From positions 1 to 53,990 of IMG/VR virus record IMGVR_UViG_3300025276_000041: DNA of 53,990 nt; one strand, 5' to 3'. The translations under genes were made by a program, and so were the position numbers. Positions 1 through 53,990 of the stretch are shown here, one piece after another (the first letter of the stretch is position 1; every line of letters begins with the position of its first letter). This stretch comes from a virus. A model generated the notes under the pieces. That model saw only the letters and a list, made by a program, of their open reading frames with translations. It ran no database searches and was not told the origin of the DNA.

Positions 1-2
1 TT

Positions 3-1883
3 ATAAACGTTAATCATTCAGGAAATGAGTCGTGGACTATAGCAGCTCAATCTGGAGTTGGGGCAGATGATTATTTAGATATAGGTATTAGCGGAGGTAA
101 TAGAGCAATGTCTTGGCACGAAACAGGCAGAGTCGGTATTGGGACTACTAGTCCTCAACAACTTTTGCATATAAATAATTCATCAGGAAGTTTTTCAGCA
201 GAAGCAGTATTAAGAGGTTCAACTTCAACAGGAACACCAAAAAGTGAAATAGCATTTAAAAGAGCAGCATCAGGCGATGGGGCAAATATGGTTTTAAGAA
301 CATCAAATAGTTCAGGAACAATACAAGATGTTTTAACATTAGACACTTCACAGAACGCAACGTTTGCAGGAGATTTAATTTTACCTGCTCAAAATATACA
401 ATTTGGAAGTAATAGTAATCACATTTTATCATTTGAAAGTTTAGATAGTACTACAACTGCAATGGAGTTACAGATGGTATCTGTACAAGGAAATGCCATA
501 GGAAAAATTTATGCAGAGGGTACTGTAGGGGATGGAAACAATCTTATGGCTTTTCGAAACGGAAATGGAAATAACTTTATGGCTTCTACTCAAGGGGGTT
601 CTACTGTATTTTCTACAAGTAATACAGAAAGAATCAGAATTACTAGCGCAGGCAACGTTGGAATTGGTACTACTGCTCCCGGCTCTAAATTAGATGTTAA
701 TGGAAATGGTAGATTTTTAGGTTCTGCAACATACGACACAATATCCATATACAATAGCGTCGCCGCCAACGCAGACAAACAAGCTGGTTTAGCTAGTCTA
801 AATCACGCTGGGAATAAAGTTTCTATGTTGCAATACGCTACCAACTCTGGTGCAAATACTATGTATTATGGTAGTGCTGATAATAATTTTTCTGGATTAC
901 AAAATCATATTTGGTATGTAAATGCAGGAGTAAATACACCTGCCACTGGTCACACTGAAGCAATGCGTATTAATTCTTCAGCCAACGTTGGTATTGGGAC
1001 AACTGGAATATATGCTACAGCCCAAGATTTAAACTTGTCAGGTAAAGGAATATCTATTAAAAATAATATAACAGGCTCAAATAACAATTGGAGTTATATC
1101 CATAATACAGCAGCAGGAAGTAGTTCAAATTTAGTTTTTGCTACAGGAGCATCATTAACCGCTTTAACTTTAGCACATAGTGGAAAAGCAACCTTTGCAG
1201 GAGATGTAACAGTCACTGATAGGTTATTAATAAATGCTGCGACAACAGGAAGTCCTTATCTTTCTCTTGACCAAAATGGAGTAGAGAAAGCCTACATACA
1301 ATATGTTGATGCAGGAGATAATCTTGTTATGCAATCGGACGGTGTAATGAATTTTAGAACTGGCGCTACATCAAGACTGAGCATAGATACTGATGGAAAA
1401 TCAACTTTCATAGCAGAAACTACTTCATCTTCAGGAGTTTTAACTTTACGAGGTACTAGCGCAACAGGAGGCGTTAGTTTATATTTTAATCAAGCTTCAA
1501 CTAGAAGAGCTTATATAGATTATGAAAATGCAGGGAATATAATTGTTGCTTCAGAGTATGGAGGCGTAAAATTCATGACTGGAACTGGTGGTACTGAAAC
1601 TGAGAAAATGGTTATTCAGTCTGACGGTGACGTTGGTATTGGTGTTACAAACCCAGTTAACAAATTACAAGTTGGTGGTAAAATATATTCATCTAGTGAT
1701 ATACAAGCAGTTGGTCAAGTGCAAACTGCAACCTTAAGATGGTCAGCAACTACAACGCCATTAGAGCAATCTGGAGCATTAACAAGTTCTGCGCCAGCTG
1801 ATCCAGATACGCCAAGTGGATATATAGAAATTAAAGTTCAAACAACTGTTTATCTTATACCTATATTTGAAAAAGAAACCTAA
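3..1883 (+). CDS. Tail fibre-like protein, 3' part (5' end outside window)
   Basis: The reading frame is open from base 3 to the stop at 1881-1883; the first internal ATG is at 108, but the upstream codons continue the same repetitive sequence, so the true start lies before the window. The product is Gly/Ser/Thr/Asn-rich and low in charge, with repeated units of the form (V/I)GIGTT(S/A)P and ATFAGD, typical of the beta-rich repeats of phage tail fibres and receptor-binding proteins that adsorb to the host surface. Related proteins often end in an intramolecular chaperone (peptidase S74); I see no such domain here, and the tail ends in a short IYLIPI-type beta segment. The gene beginning at 53778 has the same style, so both window ends fall in this gene class. 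Confidence 0.8.
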   Translation: MNVNHSGNESWTIAAQSGVGADDYLDIGISGGNRAMSWHETGRVGIGTTSPQQLLHINNSSGSFSAEAVLRGSTSTGTPKSEIAFKRAASGDGANMVLRTSNSSGTIQDVLTLDTSQNATFAGDLILPAQNIQFGSNSNHILSFESLDSTTTAMELQMVSVQGNAIGKIYAEGTVGDGNNLMAFRNGNGNNFMASTQGGSTVFSTSNTERIRITSAGNVGIGTTAPGSKLDVNGNGRFLGSATYDTISIYNSVAANADKQAGLASLNHAGNKVSMLQYATNSGANTMYYGSADNNFSGLQNHIWYVNAGVNTPATGHTEAMRINSSANVGIGTTGIYATAQDLNLSGKGISIKNNITGSNNNWSYIHNTAAGSSSNLVFATGASLTALTLAHSGKATFAGDVTVTDRLLINAATTGSPYLSLDQNGVEKAYIQYVDAGDNLVMQSDGVMNFRTGATSRLSIDTDGKSTFIAETTSSSGVLTLRGTSATGGVSLYFNQASTRRAYIDYENAGNIIVASEYGGVKFMTGTGGTETEKMVIQSDGDVGIGVTNPVNKLQVGGKIYSSSDIQAVGQVQTATLRWSATTTPLEQSGALTSSAPADPDTPSGYIEIKVQTTVYLIPIFEKET

Positions 1884-2020
1884 TGATAATGCAAAAAGCA
1901 ACACCTGAGCTTATAGCTAAAATAAAAAAGTCAGGAAAAAAAATAATTAAAATGAGTCTTGAAGATTTTCAATTATCTTTAGGAGGAATATCAACATCAA
2001 AACCAAAAACAAGTAAATAA
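1883..2020 (+). CDS. Small protein of unknown function, 45 aa
   Basis: The ATG overlaps the stop of the fibre gene (TAATG), which suggests translational coupling. The product begins MIMQKATPELIAKIKKSGKK and is Lys-rich with no Cys and no membrane segment. A tail fibre assembly or capping role is possible from position only; I do not recognise a family. The coding call rests on the tight overlap and on the gene filling the gap to the next start at 2024. Confidence 0.6.
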   Translation: MIMQKATPELIAKIKKSGKKIIKMSLEDFQLSLGGISTSKPKTSK

Positions 2021-2023
2021 ATT

Positions 2024-2383
2024 ATGGCAACAACATACGATTGGAATTGCAAAACAGTAGACTGTTACCCTATTGACGGAGAATACACAGACGTTGTGTA
2101 TAACGTGCACTGGATAGTAACTGGAACATCAAGCACTTTAGACCCTCATGGTAACGCTTATACATTATCAAGTATTGGTACACAAACAATAAGCACTAGT
2201 GATCTTTCTGGATTCACACCTTTCGATAATCTTACTAATGCAAACGTAGTAGCTTGGACTAAGTCAGCTATGGGCGCAGAGCAGGTTACAGCTATAGAAA
2301 CAAATATTGATAGTCAAATAGCTTTAATAATTACACCAACTTCAGTTACACTTACTATTGGTCAGCCTGTACCAGCTGAATAA
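2024..2383 (+). CDS. Small tail-region protein, 119 aa
   Basis: The N-terminus has aromatic and Cys residues (TYDWNCKTVDCYP), followed by VVYNVHWIVTG, and the C-terminal half carries a predicted helix (AMGAEQVTAIETNIDSQIA). This arrangement, a beta-rich start with a YxVHW core and a C-terminal helix, recalls a small protein found next to tail fibre genes in cyanophages and other marine podoviruses. I offer that as recognition of a pattern, not as a confirmed family. It begins 3 nt after the preceding stop and is transcribed with the fibre genes, so a virion or fibre-accessory role is likely. Confidence 0.7.
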   Translation: MATTYDWNCKTVDCYPIDGEYTDVVYNVHWIVTGTSSTLDPHGNAYTLSSIGTQTISTSDLSGFTPFDNLTNANVVAWTKSAMGAEQVTAIETNIDSQIALIITPTSVTLTIGQPVPAE

Positions 2384-2434
2384 GTAAATAATTTGTATAT
2401 TTATGCCCTTGTTTAATTAATAAAATAAAATTCA

Positions 2435-2683
2435 ATGTCGCAAGATAATAAAATCACACAAGAAGAGTTGACTAGGGTTACAGAGCTTAACTCTAAAATG
2501 GTTCAGATTCAAGGAGAAATTGGAGCTGGAGAACTTCGTAAAGCCGACTTAGTAGCAATGTTTGCTAAAGAATCTGAGCAAATGGAAGTTATTAAAAAAG
2601 AACTAGAAGACACATACGGAAAAGTCAACATTGACCTAAAAGACGGTTCTTATGAGTTGATTCCCGAAGAAGAGAAAGAGTAA
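2435..2683 (+). CDS. Small coiled-coil protein, 82 aa
   Basis: An acidic, almost wholly helical protein with regular spacing of Leu, Val and Met (residues 8-65), consistent with a coiled coil, ending in an acidic EEEKE tail. No catalytic motif is visible. It sits between tail-fibre-associated genes and behind a 51 nt AT-rich gap that contains TATATTTA, one base away from the TAnnTTTG promoter element. Many phages carry a similar short helical protein near their fibres, but I cannot name the function. Confidence 0.65.
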   Translation: MSQDNKITQEELTRVTELNSKMVQIQGEIGAGELRKADLVAMFAKESEQMEVIKKELEDTYGKVNIDLKDGSYELIPEEEKE

Positions 2684-2702
2684 ATTATTTATAATTCCTA
2701 GC

Positions 2703-3137
2703 ATGGCAAAGATTAGCACGTACACGATAACAGTTCCAACAGAAAACGATATAATCATAGGCACAGACGTTGAGAACACCAACATAACTAAGAACTTTAC
2801 GGCTCTTAGTGTAGCTAATCTTGCTGCCGCTTACACTCTTCAAAATGTCTTAACTGAAGGGAATGTTGCAACATCGAACATGACCTTAACTGGTAATCTT
2901 TCCATTACTGGAAACACCACGCTAACAGGGCCCGTTGTTGTTGCAGGCACATTGCGTGTTGACAGCGCGGGAACTCAGCCTACTGATGGGACTGACGTTG
3001 ATCCCTCGGCTCAACCTATTACACCTATTGTAGGTAGTGGGAAAAGCTCTACTAGATACCTTTCTGAGCCCGACGCGTGGCTTAAGGTAAATATTGGAGG
3101 AACTGAATATGTGTTCCCTGGTTATATACCGGGATAA
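2703..3137 (+). CDS. Virion/tail fibre-type structural protein, 144 aa
   Basis: The N-terminus MAKISTY...D.IIGTDVENTNITKNFT shares its pattern with the protein at 51463 (MARISTY...IGTSANDSNATKNYS). I read this as a shared virion-attachment module. The middle (residues 55-90) has short beta repeats of the type LTGNLSITGNTTLTG, and the C-terminus is YVFPGYIPG. The short length compared with full fibres suggests an adaptor or a reduced fibre. Start ATG at 2703. Confidence 0.7.
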   Translation: MAKISTYTITVPTENDIIIGTDVENTNITKNFTALSVANLAAAYTLQNVLTEGNVATSNMTLTGNLSITGNTTLTGPVVVAGTLRVDSAGTQPTDGTDVDPSAQPITPIVGSGKSSTRYLSEPDAWLKVNIGGTEYVFPGYIPG

Positions 3138-3148
3138 AATATACTTTA

Positions 3149-3373
3149 ATGGACATTAGAAAATTATCCGTTGGCGCGGACTATAAGTCGGGCGCAATGC
3201 ATTACATCGTTTCACAAGACGTCCTTGGAGGGTCTCATAAAATCCACCTTATTCAAAAGGATAAGTCTAGTGGAGACATAAAAATTTGGGTAGAAAGCAA
3301 TGATGAAGTAATTCTTTGGAAGCAATTCAATGCGAATATGCCTTTTTCTATAGAGTATAACATTAATTTTTAA
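3149..3373 (+). CDS. Hypothetical protein, 74 aa
   Basis: A compact alternating beta pattern (HYIVSQDVLGG, HKIHLIQKDKSS, IKIWVESNDEVILWKQF) suggests a small beta-sheet domain. It lies 11 nt after the preceding gene and a few nt before a 33 aa gene, within the operon that leads to the terminase. No family is recognised. Confidence 0.65.
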   Translation: MDIRKLSVGADYKSGAMHYIVSQDVLGGSHKIHLIQKDKSSGDIKIWVESNDEVILWKQFNANMPFSIEYNINF

Positions 3374-3379
3374 AGAGGC

Positions 3380-3481
3380 ATGTCGCAAGATTTTAATAAT
3401 TGGCTAGAAGAACTAGAGGAAAAAGAAGTTTCCGAAACGTGTAGTATTGATGATCCTGAGTGTGAAAATTGTGGGTCATGA
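3380..3481 (+). CDS. Tiny acidic Cys-containing protein, 33 aa
   Basis: Starts at ATG 3380 and ends at TGA 3479-3481, which overlaps the next start (ATGA). The product is strongly acidic and ends in CSIDDPECENCGS, whose Cys residues could bind a metal, though a single CxxC pair with one extra Cys is weak evidence. The ATGA overlap and the fit in an otherwise empty gap support it as a real gene. Confidence 0.5.
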   Translation: MSQDFNNWLEELEEKEVSETCSIDDPECENCGS

Positions 3482-4041
3482 AGTCTCCACATTCTTTTAT
3501 TATAAAACCAGTAAAAGGAAGGCGTTATGACAATATTAAGAAAATTGGTGATGTGGATTTCATCACGAGCTCTTCAAAAGAAGACCATAAAGTATCTAAT
3601 AGGTTTGCTGAAGTAATAGAAGTTCCTATCGGATACCAAGGGGACATTAAGAGTGGGGATATTCTTTTGGTTCACCATAATGTTTTTAAGTATTACAATG
3701 ATATGCGGGGCCGAGAAAGGAGTAGTCATAACTTCTGGAAGGACGACATATTCTTTGTCGATTTTCATCAGTTTTTTCTATATCACAATGGTGTCGATTG
3801 GAACACCACAGGGAAGTATTGCTTTATAAAACCCTCAGAGACTAAAGACTACTATTTAAATAAGTTTACTAAGGAGGAGCCTCTTGTTGGGACGATACGT
3901 TACATTACTAAAAAGCTACAAAATATAGGGCTAAAAGAGGGTGACGAGATAGCCTACACCCCTGATAGTGAATATGAATTCACTGTAGAGGGAGAAAAGC
4001 TTTATCGAGTAAATAGTGAAAACATTTGTATATTGCTTTAA
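3478..4041 (+). CDS. Possible tandem GroES-fold (co-chaperonin-like) protein, 187 aa
   Basis: The start is taken at ATG 3478 because it overlaps the preceding stop (ATGA); an in-frame TTG at 3469 is less likely. Two halves look alike and resemble the GroES beta-barrel pattern. Residues ~45-105 have RFAEVIEVP...IKSGDILLVHHNVF...FFVDFHQFFLY. Residues ~135-187 have LVGTIRYI...LKEGDEIAYTPDSEYEFTVEGEKLYRVNSENICIL. In both, a (K/L)xGD(I/E)(L/I) turn is followed by a strand, a loop and a final Y-x-x-x-x-x-x-I-x-I strand. If correct, it could assist folding of capsid proteins together with a chaperonin (compare T4 Gp31). It sits just upstream of the packaging and capsid genes, and the window also encodes GroEL. 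This is inference from pattern; a structure prediction would decide. Confidence 0.5.
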   Translation: MKSPHSFIIKPVKGRRYDNIKKIGDVDFITSSSKEDHKVSNRFAEVIEVPIGYQGDIKSGDILLVHHNVFKYYNDMRGRERSSHNFWKDDIFFVDFHQFFLYHNGVDWNTTGKYCFIKPSETKDYYLNKFTKEEPLVGTIRYITKKLQNIGLKEGDEIAYTPDSEYEFTVEGEKLYRVNSENICILL

Positions 4042-4313
4042 TGGACATTAATGAAATTAAATTACAAATAATAAAAGCTGGAGAACAAGCTGTCCGTCAA
4101 TTAATTAAAGTTGCTCAAGAAGACATTATAAAATACGACACAGAAGACGAGCTTGCTCCTGATAGATTAAAAAACGCTGCGGCGACAAAGAAGCTTGCTA
4201 TTTTTGATGCTTTTGAAATATTATCTCGCATTGACGCGGAAAGACAAGCGTTAGATGCTCCTGTTGAACAAAATAAATCTAAAGGTGGGTTTGCTGAACG
4301 AAGGGCAAAGTAA
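4041..4313 (+). CDS. Putative small terminase-like protein, 90 aa
   Basis: The start is placed at ATG 4041, which overlaps the preceding stop (TAATG), rather than at the upstream in-frame TTG 4026. The product is helical, starting MDINEIKLQIIKAGEQAV and containing DELAPDRLKNAAATKKLAIFD, with a Lys/Arg-rich end. The gene overlaps the large terminase start by ~59 nt at most. Position and size would fit a small terminase subunit that recognises phage DNA, but there is no visible helix-turn-helix, so this is an inference from synteny. Confidence 0.55.
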   Translation: MDINEIKLQIIKAGEQAVRQLIKVAQEDIIKYDTEDELAPDRLKNAAATKKLAIFDAFEILSRIDAERQALDAPVEQNKSKGGFAERRAK

Positions 4314-6537
4314 GATATACGAGATTGCGCGAGACGTAATCCCAGGCTCTGTTTTTTCTAGGAAGAACAAGGCGAAGTCTTGGCTGTATGGATATGATGA
4401 GAAGTACGATATTATTGTTATATCTAAAGATGGAACAATAGGAGAGATTTATAATATAGGAGGGCTATATGTAGCCTTACCATCTCAACCTAAAAAAATA
4501 TATTCTAGGAGTAAAAAAGTAGCCGATCAATACTGGCATCCTTTTGAATATCCAAAAGAGCTATCTAAGATAAAATCTATATTTTCTTGGAACGATATGC
4601 CTGCTAACTTTAAAGATAAGTGGGTGGACTCTATAGAGGCGGAGTTTGATAACAGAGACAATGGTTTCTGGTTTATGAATAATGGTATTTCAACTTATAT
4701 GACTGGCTCTCACTATATGTATTTGCAGTGGACAAAGATTGACGTAGGTCTTCCGGACTTTAGAGAGGCAAATAGAATATTTTTTATTTTTTGGGAAGCT
4801 TGTAAGGCCGATGTTAGGTCTTTTGGAATGTGCTACTTAAAGATTAGACGTTCAGGTTTTTCTTTTATGGGTTCGTCAGAGACTGTAAATATTGCCACAG
4901 TGGCAAAAGATGCTAGAGTAGGAATACTCTCTAAGACTGGTGGTGATGCTAAAAAAATGTTTACAGACAAGGTGGTTCCTATCAATAGCAATCTCCCTTT
5001 CTTCTTCAAGCCGATTATGGATGGTATGGATAAGCCAAAGACTGAGCTTGCCTATCGTGTTCCCGCCTCAAAAATTACTAAAAAGAATATGACCAAAACT
5101 GAAACAGAAGATGTTGAGGGGTTGGACACTACAATCGATTGGAGAAACACATCCGACAACAGTTATGATGGAGAAAAACTACAGCTATTAATTCATGACG
5201 AGTCTGGGAAATGGATGAAGCCTGATAACATCTTAAATAATTGGCGTGTTACAAAAACTTGTTTGAGGTTGGGATCTAAGGTGATAGGTAAATGTATGAT
5301 GGGTTCTACCTCTAATGCTTTAGATAAGGGTGGTGATAACTTTAAGAAGTTATACTATGACTCTGATCTTACCAAAAGGAATTCAAACGGTCAAACAAAG
5401 AGTGGGCTCTATTCTTTATTTGTTCCTATGGAATGGAATTTTGAAGGATACATAGACAGATACGGTATGCCTGTTTTGTATAGTCCTGAGTCTCCTATAA
5501 AAGGCATAGACGGAGGGAAGATTTCTATGGGAGCTATTGAGTATTGGGAGAATGAGGTTTCGTCTTTAAAGTCTGACTCTGACGCATTAAATGAGTTTTA
5601 CAGACAGTTTCCACGAACCGAATCACACGCTTTTAGAGATGAGAGCAAGGCTTCAATATTTAACTTAACAAAAATATATCAGCAGATAGACTATAACGAT
5701 AGCCTAATTACCGAACACTTTGTTACCCGTGGCTCTTTTCATTGGAAGAACGGAGAGAAAGACACAGAGGTTGTTTGGTCTCCTGAGAAAAATGGCAGGT
5801 TTAAAGTTTCTTGGCTTCCCCCTCGTCACCTTCAAAACAAAGTAATAAAATCTAACGGAAAGTTTTTGCCAGGGAACGAGCATATTGGATCTTTCGGCTG
5901 TGACTCTTACGATATTTCAGGCGTTGTTGGGGGAGGTGGCTCTAATGGTGCACTTCATGGAATGACAAAGTTTAATATGGATGACGCTCCTAGTAATGAG
6001 TTTTTCTTGGAGTATGTAGCTAGGCCACAAACTGCAGAGATATTCTTTGAAGAGGTTCTAATGGCCTGTGTATTTTATGGCATGCCAGTGCTGGCTGAAA
6101 ACAATAAACCTAGGCTCTTGTATCACTTTAAAAACAGGGGGTACAGAGGCTTTAGTATGAACAGGCCCGACAAGCGCCTTAACAAGCTCTCTAAGACCGA
6201 GAAAGAGCTAGGCGGAATACCTAACTCGTCAGAAGACGTAAAGCAGTCTCACGCATCCGCAGTGGAGTCCTATATAGAAAAGTATGTAGGGATAGACACG
6301 GAGGGCACGTATAGAGAGAGTGGGGACATGGGCTCTATGCCCTTTGCTCGAACATTAGAAGATTGGGCAAGATTTGACATTAATAACAGAACGAAATTTG
6401 ATGCCACCATTAGCTCTGGTTTAGCGTGTATGGCCAATCAAAAACACATGTATCTACCTGAGCAAAAGCAATCAAAAATAAGCGTTAACTTTGCTAGATA
6501 TAATAACCGTGGCTCGTTCAGCGAACTATTACAGTAA
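4255..6537 (+). CDS. terL: Terminase large subunit
   Basis: This is the packaging motor that pumps DNA into the prohead and cuts concatemers. At 760 aa it is longer than the usual 450-600. An ATPase domain is suggested by a deviant Walker A region near residues 196-209 (IRRSGFSFMGSSE) and a clear Walker B with catalytic Glu (LQLLIHDE, D315-E316). A C-terminal RNase H-like nuclease is suggested by the acidic strand GCDSYDISG near 549-556. The ATG at 4255 gives a 59 nt overlap with the upstream gene; in-frame GTG 4285 or TTG 4291 would give a shorter N-terminus starting near GLLNEGQSK and cannot be excluded. The stop abuts the portal ATG. Confidence 0.85.
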   Translation: MLLLNKINLKVGLLNEGQSKIYEIARDVIPGSVFSRKNKAKSWLYGYDEKYDIIVISKDGTIGEIYNIGGLYVALPSQPKKIYSRSKKVADQYWHPFEYPKELSKIKSIFSWNDMPANFKDKWVDSIEAEFDNRDNGFWFMNNGISTYMTGSHYMYLQWTKIDVGLPDFREANRIFFIFWEACKADVRSFGMCYLKIRRSGFSFMGSSETVNIATVAKDARVGILSKTGGDAKKMFTDKVVPINSNLPFFFKPIMDGMDKPKTELAYRVPASKITKKNMTKTETEDVEGLDTTIDWRNTSDNSYDGEKLQLLIHDESGKWMKPDNILNNWRVTKTCLRLGSKVIGKCMMGSTSNALDKGGDNFKKLYYDSDLTKRNSNGQTKSGLYSLFVPMEWNFEGYIDRYGMPVLYSPESPIKGIDGGKISMGAIEYWENEVSSLKSDSDALNEFYRQFPRTESHAFRDESKASIFNLTKIYQQIDYNDSLITEHFVTRGSFHWKNGEKDTEVVWSPEKNGRFKVSWLPPRHLQNKVIKSNGKFLPGNEHIGSFGCDSYDISGVVGGGGSNGALHGMTKFNMDDAPSNEFFLEYVARPQTAEIFFEEVLMACVFYGMPVLAENNKPRLLYHFKNRGYRGFSMNRPDKRLNKLSKTEKELGGIPNSSEDVKQSHASAVESYIEKYVGIDTEGTYRESGDMGSMPFARTLEDWARFDINNRTKFDATISSGLACMANQKHMYLPEQKQSKISVNFARYNNRGSFSELLQ

Positions 6538-8973
6538 ATGAAAGAGGTAAGTATTGACATTTTGCCCTCAGGGTTTCCGAGTCAGTTTGTATCTGACGCA
6601 GAGAAAGCGACTCAAGAGTTTGGGCTCAAGATAGGACAATCCATTCAGTATGAATGGTTTAAAAGAGATAGTGGGTCTTGTAGATACTACGGTCAGTGGC
6701 GTGAATTTAATCGTTTAAGGCTATATGCTAGAGGCGAACAATCGGTTGCTAAATACAAAAATGAGCTTTCTGTAGATGGTGATTTAAGCTATTTAAACCT
6801 AGACTGGACACCCGTCCCTATTCTTCCAAAGTTCGTTGACATTGTTGTAAACGGAATGCAAAGTCGTCAATTTGAAGTTAGAGCATATGCTCAAGACGCT
6901 ATGTCTGCAGGTAAAAGAAACGCCTATCAAGATATAATTGAAGGCGACATGGTAGCAAAAGAGCCATTAACCAAAATGTCAAAAGCTTTTGGAATTGATC
7001 CCTTTCAAATGGATCCTTCTCAATTGCCAAATGATGATCAAGAGTTAGCTCTTTATATGCAGCTAAATTATAAACCATCTATTGAAATAGCAGAAGAAGA
7101 AGCAATCAATACTTTACTAGAAGAAAATCATTACTCTGACATTCGCAAAAGAGTAGACTATGATTTAACAACAATTGGGATTGGCATTACAAAGCAAGAG
7201 TTTTTAGCAGGCGATGGAGTTAGAGTAAGTTATGTTGATCCAGCAAATGTTGTTTATAGCTATACTGAAGACCCTCAGTTTAAAGATTGTTTTTATTGGG
7301 GAGAGATTAAGACACTTCCAATAACTGAACTTATTAAAATTGACCCTAGTCTTACAACTGAAGATTTAGAAACAATATCAAAGTATAGCCAGAGCTGGTA
7401 CGATTACTTTAATGTATCCGATCAGTATCAAAATGATATTTTTAGTAGAGACTCTGCAACTCTAATGTATTTCAATTATAAGACAACAAATAAGTTTGTT
7501 TATAAAAAGAAAGACTTAGATAATGGTAACTCTAGAGTTATAGAGAAAGACGACAACTTTAATCCGCCTGAAGAGATGATGGAGGAAGGTAACTTTACTA
7601 AAGTTGAAAAAACAATAGATGTATGGTATGAAGGAGTTATGGTTATGGGAACTAATATTATGCTCCAATGGAAAATGATGGAGAATATGGTTCGTCCTCA
7701 ATCTGCTTCTCAATACGCAATGCCTAACTACGTTGCAACGGCACCTAGAATGTACAAAGGAAACATAGAGTCTTTGGTTAGAAGAATGATTCCTTTCGCT
7801 GATTTAATTCAAGTCACGCACTTGAAGATGCAACAAGTTATATCAAGAATAGTCCCAGATGGCGTATTCATTGATGCCGATGGGCTTAACGAAGTTGACT
7901 TAGGAACTGGCGCTGCATATAATCCCGAAGACGCGTTACGCTTATACTTCCAAACGGGTAGTGTTATTGGACGTAGCTATACACAAGACGGGGAATTTAA
8001 TAATGCTCGCGTTCCTATTCAACAACTCACATCTAACTCTGGGCAATCTAAAATGGCTGCATTGATTGGCAACTACAATCACTATATGGGTATGATCCGC
8101 TCAGTAACTGGACTTAATGAAGCAAGGGATGGATCCACTCCCGCGCCAGAGGCTCTTGTCGGTGTTCAAAAGTTAGCCGCTTTAAATTCCAACACGGCAA
8201 CTAGGCATATTTTAGAGGGAAGTCTATATATAACCAGAACACTAGCTGAAGCTCTATCTTGCAGGGTTGCTGACATTATGCAATACTCTGATTTTAAAGA
8301 AGAGTTTGCTATGCAGATAGGTAAGTATAATGTGCGTCTTTTGGAAGAAATAAAAGATTTATATATATATGACTTTGGTGTATTTATAGAAATGTCTCCA
8401 GATGAAGAAGAGAAAGGACAGCTAGAAGCTAATATACAAATGGCTTTATCTAGAGACGCAATTGGTCTAGAAGACGCTATTGATATAAGAGAAATAAAAA
8501 ACATTAAGCTAGCCAATCAATTGCTTAAAGTAAAAAGAAAGCAGCATAAAAAAGAAGAGCAACAAGCTGAAATGATGAAACAACAATCTCAAGCTCAGAT
8601 AAATGCTCAATCTCAACAGATGTCTGCACAGATGGCTATGCAAAAAATACAAGCCGAAACTCAAGGGAAAATGCAAATCAAACAAGCGGAAGTTGCTTTT
8701 GAAATAGAAAAACTTAAGAATGAAGCAATGCTTAAGAAAGAATTGATGGCTACGGAGTTTCAGTATCAAATGCAAATAAAAGGCGTTCAAGAAACCGCTA
8801 TTGACAATAGAGAACAAAGCAGAGAAGATTCTAAATCTCAAAGAATAAGTCAACAGAACTCAGAACAGTCTAAGCTTATAAATCAAAGGAAAAACAATTT
8901 GCCTCCAGTAAGTTTTGAGTCTAACGAAGACTCTCTAGATGGCTTTGATTTTGCTGAATTCAATCCTCGATAA
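6538..8973 (+). CDS. Portal protein
   Basis: The 811 aa product follows the terminase with no gap, the standard place for the dodecameric portal through which DNA enters and leaves the capsid. The body has a Trp/Tyr-rich N-terminal part, a long helical section ending in NIKLANQLLKVKRKQ (about residues 650-670), and a Gln/Met/Lys-rich coiled-coil tail (~670-790) full of QAEMMKQQSQAQ-type repeats, as in the C-terminal barrel of podovirus portals. It is in a strong structural operon: terminase, portal, scaffold, capsid. Confidence 0.82.
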   Translation: MKEVSIDILPSGFPSQFVSDAEKATQEFGLKIGQSIQYEWFKRDSGSCRYYGQWREFNRLRLYARGEQSVAKYKNELSVDGDLSYLNLDWTPVPILPKFVDIVVNGMQSRQFEVRAYAQDAMSAGKRNAYQDIIEGDMVAKEPLTKMSKAFGIDPFQMDPSQLPNDDQELALYMQLNYKPSIEIAEEEAINTLLEENHYSDIRKRVDYDLTTIGIGITKQEFLAGDGVRVSYVDPANVVYSYTEDPQFKDCFYWGEIKTLPITELIKIDPSLTTEDLETISKYSQSWYDYFNVSDQYQNDIFSRDSATLMYFNYKTTNKFVYKKKDLDNGNSRVIEKDDNFNPPEEMMEEGNFTKVEKTIDVWYEGVMVMGTNIMLQWKMMENMVRPQSASQYAMPNYVATAPRMYKGNIESLVRRMIPFADLIQVTHLKMQQVISRIVPDGVFIDADGLNEVDLGTGAAYNPEDALRLYFQTGSVIGRSYTQDGEFNNARVPIQQLTSNSGQSKMAALIGNYNHYMGMIRSVTGLNEARDGSTPAPEALVGVQKLAALNSNTATRHILEGSLYITRTLAEALSCRVADIMQYSDFKEEFAMQIGKYNVRLLEEIKDLYIYDFGVFIEMSPDEEEKGQLEANIQMALSRDAIGLEDAIDIREIKNIKLANQLLKVKRKQHKKEEQQAEMMKQQSQAQINAQSQQMSAQMAMQKIQAETQGKMQIKQAEVAFEIEKLKNEAMLKKELMATEFQYQMQIKGVQETAIDNREQSREDSKSQRISQQNSEQSKLINQRKNNLPPVSFESNEDSLDGFDFAEFNPR

Positions 8974-8991
8974 AGGATATATTTTTTATCA

Positions 8992-8999
8992 TAACTTTG
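8992..8999 (+). promoter_or_regulatory. Bacteroidetes-type -7 promoter element
   Basis: TAACTTTG matches the TAnnTTTG consensus exactly. It lies 20 nt before the scaffold ATG, in the only gap between portal and scaffold, so it could boost scaffold and capsid expression. No good upstream -33 TTTG is visible. Confidence 0.6.
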
Positions 9000-9018
9000 T
9001 ATCAATTAAATTAAATCT

Positions 9019-10131
9019 ATGAAAATTACAGTAAAAGAAGTCGCTAATGTCGAAGCAAAGTCAGTTCAAGAAGTTGAAAATGAATTGTTGACTAAGCACG
9101 AAGAGGAGTTTTCTCAAGAAGAAAAAGTTCCAGAAACAAATACAGGAGAGGTAGCTACCGAGGAAACTCAAGTTGCTGAACTTGAAAAACAGAGTTCCTC
9201 ACTTAAAGAGGAAGACGTTCTTTCATATATTAAAAATAGATATGATAAGCAGATTGACTCTGTAGATCAATTGTTTTCCGAAAGAGAGCAAGCTGAAGAT
9301 CTACCAGAAGATGTTTCCGCTTATTTAAAATATAAAAAAGAAACAGGTAGAGGCATTAAAGACTTTATGAAAATAAATGAAGACTTTGATGACCTAGACG
9401 ACAATACTCTCTTAGCGAGATATTACGCCAATAAAGAAGATGGCCTCGACAGTGATGACATTTCTTTTATGATCGAAGAAGAGTTCGGTTATGACACAGA
9501 AATAGATGAAGAGTCAGACATTAGGCATAAGAAGGTAGCTAAGAAAAAAGAACTTGCCAAAGCAAAGAACTTCTTTGAGGATCAAAAGGAAAAGTACAAA
9601 GCCCCCCTTGAGTCAAGCCCGGGTGCCGCTTCTTCTAAAGACCAAGAAGAGTTTAATTCTTACAAGGAATACCAAGCGAAAGCTTTAAATGTCCAAGATG
9701 AGGAACGTAAAAAGTACGAATGGTTTCAAAAGAAGACGGATGAATACTTCAATGATGAATTTAAAGGTTTTGAATTCAATGTCAATGATAGGGATATAGT
9801 CTACTCTCCTGCTGATGCTGCAGAAATCAAAAGCACTCAATCTGACCTTAACAATTTTATTTCAAAATACGTTAACAAGGATGGTGTAATTGACAATGCC
9901 AAAGGATACCATAAAGCTCTAGCGATGGCGATGAACCCAGACCGAGTAGCCAAGTTCTTCTATGAGCAAGGCATGTCGGACGCTGTAGATAATGTAGCAA
10001 GAAAGTCTAAGAACATTAATATGGATATTAGGCAGACACCACAGAATCTTAGTAAAGGAGGGTTTAACGTGAAGTCCGTAAGCAATGACTCTAGTCGTGG
10101 CTTGAGGATACGTTCAAATAAAAATAAATGA
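9019..10131 (+). CDS. Scaffold/head assembly-like protein
   Basis: A 370 aa, very acidic, helical protein with little hydrophobic core: long Glu/Lys runs at residues 10-80, an acidic DDLDDNT region near 120, and coiled-coil-like sections to ~270. The C-terminus is basic (GLRIRSNKNK), which in scaffolding proteins is the capsid-binding end. It lies between portal and major capsid, the usual scaffold position. It has no visible protease motif. Function is inferred from position and composition. Confidence 0.72.
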   Translation: MKITVKEVANVEAKSVQEVENELLTKHEEEFSQEEKVPETNTGEVATEETQVAELEKQSSSLKEEDVLSYIKNRYDKQIDSVDQLFSEREQAEDLPEDVSAYLKYKKETGRGIKDFMKINEDFDDLDDNTLLARYYANKEDGLDSDDISFMIEEEFGYDTEIDEESDIRHKKVAKKKELAKAKNFFEDQKEKYKAPLESSPGAASSKDQEEFNSYKEYQAKALNVQDEERKKYEWFQKKTDEYFNDEFKGFEFNVNDRDIVYSPADAAEIKSTQSDLNNFISKYVNKDGVIDNAKGYHKALAMAMNPDRVAKFFYEQGMSDAVDNVARKSKNINMDIRQTPQNLSKGGFNVKSVSNDSSRGLRIRSNKNK

Positions 10132-10146
10132 TTAAAATAAATTATT

Positions 10147-11574
10147 ATGGCTGTAGATGCAGTTCCCGGGTTTGACTTACAACCCAGTGCCGAGCGCGTA
10201 GCGCTTGCCACGAATTATATTACTAACTTCAATTTCTTGAATCAGTATCTTCCTGATACTTATGAAAAGGAATTTGAGCGTTACGGTAACCGTACCGTAG
10301 CTTCTTTCTTGAGAATGGTTGGCGCTGAAATGCCTTCTAACTCTGACCTTATCAAATGGGCTGAGCAAGGAAGACTTCACACTAAGTACGTTGATTGTAC
10401 TCCAAAAGCGGCTTTAGCTGCTTCAGATACTGCAACATTCGATGTTAACGATACGCTTAATCCAGGTTCAGGAGGTATCGCTATCAGAGTTGGACAGACA
10501 GTTATGCTTTCAGCTAATTCTCTTTCAACAACTAATAAGGCTATTGTAACTGCAGTAGACTATCCGAATAAAGAATTTACTGTTGCTTTCTATGAGGCGC
10601 TCGGTATGACTGCGGCTACAACTGACAAGTTCACTGTATTTATCTATGGTTCTGAATTTAAGAAAGGAACAGACGGCATGACCAACTCTTTAGAGGCTGA
10701 CGATTCATTTTTTGAGAACTCTCCTATCATTATCAAGGACAGATATGCTGTTTCTGGTTCTGACATGGCTCAGATTGGATGGGTAGAGGTTACTACTGAG
10801 AATGGTGCTTCTGGATACCTATGGTATATGAAGTCAGAGCATGAGACTCGTCTCCGCTTTGAGGACTACCTAGAGACTGCTATGGTTGAGGCTGTTCCTG
10901 CTGCTGCTGGATCAGGAGCTATTGGATTTGCAGGCGCTGCAGGTACTTCTGCAGCTGATGTTGGAAACAAAGGATCTGAAGGTATCTTCCACGTTGTTGG
11001 ACTTAGAGGTAATGTTTGGTCTGGAGGAAATCCAACCACATTGGCTGACTTTGACGCTATGATCGAAAGATTAGACAAGCAAGGAGCTATCCAAGAGAAT
11101 GTTATTTTCTTAAACCGTCAGTTTGGTTTTGATATTGATGATATGCTAGCTGCACAGAACTCTTATGGAGCAGGTGGTACTTCTTACGGATTGTTTGACA
11201 ACGATGAGGAAATGGCTTTAAACTTAGGTTTCAAAGGCTTCACTCGTGGTTATGACTTCTATAAGACTGACTGGAAATACTTAAACGACCCAACTATGCG
11301 CGGTGGTTTAAATGCTGGTAAGATTTCAGGGCTTTTAGTTCCTGCTGGATCTACTACTGTTTATGACCAAATCCTTGGTAAGAACGCAAAGCGTCCTTTC
11401 CTTCACGTTAGATATCGTGCTTCAGAAACTGAAGATCGTCGATATAAGACTTGGATCACAGGTTCTGCTGGAGGCGCTGCAACAAGCAGCCTTGACGCAA
11501 TGGAGGTTAACTACCTTTCTGAGCGTGCAGTTTGTACTTTAGGTGCTAACAACTTCTTCTTGTTTGAAGGATAA
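10147..11574 (+). CDS. Major capsid protein
   Basis: A 475 aa protein after the scaffold, low in Cys and Lys, with alternating strands and Gly/Ala-rich loops and few runs of charge. Features include an N-terminal helix (YITNFNFLNQYLPDTYEKEF), a beta/loop insertion near residues 100-160, and an Ala/Gly-rich loop at 250-275. It forms the icosahedral shell. The base composition is slightly more GC-rich with favoured codons, as expected for the most abundant protein, and the gene is followed directly by a strong terminator. I cannot assign it to a particular capsid family by eye, but position, size and terminator make the call sound. Confidence 0.85.
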   Translation: MAVDAVPGFDLQPSAERVALATNYITNFNFLNQYLPDTYEKEFERYGNRTVASFLRMVGAEMPSNSDLIKWAEQGRLHTKYVDCTPKAALAASDTATFDVNDTLNPGSGGIAIRVGQTVMLSANSLSTTNKAIVTAVDYPNKEFTVAFYEALGMTAATTDKFTVFIYGSEFKKGTDGMTNSLEADDSFFENSPIIIKDRYAVSGSDMAQIGWVEVTTENGASGYLWYMKSEHETRLRFEDYLETAMVEAVPAAAGSGAIGFAGAAGTSAADVGNKGSEGIFHVVGLRGNVWSGGNPTTLADFDAMIERLDKQGAIQENVIFLNRQFGFDIDDMLAAQNSYGAGGTSYGLFDNDEEMALNLGFKGFTRGYDFYKTDWKYLNDPTMRGGLNAGKISGLLVPAGSTTVYDQILGKNAKRPFLHVRYRASETEDRRYKTWITGSAGGAATSSLDAMEVNYLSERAVCTLGANNFFLFEG

Positions 11575-11583
11575 ATAAACTCA

Positions 11584-11617
11584 ACGGGGGGGTGTTTAAA
11601 CACCCTCCCTTTTTTTA
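11584..11617 (+). terminator. Rho-independent terminator after the capsid gene
   Basis: A GC-rich inverted repeat centred on GTTTAAAC (11594-11601), GGGTGTTTAAACACCC, is followed by CTCCC and a T-run. It lies 10 nt after the major capsid stop. Confidence 0.85.
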
Positions 11618-11638
11618 AATCATATTAAATTATATCTA

Positions 11639-12376
11639 ATGAAAAAATCTTTATCTCTTGTGGACAAAAGTTTTGTGCTTAATCGCACAACACCTCCACT
11701 CTCATTTATGCTATCATCACGAAACACACGTCGCAATCCTCTATTGTATTTTGATGGCACTAGCAACAGGCCTCTTCGGTATGCTAGAAACCAAAAATCA
11801 CCTTTTGAAGACGAGCAAGACGGAACTGCTATTGTTGAACCTATAATCTTTGACGATGGCTTCTTGCATGTTCCTAAAGAGAATCCTCTTCTTCAAGAGT
11901 TCCTATCTTATCACCCAGGCTTTGGGGATGTTTTTAAGGAAGTGAATAAAGAAAAAGATGCCAAGCTAGAGGTTGAGAGCCTTGATGCTGAGGTTGATGC
12001 TTTAATTGCCGCTAGAGGACTAACACTAGAGATGCTTGAGAATATATCTCGTGTTCTTCTAGGGTCTTCTGTTGACAAGATGACTACTGCAGAATTAAAA
12101 AGAGATGTCTTGGTTTTTGCCAAGCAAAATCCTTTTGAATTTTTAGACTTACTTAACGACCCTATGCTTGAGTTAGAGAGCAAGGTTGCTAAGTTTTTTG
12201 AAGATGGTATATTAGGTATGCGCAATAATAACAAAGACGTGTACTTTAATCTAGCAAAGAACAAAACTAAAATGTTGACGGTTCCTTTCGGGGAGTCTGC
12301 CAATTATATTGTGGCTTCATATTTGCAGAGCGATGATGGTATTGAAACACTCAAGCTTCTAGAAAAACAAAAGTAA
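11639..12376 (+). CDS. Structural/head-region protein of unknown role, 245 aa
   Basis: The N-terminus is Arg/Asn-rich and probably disordered (residues 1-60). A helical domain follows (100-200: SLDAEVDALIAARGLTLEMLE, KMTTAELKRDVLVFAKQNP), and the C-terminus is helical. The segment at ~150-200 predicts as a small alpha bundle. It stands alone between two terminators, after the capsid protein, which suggests a capsid- or head-associated protein. Family not recognised. Confidence 0.65.
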   Translation: MKKSLSLVDKSFVLNRTTPPLSFMLSSRNTRRNPLLYFDGTSNRPLRYARNQKSPFEDEQDGTAIVEPIIFDDGFLHVPKENPLLQEFLSYHPGFGDVFKEVNKEKDAKLEVESLDAEVDALIAARGLTLEMLENISRVLLGSSVDKMTTAELKRDVLVFAKQNPFEFLDLLNDPMLELESKVAKFFEDGILGMRNNNKDVYFNLAKNKTKMLTVPFGESANYIVASYLQSDDGIETLKLLEKQK

Positions 12377-12395
12377 TTCACCTTTACTCTAATTA

Positions 12396-12423
12396 AGACC
12401 TCAGAAATGGGGTCTTTTTTTTT
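12396..12423 (+). terminator. Rho-independent terminator
   Basis: AGACCTC and its partner GGGTCT form a short stem followed by a run of about 10 T. The T-run runs straight into the promoter element at 12427. Confidence 0.8.
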
Positions 12424-12426
12424 GAC

Positions 12427-12434
12427 TATCTTTG
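12427..12434 (+). promoter_or_regulatory. Promoter element TATCTTTG
   Basis: A perfect TAnnTTTG match, part of the longer string TTTTGACTATCTTTG (12420-12434), of which near-identical copies precede 13144 and groEL. It lies 31 nt before the 12465 start and directly after a terminator. Confidence 0.7.
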
Positions 12435-12464
12435 AGTATTATTAACATCTAAAATATATAACTG

Positions 12465-12767
12465 ATGGCAAAATTATTAACAGTAAAAACAGCTTCAAAC
12501 GGAAATTTAATGATTCCCGCAGAGAAGATTATTTTTTGTGGTACTAGCGGAGATCCCTTTACTACTACTTCAATTTATTACAGTGGAGTAGAGGCGACTT
12601 TTGATGTAATCACTATAACTCATGCAGCAGATACTTCCAGTGGAAACAACATGATAAATTATTTACAATCAAAATTTGTAGAAGTAGCGCAAAGCAAGTG
12701 GTCTGAAGGAGTGCTCGATATAACTCACGATGCGCCTACAGTAATCTCTAACGTAACAATAGCTTAA
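12465..12767 (+). CDS. Small structural-region protein, 100 aa (paralogue of next gene)
   Basis: A beta-rich start (AKLLTVKTASNG, KIIFCGTSG), a central ITITHAAD motif and a helix (MINYLQSKFVEVAQ). The next gene has the same order: strands, LTHAAD, then a helix. I read the two as an ancient duplication. A decoration or tail-tube-like role would fit their place between head and connector genes, but this is inference. Confidence 0.65.
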   Translation: MAKLLTVKTASNGNLMIPAEKIIFCGTSGDPFTTTSIYYSGVEATFDVITITHAADTSSGNNMINYLQSKFVEVAQSKWSEGVLDITHDAPTVISNVTIA

Positions 12768-12769
12768 TT

Positions 12770-13057
12770 ATGATAAAATATTTCAACATTCCAGTAACCG
12801 GATTGAAACCGATTTTAGTAAACGCAAGCCAGGCTTTGTTTATTAATCAAACATCAACTACAGAAACTTTTATAAATTATAACGGAACTTCTGCAAGTAC
12901 AGACAGTATAAAGTTGACTCACGCTGCGGATGCAACCGGAGTGGCGATGCAGAATTTTTTAATAGAAGAATTGAAAAATATGCTCTCATCTTCTTATACT
13001 AATGTAGCTCCTCTTTTGGCTCCCCCAATGGCTGTGGGCATTATTCAACTAGCTTAA
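12770..13057 (+). CDS. Small structural-region protein, 95 aa (paralogue of previous gene)
   Basis: It starts 2 nt after the preceding gene. It shows the same architecture: two N-terminal strands, a Thr-rich middle, SIKLTHAADATG, then the helix MQNFLIEELKNML and a Pro-rich end. Sequence identity to the 100 aa neighbour looks low outside the (I/L)THAAD motif. Probably made with it from the 12427 promoter and ended by the 13082 terminator. Confidence 0.65.
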   Translation: MIKYFNIPVTGLKPILVNASQALFINQTSTTETFINYNGTSASTDSIKLTHAADATGVAMQNFLIEELKNMLSSSYTNVAPLLAPPMAVGIIQLA

Positions 13058-13081
13058 TATTAGAGAATAACTTAATTATCT

Positions 13082-13117
13082 AAAGAGGGGTCAACAAAAA
13101 TTGACCTCTTTTTTTTT
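13082..13117 (+). terminator. Rho-independent terminator
   Basis: AAAGAGGGGTCAA pairs with TTGACCTCTTT, leaving a two-base bulge, and is followed by T8. The T-run flows into a promoter, as at 12396-12434. Confidence 0.85.
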
Positions 13118-13120
13118 GTC

Positions 13121-13128
13121 TATCTTTG
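13121..13128 (+). promoter_or_regulatory. Promoter element TATCTTTG
   Basis: A perfect TAnnTTTG within TTTTGTCTATCTTTG (13114-13128). Because it must lie upstream of the transcript start, it rules out an upstream TTG 13126 start and supports ATG 13144 for the next gene. Confidence 0.72.
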
Positions 13129-13143
13129 TTAAAACCTTTAAAA

Positions 13144-13857
13144 ATGATAAACTCAGTAAGGAATACTGTACTATCGGTATTAAATAAAAATAACTACGGA
13201 TATATATCCCCCTCGGATTTTAATCTGTTTGCTAAACAAGCGCAGATGGATCTTTTTGAGGATTATTTTTATAACTTAAATTATCAAATAGTAAAAGAAA
13301 ACGCCCGTCAATCAGGCACGGGGCTAGCAGACATATCGAAAAGCTACGAAGAAGTAATAGCTTCTTTTTCAAAAACCGCAATTCTTGCTCCTGCCGCAAA
13401 TCCAGCAGTAAACACTTATATTACTCCCGAAGACTATTATTTACTAAACGTTGTGGAGTATACGCCAACAGGTGTGGAAGTAGAGAAGGTAGAAGAGAAT
13501 AAGATAAGAAACTTAACTGCATCAACCTTGATGGGCCCGACTACTTCATTCCCTTTATATGTTGAGAGGGGAGATAACATTGCCGTCTACCCTACCACAA
13601 TAACTGGAGCGACGGATATAACCGCATACTATATTAGAAACCCTAAAGAGCCAAAATGGACATGGGTGCAATTGACTTCTGGAGGCCCAGTATTTAATGC
13701 TTCTGCGGCAGACTATCAAGACTTTGAGCTTCCTTTGTCAGATGAGCCAGACTTAGTCATGAAGATTCTAGAATATGCGGGAGTTTCAATAAGAGAGGGT
13801 GATGTGGTTAAATTTGCAGATAGTGAATTAACGAAAGAAGCTCAATCAGAAAAATAA
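13144..13857 (+). CDS. Head-tail connector/minor structural protein, 237 aa
   Basis: The start is moved to ATG 13144 (MINSVRNTVLSVLNKNNYGY) because the promoter lies just upstream. The N-terminal helical region contains FNLFAKQAQMDLFEDYF; the rest is beta-rich with YITPEDYYLLNVVEYT and VERGDNIAVYPTTI. The neighbour at 13861 has a similar plan (N-terminal helix with a Phe-x-x-A-K motif, then strands). Both sit between head and tail-tube genes, where podoviruses place adaptor (gp11-like) proteins. The role is inferred from position. Confidence 0.68.
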   Translation: MINSVRNTVLSVLNKNNYGYISPSDFNLFAKQAQMDLFEDYFYNLNYQIVKENARQSGTGLADISKSYEEVIASFSKTAILAPAANPAVNTYITPEDYYLLNVVEYTPTGVEVEKVEENKIRNLTASTLMGPTTSFPLYVERGDNIAVYPTTITGATDITAYYIRNPKEPKWTWVQLTSGGPVFNASAADYQDFELPLSDEPDLVMKILEYAGVSIREGDVVKFADSELTKEAQSEK

Positions 13858-13860
13858 CAT

Positions 13861-14787
13861 ATGGCATACTTAAATCAGTTTCAATATTACACAAACGGAA
13901 CCAATCCTGCAGAGGAAACAAATTGGGGGTCGTATCAATACACGAGCCTATCTGATATCGTAAATAACTTTATGGCTATATATGCTGGCAATAATGAGCT
14001 AGTAAATAACGTAGAGAGATATCAAGTATTGTTCCACGCTAAAAGGGCGATTCAAGAATTAAACTATGATGCGTTTAAAGAGATTAAGGCGCTAGAGTTA
14101 AGTGTTGACAATGAATTAAGATTTGTTCTTCCTTCTGACTATGTAAACTGGGTAAGAATATCTCTGTATAGAGATGGGGTTATTTTCCCTCTTACTGAAA
14201 ACATTCAGCTAAACTCAAGTAGCGCTTATCTTCAAGACAACGAGAGTAGGGTTTTATTTGATCAAAACGGGAACATATTAAAGCCAGAATATTCTAATAT
14301 AGATATAGAAAGAATAAAAGGAACTAAAAAAAGTATATACCTAAACGAAAACAACTCCAACTTCAACGGAAGAGAGGGGTGGTGTTGTGATGGCTCTTGG
14401 TATTTTGAGTACAATGTAGGGGCTAGATATGGTCTAAATACTGAAACGGCAAACGCTAACCCTACTTTTAGAATTGATAAGTCGGCAGGCGTTATAAACT
14501 TCAGCTCTGGGATGTTAGATAAGATAGCAATACTTGAGTATGTGTCTGACGGAATGGAAGGTGGAGACATCGCTTCTATAAGCGTAAATAAACTATTTGA
14601 AGACTATGTGTATGCTCACATTAAATACGCCATCTTATCCTCTAAGCTAGGCGTTCAAGAGTATATTGTTGGTAGGTCTAGAAAAGAAAAGACAGCATTG
14701 TTAAGAAATGCCAAGATAAGAATCAGTAACATTCACCCTGGTCGTCTGCTTATGAACTTGCGAGGTCAGAATAAGTGGCTTAAGTAG
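13861..14787 (+). CDS. Tail adaptor-like (gp11-type) protein, 308 aa
   Basis: The N-terminal half is helical (HAKRAIQELNYDAFKEIKALE, residues ~60-80), followed by LRFVLPSDYVNWVRISLYRD, a characteristic beta-turn-beta of podovirus head-tail adaptors, and Gly/Trp-rich loops (REGWCCDGSWYFEYN). The C-terminal helix ends in basic LRNAKIRISNIHPGRLL. It begins 3 nt after the preceding stop and ends 1 nt before the next start. By analogy with T7 tail tubular protein A it would join the portal to the tail nozzle. Confidence 0.7.
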   Translation: MAYLNQFQYYTNGTNPAEETNWGSYQYTSLSDIVNNFMAIYAGNNELVNNVERYQVLFHAKRAIQELNYDAFKEIKALELSVDNELRFVLPSDYVNWVRISLYRDGVIFPLTENIQLNSSSAYLQDNESRVLFDQNGNILKPEYSNIDIERIKGTKKSIYLNENNSNFNGREGWCCDGSWYFEYNVGARYGLNTETANANPTFRIDKSAGVINFSSGMLDKIAILEYVSDGMEGGDIASISVNKLFEDYVYAHIKYAILSSKLGVQEYIVGRSRKEKTALLRNAKIRISNIHPGRLLMNLRGQNKWLK

Positions 14788-14788
14788 C

Positions 14789-17700
14789 ATGGACATACAA
14801 ACTAATTTCATAAAAGGGCGCATGAATAAAGGCGTCGATGAAAGGATACTCCCTATGGGCGAGTATAGAGACGCTCTGAATATACGATTAGGCTCAACTG
14901 AGGGTACTACTATTGGAGCGGTAGAGAACACAAAGGGCAATGAGCAAATAACCACACTAGAATATAACGGAAGTGTTTTAAGCGCAAACGCTGTGTGTAT
15001 TGGAGCTTACGAGGACGGGACAACGGAGACTATGTATTGGTTTGTTCACGACCCCACTAGAGGCGTAGACATGGTGGCGTCATACAACACTAACATTCAA
15101 GCCCTTAACTATCACTTAATCTCTACATCTGTTTTAAACTTTGACCCTAAGTTCTTAGTCACTGGGGTGGACTTAATAGATAACTTCTTGTTTTTTACAG
15201 ATGATTTAAACCCACCAAGGGTTATTGATGTAAATAGACAATACGCCAACTCTTTTATTGAGGCAGACATTAGTGTGTTACGACCAGCCCCTATAACGTC
15301 TCCAACATTTACATTAAAAAATGTAAGTGGATCTGATGACTTTATGGAGACAAATTTTATTTCGTTTGCATATCGCTATAAGTATGAGAACTTTCAATAT
15401 AGCGCTCTATCTCAATTTTCTGACTTAGCTTTTTGTCCATCCCCTTATGAAGTTTCAGAAGATTTATACTCAAACTCTGGTATGCGAAATGCATTTAATG
15501 CTGCAGAAGTTTCTTTTACCACTGGAGGAGCTAGTGTTATAGGCATAGACTTATGTTTTAAGGTAACCAACTCAAACATAGTTAATGTAATTCAGAAATT
15601 TAACAAAGAAGAAGAAGGCTGGGCGGACAACACAACTCAAACGGTTGATTTTTCTAATAGTAAGATTTTTTCCACATTATCTTCTGATGAGCTTTTACGA
15701 TTATTTGATAATGTTCCTTTAAAGGCAAAGGCTCAAACAGTTATGACTAATCGTCTGTTTTACGGAAACTATGTTGAGGGATATAATGTAACAAACCCTA
15801 ACGGAGAGCCGTTACTCATAAATTACACCACAGAACTAGTTAGTGAGTCAGTTATAAATGTAGACGAAATTGGAGCCGCAGTTGTTAGTAGCGGAGTATC
15901 ATATAATGATGGGTTTACTAGTCAGCCTTTTGTAAGAACAAAGGATTCTGCTCAGTTTAATTTTTCAAACGTAACTCTACAGACTGGTGATATAATAACA
16001 ATAGAGCTTGGATTTGAGTATAATTCAAGAACATCTAGCCCTAGTTACACCACTAGCACTACATATAGCCGCTTTAGAACTTCCATAAGTATTACTGTGG
16101 ACGGAAATTATTCTAGTATACATAATTTTATAACTACCTCAACTGTATTTCAAACAGCCATTGGCACTGCCTCAACTATGCAAGACACACCTAACTTCTG
16201 TTCAGGCTTGACATTTGGTGATAAATTTGGTTGTGATATTCCTGTACCAATAGATAATTATAATCCAAATGGTAATTTTCAATCAATAATTTGGCAAAAA
16301 AACGGAACCTTTATTGGCACTCCCCCTAATGGTAGTGGAACTAATAATCAATCTTTTAACATAACTTCTTCAGGAGTAAGCCCAAATCTTGTGAGTCTTC
16401 AAGTTCCCGCAATAATGTATGTTCAAGCGGGAGGTACTGCGAAACTTGCTTTTTATTCTGAAGTTATTAATCCTATCGTGGGCTATATAAAAAGTGACTT
16501 TAACAGAACTCTGCACAGTAATAGAGACTATGAAGTGGGAATTATTTACATGGATGCTGAAGGTAGAAACTCTACTGTTTTAACCTCTGAAACAAATACT
16601 CAGTTTATTCCCGCAAGCGCATCAGATACTAGAAATTTTCTTAAGGCAACAATAAACAACCTTGCTCCAACTTGGGCATCTAGATATAAGTTTGCTATTC
16701 AAGCCTCTCAAAATGCATTTGAAACTGTTTACATAAAAAGAGCAGACATTGAAACTTCAGGAATTGACAACACTATATTTATGCTTTTAGAGGGCGAAAA
16801 TCAAACAAAGTTTTCTGTAGGAGATACATTAATATGTAAGGTAGATTCTTTTGGCCATTTAAATAATCTAGCAGAAGTGGAGGTTTTAGATATAACTGTA
16901 GAAGCTGCAATAGGAATATTTTCAAAAACAGGGCTATACGCTAAAGTCGTTGCTAATAATTTTAATTTTTCACCTAGTGAAGGTGATATTGAATTTTTAG
17001 TATTTGAAACAATACCTTCTTTATCTGCAAATGGTGTGTTTTTTGAAGGATCTCAAAGTTTTTCTATCACCAATAGATTTCATCAAGGCAATGCTCAAAC
17101 GCAAACAGGATCTCAACCAGCAATTATTAATCTAGATTTCTTTAGCGCATATACATTTGGAAACGGAGTTGAAGGGTTTAAGATTGAAGACTTAATAGCA
17201 GGTGACCCTGTGACCCTAGGAAGTAGAGTTAATAGCGAAAGCGCAGAGGGGTATCGCCAAACAAGAAATAACGCTAGCTTGACATATAGTGGAGTATATC
17301 AGCCCACGACAAATGTCAACAATTTAAATGAGTTTAATTTGGCTCTTGCTAATTTTAAAGACCTAGATCAAAATTTTGGAGCTATTCAAAAACTTCACTC
17401 TAGAGCAACGGACATTTTGGTTCTTCAAGAAGATAAAATAAGTTATGTGTTAGCATCAAAAAACCTTTTAAGCTCTCCAGGCGCAGGCGGAGTTGTAAGT
17501 TCTATACCAGAGGTTATAGGAAATCAGATTGCAAGAATAGAAGAATATGGTATCAGTTTTAATCCAGAGAGCTTTACTGCGTATGGTTTTGATCGTTACT
17601 TTACCGATGCCAAAAGAGGAGCAGTAATAAGGTTAAGTGGTGCTGGAGCCAACGAGCAACTAGAGGTTATATCTAGCTATGGCATGAGATCTTGGTTTAG

Positions 17701-18109
17701 AGATAGGTTTATTGAATATTTTGATGGACAAAAACTAGGGGGCTATGACCCGTACATGAACGAATATGTATTGTCTATAAAAGACGATGAAGTTGATATG
17801 GGTGAGACAATCATTCCTTGTGGAGCGCAGATTAATGCAAATGACGCAGTGGTTAGAGAGTTTACTGTAGAACTTGGAAACGTGGGCGCAAGTGGTAATG
17901 CCTTCGTGTTAACATACACGATTCAAGCAATTGAGAGTAATATAACTTTTACTGTAATATACAATGGTGTCACTACCACTAGTAACGCTGTAACATCTAG
18001 CGGAACGCTATCAGTTCCTAAGACAACAAAGTACCCAACGCAGGCAGTTGTTAAGATTACCCCTGCGGGAAATACAGAGTATGAACTAACAATAGGTTGT
18101 GTATCATGA
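14789..18109 (+). CDS. Tail tube/nozzle-stabilising protein (gp12-like), 1106 aa
   Basis: The N-terminus has the signature of podovirus nozzle/stabilisation proteins: NFIKGRMNKGVDERILP, GEYRDALNIRLGSTEG and, a little later, DNFLFFTDDLNPPRVIDVN. The rest is a large beta-rich multi-domain protein, Asn/Thr/Ser-rich, with few charges. Near the C-terminus (~960-1000) are SYGMRSWFRDRF and LGGYDPYMNEYVLSIKDD. Comparable in role to T7 gp12, which forms the nozzle. Its TGA overlaps the next ATG (ATGA), so the next protein is co-translated. Confidence 0.78.
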   Translation: MDIQTNFIKGRMNKGVDERILPMGEYRDALNIRLGSTEGTTIGAVENTKGNEQITTLEYNGSVLSANAVCIGAYEDGTTETMYWFVHDPTRGVDMVASYNTNIQALNYHLISTSVLNFDPKFLVTGVDLIDNFLFFTDDLNPPRVIDVNRQYANSFIEADISVLRPAPITSPTFTLKNVSGSDDFMETNFISFAYRYKYENFQYSALSQFSDLAFCPSPYEVSEDLYSNSGMRNAFNAAEVSFTTGGASVIGIDLCFKVTNSNIVNVIQKFNKEEEGWADNTTQTVDFSNSKIFSTLSSDELLRLFDNVPLKAKAQTVMTNRLFYGNYVEGYNVTNPNGEPLLINYTTELVSESVINVDEIGAAVVSSGVSYNDGFTSQPFVRTKDSAQFNFSNVTLQTGDIITIELGFEYNSRTSSPSYTTSTTYSRFRTSISITVDGNYSSIHNFITTSTVFQTAIGTASTMQDTPNFCSGLTFGDKFGCDIPVPIDNYNPNGNFQSIIWQKNGTFIGTPPNGSGTNNQSFNITSSGVSPNLVSLQVPAIMYVQAGGTAKLAFYSEVINPIVGYIKSDFNRTLHSNRDYEVGIIYMDAEGRNSTVLTSETNTQFIPASASDTRNFLKATINNLAPTWASRYKFAIQASQNAFETVYIKRADIETSGIDNTIFMLLEGENQTKFSVGDTLICKVDSFGHLNNLAEVEVLDITVEAAIGIFSKTGLYAKVVANNFNFSPSEGDIEFLVFETIPSLSANGVFFEGSQSFSITNRFHQGNAQTQTGSQPAIINLDFFSAYTFGNGVEGFKIEDLIAGDPVTLGSRVNSESAEGYRQTRNNASLTYSGVYQPTTNVNNLNEFNLALANFKDLDQNFGAIQKLHSRATDILVLQEDKISYVLASKNLLSSPGAGGVVSSIPEVIGNQIARIEEYGISFNPESFTAYGFDRYFTDAKRGAVIRLSGAGANEQLEVISSYGMRSWFRDRFIEYFDGQKLGGYDPYMNEYVLSIKDDEVDMGETIIPCGAQINANDAVVREFTVELGNVGASGNAFVLTYTIQAIESNITFTVIYNGVTTTSNAVTSSGTLSVPKTTKYPTQAVVKITPAGNTEYELTIGCVS

Positions 18110-18846
18110 GTGATTATACTATAACATATAGCGAATCTGTAAAGGGATTTCCTTCTTTTTACTCTTATATACCTGAGTATATAATGGGAATGAACAATTA
18201 CCTATATACTTTTAAAGCGGGTAATTTATATAGACATAACACAAATGAAGGTAGAAATAAATTTTACAATGTAAGCTACCCTTCTACAGTGACAAGTGTT
18301 TTTAATGTTAGCCCCACCGAATCTAAAAAATTTAAGACTTTATCCTTAGAGGCAAACAGTCCTTGGGGAGCCGCCTTCAAGACAAACCTAGAGACTGGCG
18401 TTATAAACTCAGCGTGGTATGACTTAAAAGAGGGGAGCTACTATGCCTCTATAAGGGCGAATGAGTCTCCCGTTAATTTTCACATGAGGTCTGTTGATGG
18501 CATAGGCAATGTAACTACAGTTAGTAATGTGGGGGTTACATACACGCTAGTATTTGCTTTTGCGATAAACCCCATTGTTAGCATTGGCGATAAGATATAC
18601 AAGGACTTAAATCCAGAATTGGAGGTTGGTTCCCTAACGGCTGTATCGGCAGATAGAAAGACTCTTACGGTAACTTTAACGGGAGCTGTCCCCGCTAATG
18701 GCAACTATATTTTTGCCGTTAAAAACCCACAAGCGGAATCCCAAGGAGTTATGGGATATTATTGTGAGTTTACTTTAACGAACACAAGCACTACCCATGT
18801 AGAGCTATTTACTGTAGAGTCTAGTATATTTAAATCATATCCATGA
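18106..18846 (+). CDS. Tail protein, probable partner/extension of the nozzle protein, 246 aa
   Basis: The start is set to ATG 18106, overlapping the upstream TGA, instead of an in-frame TTG at 18097. It begins DYTITYSESVKGFPSFYSYI and contains MNNYLYTFKAGNLYRHN and FKTLSLEANSPWG. I associate this kind of sequence (TISYSE-VKGW-SF ... YTFK-G-LWRHN) with the C-terminal end of nozzle or stabilisation proteins in other phages. Here it is separate, in a different frame and joined only by an ATGA overlap, so the two may be a split pair forming one structure. Confidence 0.68.
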   Translation: MSDYTITYSESVKGFPSFYSYIPEYIMGMNNYLYTFKAGNLYRHNTNEGRNKFYNVSYPSTVTSVFNVSPTESKKFKTLSLEANSPWGAAFKTNLETGVINSAWYDLKEGSYYASIRANESPVNFHMRSVDGIGNVTTVSNVGVTYTLVFAFAINPIVSIGDKIYKDLNPELEVGSLTAVSADRKTLTVTLTGAVPANGNYIFAVKNPQAESQGVMGYYCEFTLTNTSTTHVELFTVESSIFKSYP

Positions 18847-18853
18847 TTTTCGT

Positions 18854-18861
18854 TACCTTTG
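18854..18861 (+). promoter_or_regulatory. Promoter element TACCTTTG
   Basis: A perfect TAnnTTTG in the 37 nt gap before the 18884 gene, at the head of the ejection-protein genes. Confidence 0.65.
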
Positions 18862-18883
18862 TATTAACCCACATTATAGTATT

Positions 18884-19630
18884 ATGATACCAATACCACC
18901 TCAAGTTTTAATAGCAGCGGCAAAAGTGGTTTTACCTAAGCTGATTGGAGCGGGTCTTAGCTACTCTCAAGCGGCTAAGCAAAATAAACTAATGAAAGAC
19001 TCTGAGATAGCGGCACAAAAAGCTATTAGTGAGGCAAAAGATTTTGCAGGCACACTAGCTTATGAAAAAGTTCAAGTTCCATTAGAGGCCTACGAGTTGT
19101 CTCAAAGAGAGCTAACTGCTCAACAACAACAAGGCGTTGAGGCTTTGCGCGAGTCTGGGGCAAGAAGCATATTAGGAGGCGTTGGTCGCCTTCAAGCGGG
19201 GGTGACTAAGGCACAACAACAAATACAGGGTCAGATGGCTAACGCGTTATTTGAAAGAGACAAGCTTGTTGCTAAAGACGAGGCTCAATCTTTTGATGAC
19301 CTTTCTGATATTGCTAAACTTGAAGCTACGGGCGCACAAACTGCCGCGGCGCAAGCTCAAGCACAGAGGGGCGCTGCTTTAATGAGTGGAACAACAGCTT
19401 TAGCTGGAGGTCTTCTAGCTGGATTTTCTGACCCCACAATAAATCCTTTGTATGGTGCAGGATTAGATGCGCCAATGGGAACAACTTTAGGTAATGCCTC
19501 TGCAGGGGAAATGGCGGGGCTTGATGGTATCGCGCAAGTGACAGGGCTTTCTTCTGATGAATTAACAAAAGGTTTGGGGCTTGACAACAGTAATTTTCAA
19601 GTGAGTAAGAAACCTTGGTGGATCCAATAA
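18884..19630 (+). CDS. Internal virion (ejection) protein, 248 aa
   Basis: An Ala/Gln-rich helical protein with an N-terminal amphipathic or membrane-like stretch (IPPQVLIAAAKVVLPKLIGAGLSY), a central Gln-rich coiled coil (LSQRELTAQQQQGVEALRES, TKAQQQIQGQMANA) and a Gly/Ala-rich C-terminal third. This resembles T7 gp14-type ejection proteins that form the outer-membrane channel. It heads a three-gene series of increasing size (248, 605, 2831 aa), the usual order of ejection proteins. Confidence 0.7.
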   Translation: MIPIPPQVLIAAAKVVLPKLIGAGLSYSQAAKQNKLMKDSEIAAQKAISEAKDFAGTLAYEKVQVPLEAYELSQRELTAQQQQGVEALRESGARSILGGVGRLQAGVTKAQQQIQGQMANALFERDKLVAKDEAQSFDDLSDIAKLEATGAQTAAAQAQAQRGAALMSGTTALAGGLLAGFSDPTINPLYGAGLDAPMGTTLGNASAGEMAGLDGIAQVTGLSSDELTKGLGLDNSNFQVSKKPWWIQ

Positions 19631-19642
19631 AAATATATTACA

Positions 19643-21460
19643 ATGGCAAAATCGTTTTATGGATATGTAAAAAGAGATGACAAGGCGTTTGTTGATTGGG
19701 GAGCTATTGGCACTCAGCTATCTGATGATTTAGCCCTAGAAAGCAAAAGAAGAGCAGACAAAAGACAAGAGATTGAACTTCAAACTATTGAAGATGTAAA
19801 AAATATTAATAAGCTAGGGGCTGATCAAAGCCAGCTTAATAGTGAATTTTATATGGACGCCGCAGATCAGATACGTGAATTTTTATTGATGTCACAAGGC
19901 GAGATGCAGAAGGGTGGATGGAGCGGGTTACGACCCTCAGAGTTTTTAAAACAAAGACAAGTTATAAATGATGGTGTTGACCAACTTGCTACAGCGGCAG
20001 AGTCTCAAGCCGCACAACAAGCACAGCTATTAAAGCGTGTCCAGGCGAACGAGGCTGGTCTTACGGAGAGGTATAATCATGAAGATCTTGATCAGTTTAT
20101 TAGTACTGAAAACAAAAGCGTTTATATTAATCCTATAAATGGAAGAATGTCAATTGCCACGAGAGACCCTATTACCAAAAAGATTTCAACCGACCCAATG
20201 AAGTTGTTAGATATAAATCGACTATCTACACGAATGACCTATAGAGCTAATACTCCAGATATTGACTCAATGGTTTCAAAAGCAAATAAAGTTTTGTCTC
20301 CCACAACTATAGCCTTGACCCAAGGTGGTATAAAATCTATTAAGACCGCGATGAACAACCCAAAATATTTGGATGCGGAAACTAGCATGATTAAGGGGAT
20401 GATGGCTTCGGATGAAGTTATCGCCAATATTTTAGGTTTAGATCCAGAGTATAATATGACTCAAGATGCAGCAGAAGCCAATAAGTCTGGTAATAAAAAA
20501 ATACTAACAAAAAAAGATGAGAATGGTGTTTTTGTTCCTATTCTGTCTGAATCTCAAAAAACTGAAGCAGAAGAGATTCTTCGCGCTAGAATACGTGCTA
20601 GTCTAGAGAAGGTTCAAACAGGCAGAGAAGATAGTTCTGCTGACAGACAATACAGCCGCGGGGTGGCTAAGTCTAAGCAAAAAGGTGTAGGCTATATTAG
20701 TGAGTTAAGTGATATTTTTTCTGGGAATGCTGAGAAAGCTGAAAGTGGTTTGGCTTCTATAATTGGAAGAATACAAGAAAAAGAAGGCTATAAAGGGGTT
20801 ACGGGTGCTCTATCAGATACTGGAATCACTTTAACATTTAAAGACGGCTCTACAGACTTTATTAAAAAACCCGCAATCTTTAAAGATTTTGTTACTGGAG
20901 GTGCAACTAGGTTAATGCCAGACGGGGTGGATGATGTTAATGTAGCTTATAAAAACTGGATTGATGCAGGAAATATCGTTGGAGTAAGAACAGATATGAC
21001 AACTGATCGTTTAGGAATAATACCACCAACTAAAGTTCTTAGTGAACTAGTTATTAAAGAAGGAGAGAAGGAATTAACGGTTAAAAATTATCTTAAAGAA
21101 AATAATTATAATTCTAAAAAAGATGCGGTTGAAAAAGTTATTTTAGAATTACTACCACCTGAACTTAAAGCTAATCTTAAGGTTTCTGATAATTATAGTC
21201 CAGGACTTGTGAGAAGAGCTAGAAGATCTTTGAATATTTCTTTAGGCAATATTATTGATAATATTAATATTCCTTTTGACAATACTGATGAGTCTAGAAA
21301 TGAAATATTAAATGTTATAGATTTAATTCAAAAATCAGCTGGGGAAGGAAAAACTTTAACTATTGAAGACATTAAGTCTATTTTGGGAGAAGAAAGTAAA
21401 TCAATATTTGATTCATTAAATAAAATAGATAGTAAATCTGATGATAACAACTTTGGGTAA
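19643..21460 (+). CDS. Internal virion (ejection) protein, 605 aa
   Basis: A mostly helical, charged protein. It has an N-terminal coiled coil (SKRRADKRQEIELQTIEDV, ~30-50), a Gln/Ala-rich region near 115-135 and a mixed C-terminal half rich in Lys, Asp and Glu. By position, between gp14-like and gp16-like genes, it would be the gp15-like internal core protein that helps extend the DNA-ejection channel. The stop overlaps the next start (TAATG). No enzymatic motif is visible. Confidence 0.66.
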   Translation: MAKSFYGYVKRDDKAFVDWGAIGTQLSDDLALESKRRADKRQEIELQTIEDVKNINKLGADQSQLNSEFYMDAADQIREFLLMSQGEMQKGGWSGLRPSEFLKQRQVINDGVDQLATAAESQAAQQAQLLKRVQANEAGLTERYNHEDLDQFISTENKSVYINPINGRMSIATRDPITKKISTDPMKLLDINRLSTRMTYRANTPDIDSMVSKANKVLSPTTIALTQGGIKSIKTAMNNPKYLDAETSMIKGMMASDEVIANILGLDPEYNMTQDAAEANKSGNKKILTKKDENGVFVPILSESQKTEAEEILRARIRASLEKVQTGREDSSADRQYSRGVAKSKQKGVGYISELSDIFSGNAEKAESGLASIIGRIQEKEGYKGVTGALSDTGITLTFKDGSTDFIKKPAIFKDFVTGGATRLMPDGVDDVNVAYKNWIDAGNIVGVRTDMTTDRLGIIPPTKVLSELVIKEGEKELTVKNYLKENNYNSKKDAVEKVILELLPPELKANLKVSDNYSPGLVRRARRSLNISLGNIIDNINIPFDNTDESRNEILNVIDLIQKSAGEGKTLTIEDIKSILGEESKSIFDSLNKIDSKSDDNNFG

Positions 21461-24400
21461 TGAGTGAAGATATTTTAAATAGAATTTGGAAAAACTTGAC
21501 CAAAAATAAACTCACTAAGAGTGATTTTGAAACTTGGAAATCTAATATTGAATCTGATCAAAAAGTTCAAGAAAATGTTCATCAGTATTTAGTTGAAAAA
21601 AAATTAACTGATTCAGATTTTACTACTTGGCAATCCAATAGTGGTTTAAAAAAAAAAGAAGAAATCGTTACGGAATCTATTTCAGAGGATGGTTCTTCGG
21701 GCTTTGCAGAAGGTGAAGTTGAAGAATTTGTTGGCGATGTAAAAATCCCACAAGATGGTCTAGAGTCTACCCCTTTTGGTGTTAAAAGAAAGGTTGATGG
21801 TGAGCTTACAAGCATATCTCCTACAACAGAGGCTATGATGCCAGAGGTCACCTTTCCACAAAAAACAGAAGAGACTTTAGAAGAAAAAGCAGCCTCTAAA
21901 TTAGAGCCATCTCAAGACGCTTTATTTGTTTCTACATTAGAAACACAAGAACCCACCGTAAAAGAAATAGAAAAAGATATATCGCCATTAATTGATGATC
22001 AAACAATAGAAAGGCTATCGGCTGATTTAGACCCTGAGGTAGAAAAGGAGACAAGAAAATTCTATGAGGACAGAGGCATAGACTACGATGAGGTTAGAGC
22101 TTTAGAGTTGAGATACGATGAGCTTTTAAATAAAAAGCTAGCGGCTGAAGAGGTTAATGAAATTATAAACAACTATTCTCAGACCATGACAGGCACAGGT
22201 TTAGAGATCACAGAGGATGAAAGGTTGTTAGAAATAAAAGAAAAGTATCCTCAGTTTTTTAATAGCCAAGGATTACCTTCTTTTACAGACTTTAGTGAAC
22301 TAGAACAAAAGGAGTTTGATAAAATAAGTAAGCTTATTGTAGACTCTAAAGGCAATGAAGTTAGAACTAGATACACAGATCAAGGGGTACCAGTTAAAAG
22401 TTTTGCAGAAGATCAAAGTAATCAGAGACTAAGAGAAGACCTTGATGAGTATTTGGTTTCTAAGAGAAAAGAAAGAAGCTCTCAAGCGGCTGTTTACAAC
22501 GAAGAAGCAAAAGCTGTTATTAAAAAAGTAGACGAAGAGTCTGTAAGGGTTTTTGGAAAAGACTTGTCTAGCGTTTTGTCTGAGTCTGAAAAAGGACAAA
22601 GGGTTATTTCAGAAGAAGATTCTGCAATACTAAACAGACTAATTAAAGAATTTAATTCATCTCTTTCTACATCTGATTTGGCAGCTAAAGAATACGCAAA
22701 GTCTATGCTTTACTATAACCGTCAACACAACAAGAGTTTAAATGGCGAGTATGAAGATGGATACAAGGCTACCTTAAACGCCATCAAGGGTGGCGCTAAA
22801 ATGGGTAACTCTATAGTAGGTTTGTTTTCAGTTATGCTAGATACCCCAGGTTCCTCTAAAGAAGAAGTCATAAAGAAAATGGCTGAAAATTTTGAAGAGC
22901 AATCTAAACTTCCAACTTCTCGTCTTATGACTAGGTTTCAACAATCTAAGTCTGCAACTGAATTAAAAACCGCGGTATTAAATAACCCTATTGGCTATAT
23001 GGCCTCTTTTATGGGGGAAAGTCTTGCTATGATGTTGCCCGCAGGTGTTCGTTTTGGAGTTGCGAATACTTTAGCGCAAGTTGGAATTGGAGCCGCTAGA
23101 GCTGGAGCACCTGGGGCTACTGCAGGATTAGCAACTGGTATCATAAGTTCTTTTTCTGCAGCCAACGGTATTGTAGAGTATGGTAATGCGTTTTTTGAAG
23201 CGGCAGGGGAAAAGGGTTATGACTTATCTAATCCCGATGATATGCTCAACGCGATGCAAGACGAAGAGGTTTGGGATAAAGCTAATAGAGTTGGAATACC
23301 AAGAGCTATTGCAATATCTGGAGTTGACTTAGCTGGTGGTACTTTAATGAGCAAGGCGCTAAAAGGATTAAAGTATAGTACCATTTCTCGTGGTCGTTTA
23401 GTAGGAACCGCTTTAGGTTCTCAAGTTATTATAGGCCCCACTCAAGAAGGTGGGGGAGAGCTTTTAGCTCAAGCAGTTGCCGGAGAAGGCTTTAGTCTTC
23501 AAGAAACTGTTGCTGAAATGATAGGAGGGGCAGGAACAAACATTCCCAACATAGGTTTAGATGTTTATGGCATAGCCACAGGCAAGGTCAATAATAAACT
23601 AGCAGAAGACTTAAAGAGCACACGTTTTATGGCTTCAGAACTTGAGAATATGTCTGGAGAAAAAATACAGTCTTGGGTTTACAACATGCGAAGGTTAGGT
23701 AAAATGACTCCAGAACAAGAGTCTGAGATATTAGATAATTTAAGCAGTGTAAAAGAAATTAAGGAACTTGTAGACAACAAGGCAGAGTTTAAAGACATGA
23801 AGTCAAAAGAACGAATAGAATATATTTCAGTTCTATCTGTTTTAAAACAAGAGCTTAAGTCCTTAAAAGAAGAAAGCGAAGTTTTGGGAGTGTCGATTGA
23901 TGCCGAAAAGAAGAAAAGTCTAGAGGATAAAATTAAAAAGTTAGTCAATAAAGAAATTACACCTAAAAGCGTTTTACAGGAAAAAATAAAAGAATCATTA
24001 ACATTTAAAGAAGAGTCTGATGCCATTCAAGAGTCAAGCACAGAGAGCGTGGATGTACAAGAACAAGCCGGAGCTAGCGAAGGAGTTCGAGAAGGAGACA
24101 TCACAGAGCGAGTTGCTCCCACAGAGAGCACAACCCAAGATGGGCAAGAGCAAGATGTCGAAACGCAAGTCGAGGAAATCGCGCAAGAGGAGATTATTGA
24201 GCCGAGCCTAAGTCCTCAAGAAATTGAAGCTCAAGAGTTGGAAGACCTTAAGAAAGAGATTGGTCAACCTACCGAAGAAGTTCAAGAGGAAGAAAACAAC
24301 CTTGAAGGTAATTTGTTTTTAAAAGGATCAGATCCTCAATTATCTATTACTCAGAGAAACAAAAGAACTGGATTAATAAAGAGAGGTAAGTCGGCTATTC

Positions 24401-27400
24401 GTTCTATAAAAAAAATCCTACCCAATACTAAAATTATACTACATAAAAATAATGAGTCTTATATTTTAGCGGCAGGCAGAAAAGGGAAAGGTGAATTTGT
24501 TCCAAAAACAAATACTATTCATATTAACTTGAGCAAAGCCACGGGTTCTACAATTGCTCATGAGGTTTTTCATGCGGTCTTTATAGATAAGGTAAAAGGC
24601 TCTAAGGATCTACAAAAAACTGCTGCCGATATGGTTAAGTCCATTGGGAAAAGTCTGCCGAAAGATAGTGATTTAGCTAAAAAAGTAAAGAATTTTAGCG
24701 ACAGATATGAATCTGGAATTCAAGATGAAGAATTTCTTGCAGAGTTAGTTGGTCTATTGTCATCTGAAGAGTTTGGCTTTAGCGAACTTCCTAAACCAGC
24801 AAAGAATACTATTATAGAGTTTCTTAAAAAGATTGCTAAAAAAATAGGCATTAAGCTTGAGGCAACATTTGGCAAGACTGATGAAAGTGTAATAGACTTA
24901 ATTAATATTCTGACACGCAAGGTGTCTACTGGTGAAGAGATTGTTGCAGAAGATGTTCAATCACTAGAGCAAGAAGAGAAAGATTCTAAAAGTGAAATAA
25001 CAAATAGGCAACAAAAAGAAGCTTTAGATATTATAGGAGTTGAAACACCTAAAAAAAATGCAACAAAAATCGTTGTAGCAGACATATTAAATGGCTTTGC
25101 AAAATCAGAGTTGACTCCAAATTCTTCTGAGCAAGATTTAATATCTAGATTTTTAGAAAACATATTTGAAGAGTCTTTGTATACATTAAATAAAGGATCA
25201 AGAGAGTCGGGTATGACTTGGTACATGGAAGACATTACTGAGTTTGAAAACAAAATGAAAGTTTTATTGCCTGAGCTCGAAGACCCCAATCAAATGAAGT
25301 TGTTCAAGCAAGTTCTTGCAATCACTTCTTCGGGAACCAACCCTAACCAAAACCTAAAGACAGCATACACTTTGTGGGTTCGATCTAACGGAGATGCCGT
25401 AAACTTTGCTAAAAACTGGGGGAAAGATAAGATTTCTTTTATTACTAAAAAAGGCGTGCCTTTAGGTACAGGCGTTGTGGTTCGGGAGACTAAAACTAAG
25501 TATGTACTACAGAAAGTGGATGCTTTAGGAAATCTAGAAACATTTAAAAATGGAACACCAAAGTTATTTGAAGCTAAAAAATCACAGTTAAAAAAAGGAT
25601 ACCCTAAGCCGGCTGGATTTACATCTAGAGGTAGTATTGTAGCGCAACAGCTAATCAAGATAGAAAAGGTTTATAAATCTGTAGGCAAAGACATTAATAA
25701 ACTTATTTCGTTCTTTGAAGAAACTCAACCTGTATCTGAACTTAGAAAATACAACAAGGGAATTCCTGACGCTGATGGAAACACAAGAATAATAGCTGTT
25801 GGTAAGCGTAATGGAGCGTTTATTTTTGGTGAAAAAATTGGTGCTTTCTATCAAAATATGATTGGTATCGGAGATACAATCACTATGGATTTATGGTGGA
25901 GTCGTACTTGGAATAGATATATGGGTACAATGTTATCTACTGTAAAAGGAGAGAGAAATATTCAAGAAACACCAAGGACAGATAGAGAGCGTGATATTAT
26001 GCGTAAAGCCGTAACTTTGGCTGCTGATAAATTAAATCTTAGCGTAAGTGAACTTCAAGCAGTTATATGGTATTTTGAACAAGAACTTTGGACTAAGGCC
26101 GGAAAGGTATCTCCAAGTTTTAGCTACGTTACAGCAGTAAATAAATTAAATAACGAAATAGAAACAGATGAAGAAACAAAAAGAAGATTTTCAAAAGCTG
26201 GAGCAGACCTCACAAAGGCTGAAGAGAGAAGGCAAGATGCCGTCTCTAGAGCAGATAATATTGTTAATGAAGCAAGTGGCGAAGGAGTTGTAGCTAATCG
26301 TCAAGAAATATCTCCAAGACAACAACTTGAAGAAATCGTAGGGGATACAGAAAATAGTTTATTTCAAACGATAGCACAAGCTAGATTTGCTGGCTTTAAA
26401 GACATAACAATTAAAGCACTTCTTAAGGAGCAAAAATATTCAGTAGCAGACATTAATGAGGCTATGAAGGTTGAAAAAATAGTTAGCCTTTCTTTTCCTT
26501 CAATACTTTCAAGAGCATTTTATAAATCTAAGTTTCATACGACAAAGTCGGCTAAAGACAGGATAAAACAAATTTTAGACTTAGAGATAGGTAGGTCTGT
26601 AGAATTACCAAGTTCTTTTGCCAATGTAAAAGGAGGCGTTATCTCTGGTAAAAGGCTACTCGTAGACATAATGACGGAAGTTACTGAGAAAGCTATTCTT
26701 AAAAGAAATAGCTATAGGAAAATCTTTGAGACAAAAGAAAAAAGATTGTCTAACGCTCAAGTTAAAAAGTTATCTGCTGAGAGCTCAAAAGAAAGGGCTG
26801 AAGTTAGAAAAATAGCTATAGAAACTCTAGAAAAAAATTCTGACTACAAGAACGAAAGCGAAGAGATGCAAGCCCAGATGAAGCTAGACCTAGATAGAAT
26901 CATAAGTGGTGAAGTTGGAACTTACGGGTCTAAAATGTTTATAGAAAACTTTAGAGTTTTGAGAACTATGCTCTCTGAAAGAGCTAAAGGAAGGGCTGGA
27001 ATTAAGGAAATGCAAATGATGCTGAGGTCTTTTATTAGACAAAACCTTCCCTCTATTGATTATAGCAAGCCTGAAGTTAGCAGGCTCCTAAAAGCCATTA
27101 CAGATGTCAAGATAGACCCAAAGTCTAGATCTACAAATATTGATGAGATAACGGCTAGGGTTGTTGGTTACGTTTCAGAGGCTCAGTCTTCTCAAGTGGA
27201 AAGTAAAATAAATAAATTACTTAGCACAACGACACAAAGGACAGAGTCTGGGAGAATTAAGGGTAAGGGATTTCTTCCTTCTTTTCAAGATAGTTTTGCT
27301 GAATTAGAGAGAATGATTGTCGATGACAACATGGCTGAGCAAAAAATTCAAGACACCATAGGTGCACAACGTCGAGAGTTTGAAGATATAATGAGCCGAA

Positions 27401-29955
27401 CTCAAGAAAGAACAGTTAATGAAATCCAGACTCCTGCCGAAGAGCTATCTCAAGAAGATTTAGATCGTTTAGAGATTTTACAAATCGCCATAGAGCTTAA
27501 CTCAGCTAAGATGATGGAAAACAAAGACCCTTTAAAAGTAAAGGCTCTTAGTAATGTTTTAGTATTGTTGCAAAAGTATATTTTGAGAGGGAAGTCTGAA
27601 AACAAGGGAGAACTAAATGCTTATAAACAAAGAGTTAATAACATGATTGCTGAAGCTTTTTATAATGTTTCTGGAGGACAAAACATTCCAGAGACAGAAG
27701 AAGAAAGAGCTAGATGGGTAAGAAGGTCAGCAAATAAAGCTCAAAGAAGAAATGATTCAAGAAATTTATTTCTCTCTGCATTCAAAACAGCATTTACAGG
27801 ACTAGAAGGGTATTTTACAAAGAGCAACGCGTTAGAGGGTCTTGTAAGTAAAGTCACAATGATTCCTGGAGAAATGATAGGGGGTCGCTTTCAAGATATG
27901 ATTACATATAGGGTGAAAGATTCAACTTCTGAGTTTACTAGAAGAAAATTGTTAGTCACTAAAATGATTGATGATAATGCTAAACGCATTTTTGGTAAAG
28001 ACTACATCTCTAAGATGGAGAAAAATAAAGCTGGAATAAACACAGGTCTTTATGTTAATTCTCAAGAGGCAAAAGATATTAAACTTAAAATATCAAAAGA
28101 AAAAAACGAAGCAAAGAAAAGAAAATTAATTAGTAAGCTAGGGGAATTAGAAATAGAAGCAAGTAAAAATCAAATATATTATTTATACAATCAATATAAA
28201 GACCCTGCTAATATACCAACTTTTAACGCCATGTATGGTGAAGATTATGCTAAAACAATGGAGGGTCTGATTAATTTCTTGGATGACGAAACTAAGGCTT
28301 GGGCAGATTGGCAAGTTAATGTTTTCTTCCCTTCTTTATATAATGACTATAATGATGTATATAAAAGAATATATCGTGCTAATATGCCATGGAATCAGTT
28401 TTATGCAGGCAGACTTTATAGGGAGGTTAATAAAAAGGATGCCGGTGTTGATTTATTAAAAAGCCAAACTCAATACATGGGCAGTGTAGGTGGTCAATCA
28501 ACAAAAGAAAGAGTAAAAAATAAGGAGCGTATATTAAAAGTAGATGGAGATAAAGCTTTAAGTGTTTATGTGAATGATATGGAATACTTTAGGGCTTATG
28601 CTGAAACTTTAAAGGAAATTAACACCGTATTCAATAATAAGTATGTTAGACTCTCTATAGAGGAAAACACAGGCAAAGAAACTTACAAGCTTATTACGGA
28701 CATGATAAATAAACTTAGCACTAGAGGTATAAAGAGTGGGGAAATACAATTATTAAATAAATTAAACTCAGCGTTTGTTAGCGCTAAATTAGGCATAAAT
28801 CCTACCGTTTTTGTAAAACAATTAACGTCTGCGTTTGCTTTTGCGGATTATGTTGGAATTAGAAATTGGATTAAATACTGGGTTAAAGCCGCTCCAGATG
28901 CTAAACAACTATGGAACGAGTGGTACGATAACTCTCCAGTTTTGCAGGCTAGATATGAGTTTTCTTCTATAGCAAATGTTTTAGAAGGCTATGATTACGA
29001 TACCATAAATGACAAAATACAGTCCCCTGTATTTGAAGCTTTATCTATTACTAAAGATGAAATTTCTAAAGCTCAAAACGCCTTGATGTATTTAGTGAAA
29101 ATGGGTGACATGGGAGGAATAATGGGAGGCATATCTAACTATTTGTATTACAAAGAAAAGTTTGCAGAAAAAAACCCAAAGGCTACCGAGCAACAAGCGA
29201 TTGATTATGCTTCTCGAAAGGCTACCAATGAGGCTACAAGCACACAACAAAATAGTGCTATTGAAGATAAAGACTGGTGGCAGACGGCTGGTCAATTACC
29301 TAGGCTCATGTCTTTATTCCTATCAGCGCCAAAGGCTTTAAATAGAAAAACTATTATGTCTGTGAGGCAGTTGTATAGAAAGTCTGCAACTTTAGGCAAG
29401 GCCATGAGAGAGGGTAAATCATTCAAAGAGGCTAACGAAATTGCTAGAAATACTGGTCGAGGTAGCGCATATGAAAACTGGAGGAGAATGGCTATATATC
29501 ATAGTGCTATTCCAACTGTTTTTCAATATGTTGCACTAGGTATGCCAGGTCTTCTAACAGACTTTGATGATGATGACTTAGAAGAGTTAGGTATCGCAGC
29601 AATTTTAGGAAACATAAACGCTGTGTTTTTAGTGGGAGATTTATTTGTTGCCGCTAAAGACCTATATCTTAACAAATTTTGGGCAGGGCGAATGAAAAAC
29701 CTTTCTGCTTTTATGGCTATAGAAGAGATAGCTACAAGGTCAATAATTCCTCTTGTAAACAGTTCTTCTCCTGAAAAAACCAAAAAATATACTATGAGAT
29801 TAATTCTTCAACTACTAGAACTCGGTGGAATTCCAGCTAAAAATGTAAAAAAACTAGCAGAAAACTATTACAAGCTATTAACTGGAGATGTCGAAGATAC
29901 TGGAGAGGCTGTAGCTCGTTTACTAAACTACTCTGACTACGTTATAGAGAAATAA
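21460..29955 (+). CDS. Giant internal virion/polyvalent protein with HExxH protease motif, 2831 aa
   Basis: The largest gene in the window. The N-terminus has two similar short motifs: LTKSDFETWKSN (~18-29) and LTDSDFTTWQSN (~50-61). Residues ~510-570 are Gly/Ala-rich and hydrophobic (LAMMLPAGVRFGVANTLAQV, GLATGIISSF) and could enter a membrane. H1034-E-V-F-H1038 in TGSTIAHEVFHAV is a zinc metalloprotease signature, followed by a helical part with a conserved-looking QDEEFLAELVGLL. The rest is mainly helical, with Lys/Glu-rich coiled coils (~1700-2000) and a C-terminal Trp/Tyr-rich region. It lies at the end of the virion operon like T7 gp16, so it is probably ejected into the host and could process the cell envelope or itself. 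'Large polyvalent' phage proteins share this composite style. Confidence 0.75.
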   Translation: MSEDILNRIWKNLTKNKLTKSDFETWKSNIESDQKVQENVHQYLVEKKLTDSDFTTWQSNSGLKKKEEIVTESISEDGSSGFAEGEVEEFVGDVKIPQDGLESTPFGVKRKVDGELTSISPTTEAMMPEVTFPQKTEETLEEKAASKLEPSQDALFVSTLETQEPTVKEIEKDISPLIDDQTIERLSADLDPEVEKETRKFYEDRGIDYDEVRALELRYDELLNKKLAAEEVNEIINNYSQTMTGTGLEITEDERLLEIKEKYPQFFNSQGLPSFTDFSELEQKEFDKISKLIVDSKGNEVRTRYTDQGVPVKSFAEDQSNQRLREDLDEYLVSKRKERSSQAAVYNEEAKAVIKKVDEESVRVFGKDLSSVLSESEKGQRVISEEDSAILNRLIKEFNSSLSTSDLAAKEYAKSMLYYNRQHNKSLNGEYEDGYKATLNAIKGGAKMGNSIVGLFSVMLDTPGSSKEEVIKKMAENFEEQSKLPTSRLMTRFQQSKSATELKTAVLNNPIGYMASFMGESLAMMLPAGVRFGVANTLAQVGIGAARAGAPGATAGLATGIISSFSAANGIVEYGNAFFEAAGEKGYDLSNPDDMLNAMQDEEVWDKANRVGIPRAIAISGVDLAGGTLMSKALKGLKYSTISRGRLVGTALGSQVIIGPTQEGGGELLAQAVAGEGFSLQETVAEMIGGAGTNIPNIGLDVYGIATGKVNNKLAEDLKSTRFMASELENMSGEKIQSWVYNMRRLGKMTPEQESEILDNLSSVKEIKELVDNKAEFKDMKSKERIEYISVLSVLKQELKSLKEESEVLGVSIDAEKKKSLEDKIKKLVNKEITPKSVLQEKIKESLTFKEESDAIQESSTESVDVQEQAGASEGVREGDITERVAPTESTTQDGQEQDVETQVEEIAQEEIIEPSLSPQEIEAQELEDLKKEIGQPTEEVQEEENNLEGNLFLKGSDPQLSITQRNKRTGLIKRGKSAIRSIKKILPNTKIILHKNNESYILAAGRKGKGEFVPKTNTIHINLSKATGSTIAHEVFHAVFIDKVKGSKDLQKTAADMVKSIGKSLPKDSDLAKKVKNFSDRYESGIQDEEFLAELVGLLSSEEFGFSELPKPAKNTIIEFLKKIAKKIGIKLEATFGKTDESVIDLINILTRKVSTGEEIVAEDVQSLEQEEKDSKSEITNRQQKEALDIIGVETPKKNATKIVVADILNGFAKSELTPNSSEQDLISRFLENIFEESLYTLNKGSRESGMTWYMEDITEFENKMKVLLPELEDPNQMKLFKQVLAITSSGTNPNQNLKTAYTLWVRSNGDAVNFAKNWGKDKISFITKKGVPLGTGVVVRETKTKYVLQKVDALGNLETFKNGTPKLFEAKKSQLKKGYPKPAGFTSRGSIVAQQLIKIEKVYKSVGKDINKLISFFEETQPVSELRKYNKGIPDADGNTRIIAVGKRNGAFIFGEKIGAFYQNMIGIGDTITMDLWWSRTWNRYMGTMLSTVKGERNIQETPRTDRERDIMRKAVTLAADKLNLSVSELQAVIWYFEQELWTKAGKVSPSFSYVTAVNKLNNEIETDEETKRRFSKAGADLTKAEERRQDAVSRADNIVNEASGEGVVANRQEISPRQQLEEIVGDTENSLFQTIAQARFAGFKDITIKALLKEQKYSVADINEAMKVEKIVSLSFPSILSRAFYKSKFHTTKSAKDRIKQILDLEIGRSVELPSSFANVKGGVISGKRLLVDIMTEVTEKAILKRNSYRKIFETKEKRLSNAQVKKLSAESSKERAEVRKIAIETLEKNSDYKNESEEMQAQMKLDLDRIISGEVGTYGSKMFIENFRVLRTMLSERAKGRAGIKEMQMMLRSFIRQNLPSIDYSKPEVSRLLKAITDVKIDPKSRSTNIDEITARVVGYVSEAQSSQVESKINKLLSTTTQRTESGRIKGKGFLPSFQDSFAELERMIVDDNMAEQKIQDTIGAQRREFEDIMSRTQERTVNEIQTPAEELSQEDLDRLEILQIAIELNSAKMMENKDPLKVKALSNVLVLLQKYILRGKSENKGELNAYKQRVNNMIAEAFYNVSGGQNIPETEEERARWVRRSANKAQRRNDSRNLFLSAFKTAFTGLEGYFTKSNALEGLVSKVTMIPGEMIGGRFQDMITYRVKDSTSEFTRRKLLVTKMIDDNAKRIFGKDYISKMEKNKAGINTGLYVNSQEAKDIKLKISKEKNEAKKRKLISKLGELEIEASKNQIYYLYNQYKDPANIPTFNAMYGEDYAKTMEGLINFLDDETKAWADWQVNVFFPSLYNDYNDVYKRIYRANMPWNQFYAGRLYREVNKKDAGVDLLKSQTQYMGSVGGQSTKERVKNKERILKVDGDKALSVYVNDMEYFRAYAETLKEINTVFNNKYVRLSIEENTGKETYKLITDMINKLSTRGIKSGEIQLLNKLNSAFVSAKLGINPTVFVKQLTSAFAFADYVGIRNWIKYWVKAAPDAKQLWNEWYDNSPVLQARYEFSSIANVLEGYDYDTINDKIQSPVFEALSITKDEISKAQNALMYLVKMGDMGGIMGGISNYLYYKEKFAEKNPKATEQQAIDYASRKATNEATSTQQNSAIEDKDWWQTAGQLPRLMSLFLSAPKALNRKTIMSVRQLYRKSATLGKAMREGKSFKEANEIARNTGRGSAYENWRRMAIYHSAIPTVFQYVALGMPGLLTDFDDDDLEELGIAAILGNINAVFLVGDLFVAAKDLYLNKFWAGRMKNLSAFMAIEEIATRSIIPLVNSSSPEKTKKYTMRLILQLLELGGIPAKNVKKLAENYYKLLTGDVEDTGEAVARLLNYSDYVIEK

Positions 29956-29958
29956 AAA

Positions 29959-29995
29959 AGGGAGCGTTTAAACGCCCCCTCTTTGTTTTTACATC
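29959..29995. terminator. Bidirectional terminator between late (+) and early (-) blocks
   Basis: GGGAGCGTTTAAACGCCCCC centred on GTTTAAAC at 29966-29973, followed by a T-rich stretch on the plus strand and preceded by an A-run (T-run on the minus strand). It lies just after the 2831-codon gene and ahead of the ends of the leftward genes, so it may stop transcription from both sides. Confidence 0.75.
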
Positions 29996-30058
29996 AGCAT
30001 ACAGTTCATCGCTTAACCCCTAATATATATCCCGAACTGCGGTACAGCCGATGCAAAG

Positions 30059-30217
30059 TCAATATCCTTTTTCTTTTCTAACTACTGAATAGCACATTTT
30101 ACATTTACCTCTTACATAGGAAGGTCTTTTTTTTCTGTTTATAAATCTTTGAGTGTAAAAAAAACGTAGTGGTAAAGATAGATTACAAGAAATGCAATCC
30201 TTTAGTTCTTCTATCAT
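30059..30217 (-). CDS. Small zinc-ribbon-like protein, 52 aa
   Basis: The ATG overlaps the stop of the gene at 30214 (ATGA). The sequence has KDCISC near the start and KCKMCYS near the end, two CxxC pairs spaced about 28 residues apart, with basic residues between (RFINRKKRPSYVRGK). This is a plausible four-Cys zinc site, probably DNA, RNA or protein binding. It is the last gene of the leftward block. Confidence 0.6.
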   Translation of the reverse strand: MIEELKDCISCNLSLPLRFFYTQRFINRKKRPSYVRGKCKMCYSVVRKEKGY

Positions 30218-30357
30218 GTATTGTTTTGAATGTAATTAAATAAATTTGAATTTTCGGTCTTTTCTTTATAGATTTTTTTAATTTTATCTATGTCTTCTTT
30301 AGTAATATAACCAAATAGTTTGTATTTATTATAAAGTTCGTCAAGAGAATCGTTCAT
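30214..30357 (-). CDS. Small hypothetical protein, 47 aa
   Basis: Starts at ATG 30357 and is translationally coupled to the next gene by ATGA. The product begins MNDSLDELYNKYKLFGYITK; it is charged and helical with no Cys. Codon use is normal for the neighbourhood. Family not recognised. Confidence 0.55.
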   Translation of the reverse strand: MNDSLDELYNKYKLFGYITKEDIDKIKKIYKEKTENSNLFNYIQNNT

Positions 30358-30369
30358 TTTGATTGTATT

Positions 30370-30462
30370 TTATTCAACTGCCCTAGAGCATAATCTTATC
30401 AAAGATATCCAAAACAATATATTAATAGCTATCATTAAAAATAAATTCATTAATTTTTTCAT
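30370..30462 (-). CDS. Mini membrane protein, 30 aa
   Basis: ATG 30462 lies 1 nt beyond the phosphoesterase stop. The product is MKKLMNLFLMIAIN followed by ILFWISLIRLCSRAVE: a short positive start, one hydrophobic segment of ~20 residues and a charged end. It also contains the string TATCTTTG (30400-30407, minus), which could serve as a promoter for the two genes downstream, so this may be either a real peptide or a promoter region. Confidence 0.35.
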   Translation of the reverse strand: MKKLMNLFLMIAINILFWISLIRLCSRAVE

Positions 30463-30463
30463 T

Positions 30464-31501
30464 TTAAAACAAGTGAGTTAGCCTGGCAACTTGACCGTGT
30501 TCAGGATGATGAATAAATCCTTCTACCGCTTTTGGAGCGTGTTGATATCCGTTGCGATGATGCCAAGAGTCTGTCCCGCTAGGGCTCCTCAGGCTCTCAA
30601 CGGTCACTCCGATATAGTCTTTTGATATTTTATGATGTACGTGATGTGTATATACATACCTATGTTTTGTAGATGCCCAGTCTTTAGGTGCTTCTTGAGC
30701 CATTAGAAGCGGCAAGTCTTGAGACTTCGCTCCGTCCCCGTGTGTTGTGCCGATTAAGTTTTTATGATATTTAAGATATTTTCTATGAGAAATAGAGCAA
30801 TCAAATTTAATGTTAGGGCTTGTCCTAAACCAACTTTGAATAACATCCGCTAAGAAGAAACCATTCGTGTAGTCATGATTAGAGGGGTTAAAAACAAATT
30901 CCACGTCTGCTACTCCAAGTAAATGCTCAATTACTTCTACATATAAACGCTTTGCTATTAAGAAATTACTGTACCACATTCCGTCAGTATCTTGAGGAGT
31001 TCCAGCTGTTGTCATCCTTTTAGGTGTGTCTATATGAAGTATGTCATTTCCTCCGATAAAAACTATTTTATCAATATTAAACCCTGAAGCTTTATTAAGA
31101 ATGCCTTGAACGCCTTCAATAACTCTAGCTACGGCTATCTGAGAATTGTAATCTTCACCACTTTCAAACGAGGTGCATAGCTTTCCAATATGAATATCGG
31201 CAGGGTCTATAACTAAACAATGAGGATCAAGTGATTTTTCCCTTTCTATGTTTTTGTAGGTGGGAGAGTAGGCTTTAAGTTCTGCCAATAGGTCTTTTCT
31301 GACCTCACTATAAGATACGGTGTCTTTTTTTACGTGAAGAGAAAAGCTTTTGCCTTTATACCAGTAGTGATTTACATTTTCAAGAGGGATCCCTACTTCG
31401 TTACATTCTTCTCGTAGGGCTCTATGTTCTAGAATCAGCTTATATTCATCTTCTTTAAGCCTTATCCTTGGTATAATTACTCCCTCTGTTTCCTTATCCA
31501 C
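30464..31501 (-). CDS. Calcineurin-like metallophosphoesterase
   Basis: A 345 aa enzyme with all blocks of the two-metal phosphoesterase fold in order: D102-x-H104, GGND at 150-153, N208-H209-D210, H254-G-D256, and THHVHH at 285-290. The N-terminal ~90 residues are an extra helical or charged part. Members include SbcD/Mre11 nucleases and cyclic nucleotide phosphodiesterases. The position downstream of replication and recombination genes favours a nuclease role in host or phage DNA processing, but substrate cannot be told. The start overlaps the end of the gene at 31494. Confidence 0.8.
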   Translation of the reverse strand: MDKETEGVIIPRIRLKEDEYKLILEHRALREECNEVGIPLENVNHYWYKGKSFSLHVKKDTVSYSEVRKDLLAELKAYSPTYKNIEREKSLDPHCLVIDPADIHIGKLCTSFESGEDYNSQIAVARVIEGVQGILNKASGFNIDKIVFIGGNDILHIDTPKRMTTAGTPQDTDGMWYSNFLIAKRLYVEVIEHLLGVADVEFVFNPSNHDYTNGFFLADVIQSWFRTSPNIKFDCSISHRKYLKYHKNLIGTTHGDGAKSQDLPLLMAQEAPKDWASTKHRYVYTHHVHHKISKDYIGVTVESLRSPSGTDSWHHRNGYQHAPKAVEGFIHHPEHGQVARLTHLF

Positions 31502-31679
31502 GATCTAGTGTCTGTATAACGTCTTCTAAACGCTTTATGAGCTTTAAGGATGCTTCTTGTCCCGAAAGATACTCATCGTCCATCAGGGACTCGTATATCT
31601 CGTCGGTAAGCATATTCACCTCTAACATTAAATTATTAATATAGATAATTTTAGGGCTAATGAAAGATCTAGCGGGCAT
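31494..31679 (-). CDS. Hypothetical protein, 61 aa
   Basis: The product begins MPARSFISPKIIYINNLMLE and has an acidic helical C-terminal half (LTDEIYESLMDDEYLSG). The stop overlaps the phosphoesterase start by 8 nt. An alternative start at the internal Met (LMLEVNMLTDE) would shorten it. Family not recognised. Confidence 0.55.
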   Translation of the reverse strand: MPARSFISPKIIYINNLMLEVNMLTDEIYESLMDDEYLSGQEASLKLIKRLEDVIQTLDRG

Positions 31680-31683
31680 TTTA

Positions 31684-31917
31684 TTATGATTTATCCATTG
31701 AAGATAAGAATCTTTCGCCTATTTCGCTATCTACTTTCTGTATATTTTTATAAATCTTTTTAGATTTTCGCTTTACTCTCTCTCTATCAGCATCGGTTGA
31801 TTTAATTCCTAAATTAGTATACATGATGGCGTCAACGCGCAGAAGGTAATCTATTTTGCATTTATTACACCACTTCTTTTCTAGGATTTCGTCTATATGT
31901 TCAAACAGGTAGTCCAT
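31684..31917 (-). CDS. Hypothetical protein, 77 aa
   Basis: A small helical, charged protein with one CNKC pair (KKWCNKCKIDYLL, ~16-28) and a basic centre (DRERVKRKSKKIYKNI). A single CxxC is too little for a zinc-ribbon call. The 5' end overlaps the DnaA-like gene by 17 nt, so they are probably co-translated. Confidence 0.55.
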   Translation of the reverse strand: MDYLFEHIDEILEKKWCNKCKIDYLLRVDAIMYTNLGIKSTDADRERVKRKSKKIYKNIQKVDSEIGERFLSSMDKS

Positions 31918-32416
31918 TTAAAAATTTATTTATTATATTACTAGCAAGGCTCTCAGTCCCTGAAAATTGATTTTGTATTCTATTAAAAAGTTTTTCAAAT
32001 TTTGAGCCTTTGTGATTTAACTTATCTGCTTCGTCTTGAAGTAGTTCCGTGTTCAAAGTTAGTGAAATTATTTTTTCTTTCAATAAATCGTTTTCTTCTA
32101 CTAAATCTTCGTATGTCATATAACGCTCAAAAGTTTCGTTATATATATCAACTAAATGTAAAACATAGTTGTATTTTTCTCTAAACCCCTCATCAAAAAG
32201 AATCCAGTTTTTTGCATTTGTTATGCCATGAATGACGGTTGCATGATTTCTCCCGGTCTTATTGCCAATAATGTTTAGTTGTTTTTTATAAACCTCTCTC
32301 ATTATCTTATAAAACACAGCCCTAGCCTCAACATATGGCCTTTCCCTAGTCTTTTGTTTAAGGCTTACTGAAAAGACTTTGTTGATTATTTTTTCTGTGT
32401 TATCCCATTCTTTCAT
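31901..32416 (-). CDS. DnaA domain IV-like DNA-binding protein, 171 aa
   Basis: Residues ~30-75 carry ARAVFYKIMREVYKKQLNII and then TGRNHATVIHGITNAKNW. GRNHATVIH (55-63) matches the DnaA domain IV signature (GRDHxTVxHA), the helix that reads DnaA boxes. No AAA+ ATPase domain is present. The C-terminal ~100 residues are coiled-coil-like (DLVEENDLLKEKIISLTLN). The likely role is origin recognition, or diversion of host initiation, for phage replication. It is clustered with nuclease, helicase and primase genes. Confidence 0.75.
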   Translation of the reverse strand: MKEWDNTEKIINKVFSVSLKQKTRERPYVEARAVFYKIMREVYKKQLNIIGNKTGRNHATVIHGITNAKNWILFDEGFREKYNYVLHLVDIYNETFERYMTYEDLVEENDLLKEKIISLTLNTELLQDEADKLNHKGSKFEKLFNRIQNQFSGTESLASNIINKFLNGLPV

Positions 32417-32729
32417 CTAAGTAGCTATTTGAATTAATTAAATCTAAGTAGTAATCTAAATCTACCTCTTCTATGTTGTAGATAGTAACCATGTCAAGGT
32501 CATCTTTGTAAACCTCTACAATAAAGTAAAAGGGATTATCTGGGTTGTCATCAATAACGCATCCAAGGGTTTGTATTTCATAGTCTTCGTGCTTAACTTG
32601 AGAAATTGTAGAATCCAAAAACTTAGCAATGCGGATTATTAATGTAAAGTTATAAGCTTTTACTTGAAGCAAGAACTCATCTTCTAAAATATAGCCCCTA
32701 TCCCCTGAATATCTCTGTAATGACCCCAT
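32400..32729 (-). CDS. Hypothetical protein, 109 aa
   Basis: An acidic, mixed alpha/beta protein with strands such as LLQVKAYNFTLIIRIAKF and FYFIVEVYKDDLDMVTIYN. It overlaps the VRR-NUC gene by 32 nt at its start and the DnaA-like gene by 17 nt at its end. A downstream start would avoid the 5' overlap. Family not recognised. Confidence 0.55.
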   Translation of the reverse strand: MGSLQRYSGDRGYILEDEFLLQVKAYNFTLIIRIAKFLDSTISQVKHEDYEIQTLGCVIDDNPDNPFYFIVEVYKDDLDMVTIYNIEEVDLDYYLDLINSNSYLDERMG

Positions 32730-32937
32730 GATTTTTTAATTCTTTTAATCTATATTCTTGTAACTTGGAAAGCTTTCCGTTCGGAGTCTTAACCTCTGAG
32801 AATATCACACCGCAATCGGCTGGAATTGCAACCAAATCTGGAATACCATTCTTATTAGTCTTGATTAGTTTTAGAACATAATAGCCTTCAGCTTCAAGCT
32901 GCTTGATTCTTTTGTTCTGTATTGCTTGTTCCGTCAT
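32698..32937 (-). CDS. VRR-NUC domain nuclease
   Basis: A 79 aa stand-alone VRR-NUC, about the minimal size of the domain. The sequence has GIPDLVAI with D34, SEVK with E48 and K50, and Q60 in KLSKLQEYRL, which together form the PD-(D/E)XK active site of this family. Phage VRR-NUC proteins usually sit next to an SNF2-like helicase, as here (32934), and probably act as structure-specific nucleases in replication or recombination. The start overlaps the helicase stop (ATGA). Confidence 0.82.
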   Translation of the reverse strand: MTEQAIQNKRIKQLEAEGYYVLKLIKTNKNGIPDLVAIPADCGVIFSEVKTPNGKLSKLQEYRLKELKNHGVITEIFRG

Positions 32938-34172
32938 GCTTGTAAATTTAGCAAATCTCTTTTGAAGTGACTTAACGTGTAGTCTTTCTTTTTTGTTACG
33001 GCCTTATATATGTCTGCCTCAATACCTCCTTTAGCAAAAATCCAATAAATATTATTTTTAATTCTGTCTTTTGTTGTCATTCTGTCTCTTGATTGCCAAT
33101 AGCTTGTGGCACTAAAATCAATATTGTAATACACTAAAGACTCTGCCATCCGCAAAGAGATACCCTCACGGCCAGAAACAATCTGTAGGGCAATAGATTT
33201 ATCTGTGGTATCAAATTCTTCTACAGACTCAGTCAACTTATCTTTAAAAACAGACTTTAAAGCGTTGAGCTCTTCCTTGAACTTATAGAAGATACCTATC
33301 TTTTGATCACTGAACTTCTGTTTTATGAACCTAGCTTTTGTGTCGTCTAGCACTTTAGAGTTTCCGCTCTCAAATTTAACTGTTCCAGAAGACAACTGAT
33401 GAATCTTCATCATTAACTTAACTGCGGTGTCTGCTAAAATCACCTCCTCCTTACCTTCAACTACTAATTTCGCCTTCAATTGATTCATAATAGCGTAAGT
33501 ATAGGGTTGAAGTATTACTTCAAGTACCTTTTCTGTGGTCTCTACGACAAATCCCGCCTCCTCTTGGCTGTATGAGATGGTGTATGGGGCCATAACATCT
33601 AGAATATGCCTTAATCCACCCCCATAGTCCTTGATTTCGTATCCGTTTATACGTTTTGAAGTTAATTTCACATAGTCTTGAGCGAAGGCATAGAAGTTTC
33701 TGTACTTACAAAAAGGATTGTTAGCAATCCCATACACTTGATGATACATTTGACTGTAAGACTCTGGCGTTGGGGTTCCTGATAAAAGTATGACCCTAGC
33801 TTTGGTTCTGTAAATTAGCTTATTTAAATCTTTTGCTCTCTTGCTGGGCTTCGGGAATGCACCCATACCATGAGCCTCGTCGGCAATTATAATATCCCAT
33901 TTTATATTTGGGAGCTTATGCATGCTCTCGTAATTAATTACAGATATATTATAGCCTGGGTCAAGGAGGCCATAGTCATGTTCAATACTAGAGATAGCCT
34001 TTTTCTTAGTTAAGAACAAAACATTTTTAGCTCCAAGATTCTTAGCAATCCCTAGACTCGTTAGAGTTTTCCCGGTTCTAACCTCCATCGCCAAATATAC
34101 AAAGTCACGTTCAGAGACAATAGAAGCTCCCTTTTCTATTATATCCTCTTGGTATTTTCTAAACTTAAGCAT
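32934..34172 (-). CDS. SNF2/SF2-type DNA helicase
   Basis: A 412 aa superfamily 2 helicase with motif I MEVRTGKT (29-36), motif II DEAH (98-101), motif III SGTP (131-134), and a C-terminal RecA domain with SGREGISL (motif V, ~333-340) and YWQSRDR (motif VI, ~358-364). These match the compact phage SNF2-like helicases that pair with VRR-NUC nucleases. It probably remodels forked or branched DNA. It overlaps the 34165 gene at the start. Confidence 0.82.
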   Translation of the reverse strand: MLKFRKYQEDIIEKGASIVSERDFVYLAMEVRTGKTLTSLGIAKNLGAKNVLFLTKKKAISSIEHDYGLLDPGYNISVINYESMHKLPNIKWDIIIADEAHGMGAFPKPSKRAKDLNKLIYRTKARVILLSGTPTPESYSQMYHQVYGIANNPFCKYRNFYAFAQDYVKLTSKRINGYEIKDYGGGLRHILDVMAPYTISYSQEEAGFVVETTEKVLEVILQPYTYAIMNQLKAKLVVEGKEEVILADTAVKLMMKIHQLSSGTVKFESGNSKVLDDTKARFIKQKFSDQKIGIFYKFKEELNALKSVFKDKLTESVEEFDTTDKSIALQIVSGREGISLRMAESLVYYNIDFSATSYWQSRDRMTTKDRIKNNIYWIFAKGGIEADIYKAVTKKKDYTLSHFKRDLLNLQA

Positions 34173-34449
34173 CTTCAGCTATTATAAATATTTCCTCAAG
34201 GCTAGAGTCTAATATTTTATTGACACCTTTTTGTAAAAGAACAAAAGAATCTTCCTTTTCTGGCTCATCAAGTTGTTTTAAAGCTTTCTCTAAAAAAGAC
34301 TCAAGAGCCTTCTCTAGTTTTTTACCGTAAAATTTTATGTCTTGACGATATAATGGGGTTTCCTTCAGATCATCCATAATTTCTAGTTGGCATTGTTGAA
34401 GTATAATCAATTTAGATGCTATCCTATCAATCTCGTTAATTGTTTTCAT
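34165..34449 (-). CDS. Hypothetical protein, 94 aa
   Basis: A charged helical protein, with ASKLIILQQCQLEIMDDL near the start and FLEKALKQLDEPEKEDSF in the middle, consistent with a coiled coil. It sits between helicase and primase genes, 5 nt downstream of the latter, and overlaps the former by 8 nt, so it may be a replisome accessory protein. No family is recognised. Confidence 0.55.
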   Translation of the reverse strand: MKTINEIDRIASKLIILQQCQLEIMDDLKETPLYRQDIKFYGKKLEKALESFLEKALKQLDEPEKEDSFVLLQKGVNKILDSSLEEIFIIAEDA

Positions 34450-34454
34450 GTCTA

Positions 34455-36884
34455 TTAGAATTCTATTTTGTTTGTTTTCTCAAGTTCATGCTTGCTTCTG
34501 CATCGAATCCACCTTCCTTTTTGATCTCTACCAATTTCTGGATCTACTTCGCTTCTGTACTCACAGTAAGCAACAATATTCTTGTTGAAACTAGACCTAG
34601 AAATAGTCATCTTTCCCCCCTTGGCATAGTCAGGATAATCTTGAATAAAGTCGTGATATAAGTCATTCTTATATACTTTCTCTCTAGTGTCAAGTTTTAA
34701 AATATATTCTGATTCAGAAGCATCATTAATTACACCACACCAATCAACAAAGTCTTGACCTGAAAAGTCAATTAATGTTTTCATTCTAAGATTTGCATAA
34801 CTACTTTTCACTAATCCTGTTTTCAGGTAAGAGCTTAAACAGTTAATCATGTAATTATCAAACTGACGCCACTCTTTATCGTCCCAATCACCGAACATTA
34901 ATTTCTTAAATTCATCAAGAGGCGTAAATGTTTTGTTATAGTATTGAGTTAGCTCAAGATCCCACTTCCTTCTTCTAAAAGAATTTCCAGCTCCCTTTAT
35001 TGCGTAATTAGTTGTAATTGCAATCTTCGGAGAACGATCAAAAGGAATCTTGATTGCGTCCTTGTTTTTTTTCTCTAACGTCAAACCTTCAGTAACTACA
35101 GAAAACAATCTTTCAAACTCAAAGTGCCTTTTGACATCGTCAAAACACAATATTTGTGTATCCGCCGAGACTAATTGATACGCAAAAGATCTTTCAAATG
35201 TAAAAGCCTTTCCGTCAATGACCACTAGCTTCTTCATCTGAGACAATGCGTTCATTAAAAGCCCCTTACCTGTTCCTCCTTCTGGATCGTCTGATATTAC
35301 CTCGTCATTAAGAATTACTGCGGGACAAAATGACAAATCTTTATAGCCATGCATCAAAAAACCAAGCGTACTCTCCACGCTTTTGATTCTCTTTACGTCT
35401 TGGGCAGATATGTTTTCAACGAATTGCTTAAAATCACAATCCTTGACTTCTTCAACATCAAAATTCCTGTCAATAACGTGGTCTTTCCACACATAACCAC
35501 CTAGATCAATGTAGTCTATGCTAGTAACGCCATCAGAACTAACTTTTATTGCGCAATTCTTGTAGTAGAGATAGCAAGCTATCTTAGTGTCGGCTATGAA
35601 GAATACATCTATAGAATAAAGTAGGGTAAGAAAGTCTTCTCTGAAAAACCTCGTGTTATCAGCAAAGTAATTATAAATCAAAGCGTCTTCTAGCTTCAAC
35701 AGGTAGTCTAGAATAAAGTCTTTAATCTCCTTCTCTGAAGTGTGGTCAATTAAGTTATTAGTTACCCTAACGAAAACATAATTCTTGCTCCCCTCAGGAT
35801 TATATTTGTAAAATCCATTATCTTCAAGGAACTGTTTAAACAGTATGTGAACTATCTTAACAGTACCCTTGTCCGACTTTGTCCAAAACTTTTGACTTGA
35901 TTGTTCTTCTTCAATCCTTGAAATCACCGAGTCGATTATACCGCCATCCACATTGGACTCTTCTAATTGCTGACGGATTTCTTTTTTTGGCACGCCACCT
36001 TTTAGCTTTGTCTTTATCTGGGAGACTTTTTCTTCGTCTTCATAATAACGACTGCCGAATTTTTGACTTTGAGCATATGCGCTATCTATAGTCCTCCTGA
36101 TTTCTGATAAAGGAAAGTTTTTTGTCTGGTAGTTAGTGGTGATGTACTCCGCTAAACTTTTATTGACTCCAAAATCATTAAGTGCTGCGGCTAGAATAAA
36201 TAAATTATGATTTCTTTGGCCCTCCACCATTGGATATTTTTTATCCCACCACTTTAGAAGGATGTCTACAATCTTATTTTCGTCTGTGATTGGTATGGTT
36301 GGCCGATCTCTATACTTGTCTAGCTCGGAATATGTTTGTTCCTCCAAGCTATTCCAAATGCTAGATGTAGGATTAATGTATATTAATGGATCGTAAGACT
36401 CATAACAAACCCTAGATATGTTTTTGCTTGTTTTATCAAAGTTCTCAGAACTAAAATGATTTTCTAAAGAATTAAAATAATTTTTATGGTTATCAATATC
36501 TGCTGGAATTTTAACTAAAGCCTTTAACCCTTTCCCAGATGGGCTAATAAAAACAGAGTAAACGTGTTTATCCTTGGAAAGTAGTTCTTTTTGTTCTAAA
36601 AGTTCTTTTTGCTTGGTGTAGCCATCAAAATCTAAGCAAACAAACCCACTATGTGACGCTATAGAGCTGTCAGAACGCTTGGTGAACTTCCCAGAAAAAC
36701 AAATTGCGGGAAGCTCTTGCTTTTTTTGATTAATTTTTTGTTTATCTGACTGTGTCCTGATGTTTTTGATCAGATCTTTTGAAGCTCCGTTTCTAATTCT
36801 CTCTAGGATCGTGTCTATACCACGATAAAATGGCTGATCCGTTTCTTTTATGTTTCTAAATATGGTTATAATTCCTTCTGTCAT
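34455..36884 (-). CDS. Primase-helicase (VirE_N/BT4734-type primase + PriCT + SF3 helicase)
   Basis: An 809 aa bifunctional replication protein. The primase part has FVCLDFDGY (D85, D87) and SPSGKGLK (114-121), the acidic and Ser/Gly/Lys motifs of the BT4734-like/VirE_N primase family, common in Bacteroidetes mobile elements and phages. A PriCT-like helical section follows (~205-290: GQRNHNLFILAAALNDFG, DSAYAQSQKFG). The C-terminal superfamily 3 helicase has a Walker A GGTGKG (~535-540), a Walker B-like ILCFDDVK (~580), and KIAITTNY. It would unwind and prime phage DNA. No DNA polymerase is visible in the window. Confidence 0.8.
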   Translation of the reverse strand: MTEGIITIFRNIKETDQPFYRGIDTILERIRNGASKDLIKNIRTQSDKQKINQKKQELPAICFSGKFTKRSDSSIASHSGFVCLDFDGYTKQKELLEQKELLSKDKHVYSVFISPSGKGLKALVKIPADIDNHKNYFNSLENHFSSENFDKTSKNISRVCYESYDPLIYINPTSSIWNSLEEQTYSELDKYRDRPTIPITDENKIVDILLKWWDKKYPMVEGQRNHNLFILAAALNDFGVNKSLAEYITTNYQTKNFPLSEIRRTIDSAYAQSQKFGSRYYEDEEKVSQIKTKLKGGVPKKEIRQQLEESNVDGGIIDSVISRIEEEQSSQKFWTKSDKGTVKIVHILFKQFLEDNGFYKYNPEGSKNYVFVRVTNNLIDHTSEKEIKDFILDYLLKLEDALIYNYFADNTRFFREDFLTLLYSIDVFFIADTKIACYLYYKNCAIKVSSDGVTSIDYIDLGGYVWKDHVIDRNFDVEEVKDCDFKQFVENISAQDVKRIKSVESTLGFLMHGYKDLSFCPAVILNDEVISDDPEGGTGKGLLMNALSQMKKLVVIDGKAFTFERSFAYQLVSADTQILCFDDVKRHFEFERLFSVVTEGLTLEKKNKDAIKIPFDRSPKIAITTNYAIKGAGNSFRRRKWDLELTQYYNKTFTPLDEFKKLMFGDWDDKEWRQFDNYMINCLSSYLKTGLVKSSYANLRMKTLIDFSGQDFVDWCGVINDASESEYILKLDTREKVYKNDLYHDFIQDYPDYAKGGKMTISRSSFNKNIVAYCEYRSEVDPEIGRDQKGRWIRCRSKHELEKTNKIEF

Positions 36885-36906
36885 GATATTAAATAAGATT
36901 AGATTA

Positions 36907-36931
36907 AAGGGGGGTGTTTAAACGCCCCCCT
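36907..36931. terminator. GTTTAAAC-centred hairpin between SSB-like and primase genes
   Basis: GGGGGTGTTTAAACGCCCCC, with GTTTAAAC at 36916-36923. It could end transcription of the SSB-like gene on the minus strand or regulate read-through into the primase gene. T-runs on either side are weak. Confidence 0.55.
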
Positions 36932-36936
36932 ATAAA

Positions 36937-37194
36937 TTAGAATGGTAAATCAACGTCCTTCGGGGCGCTTGACTGACCATCTTGCTTCTTGGGAACAAAT
37001 GTATCAAGTTCAACGTAGTGTTTGCCACCTCGTGATTGATTGATGTTCATATTGACCCATCCGTTCTTTGCGTTTAAAGTCAAAAAGGCGATAGCCTCAT
37101 CAACTTTAACACTCATAGAACCTATAACCCATTCGGGTGCTGACTCTCTTTTCTTAAAAAGAAATCCATCTGCGAATATTTTATCTTCTGCCAT
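36937..37194 (-). CDS. Single-stranded DNA-binding-like protein, 85 aa
   Basis: The product is beta-rich with ADGFLFKKRESAPEWVIGSM and KNGWVNMNINQSRGGKHYVE, and ends in DVDLPF. The acidic-then-LPF tail looks like the C-terminal peptide of bacterial SSB (DDDLPF), through which SSB recruits repair and replication proteins. The body does not show a recognisable OB-fold by eye, so SSB function is inferred from that tail and from its place among primase and recombination genes. Confidence 0.6.
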   Translation of the reverse strand: MAEDKIFADGFLFKKRESAPEWVIGSMSVKVDEAIAFLTLNAKNGWVNMNINQSRGGKHYVELDTFVPKKQDGQSSAPKDVDLPF

Positions 37195-37243
37195 AGTTGT
37201 TTATTTAGCCCATTAATATAATGACTGCAAAGGTGGGCAACCT

Positions 37244-37999
37244 TTACAATACTTCCGAAATAAAATAATTGTCTACGTTCTCTACAGAATCTTCCGCAAA
37301 GAACTGCTTATAAACTTCTAAGGCCCTTTCAACCTTCTGCTCCCCGCCTCTGATAAACTCAATAGATGGGGTGTATTTTGCTAACCGATGCGTTTCCTTT
37401 TCAATCACATAAAATATTAATGGTTTCCCAAAAATAATTTGATAGATATAGCTTTGGCTATCGTAATTATACATCTTTGCAGAGTAGCGCCAATTGTCTA
37501 GCTTTCCTTTTCCACAAGTCTTTAAATCAATCAAAACGTTTTCGCTAGGCATGATAATATCACACTTACCCTTCCATGTGTGTCCCTTAATTTCTTGAAT
37601 CCCTGGAGTTTCAAACTCGTTGCCCTCAGCATAGATAGACTCATAGAAAGAAAAGTTACTTGTCATGCTCTTGGTCAAGGCGTCGATCTCTTCAGCTTCT
37701 TTTGTCAGCATTAACATCTCTTCACCGCTCTCCTCTATCGCTTCTTTATATAGCTTCGTGTTTCTAGAGGCGCAATCCACCAAGGTGAAGTTCTTTATTT
37801 TATCAGGCTCTAGTATTGCAGTATGAAAATACCTTCCCTCTATCAAGGGTTTTGACTCAGGTCGTGGTTTTCTGAACTGCTTAGGGTTATTCAACAGCAT
37901 TCCAATATCTGAATTAGATAAGAACTGCTTTCCAAATTCCCCATAATACTTATCGTCATTCTTGAGCTTGGCTATGGTTTCTTTTACACTAGAAATCAT
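37244..37999 (-). CDS. PD-(D/E)XK exonuclease (RecE/YqaJ-like)
   Basis: A 251 aa nuclease with an N-terminal GRYFHT motif (55-60), D147 in GKCDII, D158-x-K160 in LIDLKT, and Q182-x-x-Y in SQSYIYQ, the ordered motifs of the phage and RecE-type exonuclease family. It is coupled to the DUF1071 annealing protein by an ATGA overlap, so the two probably work as a resection-plus-annealing pair for recombination-dependent replication. An AAAGGT/ACCTTT hairpin sits at its 3' end. Confidence 0.8.
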   Translation of the reverse strand: MISSVKETIAKLKNDDKYYGEFGKQFLSNSDIGMLLNNPKQFRKPRPESKPLIEGRYFHTAILEPDKIKNFTLVDCASRNTKLYKEAIEESGEEMLMLTKEAEEIDALTKSMTSNFSFYESIYAEGNEFETPGIQEIKGHTWKGKCDIIMPSENVLIDLKTCGKGKLDNWRYSAKMYNYDSQSYIYQIIFGKPLIFYVIEKETHRLAKYTPSIEFIRGGEQKVERALEVYKQFFAEDSVENVDNYFISEVL

Positions 38000-38610
38000 G
38001 ATTTATTTCCGCTCAAAAACTTTTCTAAGTCTTTGTTTATGTTTTTCTTTACGCTAGAACTTATTGCATATTTAGTCTTTAGGTTCTTAATGATTTGCTC
38101 TAATCCTAGATGACTGTTAGAGGCCATGTAAGGGATAACTAGGTTTGTGTAGTTTTCATCACTAACATCTAAACTGATTACTTTTACTTCTTTGCTCTTT
38201 GGAGCTTCGGTAACAGTATCCGTAATATCCTCACCTATCCAAAGAGACAAACCTAAACCATGCAGTGCAATAGCTTTAGCCGTTGATCTTTGAATAGTTT
38301 TGTTGACCTCAAAAGATGTGACTTTCTCAATTGGAACAGCATTGTTTCTGTAGTCCATAATTGGTAAATAATCAATATGTTCGATTGTTTCAACTAAAAT
38401 ACCAACTTTTACATAAGCCGTTCGGCCATCCGTAAAAAAGTTTAGACCCGTAGATGGATCTTCGTATACTATTCTCTGAGCTAATGGATATGATTGCTTT
38501 AGCATTGACCAGGCATTTGCCCAAGATAGATAATCTAAATTACCTTTCCTTTGAACTTTGGATTTTACGTTTAAAACTGAAAGTGTTTGAAAAACTGATT
38601 TATCGTTCAT
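37996..38610 (-). CDS. DUF1071 single-strand annealing protein (Sak3-type)
   Basis: A 204 aa protein with NLDYLSWANAWSMLKQSYP near the N-terminus, GRTAYVKVGILVETIEH in the middle and RSTAKAIALHGLGLSLWIGE, the conserved block of the DUF1071/Sak3 (Rad52-like) group. These proteins bind ssDNA and anneal complementary strands. It is translationally coupled to the exonuclease at 37244. Its start overlaps the end of the 38600 gene. Confidence 0.78.
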   Translation of the reverse strand: MNDKSVFQTLSVLNVKSKVQRKGNLDYLSWANAWSMLKQSYPLAQRIVYEDPSTGLNFFTDGRTAYVKVGILVETIEHIDYLPIMDYRNNAVPIEKVTSFEVNKTIQRSTAKAIALHGLGLSLWIGEDITDTVTEAPKSKEVKVISLDVSDENYTNLVIPYMASNSHLGLEQIIKNLKTKYAISSSVKKNINKDLEKFLSGNKS

Positions 38611-38992
38611 AATAATTGATTTTATTTTTAAGTAATTGAGATTTAATTGTTGCGTTGTTGTGAGCTGAAATTGCGTTATCTATGTACTTTTTGTTTTGAG
38701 GTTCAGCATTTTTTAAGCGATCCTCTAACTTAAATATTTTGTTATCACACCTGTCTAGAGCTAAAACTAAGACTCCCTTTTTCCACCCTTCGCTATATAG
38801 TATATGACAAAAAATGCTTGGCAAAGCCCTATAGAAATCGCCCTCATAGGCTATCCTAAGCATGTGACTGTTGTCGCTGTTTCTTTCGATTTTTATTCCG
38901 TTACACAAGTATGCTTGTGTGTCTTTTCTATGAAGTGGAGCGGATTCTGAGTCTTTAACTGCTTGATTCCAAAGCTCCTCAATACTATACAT
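38600..38992 (-). CDS. Hypothetical protein, 130 aa
   Basis: It starts MYSIEELWNQAVKDSESAPL, with a mixed centre (YLCNGIKIERNSDNSHMLRI) and a Lys/Asn-rich end. The start overlaps the stop of the 46 aa gene upstream, and the 3' end overlaps the annealing protein start by 11 nt. A recombination accessory role is possible from context only. Confidence 0.6.
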   Translation of the reverse strand: MYSIEELWNQAVKDSESAPLHRKDTQAYLCNGIKIERNSDNSHMLRIAYEGDFYRALPSIFCHILYSEGWKKGVLVLALDRCDNKIFKLEDRLKNAEPQNKKYIDNAISAHNNATIKSQLLKNKINYYER

Positions 38993-39125
38993 TCTCTTTA
39001 TTTATTGACTGTCTTTTCTGACCCAGATACTCCAGTGACTCTATCTCTCCAAAAAGAGTAAACAGATCTCGAATGACATCTATTGGTTTCTCCTTTAAAG
39101 GATCCTCATTATTAAATTTCTGCAT
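38985..39125 (-). CDS. Small acidic hypothetical protein, 46 aa
   Basis: ATG 39125 to TAG 38985, ending inside the next gene's first codons (ATGTATAG). The product includes PIDVIRDLFTLFGEIESLEY, an amphipathic helix. The coding call rests on the overlap with the next start and on its placing in a compact operon. Confidence 0.5.
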   Translation of the reverse strand: MQKFNNEDPLKEKPIDVIRDLFTLFGEIESLEYLGQKRQSINKENV

Positions 39126-39155
39126 TTTATTAAAATAAATTGTTATTAAACTAAG

Positions 39156-39401
39156 TTACAATTTTTGCTTATCACGACCAAATTTTATTAGGTCATTTTC
39201 TATTTTTAGATAAATTTCATTTTTTATACAATTGAGCATTAACCTCCTAAAGCTTATCACGTTTCGAGATACAGCATTACTAAGTATTTGTTTTTTCTCT
39301 TCTTGAGTATAAAAACTGTTGAATCCTATTTGTCTATCGACTTCTTCAACGTCGTCCGCAGACCACAATCCAACTAGCGTATTTGTTTTATTGTTTTTCA
39401 T
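39156..39401 (-). CDS. Hypothetical protein, 81 aa
   Basis: A helical protein, with VGLWSADDVEEVDRQIGF and KKQILSNAVSRNVISFRRLM, and no Cys pair or membrane segment. It follows a 49 nt AT-rich gap. I do not recognise it. Confidence 0.58.
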   Translation of the reverse strand: MKNNKTNTLVGLWSADDVEEVDRQIGFNSFYTQEEKKQILSNAVSRNVISFRRLMLNCIKNEIYLKIENDLIKFGRDKQKL

Positions 39402-39450
39402 TTTATTAAATTAAATAATTACATAAAGGGGGTATACTAACGTATCTTTT

Positions 39451-39795
39451 TTATTTCCCCCACTTTTCATTCTCGACGATCGTAGCAATAACGCTATAAT
39501 TAGCCAAATCCAGATAACTGTCATGCAGAGATTCGTGGTTAGGAACATTGGATTTATTAACAATATTCTCTATCCTTGCCATCTTGTCATTTGACCTAAA
39601 CCAGATACCCATTAAGGACATCTTCTTGTTGTCCTCATCTGACAAGTCTCGACCTAAAGCAATATTGCTAGAGCCATAGTCAAGCATCTTCCCGCAGAAG
39701 GTGTCGTACATCTCACCGAGCATATTTTTAAAAGCTTGGGATGTTTCAGGGAACCGCTTTTCGCAGTCTTTTGTTTGTTGGATAATGTCCTTCAT
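39451..39795 (-). CDS. DUF1599 (nucleotide modification associated domain 1)-like protein, 114 aa
   Basis: The start is placed at ATG 39795, which overlaps the previous stop (ATGA), giving MKDIIQQTKDCEKRFPETS rather than a 9-residue longer form. The block DYGSSNIALGRDLSDEDNK followed by MGIWFRSNDKMARIENI and ESLHDSYLDLANYSVI is typical of DUF1599 proteins, found in phages and linked with nucleotide modification. The conserved D-K and H-D residues suggest a nucleotide or metal site. In context it may adjust the nucleotide pool during replication. Confidence 0.72.
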   Translation of the reverse strand: MKDIIQQTKDCEKRFPETSQAFKNMLGEMYDTFCGKMLDYGSSNIALGRDLSDEDNKKMSLMGIWFRSNDKMARIENIVNKSNVPNHESLHDSYLDLANYSVIATIVENEKWGK

Positions 39796-39956
39796 AATTC
39801 CTCGATGTTTTCGAGTTGCCACTCCAATGGGTTTGGCACTTCATACTCTTCCTGAACCAACTGACTCATGCTCATGGCTTCTCTCACCATGACGCATCCT
39901 TTAACCGCTATCGAATTTCGCAACGTAGGGGCGAAAAATAATCTAAACTGTTTCAT
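39792..39956 (-). CDS. Small hypothetical protein, 54 aa
   Basis: The start is placed at ATG 39956 because it overlaps the stop of the gene upstream (ATGA); an in-frame ATG at 39974 would add six residues. The sequence MKQFRLFFAPTLRNSIAVKG is followed by a helical acidic end (PLEWQLENIEEL). Part of a run of three genes coupled by ATGA. Confidence 0.5.
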   Translation of the reverse strand: MKQFRLFFAPTLRNSIAVKGCVMVREAMSMSQLVQEEYEVPNPLEWQLENIEEL

Positions 39957-40087
39957 TTTTTTAATTTTAACCATTTAACATACATTCTACTAGCGACTGC
40001 CATTCGCTGAGGCTTGAACTTATAAATCGATCTGATCCTAGCCATAGCTATACGGATAAATTGATTCATCTCATTTTTATTAATCAT
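39953..40087 (-). CDS. Small basic protein, 44 aa
   Basis: ATG 40087 to TGA 39953, overlapping the next ATG. The product is Arg/Lys-rich (MNQFIRIAMARIRSIYKFKP ... KWLKLKK) and probably binds nucleic acid or acts as a cationic peptide. No family is recognised. Confidence 0.5.
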   Translation of the reverse strand: MINKNEMNQFIRIAMARIRSIYKFKPQRMAVASRMYVKWLKLKK

Positions 40088-40128
40088 ATCTTTAATTTGA
40101 TTTCTTGGTTATTAACGCACTATGCGTT

Positions 40129-40203
40129 GAGCTGTCAGAGGACTCGAACCTCTCGTCTAACCACAAACGTACCATAGACAGCAACAGACTGAGGCTTTGC
40201 CCC
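40129..40203 (-). ncRNA. Candidate tRNA-like element
   Basis: On the minus strand this 75 nt stretch has a perfect T-arm: AGAGG-TTCGAGT-CCTCT (40137-40153). It is directly followed by GACAGC (40131-40136), which pairs with GCTGTC (40177-40182) upstream, giving an 11 bp acceptor/T minihelix. Only 23 nt lie between, so in this fold there is no room for both D and anticodon arms. Read at full tRNA length instead, the 5' end (GGGGCAA) does not pair with the 3' end. It is therefore either a degenerate tRNA, a tRNA mimic or an attachment-type remnant. It fills the only long gap in this part of the operon, just after the 40206 stop, with an AACGCA/TGCGTT hairpin after it. Confidence 0.4.
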
Positions 40204-40205
40204 AA

Positions 40206-40496
40206 TCAATAATCTTCCCTAACTTGATTCGTTAGATATTCTTCTAATATTTCTCTGAGTTCCATTTTAAATTCTTTGGTCATGGGAACAACAAGCGTAT
40301 GATTACCGACAGCCAATACAACCCTAACATCTAGTACTTGCTCAAAGACTGTTTCACCTAAAGATCCGTACTCGGTGTAGTCCATGTGGTGAACTTCACT
40401 CTTGTACTGAACGTATGTATTTAGATCTGCATCAAAATGAAGGTCGTCTTCAAAGTCTGTCCACTCTGATTGATTCGATAAAATTCTATTTTCCAT
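40206..40496 (-). CDS. Hypothetical protein, 96 aa
   Basis: An acidic protein: FEDDLHFDADLNTYVQYKSE, then YTEYGSLGETVFEQVLDVRV and a beta-strand pair (VVLAVGNHTLVVPMTKEF) ending in a helix (ELREILEEYLTN). The arrangement suggests a small alpha/beta domain. No family is recognised. The tRNA-like element follows 3 nt after its stop. Confidence 0.6.
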   Translation of the reverse strand: MENRILSNQSEWTDFEDDLHFDADLNTYVQYKSEVHHMDYTEYGSLGETVFEQVLDVRVVLAVGNHTLVVPMTKEFKMELREILEEYLTNQVREDY

Positions 40497-40515
40497 AACT
40501 ATATATTTAACTTGA

Positions 40516-40596
40516 TTACTCGTTTGTTCTATAAAGAACGATAAAAACTACTACCCCACCAAAAATTACTCCGTGTAAAAATTCTGGGGTATACAT
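40516..40596 (-). CDS. Mini membrane protein, 26 aa
   Basis: ATG 40596 overlaps the preceding stop (TAATG). The product is MYTPEFLHGVIFGGVVVFIV followed by LYRTNE, a single hydrophobic segment with a basic C-terminal end. It is the third of three consecutive, coupled mini membrane proteins. Confidence 0.4.
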   Translation of the reverse strand: MYTPEFLHGVIFGGVVVFIVLYRTNE

Positions 40597-40712
40597 TACT
40601 TAGGTCTTTGGTCTCTGTCTACCATCCATACAAAAAATAGTATCATGAATCCTATGGTGAAGATTACGGCATCAAAAACACTTAGCCAATCTGAGTGTAG
40701 AAATATGTTCAT
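40596..40712 (-). CDS. Mini membrane protein, 38 aa
   Basis: Starts at ATG 40712, overlapping the stop of the upstream 38 aa gene (ATGA), and ends at 40596, overlapping the next ATG. The hydrophobic stretch AVIFTIGFMILFFVWMV (about 18-34) is followed by a charged DRDQRPK tail, giving a single-pass membrane peptide. Confidence 0.5.
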   Translation of the reverse strand: MNIFLHSDWLSVFDAVIFTIGFMILFFVWMVDRDQRPK

Positions 40713-40825
40713 AGGTTAAATAGGTTTTTTAATATTGAACAAACATACATCGGAACGACAAATGTCATAACGATCAAAACAGTTGCCACAAATAGTGCGA
40801 CAGACTTCTGGAAGTTTTCTTTCAT
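40709..40825 (-). CDS. Mini membrane protein, 38 aa
   Basis: ATG 40825 overlaps the stop of the 40822 gene (ATGA). MKENFQKSVALFVATVLIVM continues into TFVVPMYVC, a single hydrophobic segment of ~22 residues, followed by LKNLFNL. First of three coupled mini membrane proteins. Confidence 0.5.
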   Translation of the reverse strand: MKENFQKSVALFVATVLIVMTFVVPMYVCSILKNLFNL

Positions 40826-41094
40826 AATCCTAAAGCTTTTTTAAGCGTTAATGTTGCCATCTCATCTTGGTACATCTCTTTCGCTACATCGTCAATAGAT
40901 ATCAGCGTGTATGGTTCAACACCAACAAGTTGTTCTACGACTCCATTATTAATCTCAATTACCCTGTCAAGCAGTTCGTTAAAGTAGTCCTGAGCCTCAT
41001 CGGTATAAGAGCCGTTTAAACGTCCTTTACCTTGGAAGTGCTGATCGACATACTCGCCAACCGCATCTATGATTTCAATTTCTCTATCATTCAT
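40822..41094 (-). CDS. Hypothetical protein, 90 aa
   Basis: An acidic alpha-helical protein (DREIEIIDAVGEYVDQHFQG, DYFNELLDRVIEINNGVVEQ) with a likely strand LISIDDVAKE. ATGA overlaps at both ends link it to the genes on either side. It contains one GTTTAAAC string (41014-41021) inside the coding sequence. Not recognised. Confidence 0.6.
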   Translation of the reverse strand: MNDREIEIIDAVGEYVDQHFQGKGRLNGSYTDEAQDYFNELLDRVIEINNGVVEQLVGVEPYTLISIDDVAKEMYQDEMATLTLKKALGL

Positions 41095-41414
41095 GATTCT
41101 AGCATTTTAATAAATTCTACTACTGCTTGGTAGGTTCCTTGTAGCTTGGTTTGTCCTTGCTTACATATTGTTATACCACCCCCATTAATGTTGCACTCAA
41201 ACACTTCAATCATTACATTAAAGAAGTTATCTGAATTATCATCATTGTCTGTTGTGATGCATTCAATCTTCTCTACCACAGGCATCAACCAATTCCAATC
41301 GGTTTGAAATTTACTCAGAGATTTAATCGTGTGTGTCCACTCTCCGTTATCAAAACTTCTTTCATCTGAGTATTTCATACCCATAAATTCTGCAATCATT
41401 TTATTATTATTCAT
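41091..41414 (-). CDS. Hypothetical protein, 107 aa, with conserved leader
   Basis: A mixed alpha/beta protein: MIAEFMGMKYSDERSFDN, KFQTDWNWLMPVVEKIECIT, a strand FNVMIEVFECN and a C-terminal helix AVVEFIKMLES. The MIAEFMG...WNWLMPVVEKI pattern recurs in small phage proteins but I cannot name it. It is the last of five genes preceded by the repeated leader (here 41431-41456, 16 nt before the ATG). Confidence 0.6.
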   Translation of the reverse strand: MNNNKMIAEFMGMKYSDERSFDNGEWTHTIKSLSKFQTDWNWLMPVVEKIECITTDNDDNSDNFFNVMIEVFECNINGGGITICKQGQTKLQGTYQAVVEFIKMLES

Positions 41415-41430
41415 CTTAATTTATTTTTAA

Positions 41431-41456
41431 TGGTTATGACCATCCCCCGAAGGGGA
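41431..41456 (-). promoter_or_regulatory. Repeated leader element, copy 1
   Basis: On the minus strand, hairpin TCCCCTTCGGGGGA (UUCG-type loop) directly followed by TGGTCATAACCA (41431-41442), then 16 nt to the ATG at 41414. The GTTTAAAC palindrome lies just upstream (41460-41467). Confidence 0.7.
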
Positions 41457-41472
41457 GGTGTTTAAACGAGCT

Positions 41473-41823
41473 CTATTCTGCATTTTTTGGGTAAAGCATC
41501 TGAGCTATATATGCATAGACTCTCTTAGCTTGGGCATCAGACATCTCTCCCGCCTCTTGGTGAATCGTCAGGATATTCATAACAAGAGCTAAGGTTGTAT
41601 CAACGCACCTTTGTGGAGGTAGTGAGGCTACTTCGTTAAATGCACCTAAGCTTACCCTCTCATCAAATCCCTCTTCATAAACGGACTCTGTAACTACCAT
41701 TCGATGTTTTTTTGCTTCTTTCTCTAAAGCCTTAAGACAAGAGATGTATGTCTCTTCACTATTAAATGTTGCTACCTTTTCTGCGTAAGAATGTTTTGGT
41801 GTTTCAAAATATACTGTTATCAT
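41473..41823 (-). CDS. Hypothetical protein, 116 aa, with conserved leader
   Basis: An alpha/beta protein: N-terminal strand MITVYFETPKHSYAEKVATF, helix SCLKALEKEAKKHRMVV, then helices ALVMNILTIHQEAGEMS and QAKRVYAYIAQML. No catalytic motif is seen. It has leader copy 2 in front and the GTTTAAAC palindrome just after its end. Confidence 0.6.
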   Translation of the reverse strand: MITVYFETPKHSYAEKVATFNSEETYISCLKALEKEAKKHRMVVTESVYEEGFDERVSLGAFNEVASLPPQRCVDTTLALVMNILTIHQEAGEMSDAQAKRVYAYIAQMLYPKNAE

Positions 41824-41839
41824 TTTAAATAAATTTAAT

Positions 41840-41865
41840 TGGTTATGACCATCCCCCGAAGGGGA
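41840..41865 (-). promoter_or_regulatory. Repeated leader element, copy 2
   Basis: TCCCCTTCGGGGGA hairpin, then TGGTCATAACCA (41840-41851), then 16 nt to the ATG at 41823. Hairpin and core are identical to copy 1. Confidence 0.7.
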
Positions 41866-41911
41866 TGCGCTTAAGATTTTAAAACTTACTTATGGCTAGC
41901 CCCCTTGCTTG

Positions 41912-42352
41912 TTAGTTTATCTTCCTCCAATATCCTTGAGCATATTTATCTTGACATAGCCAAGTATCTCGGTTAACACCTTTTACAACCGCAGTCCAAT
42001 GCGAGCCATATCCAACCCTGACATCAAAAATATAATTCTCATCTTCAGATAAGATACTCTTGTGCTTATACATAACTTGCTTTTTTCGGTCTTTAATAAG
42101 ACTGATTCTTTCCCAGCCTTTTCTTTCCATATAAATAGTCAAAGTAAATATTGAATTCCCGTCTGGTCTACCCAATTCGTTAACAGCTATGTCTGATAAA
42201 TCTCTAAGGGTTTGCATATAGTCTTGTTCTAAAGCTAAAGCGCAAGCCCTAACCGCACAATCCCCAACATAATCTTTTTTTCTTCCTGTGAGAAAATAGT
42301 TTTCCCTACCCCCGTGAGAAAGTTCATATTTGATATAATCGATTCTTTTCAT
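41912..42352 (-). CDS. Papain-like/C39-like cysteine peptidase-like protein, 146 aa
   Basis: The arrangement GDCAVRACALA (C32 in a helix start), then GSHWTAVVKG (H118) and DTW (D129), gives the Cys-His-Asp order and spacing of papain-fold peptidases and transglutaminase-like enzymes. It is the size of a single domain. Phages encode such proteins for host takeover or DNA-protection functions, but the substrate is unknown. The catalytic reading is from residue order only. It has leader copy 3, 16 nt before the ATG at 42352. Confidence 0.6.
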   Translation of the reverse strand: MKRIDYIKYELSHGGRENYFLTGRKKDYVGDCAVRACALALEQDYMQTLRDLSDIAVNELGRPDGNSIFTLTIYMERKGWERISLIKDRKKQVMYKHKSILSEDENYIFDVRVGYGSHWTAVVKGVNRDTWLCQDKYAQGYWRKIN

Positions 42353-42368
42353 AATAAATAGTTTTTAA

Positions 42369-42396
42369 TGGTTATGACCAAGCCCCCAGAGGGGCT
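42369..42396 (-). promoter_or_regulatory. Repeated leader element, copy 3
   Basis: Stem AGCCCC-TCTG-GGGGCT (42381-42396) followed directly by TGGTCATAACCA (42369-42380) and 16 nt to the ATG at 42352. The stem differs from copies 1 and 2 but keeps pairing. Confidence 0.7.
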
Positions 42397-42402
42397 AGAG
42401 TT

Positions 42403-42595
42403 TTAACAGTTTTCTTCACAGTATTCTTTGAATAGTCTAGATACTTTTCTATTCGTGTTTAGAGTATCTATAACTTCGCCTTCTAAAAGAACATCTGATC
42501 CAGATATAAACTATACCTTCATAGTTGATTGAGTAGACTTCACATCCTCTAAGCATTATTAAAGTGTCTAAAGAGTTTTCATTTAATGTATTCAT
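42403..42595 (-). pseudogene. Small gene with apparent frameshift, ~65 aa if corrected
   Basis: ATG 42595 opens a frame reading MNTLNENSLDTLIMLRGCEV and YSINYEGIVYIW, then leaves sensible coding at about 42502-42510 (a TATAT run) and stops at 42449 (48 aa). The +1 frame from there reads SGSDVLLEGEVIDTLNTNRK and then VSRLFKEYCEENC to a stop at 42403, which looks like genuine protein. A 2 nt loss in the TATAT run would explain it (YEGIVYI-SGSD). It may be a sequencing or assembly error, a recent mutation or a programmed shift. It has its own leader (copy 4), as its neighbours do. Confidence 0.6.
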
Positions 42596-42610
42596 GATAT
42601 ATAATTTTAA

Positions 42611-42638
42611 TGGTTATGACCATCCCCTATAAAGGGGA
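42611..42638 (-). promoter_or_regulatory. Repeated leader element, copy 4
   Basis: Stem TCCCC-TTTATA-GGGGA (42623-42638), then TGGTCATAACCA (42611-42622), then 15 nt to the ATG at 42595. Confidence 0.7.
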
Positions 42639-42648
42639 ATGGAGGCGT

Positions 42649-43263
42649 TTAAACGACTTGAAGTGATCCATCTGCACACGCTAAACAATCGATGTCTTCA
42701 TCTACAAAGACATTGCCTAGCATTGAGTCGATGTTCTTTTGACTCGTCCTAAAGCTAAATCCGCAACACTCACACTCTACCTTTATGTTTCGTGTTCCTT
42801 GCTTTTTGGCGTTAGTCGGAGTAGTCATCATGTCGTGCGGGAACTCGCCGATCTTCTTGACAATCTTATCACATTTAGACTTTAACTCTGGGCCCGCCTC
42901 GGTAGCTCTCATCTTGCCCGTAAGGCCGATCTTGAGCGCCATGTCTCTGAAGACTTTGCCGTGGCCGTTCTTGTTATTGTCAATTGCGTGGATCAGCTCA
43001 TGAGCTAGGACATCGAGTGTTCTGGAGCTCTTCTTGCGATCAAAGAAAAACGGGTTCATGAATATCTCATGATTGCCCGCAGTGCTACATGATGTGTGCC
43101 AATTTTCGCCGATGCTAAGATTTTTCTGTTTCCTAGTTCCACTGCTCATTATTGATACAGACACATTTACTTTAGGAACTTTTAGCCCGACAGGCTCAAA
43201 GACCTCCCTTGATAGCTCTTGAACTCCTAGTTGGAGCCAAGCTTCTCTATTAACAGTTTTCAT
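42649..43263 (-). CDS. SprT-like zinc metalloprotease
   Basis: A 204 aa protein with the SprT/SPRTN-like catalytic motif HELIH (88-92) followed by H101 in NGHGKVF, the third zinc ligand. A C-terminal zinc ribbon has C164/C167 (CECCGFSF) and C193/C196 (DCLAC). In eukaryotes SPRTN cleaves proteins crosslinked to DNA; phage versions may remove DNA-bound host proteins or process virion proteins, though this is inference. First gene of the leader-bearing series (copy 5). Confidence 0.82.
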   Translation of the reverse strand: MKTVNREAWLQLGVQELSREVFEPVGLKVPKVNVSVSIMSSGTRKQKNLSIGENWHTSCSTAGNHEIFMNPFFFDRKKSSRTLDVLAHELIHAIDNNKNGHGKVFRDMALKIGLTGKMRATEAGPELKSKCDKIVKKIGEFPHDMMTTPTNAKKQGTRNIKVECECCGFSFRTSQKNIDSMLGNVFVDEDIDCLACADGSLQVV

Positions 43264-43278
43264 AATAAATAATTTTAA

Positions 43279-43311
43279 TGGTTATGACCAACTAGGTAAA
43301 CGATACCTAGT
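43279..43311 (-). promoter_or_regulatory. Repeated leader element, copy 5
   Basis: Stem ACTAGGT-ATCGTTT-ACCTAGT (43291-43311) followed directly by TGGTCATAACCA (43279-43290) and 15 nt to the ATG at 43263. The stem is AT/GC mixed and unlike copies 1-4, yet perfectly paired. Confidence 0.7.
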
Positions 43312-43740
43312 CAGTTGGTTTCGGGCATTGCTGTGGAAGAGTCTTGATACTTACCTCCTAGCCTACGTTTGATCCAGATAGCCCCACCACATCCCTGTGG
43401 CATGCCCCTCTCGGGGTCTTCAGATAACCTCTCTGGCGTAGCGAGCTTTCGCTCGGTTTTAAGGACATGGATAATGCAACTGATTTTGTGCAGTTTTAAC
43501 TCTGCCATCCGTCTCTCGGGCTCTAACCGACTCTCGGGGTGGAGGATTTAACGATTATCATGCATCAAAGTGCTGACAATCAGGGTGTTACGTTGCGATT
43601 TCCAATATTTCAATGTACAGTGTGCCTCAACAGCTCTGTAACAATACGACCTTTTTATTACCTGACCAAATCTTCATGACTCACACTAGGTTTGCGGACT
43701 TTGGTATTCTTACTTTTTGTTTAACCCTTTGTTCATCAGG
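43312..43740 (-). ncRNA. Candidate structured RNA upstream of the early operon
   Basis: Read on the minus strand. CGAGC-GAAA-GCTCG (43442-43455) abuts a two-part helix: CTACG+CCAGA (43432-43441) pairs with TCTGG (43374-43378) and CGTAG (43363-43367) across a 6 nt bulge. Inside it are CCCC-GAGA-GGGG (43405-43416) and CCACA-GGGA-TGTGG (43387-43400). Upstream, CAGTT/AACTG (43478-43495) is enclosed by GGATGG pairing with CCATGTCC (43463-43470/43505-43510). Three GNRA tetraloops on one strand, nested helices and higher GC than the surroundings point to a folded RNA rather than a gene. Outer limits are uncertain: the confident core is 43363-43510. A 65-codon minus-strand frame (43311-43508) overlaps it. 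Possible kinds are a phage ornate large RNA (GOLLD/ROOL-like), a ribozyme or a long operon leader. I do not recognise a known family. Confidence 0.55.
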
Positions 43741-44098
43741 CGTTTAAACGACACAACATTATATGCTGTCGGACAATAGTAAAATCATTTATAGATGTGA
43801 AAGATGGGCGAGGGGTTAAGGGAAGGCTCTTTCCCTCTGAACTTTCATTCACCCTTGAGGGGAAGGTGTGGGGGTGTGGAGGTGGTGGTGTTTACATTGT
43901 CAAATTCCAAGGTCATGATGCGTGGTAAGTAGCTACAGATACCAAGATGCACCACCTATAGCTAGGCCAAAACAAAAAGCCAAAATAATCGGAAGGAAAT
44001 TTTTGAAACAGAACCCCCCCCTCAAAAAAAAAGTCGTTTTCCAAATCGACCGATGGCGCCCGTAGCCGCAGAGAACCCAAACACTAAATACATCTAAT
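43741..44098. other. Non-coding, hairpin- and G-rich region; possible origin or control region
   Basis: No convincing gene. It holds CGTTTAAACG (43741-43750), a CGACA/TGTCG hairpin (43749-43771), a GGGAA/TTCCC hairpin near 43820-43836, a strand-biased G-run block (about 43857-43890: runs of GGGG, GG, GGGGG, GG) with G-quadruplex potential, and a run of C then a run of A near 44014-44031. It lies between the leftward early genes and the rightward groEL/late genes, a common place for a phage origin or control region. Confidence 0.45.
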
Positions 44099-44269
44099 AT
44101 GATTTTGTATCTTTACCGAGTGATAGAATCCTACGAGATAGAAATTGTAAATCGTTTAACTATAGGGCCTTGTTTTGGTTTCTCTATATATTTAAAGGAC
44201 GATGACAATGAAATGGGTGAGTGGGTTCTTTATTTAGGATTAATAAGTATTCATTTAAAATATTGGTAA
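44099..44269 (+). CDS. Small protein, 56 aa
   Basis: ATG 44099 to TAA 44267-44269, 1 nt before the next gene. The product is MILYLYRVIESYEIEIVNRL, then TIGPCFGFSIYLKDDDNEMG and EWVLYLGLISIHLKYW. The alternating hydrophobic pattern and Trp/Tyr-rich end suggest a small beta protein that could fold around the charged KDDDNEMGE turn. The sequence quality and tight spacing to the next gene argue for a real gene. Confidence 0.6.
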   Translation: MILYLYRVIESYEIEIVNRLTIGPCFGFSIYLKDDDNEMGEWVLYLGLISIHLKYW

Positions 44270-44270
44270 T

Positions 44271-44456
44271 ATGAAAAACATGGGAGGATTAGACATTAAC
44301 GATGGTCGTTTAATTAATAATGATCCAGCGTCTCAAATTGGTATTCAAAAGATTGTTCGACAAGCTCAATTTTTAAATGCTACAAAGTTGAGTACATTAA
44401 GAAACATTGCTAATGATTCTAAGATGAACATTATGGTAAACATGATGAAGAAGTAG
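44271..44456 (+). CDS. Hypothetical protein, 61 aa
   Basis: A helical protein: GLDINDGRLINNDPASQIG, then IQKIVRQAQFLNATKLSTLR and a Met-rich end (MNIMVNMMKK). It follows the 56 aa gene with a 1 nt gap and is followed by a terminator. No family is recognised. Confidence 0.6.
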   Translation: MKNMGGLDINDGRLINNDPASQIGIQKIVRQAQFLNATKLSTLRNIANDSKMNIMVNMMKK

Positions 44457-44479
44457 TCTTTTTTTATTAGTGTATTATA

Positions 44480-44508
44480 GAAAGGAGTCTTAGGATTCCT
44501 TTTTTTTT
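44480..44508 (+). terminator. Rho-independent terminator
   Basis: AAGGAGTC pairs with GGATTCCTT across a TTA loop, followed by a run of 9-10 T. It ends the 44099-44456 unit. Confidence 0.75.
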
Positions 44509-44732
44509 ACATCATATATTGGTTTTATGTCGCTTTTTGTATAAATATTCCAGACATATTCCAGTATAAATGTCGTTTATATTACTGATTATTAGAGAGA
44601 TGACAGTTATGACAGTAAATAGACCTTTTGAATTAAAATAAAAAAATATAATAGTAGTATAAAAATATATATATATATATAAAACACTAAAACTCTGGAA
44701 TCGTGTCATTAATGTTTTGTCTATGTTTTGTC
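44509..44732. other. AT-rich intergenic region ahead of groEL
   Basis: No convincing gene: a 79-codon minus-strand frame here is AT-rich and hydrophobic by composition and overlaps the groEL promoter. It includes an (AT)n run at about 44664-44681 and a tandem TTTTGTCTAT string just before the promoter. An AT-rich unwinding element is possible, but this is only composition. Confidence 0.4.
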
Positions 44733-44740
44733 TATCTTTG
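44733..44740 (+). promoter_or_regulatory. Promoter element TATCTTTG for groEL
   Basis: A perfect TAnnTTTG, 20 nt before the groEL ATG, inside TTTTGTCTATCTTTG (44726-44740). A degenerate copy, TTTTGTCTATG, precedes it at 44715-44725. Confidence 0.75.
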
Positions 44741-44759
44741 TTATAAATCAAATTAAATT

Positions 44760-46379
44760 ATGAGTGAATTAGGATATAGCCCAAAGGATTTAACCTTTGA
44801 TTCAAATGCGCGCAAGCGTCTTCAGAGTGGTATAAAAAAGATTAGTAAGGCGGTAAAGTCTACATTAGGCCCTAGGGGTAAGACTGTCTTGATAGAGAGT
44901 CAGAATCATACTAGGGGAATTACCGTTACTAAGGACGGTGTGACTGTAGCAAAGAGCATAGACTTATTAGATCCTGTAGAGAACCTGGCGATACGTATGG
45001 TCAAGGAGGCTGCGGACAATACTGCAACTAGTGCTGGTGATGGAACGACTACGGCTATAGTCTTGACCGAGGCGATTGCATCGTTGGGCATGGATGCCAT
45101 AGATGATAGTGTCAGCTCTACCGAGGTGATAAGAGAGATAGGGAAGCTCACTGACGATGTGGTGAAGCGATTGAAGAAGATGTCGAGGAAACTTGGCAAG
45201 CGAGGACTGCTTGATGTAGCTACGATAAGCTCTAATAATGACAAGGAGATAGGTCGGGTGATTGCTGATGTGTACGGGGCGATTGGTGACAATGGTCTTG
45301 TGACGGTAGAGAAGAGCATGACCGAGGAGACGTACCACGAGGTGACGGATGGGATAAAGATTGACAAGGGTTATACCAACAAGATGTTCGTCAACAACCA
45401 GAAGAAGGACGAGTGCATACTAGAGGACGCTCATATTCTTATGACAGACCACGAGATTACAAACGTTCTGGCGATAGAGAGCATACTAAAGCCCGTGATA
45501 CAGAGTGGACAGCCACTACTGATTATTGGGAGCTGTTCAAACCAGGTGGTGAACACCTTGGCGGCCAATGTTGTCAAGAGCGGTCTGAAGATATGTAACA
45601 TAATGCCTCCTCAGTTTGGATACAAGCAGCATGAGTTGATGGGTGATATAGCCGTCAGTGTGGCTGGGAAGTTTATGAGCGAGAGCCTTGGCGATGACCT
45701 TAGCACAATAACCATGGCTGACCTAGGTAAGGCAGAGAAGGTGATTGTAGGGAAAGATAACACGATAATCATACGTAACGAAACTAATCCAGAGAGCATA
45801 AAGGCCAGAGTAGAGGAGCTTTGGGTTGCTCATGACCATGCTAAGATTAAGCACGAGCGTGACTTCGTAAAAGAGAGAATCGCATCCTTAACGGGAGGGA
45901 TAGGAGTGATATATGTCGGTGCCAATAGTGATATCGAGCAGAAAGAGAAGTACGATAGGGTTGACGATGCCGTGTGTGCCGTCAGATCCGCACTCGAAGA
46001 GGGTGTGTTGCCAGGAGGAGGGCTTGCCCTGTACAACCTGAGCCATAAGTATATGCTCAACGACAAGATGTGGGACGCTAAACAGAGCAGTAAAGAGTCT
46101 CGTATCGCCAATAGAATAATGTCAGAGGCGCTTGTGTCTCCCATGAAGCAGATTATGGTCAACGCGGGTCTAGACCTAGACACTATTATGGACAGTGTTC
46201 AGGGTGAGAACGTAGGCTACGACGTGAAGAACGAATGCTATGGTGATATGTTTAAGATGGGGGTGGTTGACCCACTAAAAGTCACAAAGAACGCGCTAAA
46301 GAACGCATCGAGTGTCGCGACAACGATCCTCAGTACCAACGCCATTGTAACTTTGGCTAGGACATATACCGCTGAATAG
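44760..46379 (+). CDS. groEL: Phage chaperonin GroEL (Hsp60)
   Basis: A 539 aa chaperonin subunit, near the bacterial 548. ATP and catalytic motifs are intact: TKDGVTVAK (D59), AGDGTTTA (D94) and KYDRVDDAV with D403 equivalent to E. coli D398, followed by LEEGVLPGGG. The intermediate and equatorial domains are easily recognised. The apical, substrate-binding part (~200-370) is diverged (LLIIGSCSNQVVNTLAANVV, MPPQFGYKQHELMGDIAVS). The usual C-terminal Gly-Gly-Met tail is missing; it ends ARTYTAE. It would fold phage structural proteins with the GroES encoded next to it. The codon and base composition is more GC-rich than the neighbours (a 60 nt sample at 45121 is ~48% GC), suggesting separate origin or expression tuning. 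Confidence 0.93.
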   Translation: MSELGYSPKDLTFDSNARKRLQSGIKKISKAVKSTLGPRGKTVLIESQNHTRGITVTKDGVTVAKSIDLLDPVENLAIRMVKEAADNTATSAGDGTTTAIVLTEAIASLGMDAIDDSVSSTEVIREIGKLTDDVVKRLKKMSRKLGKRGLLDVATISSNNDKEIGRVIADVYGAIGDNGLVTVEKSMTEETYHEVTDGIKIDKGYTNKMFVNNQKKDECILEDAHILMTDHEITNVLAIESILKPVIQSGQPLLIIGSCSNQVVNTLAANVVKSGLKICNIMPPQFGYKQHELMGDIAVSVAGKFMSESLGDDLSTITMADLGKAEKVIVGKDNTIIIRNETNPESIKARVEELWVAHDHAKIKHERDFVKERIASLTGGIGVIYVGANSDIEQKEKYDRVDDAVCAVRSALEEGVLPGGGLALYNLSHKYMLNDKMWDAKQSSKESRIANRIMSEALVSPMKQIMVNAGLDLDTIMDSVQGENVGYDVKNECYGDMFKMGVVDPLKVTKNALKNASSVATTILSTNAIVTLARTYTAE

Positions 46380-46416
46380 TTAAAAAATTCGAACACTAAG
46401 CCTTGAAACAAAAGAT

Positions 46417-46725
46417 ATGAAGCCAATTGGGAAATATATTATCATAAATAAGATTAGCGAGCAGGTAAAGACAGATTCGGGGCTTATTCTCTCTGATGAC
46501 GAGGCGACAACCTTCAGATATAAGAAGGCAGAGGTCGTTAAGGTGGGCACGGAGGTGACTGCTATTGCCGATGGGGACATAATATACTATGACCGCAACA
46601 CAGGGCACACTATGATTATCGATGAGACAACATACTCGGTGATTACCGAGAGAGACGTCGTAGTTGTTGACTCTCCTGGCGAAGATTCAGCATATACTTC
46701 CGATAAACCTTGTCAGTGTAAGTAG
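46417..46725 (+). CDS. groES: Phage co-chaperonin GroES
   Basis: A 102 aa protein with the GroES pattern: start KPIGKYIIINKI, mobile loop EQVKTDSGLILS (15-26), then KAEVVKVGTEV, DGDIIYYDRNTG, and the final strands TTYSVITERDVVVV. The C-terminus has an extra GEDSAYTSDKPCQCK tail. It follows groEL by 37 nt, probably on one transcript, and would cap the GroEL ring. Its last 83 nt overlap antisense to the 46643 gene, so the tail may be shaped by that overlap. Confidence 0.85.
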   Translation: MKPIGKYIIINKISEQVKTDSGLILSDDEATTFRYKKAEVVKVGTEVTAIADGDIIYYDRNTGHTMIIDETTYSVITERDVVVVDSPGEDSAYTSDKPCQCK

Positions 46726-47209
46726 CGTTCTTCCTAAACATAGGGTTGGCGGTCTCTGAGATGGGGAAGTCCTCACCATTTAGCTTTTTATAGAGGGTAC
46801 TTATGCATGAACGAGCCTTGATTGTAAGCTCATATAGGGCCTTATGTCCTCCTCCAGACTTTCTCCACACATGAATCCACTCTCTTTCTAGCAAAGACTT
46901 GAATCTTTTCTTATCCCAAGGGAGGACTTGTTCAAACTCTGCAAACTTTGTCTTATCAAAATACTGCTCGCTATAGAGGAAGAACAATATGTCTAAATCC
47001 TCTTGACTGAGTTGGTATCTAACCTTCGCCCACTGTCTTACAATCCTCCAATACTTCATGTAATCTAGTATAGGCTCAACTCTTCTGTACCTTACTATAT
47101 TCTCAGCCTTTACTTTTTTCCTTCGGCTAATCCGTTCTTGTTTTTGCTTTTTTTTGCGCTCTTGTTTTTTTCTCCACGCAATTCCGGCTTTTGAAAACTC
47201 AAATTCCAT
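46643..47209 (-). CDS. Winged-helix-like putative DNA-binding protein, 188 aa
   Basis: The N-terminus is very basic (RKKQERKKKQKQERISRRKK, ~13-32). Next comes a helical domain with YQLSQEDLDILFFLYSEQYF, then PWDKKRFKSLLEREWIHVWR and ALYELTIKARSCISTLYKKL, the order (helix, helix, recognition helix, wing, helix) of MarR-type winged-helix proteins. It is a possible regulator or DNA-bound structural factor. It runs opposite to its neighbours and overlaps groES tail-to-tail by 83 nt. Its start is 6 nt from a rightward promoter, so the two could be reciprocally controlled. Confidence 0.62.
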   Translation of the reverse strand: MEFEFSKAGIAWRKKQERKKKQKQERISRRKKVKAENIVRYRRVEPILDYMKYWRIVRQWAKVRYQLSQEDLDILFFLYSEQYFDKTKFAEFEQVLPWDKKRFKSLLEREWIHVWRKSGGGHKALYELTIKARSCISTLYKKLNGEDFPISETANPMFRKNATYTDKVYRKYMLNLRQESQQLRRLSR

Positions 47210-47214
47210 TTGAT

Positions 47215-47222
47215 TATATTTG
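47215..47222 (+). promoter_or_regulatory. Promoter element TATATTTG
   Basis: A perfect TAnnTTTG with TTTTG about 21 nt upstream (47189-47193), a better -33/-7 pair than at other sites. It lies upstream of the basic protein cassette and excludes an upstream TTG 47210 start for the first gene. Confidence 0.72.
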
Positions 47223-47260
47223 TAGTAAAGTTAACAAGTAATATTTGTAAAATAAAAATC

Positions 47261-47767
47261 ATGGCAATTAAAAGAGATTTATCTGCACCTCTTGCGGTCT
47301 CAGAGTTTGACGGAGAAAAGAAGAGAAAAAAAAGAGTCACACGAACTTCAAGTGACGGAAAAAAAACTAGAGAAGTAAGAAGAAAAGACGGGAGTCTTAA
47401 AAAAAGAGTCACACGAACCGAATCAACAGTTGAAGGTTTTGCACCTGTAACTAAGAAAACAAGAGACGTTAAAAAGGTAAGTCGTTCAGGAAATAAGGTT
47501 ATTATAAAAAATAAAACCAAATTGAGCGCTACTAAATTCGAAAATGGGAAAAAGGATGGTATGCTTCCCCAAAGAACAACTCGTTCTAAAGTTACCCTTT
47601 CCAACAGCAAAGGAACGGATGGCATGAAATTAAGAAAAGTTAAAGTTGTAAAAAAAGCAGGAGGCTCAAGGATTGAAAAATCTAAGTCTACAGGAAATAC
47701 GGGAACTTCAGCAATCTTAAAAACCATTCGCAATGGCGGAGGTATGAGAGGTTATCGAAAGAAATAA
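47261..47767 (+). CDS. Very basic Lys/Arg-repeat protein, 168 aa
   Basis: The start is ATG 47261 (MAIKRDLSAPLAVSEFDGEK), not the upstream in-frame TTG 47210 that precedes the promoter. The sequence is highly basic with a direct repeat KKRVTRT (twice, ~28-35 and ~51-58) encoded by near-identical DNA (AAAAAGAGTCACACGAAC). It also has KKTREVRRKDGS and KKTRDVKKVSRSG. It is protamine- or histone-tail-like in composition and likely binds DNA in the virion or after ejection. First gene of the basic protein cassette. Confidence 0.65.
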   Translation: MAIKRDLSAPLAVSEFDGEKKRKKRVTRTSSDGKKTREVRRKDGSLKKRVTRTESTVEGFAPVTKKTRDVKKVSRSGNKVIIKNKTKLSATKFENGKKDGMLPQRTTRSKVTLSNSKGTDGMKLRKVKVVKKAGGSRIEKSKSTGNTGTSAILKTIRNGGGMRGYRKK

Positions 47768-47794
47768 ATAATAATTTTAATTAATATTTTAAAA

Positions 47795-48013
47795 ATGAAA
47801 CAAGGATATAACGCTCGACTTGATGAGTCAATCGGAGCAAGAAACGGAAAGAAGTCTCAGTCTATGAAAGACCGTAGAGATGAGTCCAAAGGAATGTCTA
47901 AGAAAATGTATGGCCATGCATATGGAGCTGATAAGGGAATGTCTTACAGACACAATCACCCCGGACATGTTCACAACGTTGCTGGTCACTTGCGTTCAAT
48001 CTATAAGAAGTAA
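47795..48013 (+). CDS. Small basic His-rich protein, 72 aa
   Basis: MKQGYNARLDESIGARNGKK, then RRDESKGMSKKMYGHAYGAD and RHNHPGHVHNVAGHLRS. Rich in Lys, Arg, Gly and His, with few hydrophobic residues, so probably disordered or nucleic-acid binding. The His cluster HNHPGHVH might bind metal. Second gene of the basic cassette. Confidence 0.6.
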   Translation: MKQGYNARLDESIGARNGKKSQSMKDRRDESKGMSKKMYGHAYGADKGMSYRHNHPGHVHNVAGHLRSIYKK

Positions 48014-48016
48014 GCT

Positions 48017-48247
48017 ATGCCTTTTGACAAGAAAAATAGCAAAAACTTAATGCCTAAAGGAATGCGGAATCCTAGGGGTAGAGACTTATCTACTCCCTTG
48101 GCTCCCACTGGGGATTTTGATAAACAAGAAGTTAGTGATTCTGTTTATTTTGCAAAACAATCCCTTGCAACCAAAAAAGGTCGTGCTTCAATGACTGAGG
48201 CTTCTGCATTAAAAGCATTGAGTTCAATTGAGAGCATGAAGGACTAA
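48017..48247 (+). CDS. Small protein, 76 aa
   Basis: A mixed-charge protein: a basic N-terminus (KKNSKNLMPKGMRNPRGRD) and a Ser/Ala-rich helical C-terminus (TEASALKALSSIESMKD). It starts 3 nt after the preceding stop. Not recognised. Confidence 0.6.
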   Translation: MPFDKKNSKNLMPKGMRNPRGRDLSTPLAPTGDFDKQEVSDSVYFAKQSLATKKGRASMTEASALKALSSIESMKD

Positions 48248-48248
48248 A

Positions 48249-48539
48249 ATGGCTACTAAGTCTAAAATGAAATGCAACCGCGTGGTTGCTTCGGATAGAC
48301 CTGGTAAGAAACGAATGGTTAAGGCTTGTTCTAACGGGCAAGAGAAACTTATTCACTTCGGAGCGAAGGGATATGGTCACAACTATAGTCCCGCCGCCCG
48401 AAAATCTTTTAAGGCTAGACATAAGTGCTCTAGCGCAACAAACAAATTAACGGCTCGGTACTGGTCGTGTAAGAAGCTTTGGGCAGGGCCTGGAGGGAGT
48501 ACAAAATCATCACCAAAAACCCGAAAGGGTAAATATTAA
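48249..48539 (+). CDS. Small basic Cys/His protein, 96 aa
   Basis: Strongly basic with YGHNYSPAARKSFKARHKC and YWSCKKLWAGPGGS. Cys at about 9, 27, 60 and 73 plus nearby His suggest a zinc-stabilised fold. The block YGHNYSPxARKxFxARHxC...YWSC is one I associate with small proteins of aquatic phages and large viruses, without a known function. It starts 1 nt after the preceding stop. Confidence 0.65.
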   Translation: MATKSKMKCNRVVASDRPGKKRMVKACSNGQEKLIHFGAKGYGHNYSPAARKSFKARHKCSSATNKLTARYWSCKKLWAGPGGSTKSSPKTRKGKY

Positions 48540-48543
48540 AGTT

Positions 48544-48699
48544 ATGCCAACAGTAACATATAAGTGTCCTGATTCAGGATCAAAAATGAAAAAGACCTTT
48601 CCATACAACGCTGTAGGGAAAGCTCAAGCCGACACTTTCGTTAAACTAATGAAAGGGAATATAAAGTACAATCCTAACAGATACTCAAAAGGATATTAA
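48544..48699 (+). CDS. Small basic protein, 51 aa
   Basis: MPTVTYKCPDSGSKMKKTFP, then YNAVGKAQADTFVKLMKGNI and KYNPNRYSKGY. It starts 4 nt after the preceding stop and ends 1 nt before the next ATG. Basic, with an N-terminal beta start and a short helix. Not recognised. Confidence 0.6.
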   Translation: MPTVTYKCPDSGSKMKKTFPYNAVGKAQADTFVKLMKGNIKYNPNRYSKGY

Positions 48700-48700
48700 G

Positions 48701-48820
48701 ATGGCTAAAAAATTTAAAGTTCATAACATGTATAGCAAAACTGGAATAAAAAAGGTTGCTAAAACCATGGCTCAACACTTATCTTTAAAGAAACAAGGAT
48801 ACTCTCATACAAGAAAATAA
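48701..48820 (+). CDS. Tiny basic protein, 39 aa
   Basis: MAKKFKVHNMYSKTGIKKVA, then KTMAQHLSLKKQGYSHTRK. Highly basic. Flanked by genes with 1 nt gaps, which supports coding. Confidence 0.55.
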   Translation: MAKKFKVHNMYSKTGIKKVAKTMAQHLSLKKQGYSHTRK

Positions 48821-48821
48821 A

Positions 48822-48959
48822 ATGGGAAATAAAGTAAGTTGGCTCTACGGAGGGAAAAGATACAGTGGAACTTTGATTAAAAGCAAAGAAACCAAAACTC
48901 ACAGGTACGCAAGAACCGAAAACGGAAATATTAAAAGTTTACCTAAAAAAAAGAAATAA
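48822..48959 (+). CDS. Tiny basic protein, 45 aa
   Basis: MGNKVSWLYGGKRYSGTLIK, then SKETKTHRYARTENGNIKSL and PKKKK. Basic, with a likely N-terminal beta hairpin (WLYGGKRYSGTLI). The stop overlaps the next start (TAATG). Confidence 0.55.
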   Translation: MGNKVSWLYGGKRYSGTLIKSKETKTHRYARTENGNIKSLPKKKK

Positions 48960-49084
48960 TGAGTAAGTTAACAAAGAGGCAAAAAAAGATTGCCAAGGCT
49001 GCGGCGCCTTATAATAAGATTACCGGAGATGACTTTAAAGCTTTAAAGTCAATGAAATCAGGAAAAAAAAGAATCAATGGCTGA
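48959..49084 (+). CDS. Tiny basic protein, 41 aa
   Basis: MSKLTKRQKKIAKAAAPYNK, then ITGDDFKALKSMKSGKKRIN and G. Very Lys-rich helical peptide. It overlaps the preceding stop (TAATG) and the following start by 8 nt. Confidence 0.55.
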   Translation: MSKLTKRQKKIAKAAAPYNKITGDDFKALKSMKSGKKRING

Positions 49085-49259
49085 TTGGATTAAGGGAGCG
49101 ATAAAAAAAAAGGGAGCTCTAAAGGCCGCGGCGAAAGTAGCTGGAGCTATAACCTCTAAAGGAACAATAAAAAAATCTTGGCTAAAGGCGGCAGCACAGG
49201 CAGGAGGCATGCTTGGTAAAAGAGCTAGACTAGCTATTACTCTATCAAGATTTCGATAG
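49077..49259 (+). CDS. Small basic protein, 60 aa
   Basis: MADWIKGAIKKKGALKAAAK continues with Ala/Gly/Lys repeats and KKSWLKAAAQAGGMLGKRAR, an amphipathic helix of the cationic antimicrobial-peptide type. It may bind membranes or DNA. Last of the basic cassette; the next promoter lies just after it. Confidence 0.55.
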   Translation: MADWIKGAIKKKGALKAAAKVAGAITSKGTIKKSWLKAAAQAGGMLGKRARLAITLSRFR

Positions 49260-49271
49260 TTTTTTTTAGAT

Positions 49272-49279
49272 TATCTTTG
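49272..49279 (+). promoter_or_regulatory. Promoter element TATCTTTG
   Basis: A perfect TAnnTTTG after a T7 run, 42 nt before the 49322 start. Confidence 0.65.
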
Positions 49280-49321
49280 AGCATTAAAGAAAGAGAATTT
49301 TTAACCCTCTAAGATAATAAA

Positions 49322-49861
49322 ATGGCATATCCAAAAATAAACGTCAACACAGGATTAGCACTAGAAGTAATTGCTAGCGATACAATATTAATCCCTAGCC
49401 CAGCTCTTCCAACATTAACAGGCGCGGCAACATCCACAACAGCCAACAAGTTAGTAGACTCTAACGCTAAGTTTGTTACAAACAAAGTTCAGATAGGTGA
49501 TATTGTATATAACACTACGGACAATACTTTGGTGACAGTAACCGCTGTAGACAGCGAAACAACCTTAGCGGTAAGCGCAAACTTATTTGCAGATGCCGAA
49601 AACTATAAGGTCTTTGTAGGGGGCCCTGTCTTTTCTACTAGCATTAACTCCTCTTCTGGTTGTCTTTTATATGTCGGAAGCAATGAAGACATGACTGCCA
49701 CAGAAATGGGTTACGCAACAATTAAAGTAAAAACAATTGCGGGTAATGATGTGACATTCAATAACTTCCCCGTTGGACATTATTTACCTATACAAGTTCT
49801 TCAAGTTTTTTCCACAGGAACAGACTCAACTTCAAGGGTGAGTTGTGTAGCTGTTTGGTAA
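49322..49861 (+). CDS. Virion surface/structural protein, 179 aa
   Basis: A beta-rich, Thr/Ser/Val-rich, low-charge protein, with KLVDSNAKFVTNKVQIGDIV followed by YNTTDNTLVTVTAVDSETTL, a pattern I associate with small virion proteins in aquatic phages. The C-terminal half includes ATIKVKTIAGNDVTFNNFPV and ends in RVSCVAVW. A decoration or fibre-base role is plausible. It has its own promoter. Confidence 0.65.
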   Translation: MAYPKINVNTGLALEVIASDTILIPSPALPTLTGAATSTTANKLVDSNAKFVTNKVQIGDIVYNTTDNTLVTVTAVDSETTLAVSANLFADAENYKVFVGGPVFSTSINSSSGCLLYVGSNEDMTATEMGYATIKVKTIAGNDVTFNNFPVGHYLPIQVLQVFSTGTDSTSRVSCVAVW

Positions 49862-49885
49862 GCTAAAACGATATTTTTTTTGAAC

Positions 49886-49893
49886 TAACTTTG
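49886..49893 (+). promoter_or_regulatory. Promoter element TAACTTTG for the lysis genes
   Basis: A perfect TAnnTTTG with TTTTTTTTG just upstream, 24 nt before the 49917 ATG. Confidence 0.68.
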
Positions 49894-49916
49894 TAGTTGA
49901 ATTTAATCTAAACTCA

Positions 49917-50180
49917 ATGAGTATGCGTATCTATAAATATTTAAACAATAAGATGATGAGCTTTGCAGACATTTTTAAAGACACTAATGATTGGAACGAA
50001 AAAACAATAGTTGGTTTTATATCATTTGCCGTCATGATAATTGTCATGATTGTAGATGTAATTACGGGATGGCTAGGGAAAGACCTAGTTGTGAATGAGT
50101 TTATATACAACTCATTTATGTTTATTACTCTTGGATCATTTGGAATTGCAGGAATTGAAAAATTTGCAGGGAAAAAATGA
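49917..50180 (+). CDS. Holin-like membrane protein, 87 aa
   Basis: Two hydrophobic segments: VGFISFAVMIIVMIVDVITG (~32-51) and FIYNSFMFITLGSFGIAGI (~61-79), with charged ends (N-terminal KYLNNKMM, C-terminal EKFAGKK). Size and topology fit a class II-type holin that permeabilises the inner membrane. It starts at ATG 49917; an in-frame ATG at 49923 is an alternative. Coupled by ATGA overlap to the next gene, in a lysis cassette. Confidence 0.68.
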   Translation: MSMRIYKYLNNKMMSFADIFKDTNDWNEKTIVGFISFAVMIIVMIVDVITGWLGKDLVVNEFIYNSFMFITLGSFGIAGIEKFAGKK

Positions 50181-50494
50181 AAGATAAAAACGACTCAGGC
50201 AGTCCATACAAAAACACGGGATTTTCCAGCTTTGGAGAAGACACCGTTTTAGGTCTTAGTATTAAGAGTTTAATCGCTATAGGGATAACCCTTGTGTCTG
50301 TAGTGTCAATGTATATGACTCTACAGGCTGATATATCCGTTGCTATGATGAAGCCCGAACCTGTGATCACAAAGACTGAATATGAATTGCAGACTAAACT
50401 GATGGATAAAGCAATTATTGAAACAAAAGAAGATATTAGTGAAATAAAAGCTTCTATTGATAAGATGGAAGATAGATTGTTTAACGCACGATGA
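50177..50494 (+). CDS. Membrane-anchored coiled-coil protein, 105 aa (lysis accessory)
   Basis: One hydrophobic segment (LSIKSLIAIGITLVSVVSMY, ~27-46) followed by a charged coiled coil (TKTEYELQTKLMDKAIIETK, EDISEIKASIDKMEDR). Both ends are coupled by ATGA overlaps. Its plan fits a holin partner or a Bacteroidetes-type lysis accessory; a spanin role is less likely because of the lipoprotein gene downstream. Confidence 0.6.
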   Translation: MKDKNDSGSPYKNTGFSSFGEDTVLGLSIKSLIAIGITLVSVVSMYMTLQADISVAMMKPEPVITKTEYELQTKLMDKAIIETKEDISEIKASIDKMEDRLFNAR

Positions 50495-50964
50495 GACTCT
50501 CTAAGAACTTTACTTTGTCTGAAATGACAAAAAGTCAAACGGCACAAAGGCTAGGGATTGAAAACAATCCAGACGAGCTTCAGATAGAAAACATGAGGGA
50601 GCTTTCAGAAAAAATTTTACAACCTATTCGTGATGAGTTTGGCCCCGTTAGAGTAACATCAGGACTAAGAGTTCCTGAGCTTAACACAGCTTTAAGTGGG
50701 TCGAAATATTCACAGCATTGTAAAGGAGAAGCGGCAGATATTGACATGTGTTCTAATGTTTGTGATAAAAAAAACGCAGAGGTTTTTGCTTGGATAGTTT
50801 CTAATTTAATATGGGATCAAATGATATGGGAATTTGGAAATGACTCTTGCCCCGATTGGATTCATATATCTTATTCATATGGAAAAAATAGAAGAGAAGT
50901 CTTAAAGGCGGTGAAGAAAAAAGGAAAAACAAGCTATATTAATCTTAATGATGTAACCATCTAA
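50491..50964 (+). CDS. Endolysin, peptidase M15 family
   Basis: A 157 aa D,D-carboxypeptidase/L-Ala-D-Glu endopeptidase-type lysin without signal peptide. The zinc site is H76-x6-D83 (YSQHCKGEAADID) with H125 in WIHIS, and E114 in MIWEFG fits the catalytic residue. The N-terminal LSKNFTLSEMTKSQTAQRLG and VRVTSGLRVPELN match the M15A C-terminal domain of phage lysins. It cuts the peptide crosslinks of peptidoglycan at lysis, after the holin opens the membrane. Confidence 0.87.
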   Translation: MRLSKNFTLSEMTKSQTAQRLGIENNPDELQIENMRELSEKILQPIRDEFGPVRVTSGLRVPELNTALSGSKYSQHCKGEAADIDMCSNVCDKKNAEVFAWIVSNLIWDQMIWEFGNDSCPDWIHISYSYGKNRREVLKAVKKKGKTSYINLNDVTI

Positions 50965-50974
50965 ATAATAAACC

Positions 50975-51415
50975 ATGAAGTGCTCTACACTTAGCTACTT
51001 TCTTCTTGTTGTTTTACTTATAATATCTATTATAGGGTGTTCTCCTGAATGGCATATACGAAAAGCCTTAATAAAAGACCCTAGAATGCTAGTTCAAGAC
51101 ACGGTAGTAGTGAGGGACACTATACTCACACCTTCAACTGTTGTGATTGATACTTTTAACTTATCAAAGACTGACACTATAGAAATTATCAAAAACAACT
51201 TTCGTGTTAAAATTGTACGAAGCTATGACACATTAATTATTGATGGTGGATGTGAAAGCGACACTATATATAGAACTATAGAGGTTCCTTATAGTAAAAT
51301 AGAATATTACTCTGCTACTAGATATCAGCAGATAAGTGGCTACATAGTGGGTGGTTCTTTTGTGTTAGTTATACTAGCTATAGCATTGTCATACATAAGA
51401 AAGCGCCTCCTATAA
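50975..51415 (+). CDS. Candidate u-spanin (outer membrane lipoprotein with C-terminal TM)
   Basis: A 146 aa protein with an N-terminal signal peptide ending in a lipobox (IIGC, C22) after LLVVLLIISII, a periplasmic part of ~100 residues rich in beta and Thr/Asp (DTVVVRDTILTPSTVVIDTF), and a C-terminal membrane helix (IVGGSFVLVILAIALSY, ~124-140) with IRKRLL. One end in the outer membrane and one in the inner is exactly the layout of a unimolecular spanin (as in phage T1 gp11), which fuses the membranes at the end of lysis. Directly after the endolysin. Confidence 0.72.
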   Translation: MKCSTLSYFLLVVLLIISIIGCSPEWHIRKALIKDPRMLVQDTVVVRDTILTPSTVVIDTFNLSKTDTIEIIKNNFRVKIVRSYDTLIIDGGCESDTIYRTIEVPYSKIEYYSATRYQQISGYIVGGSFVLVILAIALSYIRKRLL

Positions 51416-51421
51416 ATTTGT

Positions 51422-51429
51422 TACCTTTG
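51422..51429 (+). promoter_or_regulatory. Promoter element TACCTTTG for the tail fibre genes
   Basis: A perfect TAnnTTTG, preceded by AAATTTG, 34 nt before the 51463 ATG. Confidence 0.65.
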
Positions 51430-51462
51430 TAAGAATCCTTACATTGGAAATAAAATATAGAA

Positions 51463-52185
51463 ATGGCAAGAATTAGTACATACGCTTTAGATGAAAACTT
51501 AATCGCCAGCGATAAGTGGATAGGAACTTCTGCAAATGACTCTAACGCAACTAAAAATTATTCTTTAGGAAATGTAACGGACTACTTAAATAAGTCAGGA
51601 GTTATTGACTCTCAGACCTTGCGTTACAAGTATCAAGACGTAACGCCTCAAGACACTAGAGCGGTGGCAACTATATCTTTTGCCACATCTCAGGGCAGTA
51701 CCGTTAATTTTTCTAGCATAACCACATGGGTTCTTAGCAAGTTTGCAAAGCCAGATAAGCAAGTAGACTCTTTTTACACATCACCTCTTATTGGTTCTCA
51801 CGTTTTAGTAACCAACGCTGCAAATGTATCTAATTGGGCAGTGTACTTATGGACTGGGTCTGCAGCAACTACAGACCCTAATTTTTATAATATAGCACTT
51901 ACCTACATTTCGGGTTCTGGAGTATTACAAAAAAACAAAGATTATCTTATTTCTCTGCTAACCTACGATGTCGCGGGTCAGACGGGAGATAAAAACTTTT
52001 TATTCACTCAAAATGATCCAGCGGCAACTTGGGTTGTTACCCACAACTTAGATAAATACCCCTCGGCATCTGTCGTTACTGGGGTAAATGATGAGCTTAT
52101 ATACGGTAATGTAACTTATCAAAGCACAAGCAAACTTACAATAACCTTCTCATCGCCCGTTAGTGGCAAAGCATTTATAAACTAG
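51463..52185 (+). CDS. Tail fibre protein, 240 aa
   Basis: The N-terminus MARISTYALDENLIASDKWI continues IGTSANDSNATKNYS, shared in pattern with the 2703 protein (attachment module). The C-terminus has AATWVVTHNLDKYPSASVVT, then NDELIYGNVTYQSTSKLTI and FSSPVSGKAFIN, the WxVxHNLxxYPxVxVV...FSxxxSGKAxxN ending seen in many phage receptor-binding and fibre proteins. Probably a short fibre. Confidence 0.72.
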   Translation: MARISTYALDENLIASDKWIGTSANDSNATKNYSLGNVTDYLNKSGVIDSQTLRYKYQDVTPQDTRAVATISFATSQGSTVNFSSITTWVLSKFAKPDKQVDSFYTSPLIGSHVLVTNAANVSNWAVYLWTGSAATTDPNFYNIALTYISGSGVLQKNKDYLISLLTYDVAGQTGDKNFLFTQNDPAATWVVTHNLDKYPSASVVTGVNDELIYGNVTYQSTSKLTITFSSPVSGKAFIN

Positions 52186-52190
52186 AAAAT

Positions 52191-53753
52191 ATGGCAATTA
52201 ATTTTTTAAACAGTCTAAACATTAATAAAAACTCAGTAGAGCAACTGAGAGTAGTAAATCACATTAACGACGCCGCGGCAGGAACCGGTGTGGTCGGCCA
52301 GCTATATTATCAAACAGGCAGTGGGAACGAGTTCCTAAAGGTATATAGACAAACAAGTTTTGAAGTTGGTAACGAAACATTTGCTTGGAAAGAAGTTGGT
52401 GGTGGTGTTACAAGCTTAACAACTAGTAATGGTACATTCATTAACCTTACACCAACCACTGCTCAAGTTGGAGATGTTAGCGTAAGTGCAGATCTTTCTG
52501 CTACGGGAACAGCTAATTCAAGTAGTTTTTTAGCTGGTAATAATGCGTGGGCAATACCTGCTGGAACATATAGTTGGACAGTAAAAGGCGATGGTGCTGA
52601 AAATACGGCTGTGGCCTCTGGAGAAACAGTAACAATACTTGGAGGTACTAATATTAGTGCTACTTTATCTACTAGAACAATTACAATTGCCTATACAGGT
52701 GGTTCAGGTACAATGTCAAATTGGAATTTAGCGGCAGACAGCGGTGCAACATTACAAGTAGACAATGGTGAAACGGTAGATATTGCTGGTGGAACTCACA
52801 TCACAACAACAATGGCTGGTACAGCAGCGGCTCCTTCTGTTTCTATATCTACAGACGCCACCAGTGCTAATACAGCAGACACATTAATGTCAAGAGATGG
52901 TAGTGGATTTAGTAATGTTGCGACACCAGCAACTGGTGACAGCTCTACAAGAGTAGCTACAACAGCTTTTGTAAAATCTGCAATTGTAGGTTTAATAGAA
53001 TTTAAAAGTGGATTTAATGCTACAACTGGTTTAATAACCGGAGGCACTTCAAATTTAACAGCTGACGATTCTCCAGCTACAGGAGATGTTAGAGTTGCTA
53101 TATTAGTTGGTGACATGTATGTAGTTACAACAGCTGGTAATTTCTATGGCAACGCTGCTTATCCTTTAACTCCCGGTGATTCTGTAATATGTCAAACAGA
53201 TGCACCTGCAGGAACTTCTGATATAAATGATTGGGTTATTGTTCAGTCTGATACTGATTTAGCTACAGCCACTACAGTTGGTATAGGTAATGTTAATAAT
53301 AATACTAATGGCGGTACTTCTGTTTCTTATACAACAGGTACAGCAAAAATATCTTTAAATGTTGACAATTTAGTAGCTGGATCAGGAGATCCTGTTACTG
53401 TCGCTGGTGAAGATAGTTCGGGTAATACGAAAAAATTTACAATAGATTCTTTACATAATTTAAGAGGTAAAAGAGTGGCTTTAAACGATCCAGATGGTGG
53501 AGCTTCAGGAATAACAAGATCGTTTGCAAGTAGCGTTACAACTTTTACTTTAGAAATAGATAGTGTTTGGGACTCTTCAATTGATGTAAGAAATGTAACA
53601 ATAGAAACAACTAGCTTGACTAGTGGTGACAATGAAACAGTTTACGCTGACACAACTAGAAAAGACGATGTTAGTCCTCAACAAATAATTGTTAAGTTTG
53701 CTGGTGAAGTAGCTAATAATGTTTATCAACTTCTTCTTCAAAACGTAGGATAA
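52191..53753 (+). CDS. Tail fibre/collar protein, 520 aa
   Basis: N-terminus MAINFLNSLNINKNSVEQLR, a Gly-containing beta region, then repeats such as VASGETVTILGGTNI and DNGETVDIAGGTHI, and the TPATGDSSTRVATTAFVKSA motif of phage tail collar/fibre proteins (~260-280). The C-terminal part (SSVTTFTLEIDSVWDSSIDV) is beta-rich. It belongs to the tail fibre group that continues past the window end. Confidence 0.72.
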   Translation: MAINFLNSLNINKNSVEQLRVVNHINDAAAGTGVVGQLYYQTGSGNEFLKVYRQTSFEVGNETFAWKEVGGGVTSLTTSNGTFINLTPTTAQVGDVSVSADLSATGTANSSSFLAGNNAWAIPAGTYSWTVKGDGAENTAVASGETVTILGGTNISATLSTRTITIAYTGGSGTMSNWNLAADSGATLQVDNGETVDIAGGTHITTTMAGTAAAPSVSISTDATSANTADTLMSRDGSGFSNVATPATGDSSTRVATTAFVKSAIVGLIEFKSGFNATTGLITGGTSNLTADDSPATGDVRVAILVGDMYVVTTAGNFYGNAAYPLTPGDSVICQTDAPAGTSDINDWVIVQSDTDLATATTVGIGNVNNNTNGGTSVSYTTGTAKISLNVDNLVAGSGDPVTVAGEDSSGNTKKFTIDSLHNLRGKRVALNDPDGGASGITRSFASSVTTFTLEIDSVWDSSIDVRNVTIETTSLTSGDNETVYADTTRKDDVSPQQIIVKFAGEVANNVYQLLLQNVG

Positions 53754-53777
53754 TAATATAATAAAATAATAGACTAG

Positions 53778-53990
53778 ATGGCTATTCAGTTTTTAAATAA
53801 CCCCAAGGTAGGAGATGACGTTAAGATTGAAATTGGTACTTCTTCTGATTTACTAATATATCACGATGCTTCTAATAGTTATATAACTAATGCGACTGGA
53901 GAGTTGTTTATAAAAGGCGCAGACGATTTAAGCATACAAGATACTGATGGAACAAACAGAGCTATATTTCAAGCAAACGCACAGAAACTG
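53778..53990 (+). CDS. Tail fibre-like protein, 5' part (3' end outside window)
   Basis: ATG 53778, open to the last base. MAIQFLNNPKVGDDVKIEIG then SSDLLIYHDASNSYITNATG and QDTDGTNRAIFQANAQKL, the LxIYHDxxNSYIxNxTG...GxxxAxF repeat style of phage fibre proteins. The first residues resemble the 52191 start (MAINFLN / MAIQFLN). The 71 codons end in frame at 53990; joined directly to base 1 the frame would meet a stop, so the gene cannot be closed by simply circularising the window. Confidence 0.7.
   Translation, partial: MAIQFLNNPKVGDDVKIEIGTSSDLLIYHDASNSYITNATGELFIKGADDLSIQDTDGTNRAIFQANAQKL

Follow-up and report, generated by a model that had tools for sequence, protein, structure and literature searches.

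The window, meaning the whole stretch of 53,990 bases analysed here, is a virus record in which five early genes on the minus strand each have a variable hairpin and an invariant core just before the start codon. This leader element is almost certainly the cut-site half of a type I hammerhead ribozyme, the variable hairpin being its stem III. The five copies share one anatomy and one position, they are complementary to a single catalytic strand, and they are conserved in relatives. As the catalytic half is present in copy 1 only, one RNA enzyme probably cuts the long viral message before each of the five genes. Our overall reading, to which we give a probability of roughly 0.62, is that copy 1 is a type I hammerhead-like "master" which cuts copies 2–5 as its substrates, in trans or at a distance.

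Phage and early leaders

The record belongs to a podovirus-like phage of Bacteroidota, with terminase relatives in Flavobacterium elemo phages, Cellulophaga phages and the Manatee Spring podovirus MW202828. A scan of viral contigs recovered a near-identical record (L016/L049) and a distinct relative, UViG_3300025168_000228 (L009, L010, L050). The genes concerned and the sequence upstream of them are as follows.

41091..43263, minus strand: five leader-bearing genes (ORFs), the first for a SprT-like protease
ATG at 43263, minus strand: SprT-like protease gene (PF10263)
ATG at 42595, minus strand: short ORF after copy 2
ATGs at 42352, 41823 and 41414, minus strand: three further leader-bearing genes (ORFs)
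43264..43720, minus strand: non-coding sequence of ~450 nt upstream of the first gene, conserved with L050, which holds the master; this stretch is without an Rfam match

The exact sequence TGGTCATAACCA was found on the minus strand at all five places where the sequence-only reading had put its leaders (41431-41442, 41840-41851, 42369-42380, 42611-42622 and 43279-43290), and the gaps between core and ATG (16, 16, 16, 15 and 15 nt) also match that reading. The 11-mer GGTCATAACCA occurs in the five leader copies and nowhere else in the 53,990-base record. Every copy has a hairpin which ends 0-2 nt before GTC, the stems of which differ between copies and yet pair as had been described; the scores of these hairpins are equalled by just 0.2-3% of positions in the same region. 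The invariant core proposed earlier is real, with a change of borders: the functional core is GGTC+ATAACC(A), while the first T is part of the hairpin or of a short extension to it, the base before GGTC being T in 14 and C in three of the 17 cut-site-only copies of the window and L050. Both selection on structure in the RNA strand and a fixed spacing to the ATG had been suggested; relatives show compensatory changes for the former and bear out the latter. An ordinary terminator had rightly been set aside, there being no U-run directly after the hairpins, where GGTCATAACC comes next, and a Bacteroidota sigma-A promoter likewise, as TAnnTTTG is absent from the 70 nt before all five genes.

The suggestion that the core itself folds as a UGGU-CAUA-ACCA mini-hairpin fails, since the minimum free energy (MFE) structure has it in one of five copies only. 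The core is instead a hammerhead cleavage triplet plus a stem I strand, the partner of which, GGUUAU, lies 5′ of CUGAAGA, upstream of copy 1 only. RNA processing, one of several roles listed for the element, thus fits, but the catalytic half of copy 1 had been overlooked; it lies at 43319-43429, beyond the region described at the time (41431-43311). A likeness of TCATAACC to an initiator tRNA anticodon loop was weighed and then dropped. Hairpin promoters of the N4 type for a virion RNA polymerase were also rejected, as loops and stems are not conserved; nor was a polymerase identified, the 2831-aa protein having a single D-x-D-x-D match and no informative family match.

Several other features lie in the same region. 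The short gene after copy 2 (42449-42595, minus strand) is truncated relative to near-identical L016 by a 2-nt difference (TATATCTGG vs TATATATCTGG), the frame of the L016 counterpart being open for longer. The phage codes for GroEL (Cpn60) and GroES-like (Cpn10) chaperonins (44760-46725), divergent from the early operon. At ~44032 (minus strand) there is a T-run of 8-10 followed by GAGGGGGGG, which, with close variants, is also present at L050 1967 and in L072, L100, L124, L067 and L069 and stands upstream of the early operon in several distant relatives; it is possibly an origin, terminator or promoter signal. There is also a tRNA-like element at 40115-40190 (minus strand), conserved in the relative (L010, about 2935-3015), which possesses a GCTGTC...GACAGC stem, a D-arm-like segment and a full T arm, is without an anticodon arm, and is followed by the hairpin AACGCATAGTGCGTT and AATAACCA ahead of the next gene. 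ARAGORN reported zero tRNAs on the window.

Copy 1, a hammerhead-like ribozyme

Copy 1 is made up of the following elements, all on the minus strand.

43280..43429, minus: copy 1, the master, a complete hammerhead-like ribozyme whose stem II region is expanded (exact core elements, MFE, compensatory changes against L050)
43424..43429, minus: stem I 5′ strand GGTTAT, pairing 6/6 with ATAACC and abutting CTGAAGA
43417..43423, minus: catalytic box CTGAAGA (CUGANGA)
43386..43416, minus: two inserted hairpins, CCCC-GAGA-GGGG and GCCACA-GGGA-UGUGGU (in the MFE structure)
43323..43384, minus: stem II region, GGGC (43381-43384) pairing with GCCC (43323-43326) (MFE and centroid)
43319..43322, minus: GAAA (G12 A13 A14 A15.1), then CC
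43287..43319, minus: stem III hairpin, A15.1 to U16.1
43280..43288, minus: cleavage site GUC^AUAACC, predicted cut between 43286 and 43285

The catalytic half stands ~130 nt upstream of the cut-site half, and the order GGUUAU-CUGAAGA ... GAAAC-stem III-GUC^AUAACC, with an exact 6-bp stem I, is the layout of a type I hammerhead. The CUGANGA box is directly joined to the stem I 5′ strand (GGTTAT-CTGAAGA, 43417-43429), GAAA (43319-43322) runs straight into stem III, the A15.1-U16.1 pair is present (43287), and the cleavage triplet NUH adjoins the stem I 3′ strand (GTC^ATAACC). In the unconstrained MFE structure of 43278-43437, stems I and III are closed with CUGAAGA and GAAA unpaired; the centroid has the same junction, with GGGC/GCCC beside GAAA as stem II. 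The CCCC/GGGG stem of the insert is CUCC/GGAG in L050, so that pairing is kept.

No 10.1-11.1 closing pair directly on A9 and G12 was found in copy 1: GCCC abuts G12, but two hairpins separate A9 from GGGC. This insertion makes copy 1 a variant and not a textbook hammerhead. Rfam gave no significant match to copy 1 in the window, and a covariance model of relatives' hammerheads missed the window master even with filters off; its best match in L050 pairs another 5′ strand, one that is not kept in the window. The fold is only mildly stabler than shuffles (z -1.5). Judged by its core elements and fold, copy 1 is very probably a functional hammerhead variant.

Ribozymes before the start codons of relatives

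Canonical type I hammerheads stand just before start codons in a number of related phages, with seven in L129, five each in L110 and L081, three each in L056, L059 and L113, and two in L124. Strict matches to the type I pattern number 40 in 988 kb, with none in reversed and none in shuffled sequence, and the distance from cleavage site to ATG is 13-35 nt (n=39). In an alignment of 24 of these hammerheads with full core and three stems, 97.4% of cells are paired and 14 of 16 pairs have double compensatory changes. Pairing was one of the criteria by which candidates were chosen, which inflates these counts for stems I and III and gives the reversed and shuffled controls more weight. In other relatives the same leader position is taken by type III hammerheads, and the early-gene leaders of L116 and L125 have Rfam Pistol ribozymes. 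Among the cis-hammerhead phages examined, L110 alone yielded a cut-site-only copy, and only one. One type I and one type III hammerhead candidate occur in a cultured Flavobacterium elemo phage; MW202828 gave no hammerhead, and neither did the examined part of the Cellulophaga phage Calle_2 genome.

The Pistol ribozymes are five in number (L116 4510-6234 and L125 2156-3129, minus strand), and the same two loci have many further GTTTAAAC palindromes, in genes and leaders. Perfect or near-perfect palindromes also occur in place of type I hammerheads in MW202828 (L052, 13733-25170), L130 and L115, namely GTGTCGTTAACGACAC (14 copies), GTGTCTTTAAAGACAC (six) and AGTACGGTCAACCGTACT-like sequences (six), many of them before start codons and some within genes. 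Other repeated leader motifs precede start codons in L071 and L113, these being AACGTTATAAT (four copies) and TTATTCACTAA (four copies, two of which come after hammerhead-like leaders). The related cultured phage Calle_2 (L142, 9464-10867) encodes RtcB, a ligase which joins the cyclic-phosphate and 5′-OH ends left by ribozymes.

Relatives with one master and many sites

The distinct relative has the same design as the window. L050 has 14 copies of GGTCATAACCA, one complete and 13 cut-site-only, and in 13 of the 14 the ATG comes 14-17 nt past the core. In the remaining copy (~6786; L010 480-720) there are ~185 nt between cut site and gene, a spacer that is possibly structured, with AAGGGT...ACCCTT ends and an internal CTGATAAGCAATCGAAAC.

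GroEL neighbourhoods, situated divergently from this early operon, were scanned and gave 80 further loci, including a second group (L072/L133, L073/L135, L100/L136) with a variable hairpin, GTCAGTTAC, a leader and an ATG. Its master, GUAACU-CUGAUGA...GAAAC-hairpin-GUC^AGUUAC, is found upstream of the first copy only. A single master is thus accompanied by four cut-site-only copies in the window, 13 in L050, eight in L133, eight in L135 and six in L136. Two hairpins likewise separate CUGANGA from stem II in the masters of L133, L135 and L136, and pairs are kept from L133 to L136 as CCAGAG/CUCUGG becomes CCAUCG/CGAUGG and ACU/AGU becomes ACC/GGU. A covariance model built from the 24 complete hammerheads, with no masters included, detects the L133 and L136 masters (E 0.027 and 0.017; 18-19 bits). 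The catalytic core is not canonical, because A9 is split from stem II in both masters and the 10.1-11.1 pair is missing in L133/L136. L136 has in addition one separate complete hammerhead with its own stem I, as expected if stem I keeps the sets distinct. Pattern and protein scans for a third master lineage returned just the two known ones. The matches outside such leaders in the first (20 of 23 loci) and second (25 of 28) viral pattern scans were rejected as chance matches.

Cut-site copies

The other four copies in the window have the cut-site half only.

42612..42641, minus: copy 2, hairpin plus GGUC^AUAACC; cut between 42618 and 42617, before ATG 42595
42370..42396, minus: copy 3, cut-site half only; cut between 42376 and 42375, before ATG 42352
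41841..41867, minus: copy 4, cut-site half only; cut between 41847 and 41846, before ATG 41823
41432..41456, minus: copy 5, cut-site half only; cut between 41438 and 41437, before ATG 41414

No CUGANGA box with a stem I of at least 5 bp was found within 300 nt upstream of copies 2–5; copy 4 has a single 4-bp match, which lies in upstream coding DNA and is without GAAA at the hairpin. The same search, up to 300 nt upstream of 31 cut-site-only sites in the window, L050, L133 and L136, returned no convincing catalytic half. It gave two weak CUGANGA/stem I matches of 4 and 5 bp (window and L133), neither of them with GAAA at the hairpin.

In L133 and L136 the core is invariant, but identity between copies over the 18 nt before it is only 30%, which is close to random. 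A clear hairpin is retained in 12 of their 14 cut-site-only copies. One L133 copy, at 11337, is without a hairpin, and another, at 8821, has a mismatch in it. Each version of the core matches its own catalytic strand, AUAACC sites occurring with a GGUUAU master and AGUUAC sites with a GUAACU master. Position 16.3, just 5′ of GUC, is G in all 17 sites of the window and L050, the master there having C15.3; in L133 and L136, with A15.3 in their masters, 11 of 14 sites have U. Cis ribozymes have G there in 3/24 and U in 2/24 (Fisher against the sites 8e-9 and 2e-5, values which overstate the case because copies in one genome are not statistically independent). With the stem I complementarity, this pattern indicates that the sites fit their own master on both sides of the cut.

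This last evidence bears on two other accounts of copies 2–5. They may be retained half-ribozymes that the master does not cut, spread with gene cassettes and kept because a hairpin and a short A+U-rich leader aid mRNA stability or translation in the way that the ends of a cut ribozyme do. Their leader length and A+U-rich sequence are indeed like those of complete ribozymes, and leader-bearing genes have been gained and lost between the window and L050. However, such an account leaves unexplained why GUC and six stem I bases are invariant amid diverging neighbours, and it does not explain why 16.3 tracks the master; we consider it unlikely, though the strongest of the competing accounts. Less likely still is that a protein, either a phage or host endoribonuclease or a translational regulator, binds hairpin and core, catalysis at copies 2–5 having been lost and the resemblance inherited. 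A hairpin with a single-stranded core is a common form of protein site, but a protein gives no reason for the existence of two core versions that can each pair with the catalytic strand in the same genome. Cleavage of copies 2–5 by the master, in trans or at a distance, is the probable explanation on the basis of this matching.

Proposed mechanism

The master would first cut itself after GUC. Its freed GGUUAU strand could then form 6 bp with the AUAACC strand of each further site, and the GAAACC end could pair with GGU, the hairpin of that site supplying the remainder of stem III in the trans complex. The master would then cut every site after GUC, either in trans or at a distance in the same transcript; distant cis cleavage is considered along with trans because a shared early transcript would raise the effective concentration. 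In this manner the early polycistronic RNA would be converted into single-gene mRNAs with short 5′-OH leaders (22-23 nt in the window), and the upstream products would receive hairpin-capped 3′ ends. We infer catalysis, the cutting of copies 2–5 by the master and a benefit for gene expression from the genomes compared. The main physical doubt concerns the strand break that would fall between A14 and A15.1 in a trans complex, where the substrate hairpin would replace stem III of the master.

Type I hammerheads hold their catalytic parts on the cyclic-phosphate fragment and have been noted for possible trans ligation (PMC3088659). The 5′ fragment of the master, which would have a cyclic phosphate and keep its stem I strand, might accordingly be ligated to the 5′-OH leaders of other mRNAs as a common leader, and the location of the master at the end of ~450 nt of conserved RNA would suit such a role. 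Ligation would still require the sites to be cut first, and we regard it as very improbable. It can practically be dismissed that the element acts at the DNA level as a repeated phage promoter or operator, in the manner of the T4-type cassettes of stem-loop and early promoter. The repeats do stand before the start codons of an early module, and MW202828 and L130 have a perfect palindrome in that position, but the stems are unrelated between copies and still paired, a number of the loops are of the UUCG or GNRA kind, and the element is marked as a ribozyme by its catalytic half and by comparison with relatives.

Evolution of the design

One master accompanied by many cut sites is found, as a design, in two separate parts of the phage group. 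In a maximum-likelihood GroEL tree, the window and L050 group with L055, L056 and L124, and of these L056 and L124 have complete hammerheads with the stem I GGUUAA/UUAACC. L072, L073 and L100 lie in a distant clade with other cis-hammerhead phages. As the two master lineages are apart in the tree, each beside phages with complete hammerheads, the design probably arose twice. The simplest reading of these genomes is that one-ribozyme-per-gene arrays may twice have been replaced by one master with cut sites. On balance we lean towards the general statement that one hammerhead at the head of an operon cleaves many hairpin-marked sites, and that this arrangement replaced one-per-gene arrays at least twice.

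Comparison with known systems

Natural hammerheads are held to be self-cutters, trans-cutting forms being laboratory designs. If the reading given here is true, these phages possess a natural ribozyme that cleaves RNA at many sites, a single catalytic strand being matched by as many as 13 of them, and it offers a route by which a self-cleaving ribozyme turns into a true enzyme. In the literature searched, which most subscription papers fall outside, no natural hammerhead serving many sites is described, an absence that is no proof. Many phages of the clade have a hammerhead I, a hammerhead III or a Pistol just before early genes, and the long-standing question of what purpose phage ribozymes serve thereby becomes directly testable.

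The PeSL (promoter early stem-loop) cassettes of T4-type phages consist of a terminator plus a promoter and not of a ribozyme. They are likewise repeated hairpin-bearing intergenic units of a plastic early region, though no ribozyme is present there. The L129 hammerheads resemble RAGATH-1 (RF03152), the best score of 34.8 bits being under the 56.3 cut-off, and Pistol (RF02679) takes the same leader position in L116/L125; both models gave zero matches in the window itself.

A discontinuous hammerhead of mammalian Clec2 3′ UTRs was reportedly described by Martick and colleagues in 2008. Its catalytic strand lies at a great distance from the cut-site strand within a single mRNA (PMC6155905), and it has one site per ribozyme, is of type III and has a very large helix I, whereas here one catalytic strand is accompanied by many sites. 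In engineered trans-cleaving hammerheads ribozyme and substrate are split, with short helices for recognition (PMC6155905); these are man-made, and in the phages stem III would come mainly from the substrate's own hairpin. Several complete hammerheads flank prophage genes, for which transcript processing has been proposed (Perreault et al., 2011; PMC3088659). In those arrays every site is a complete self-cleaving ribozyme, while here one complete copy is found with 4-13 that are cut-site-only.
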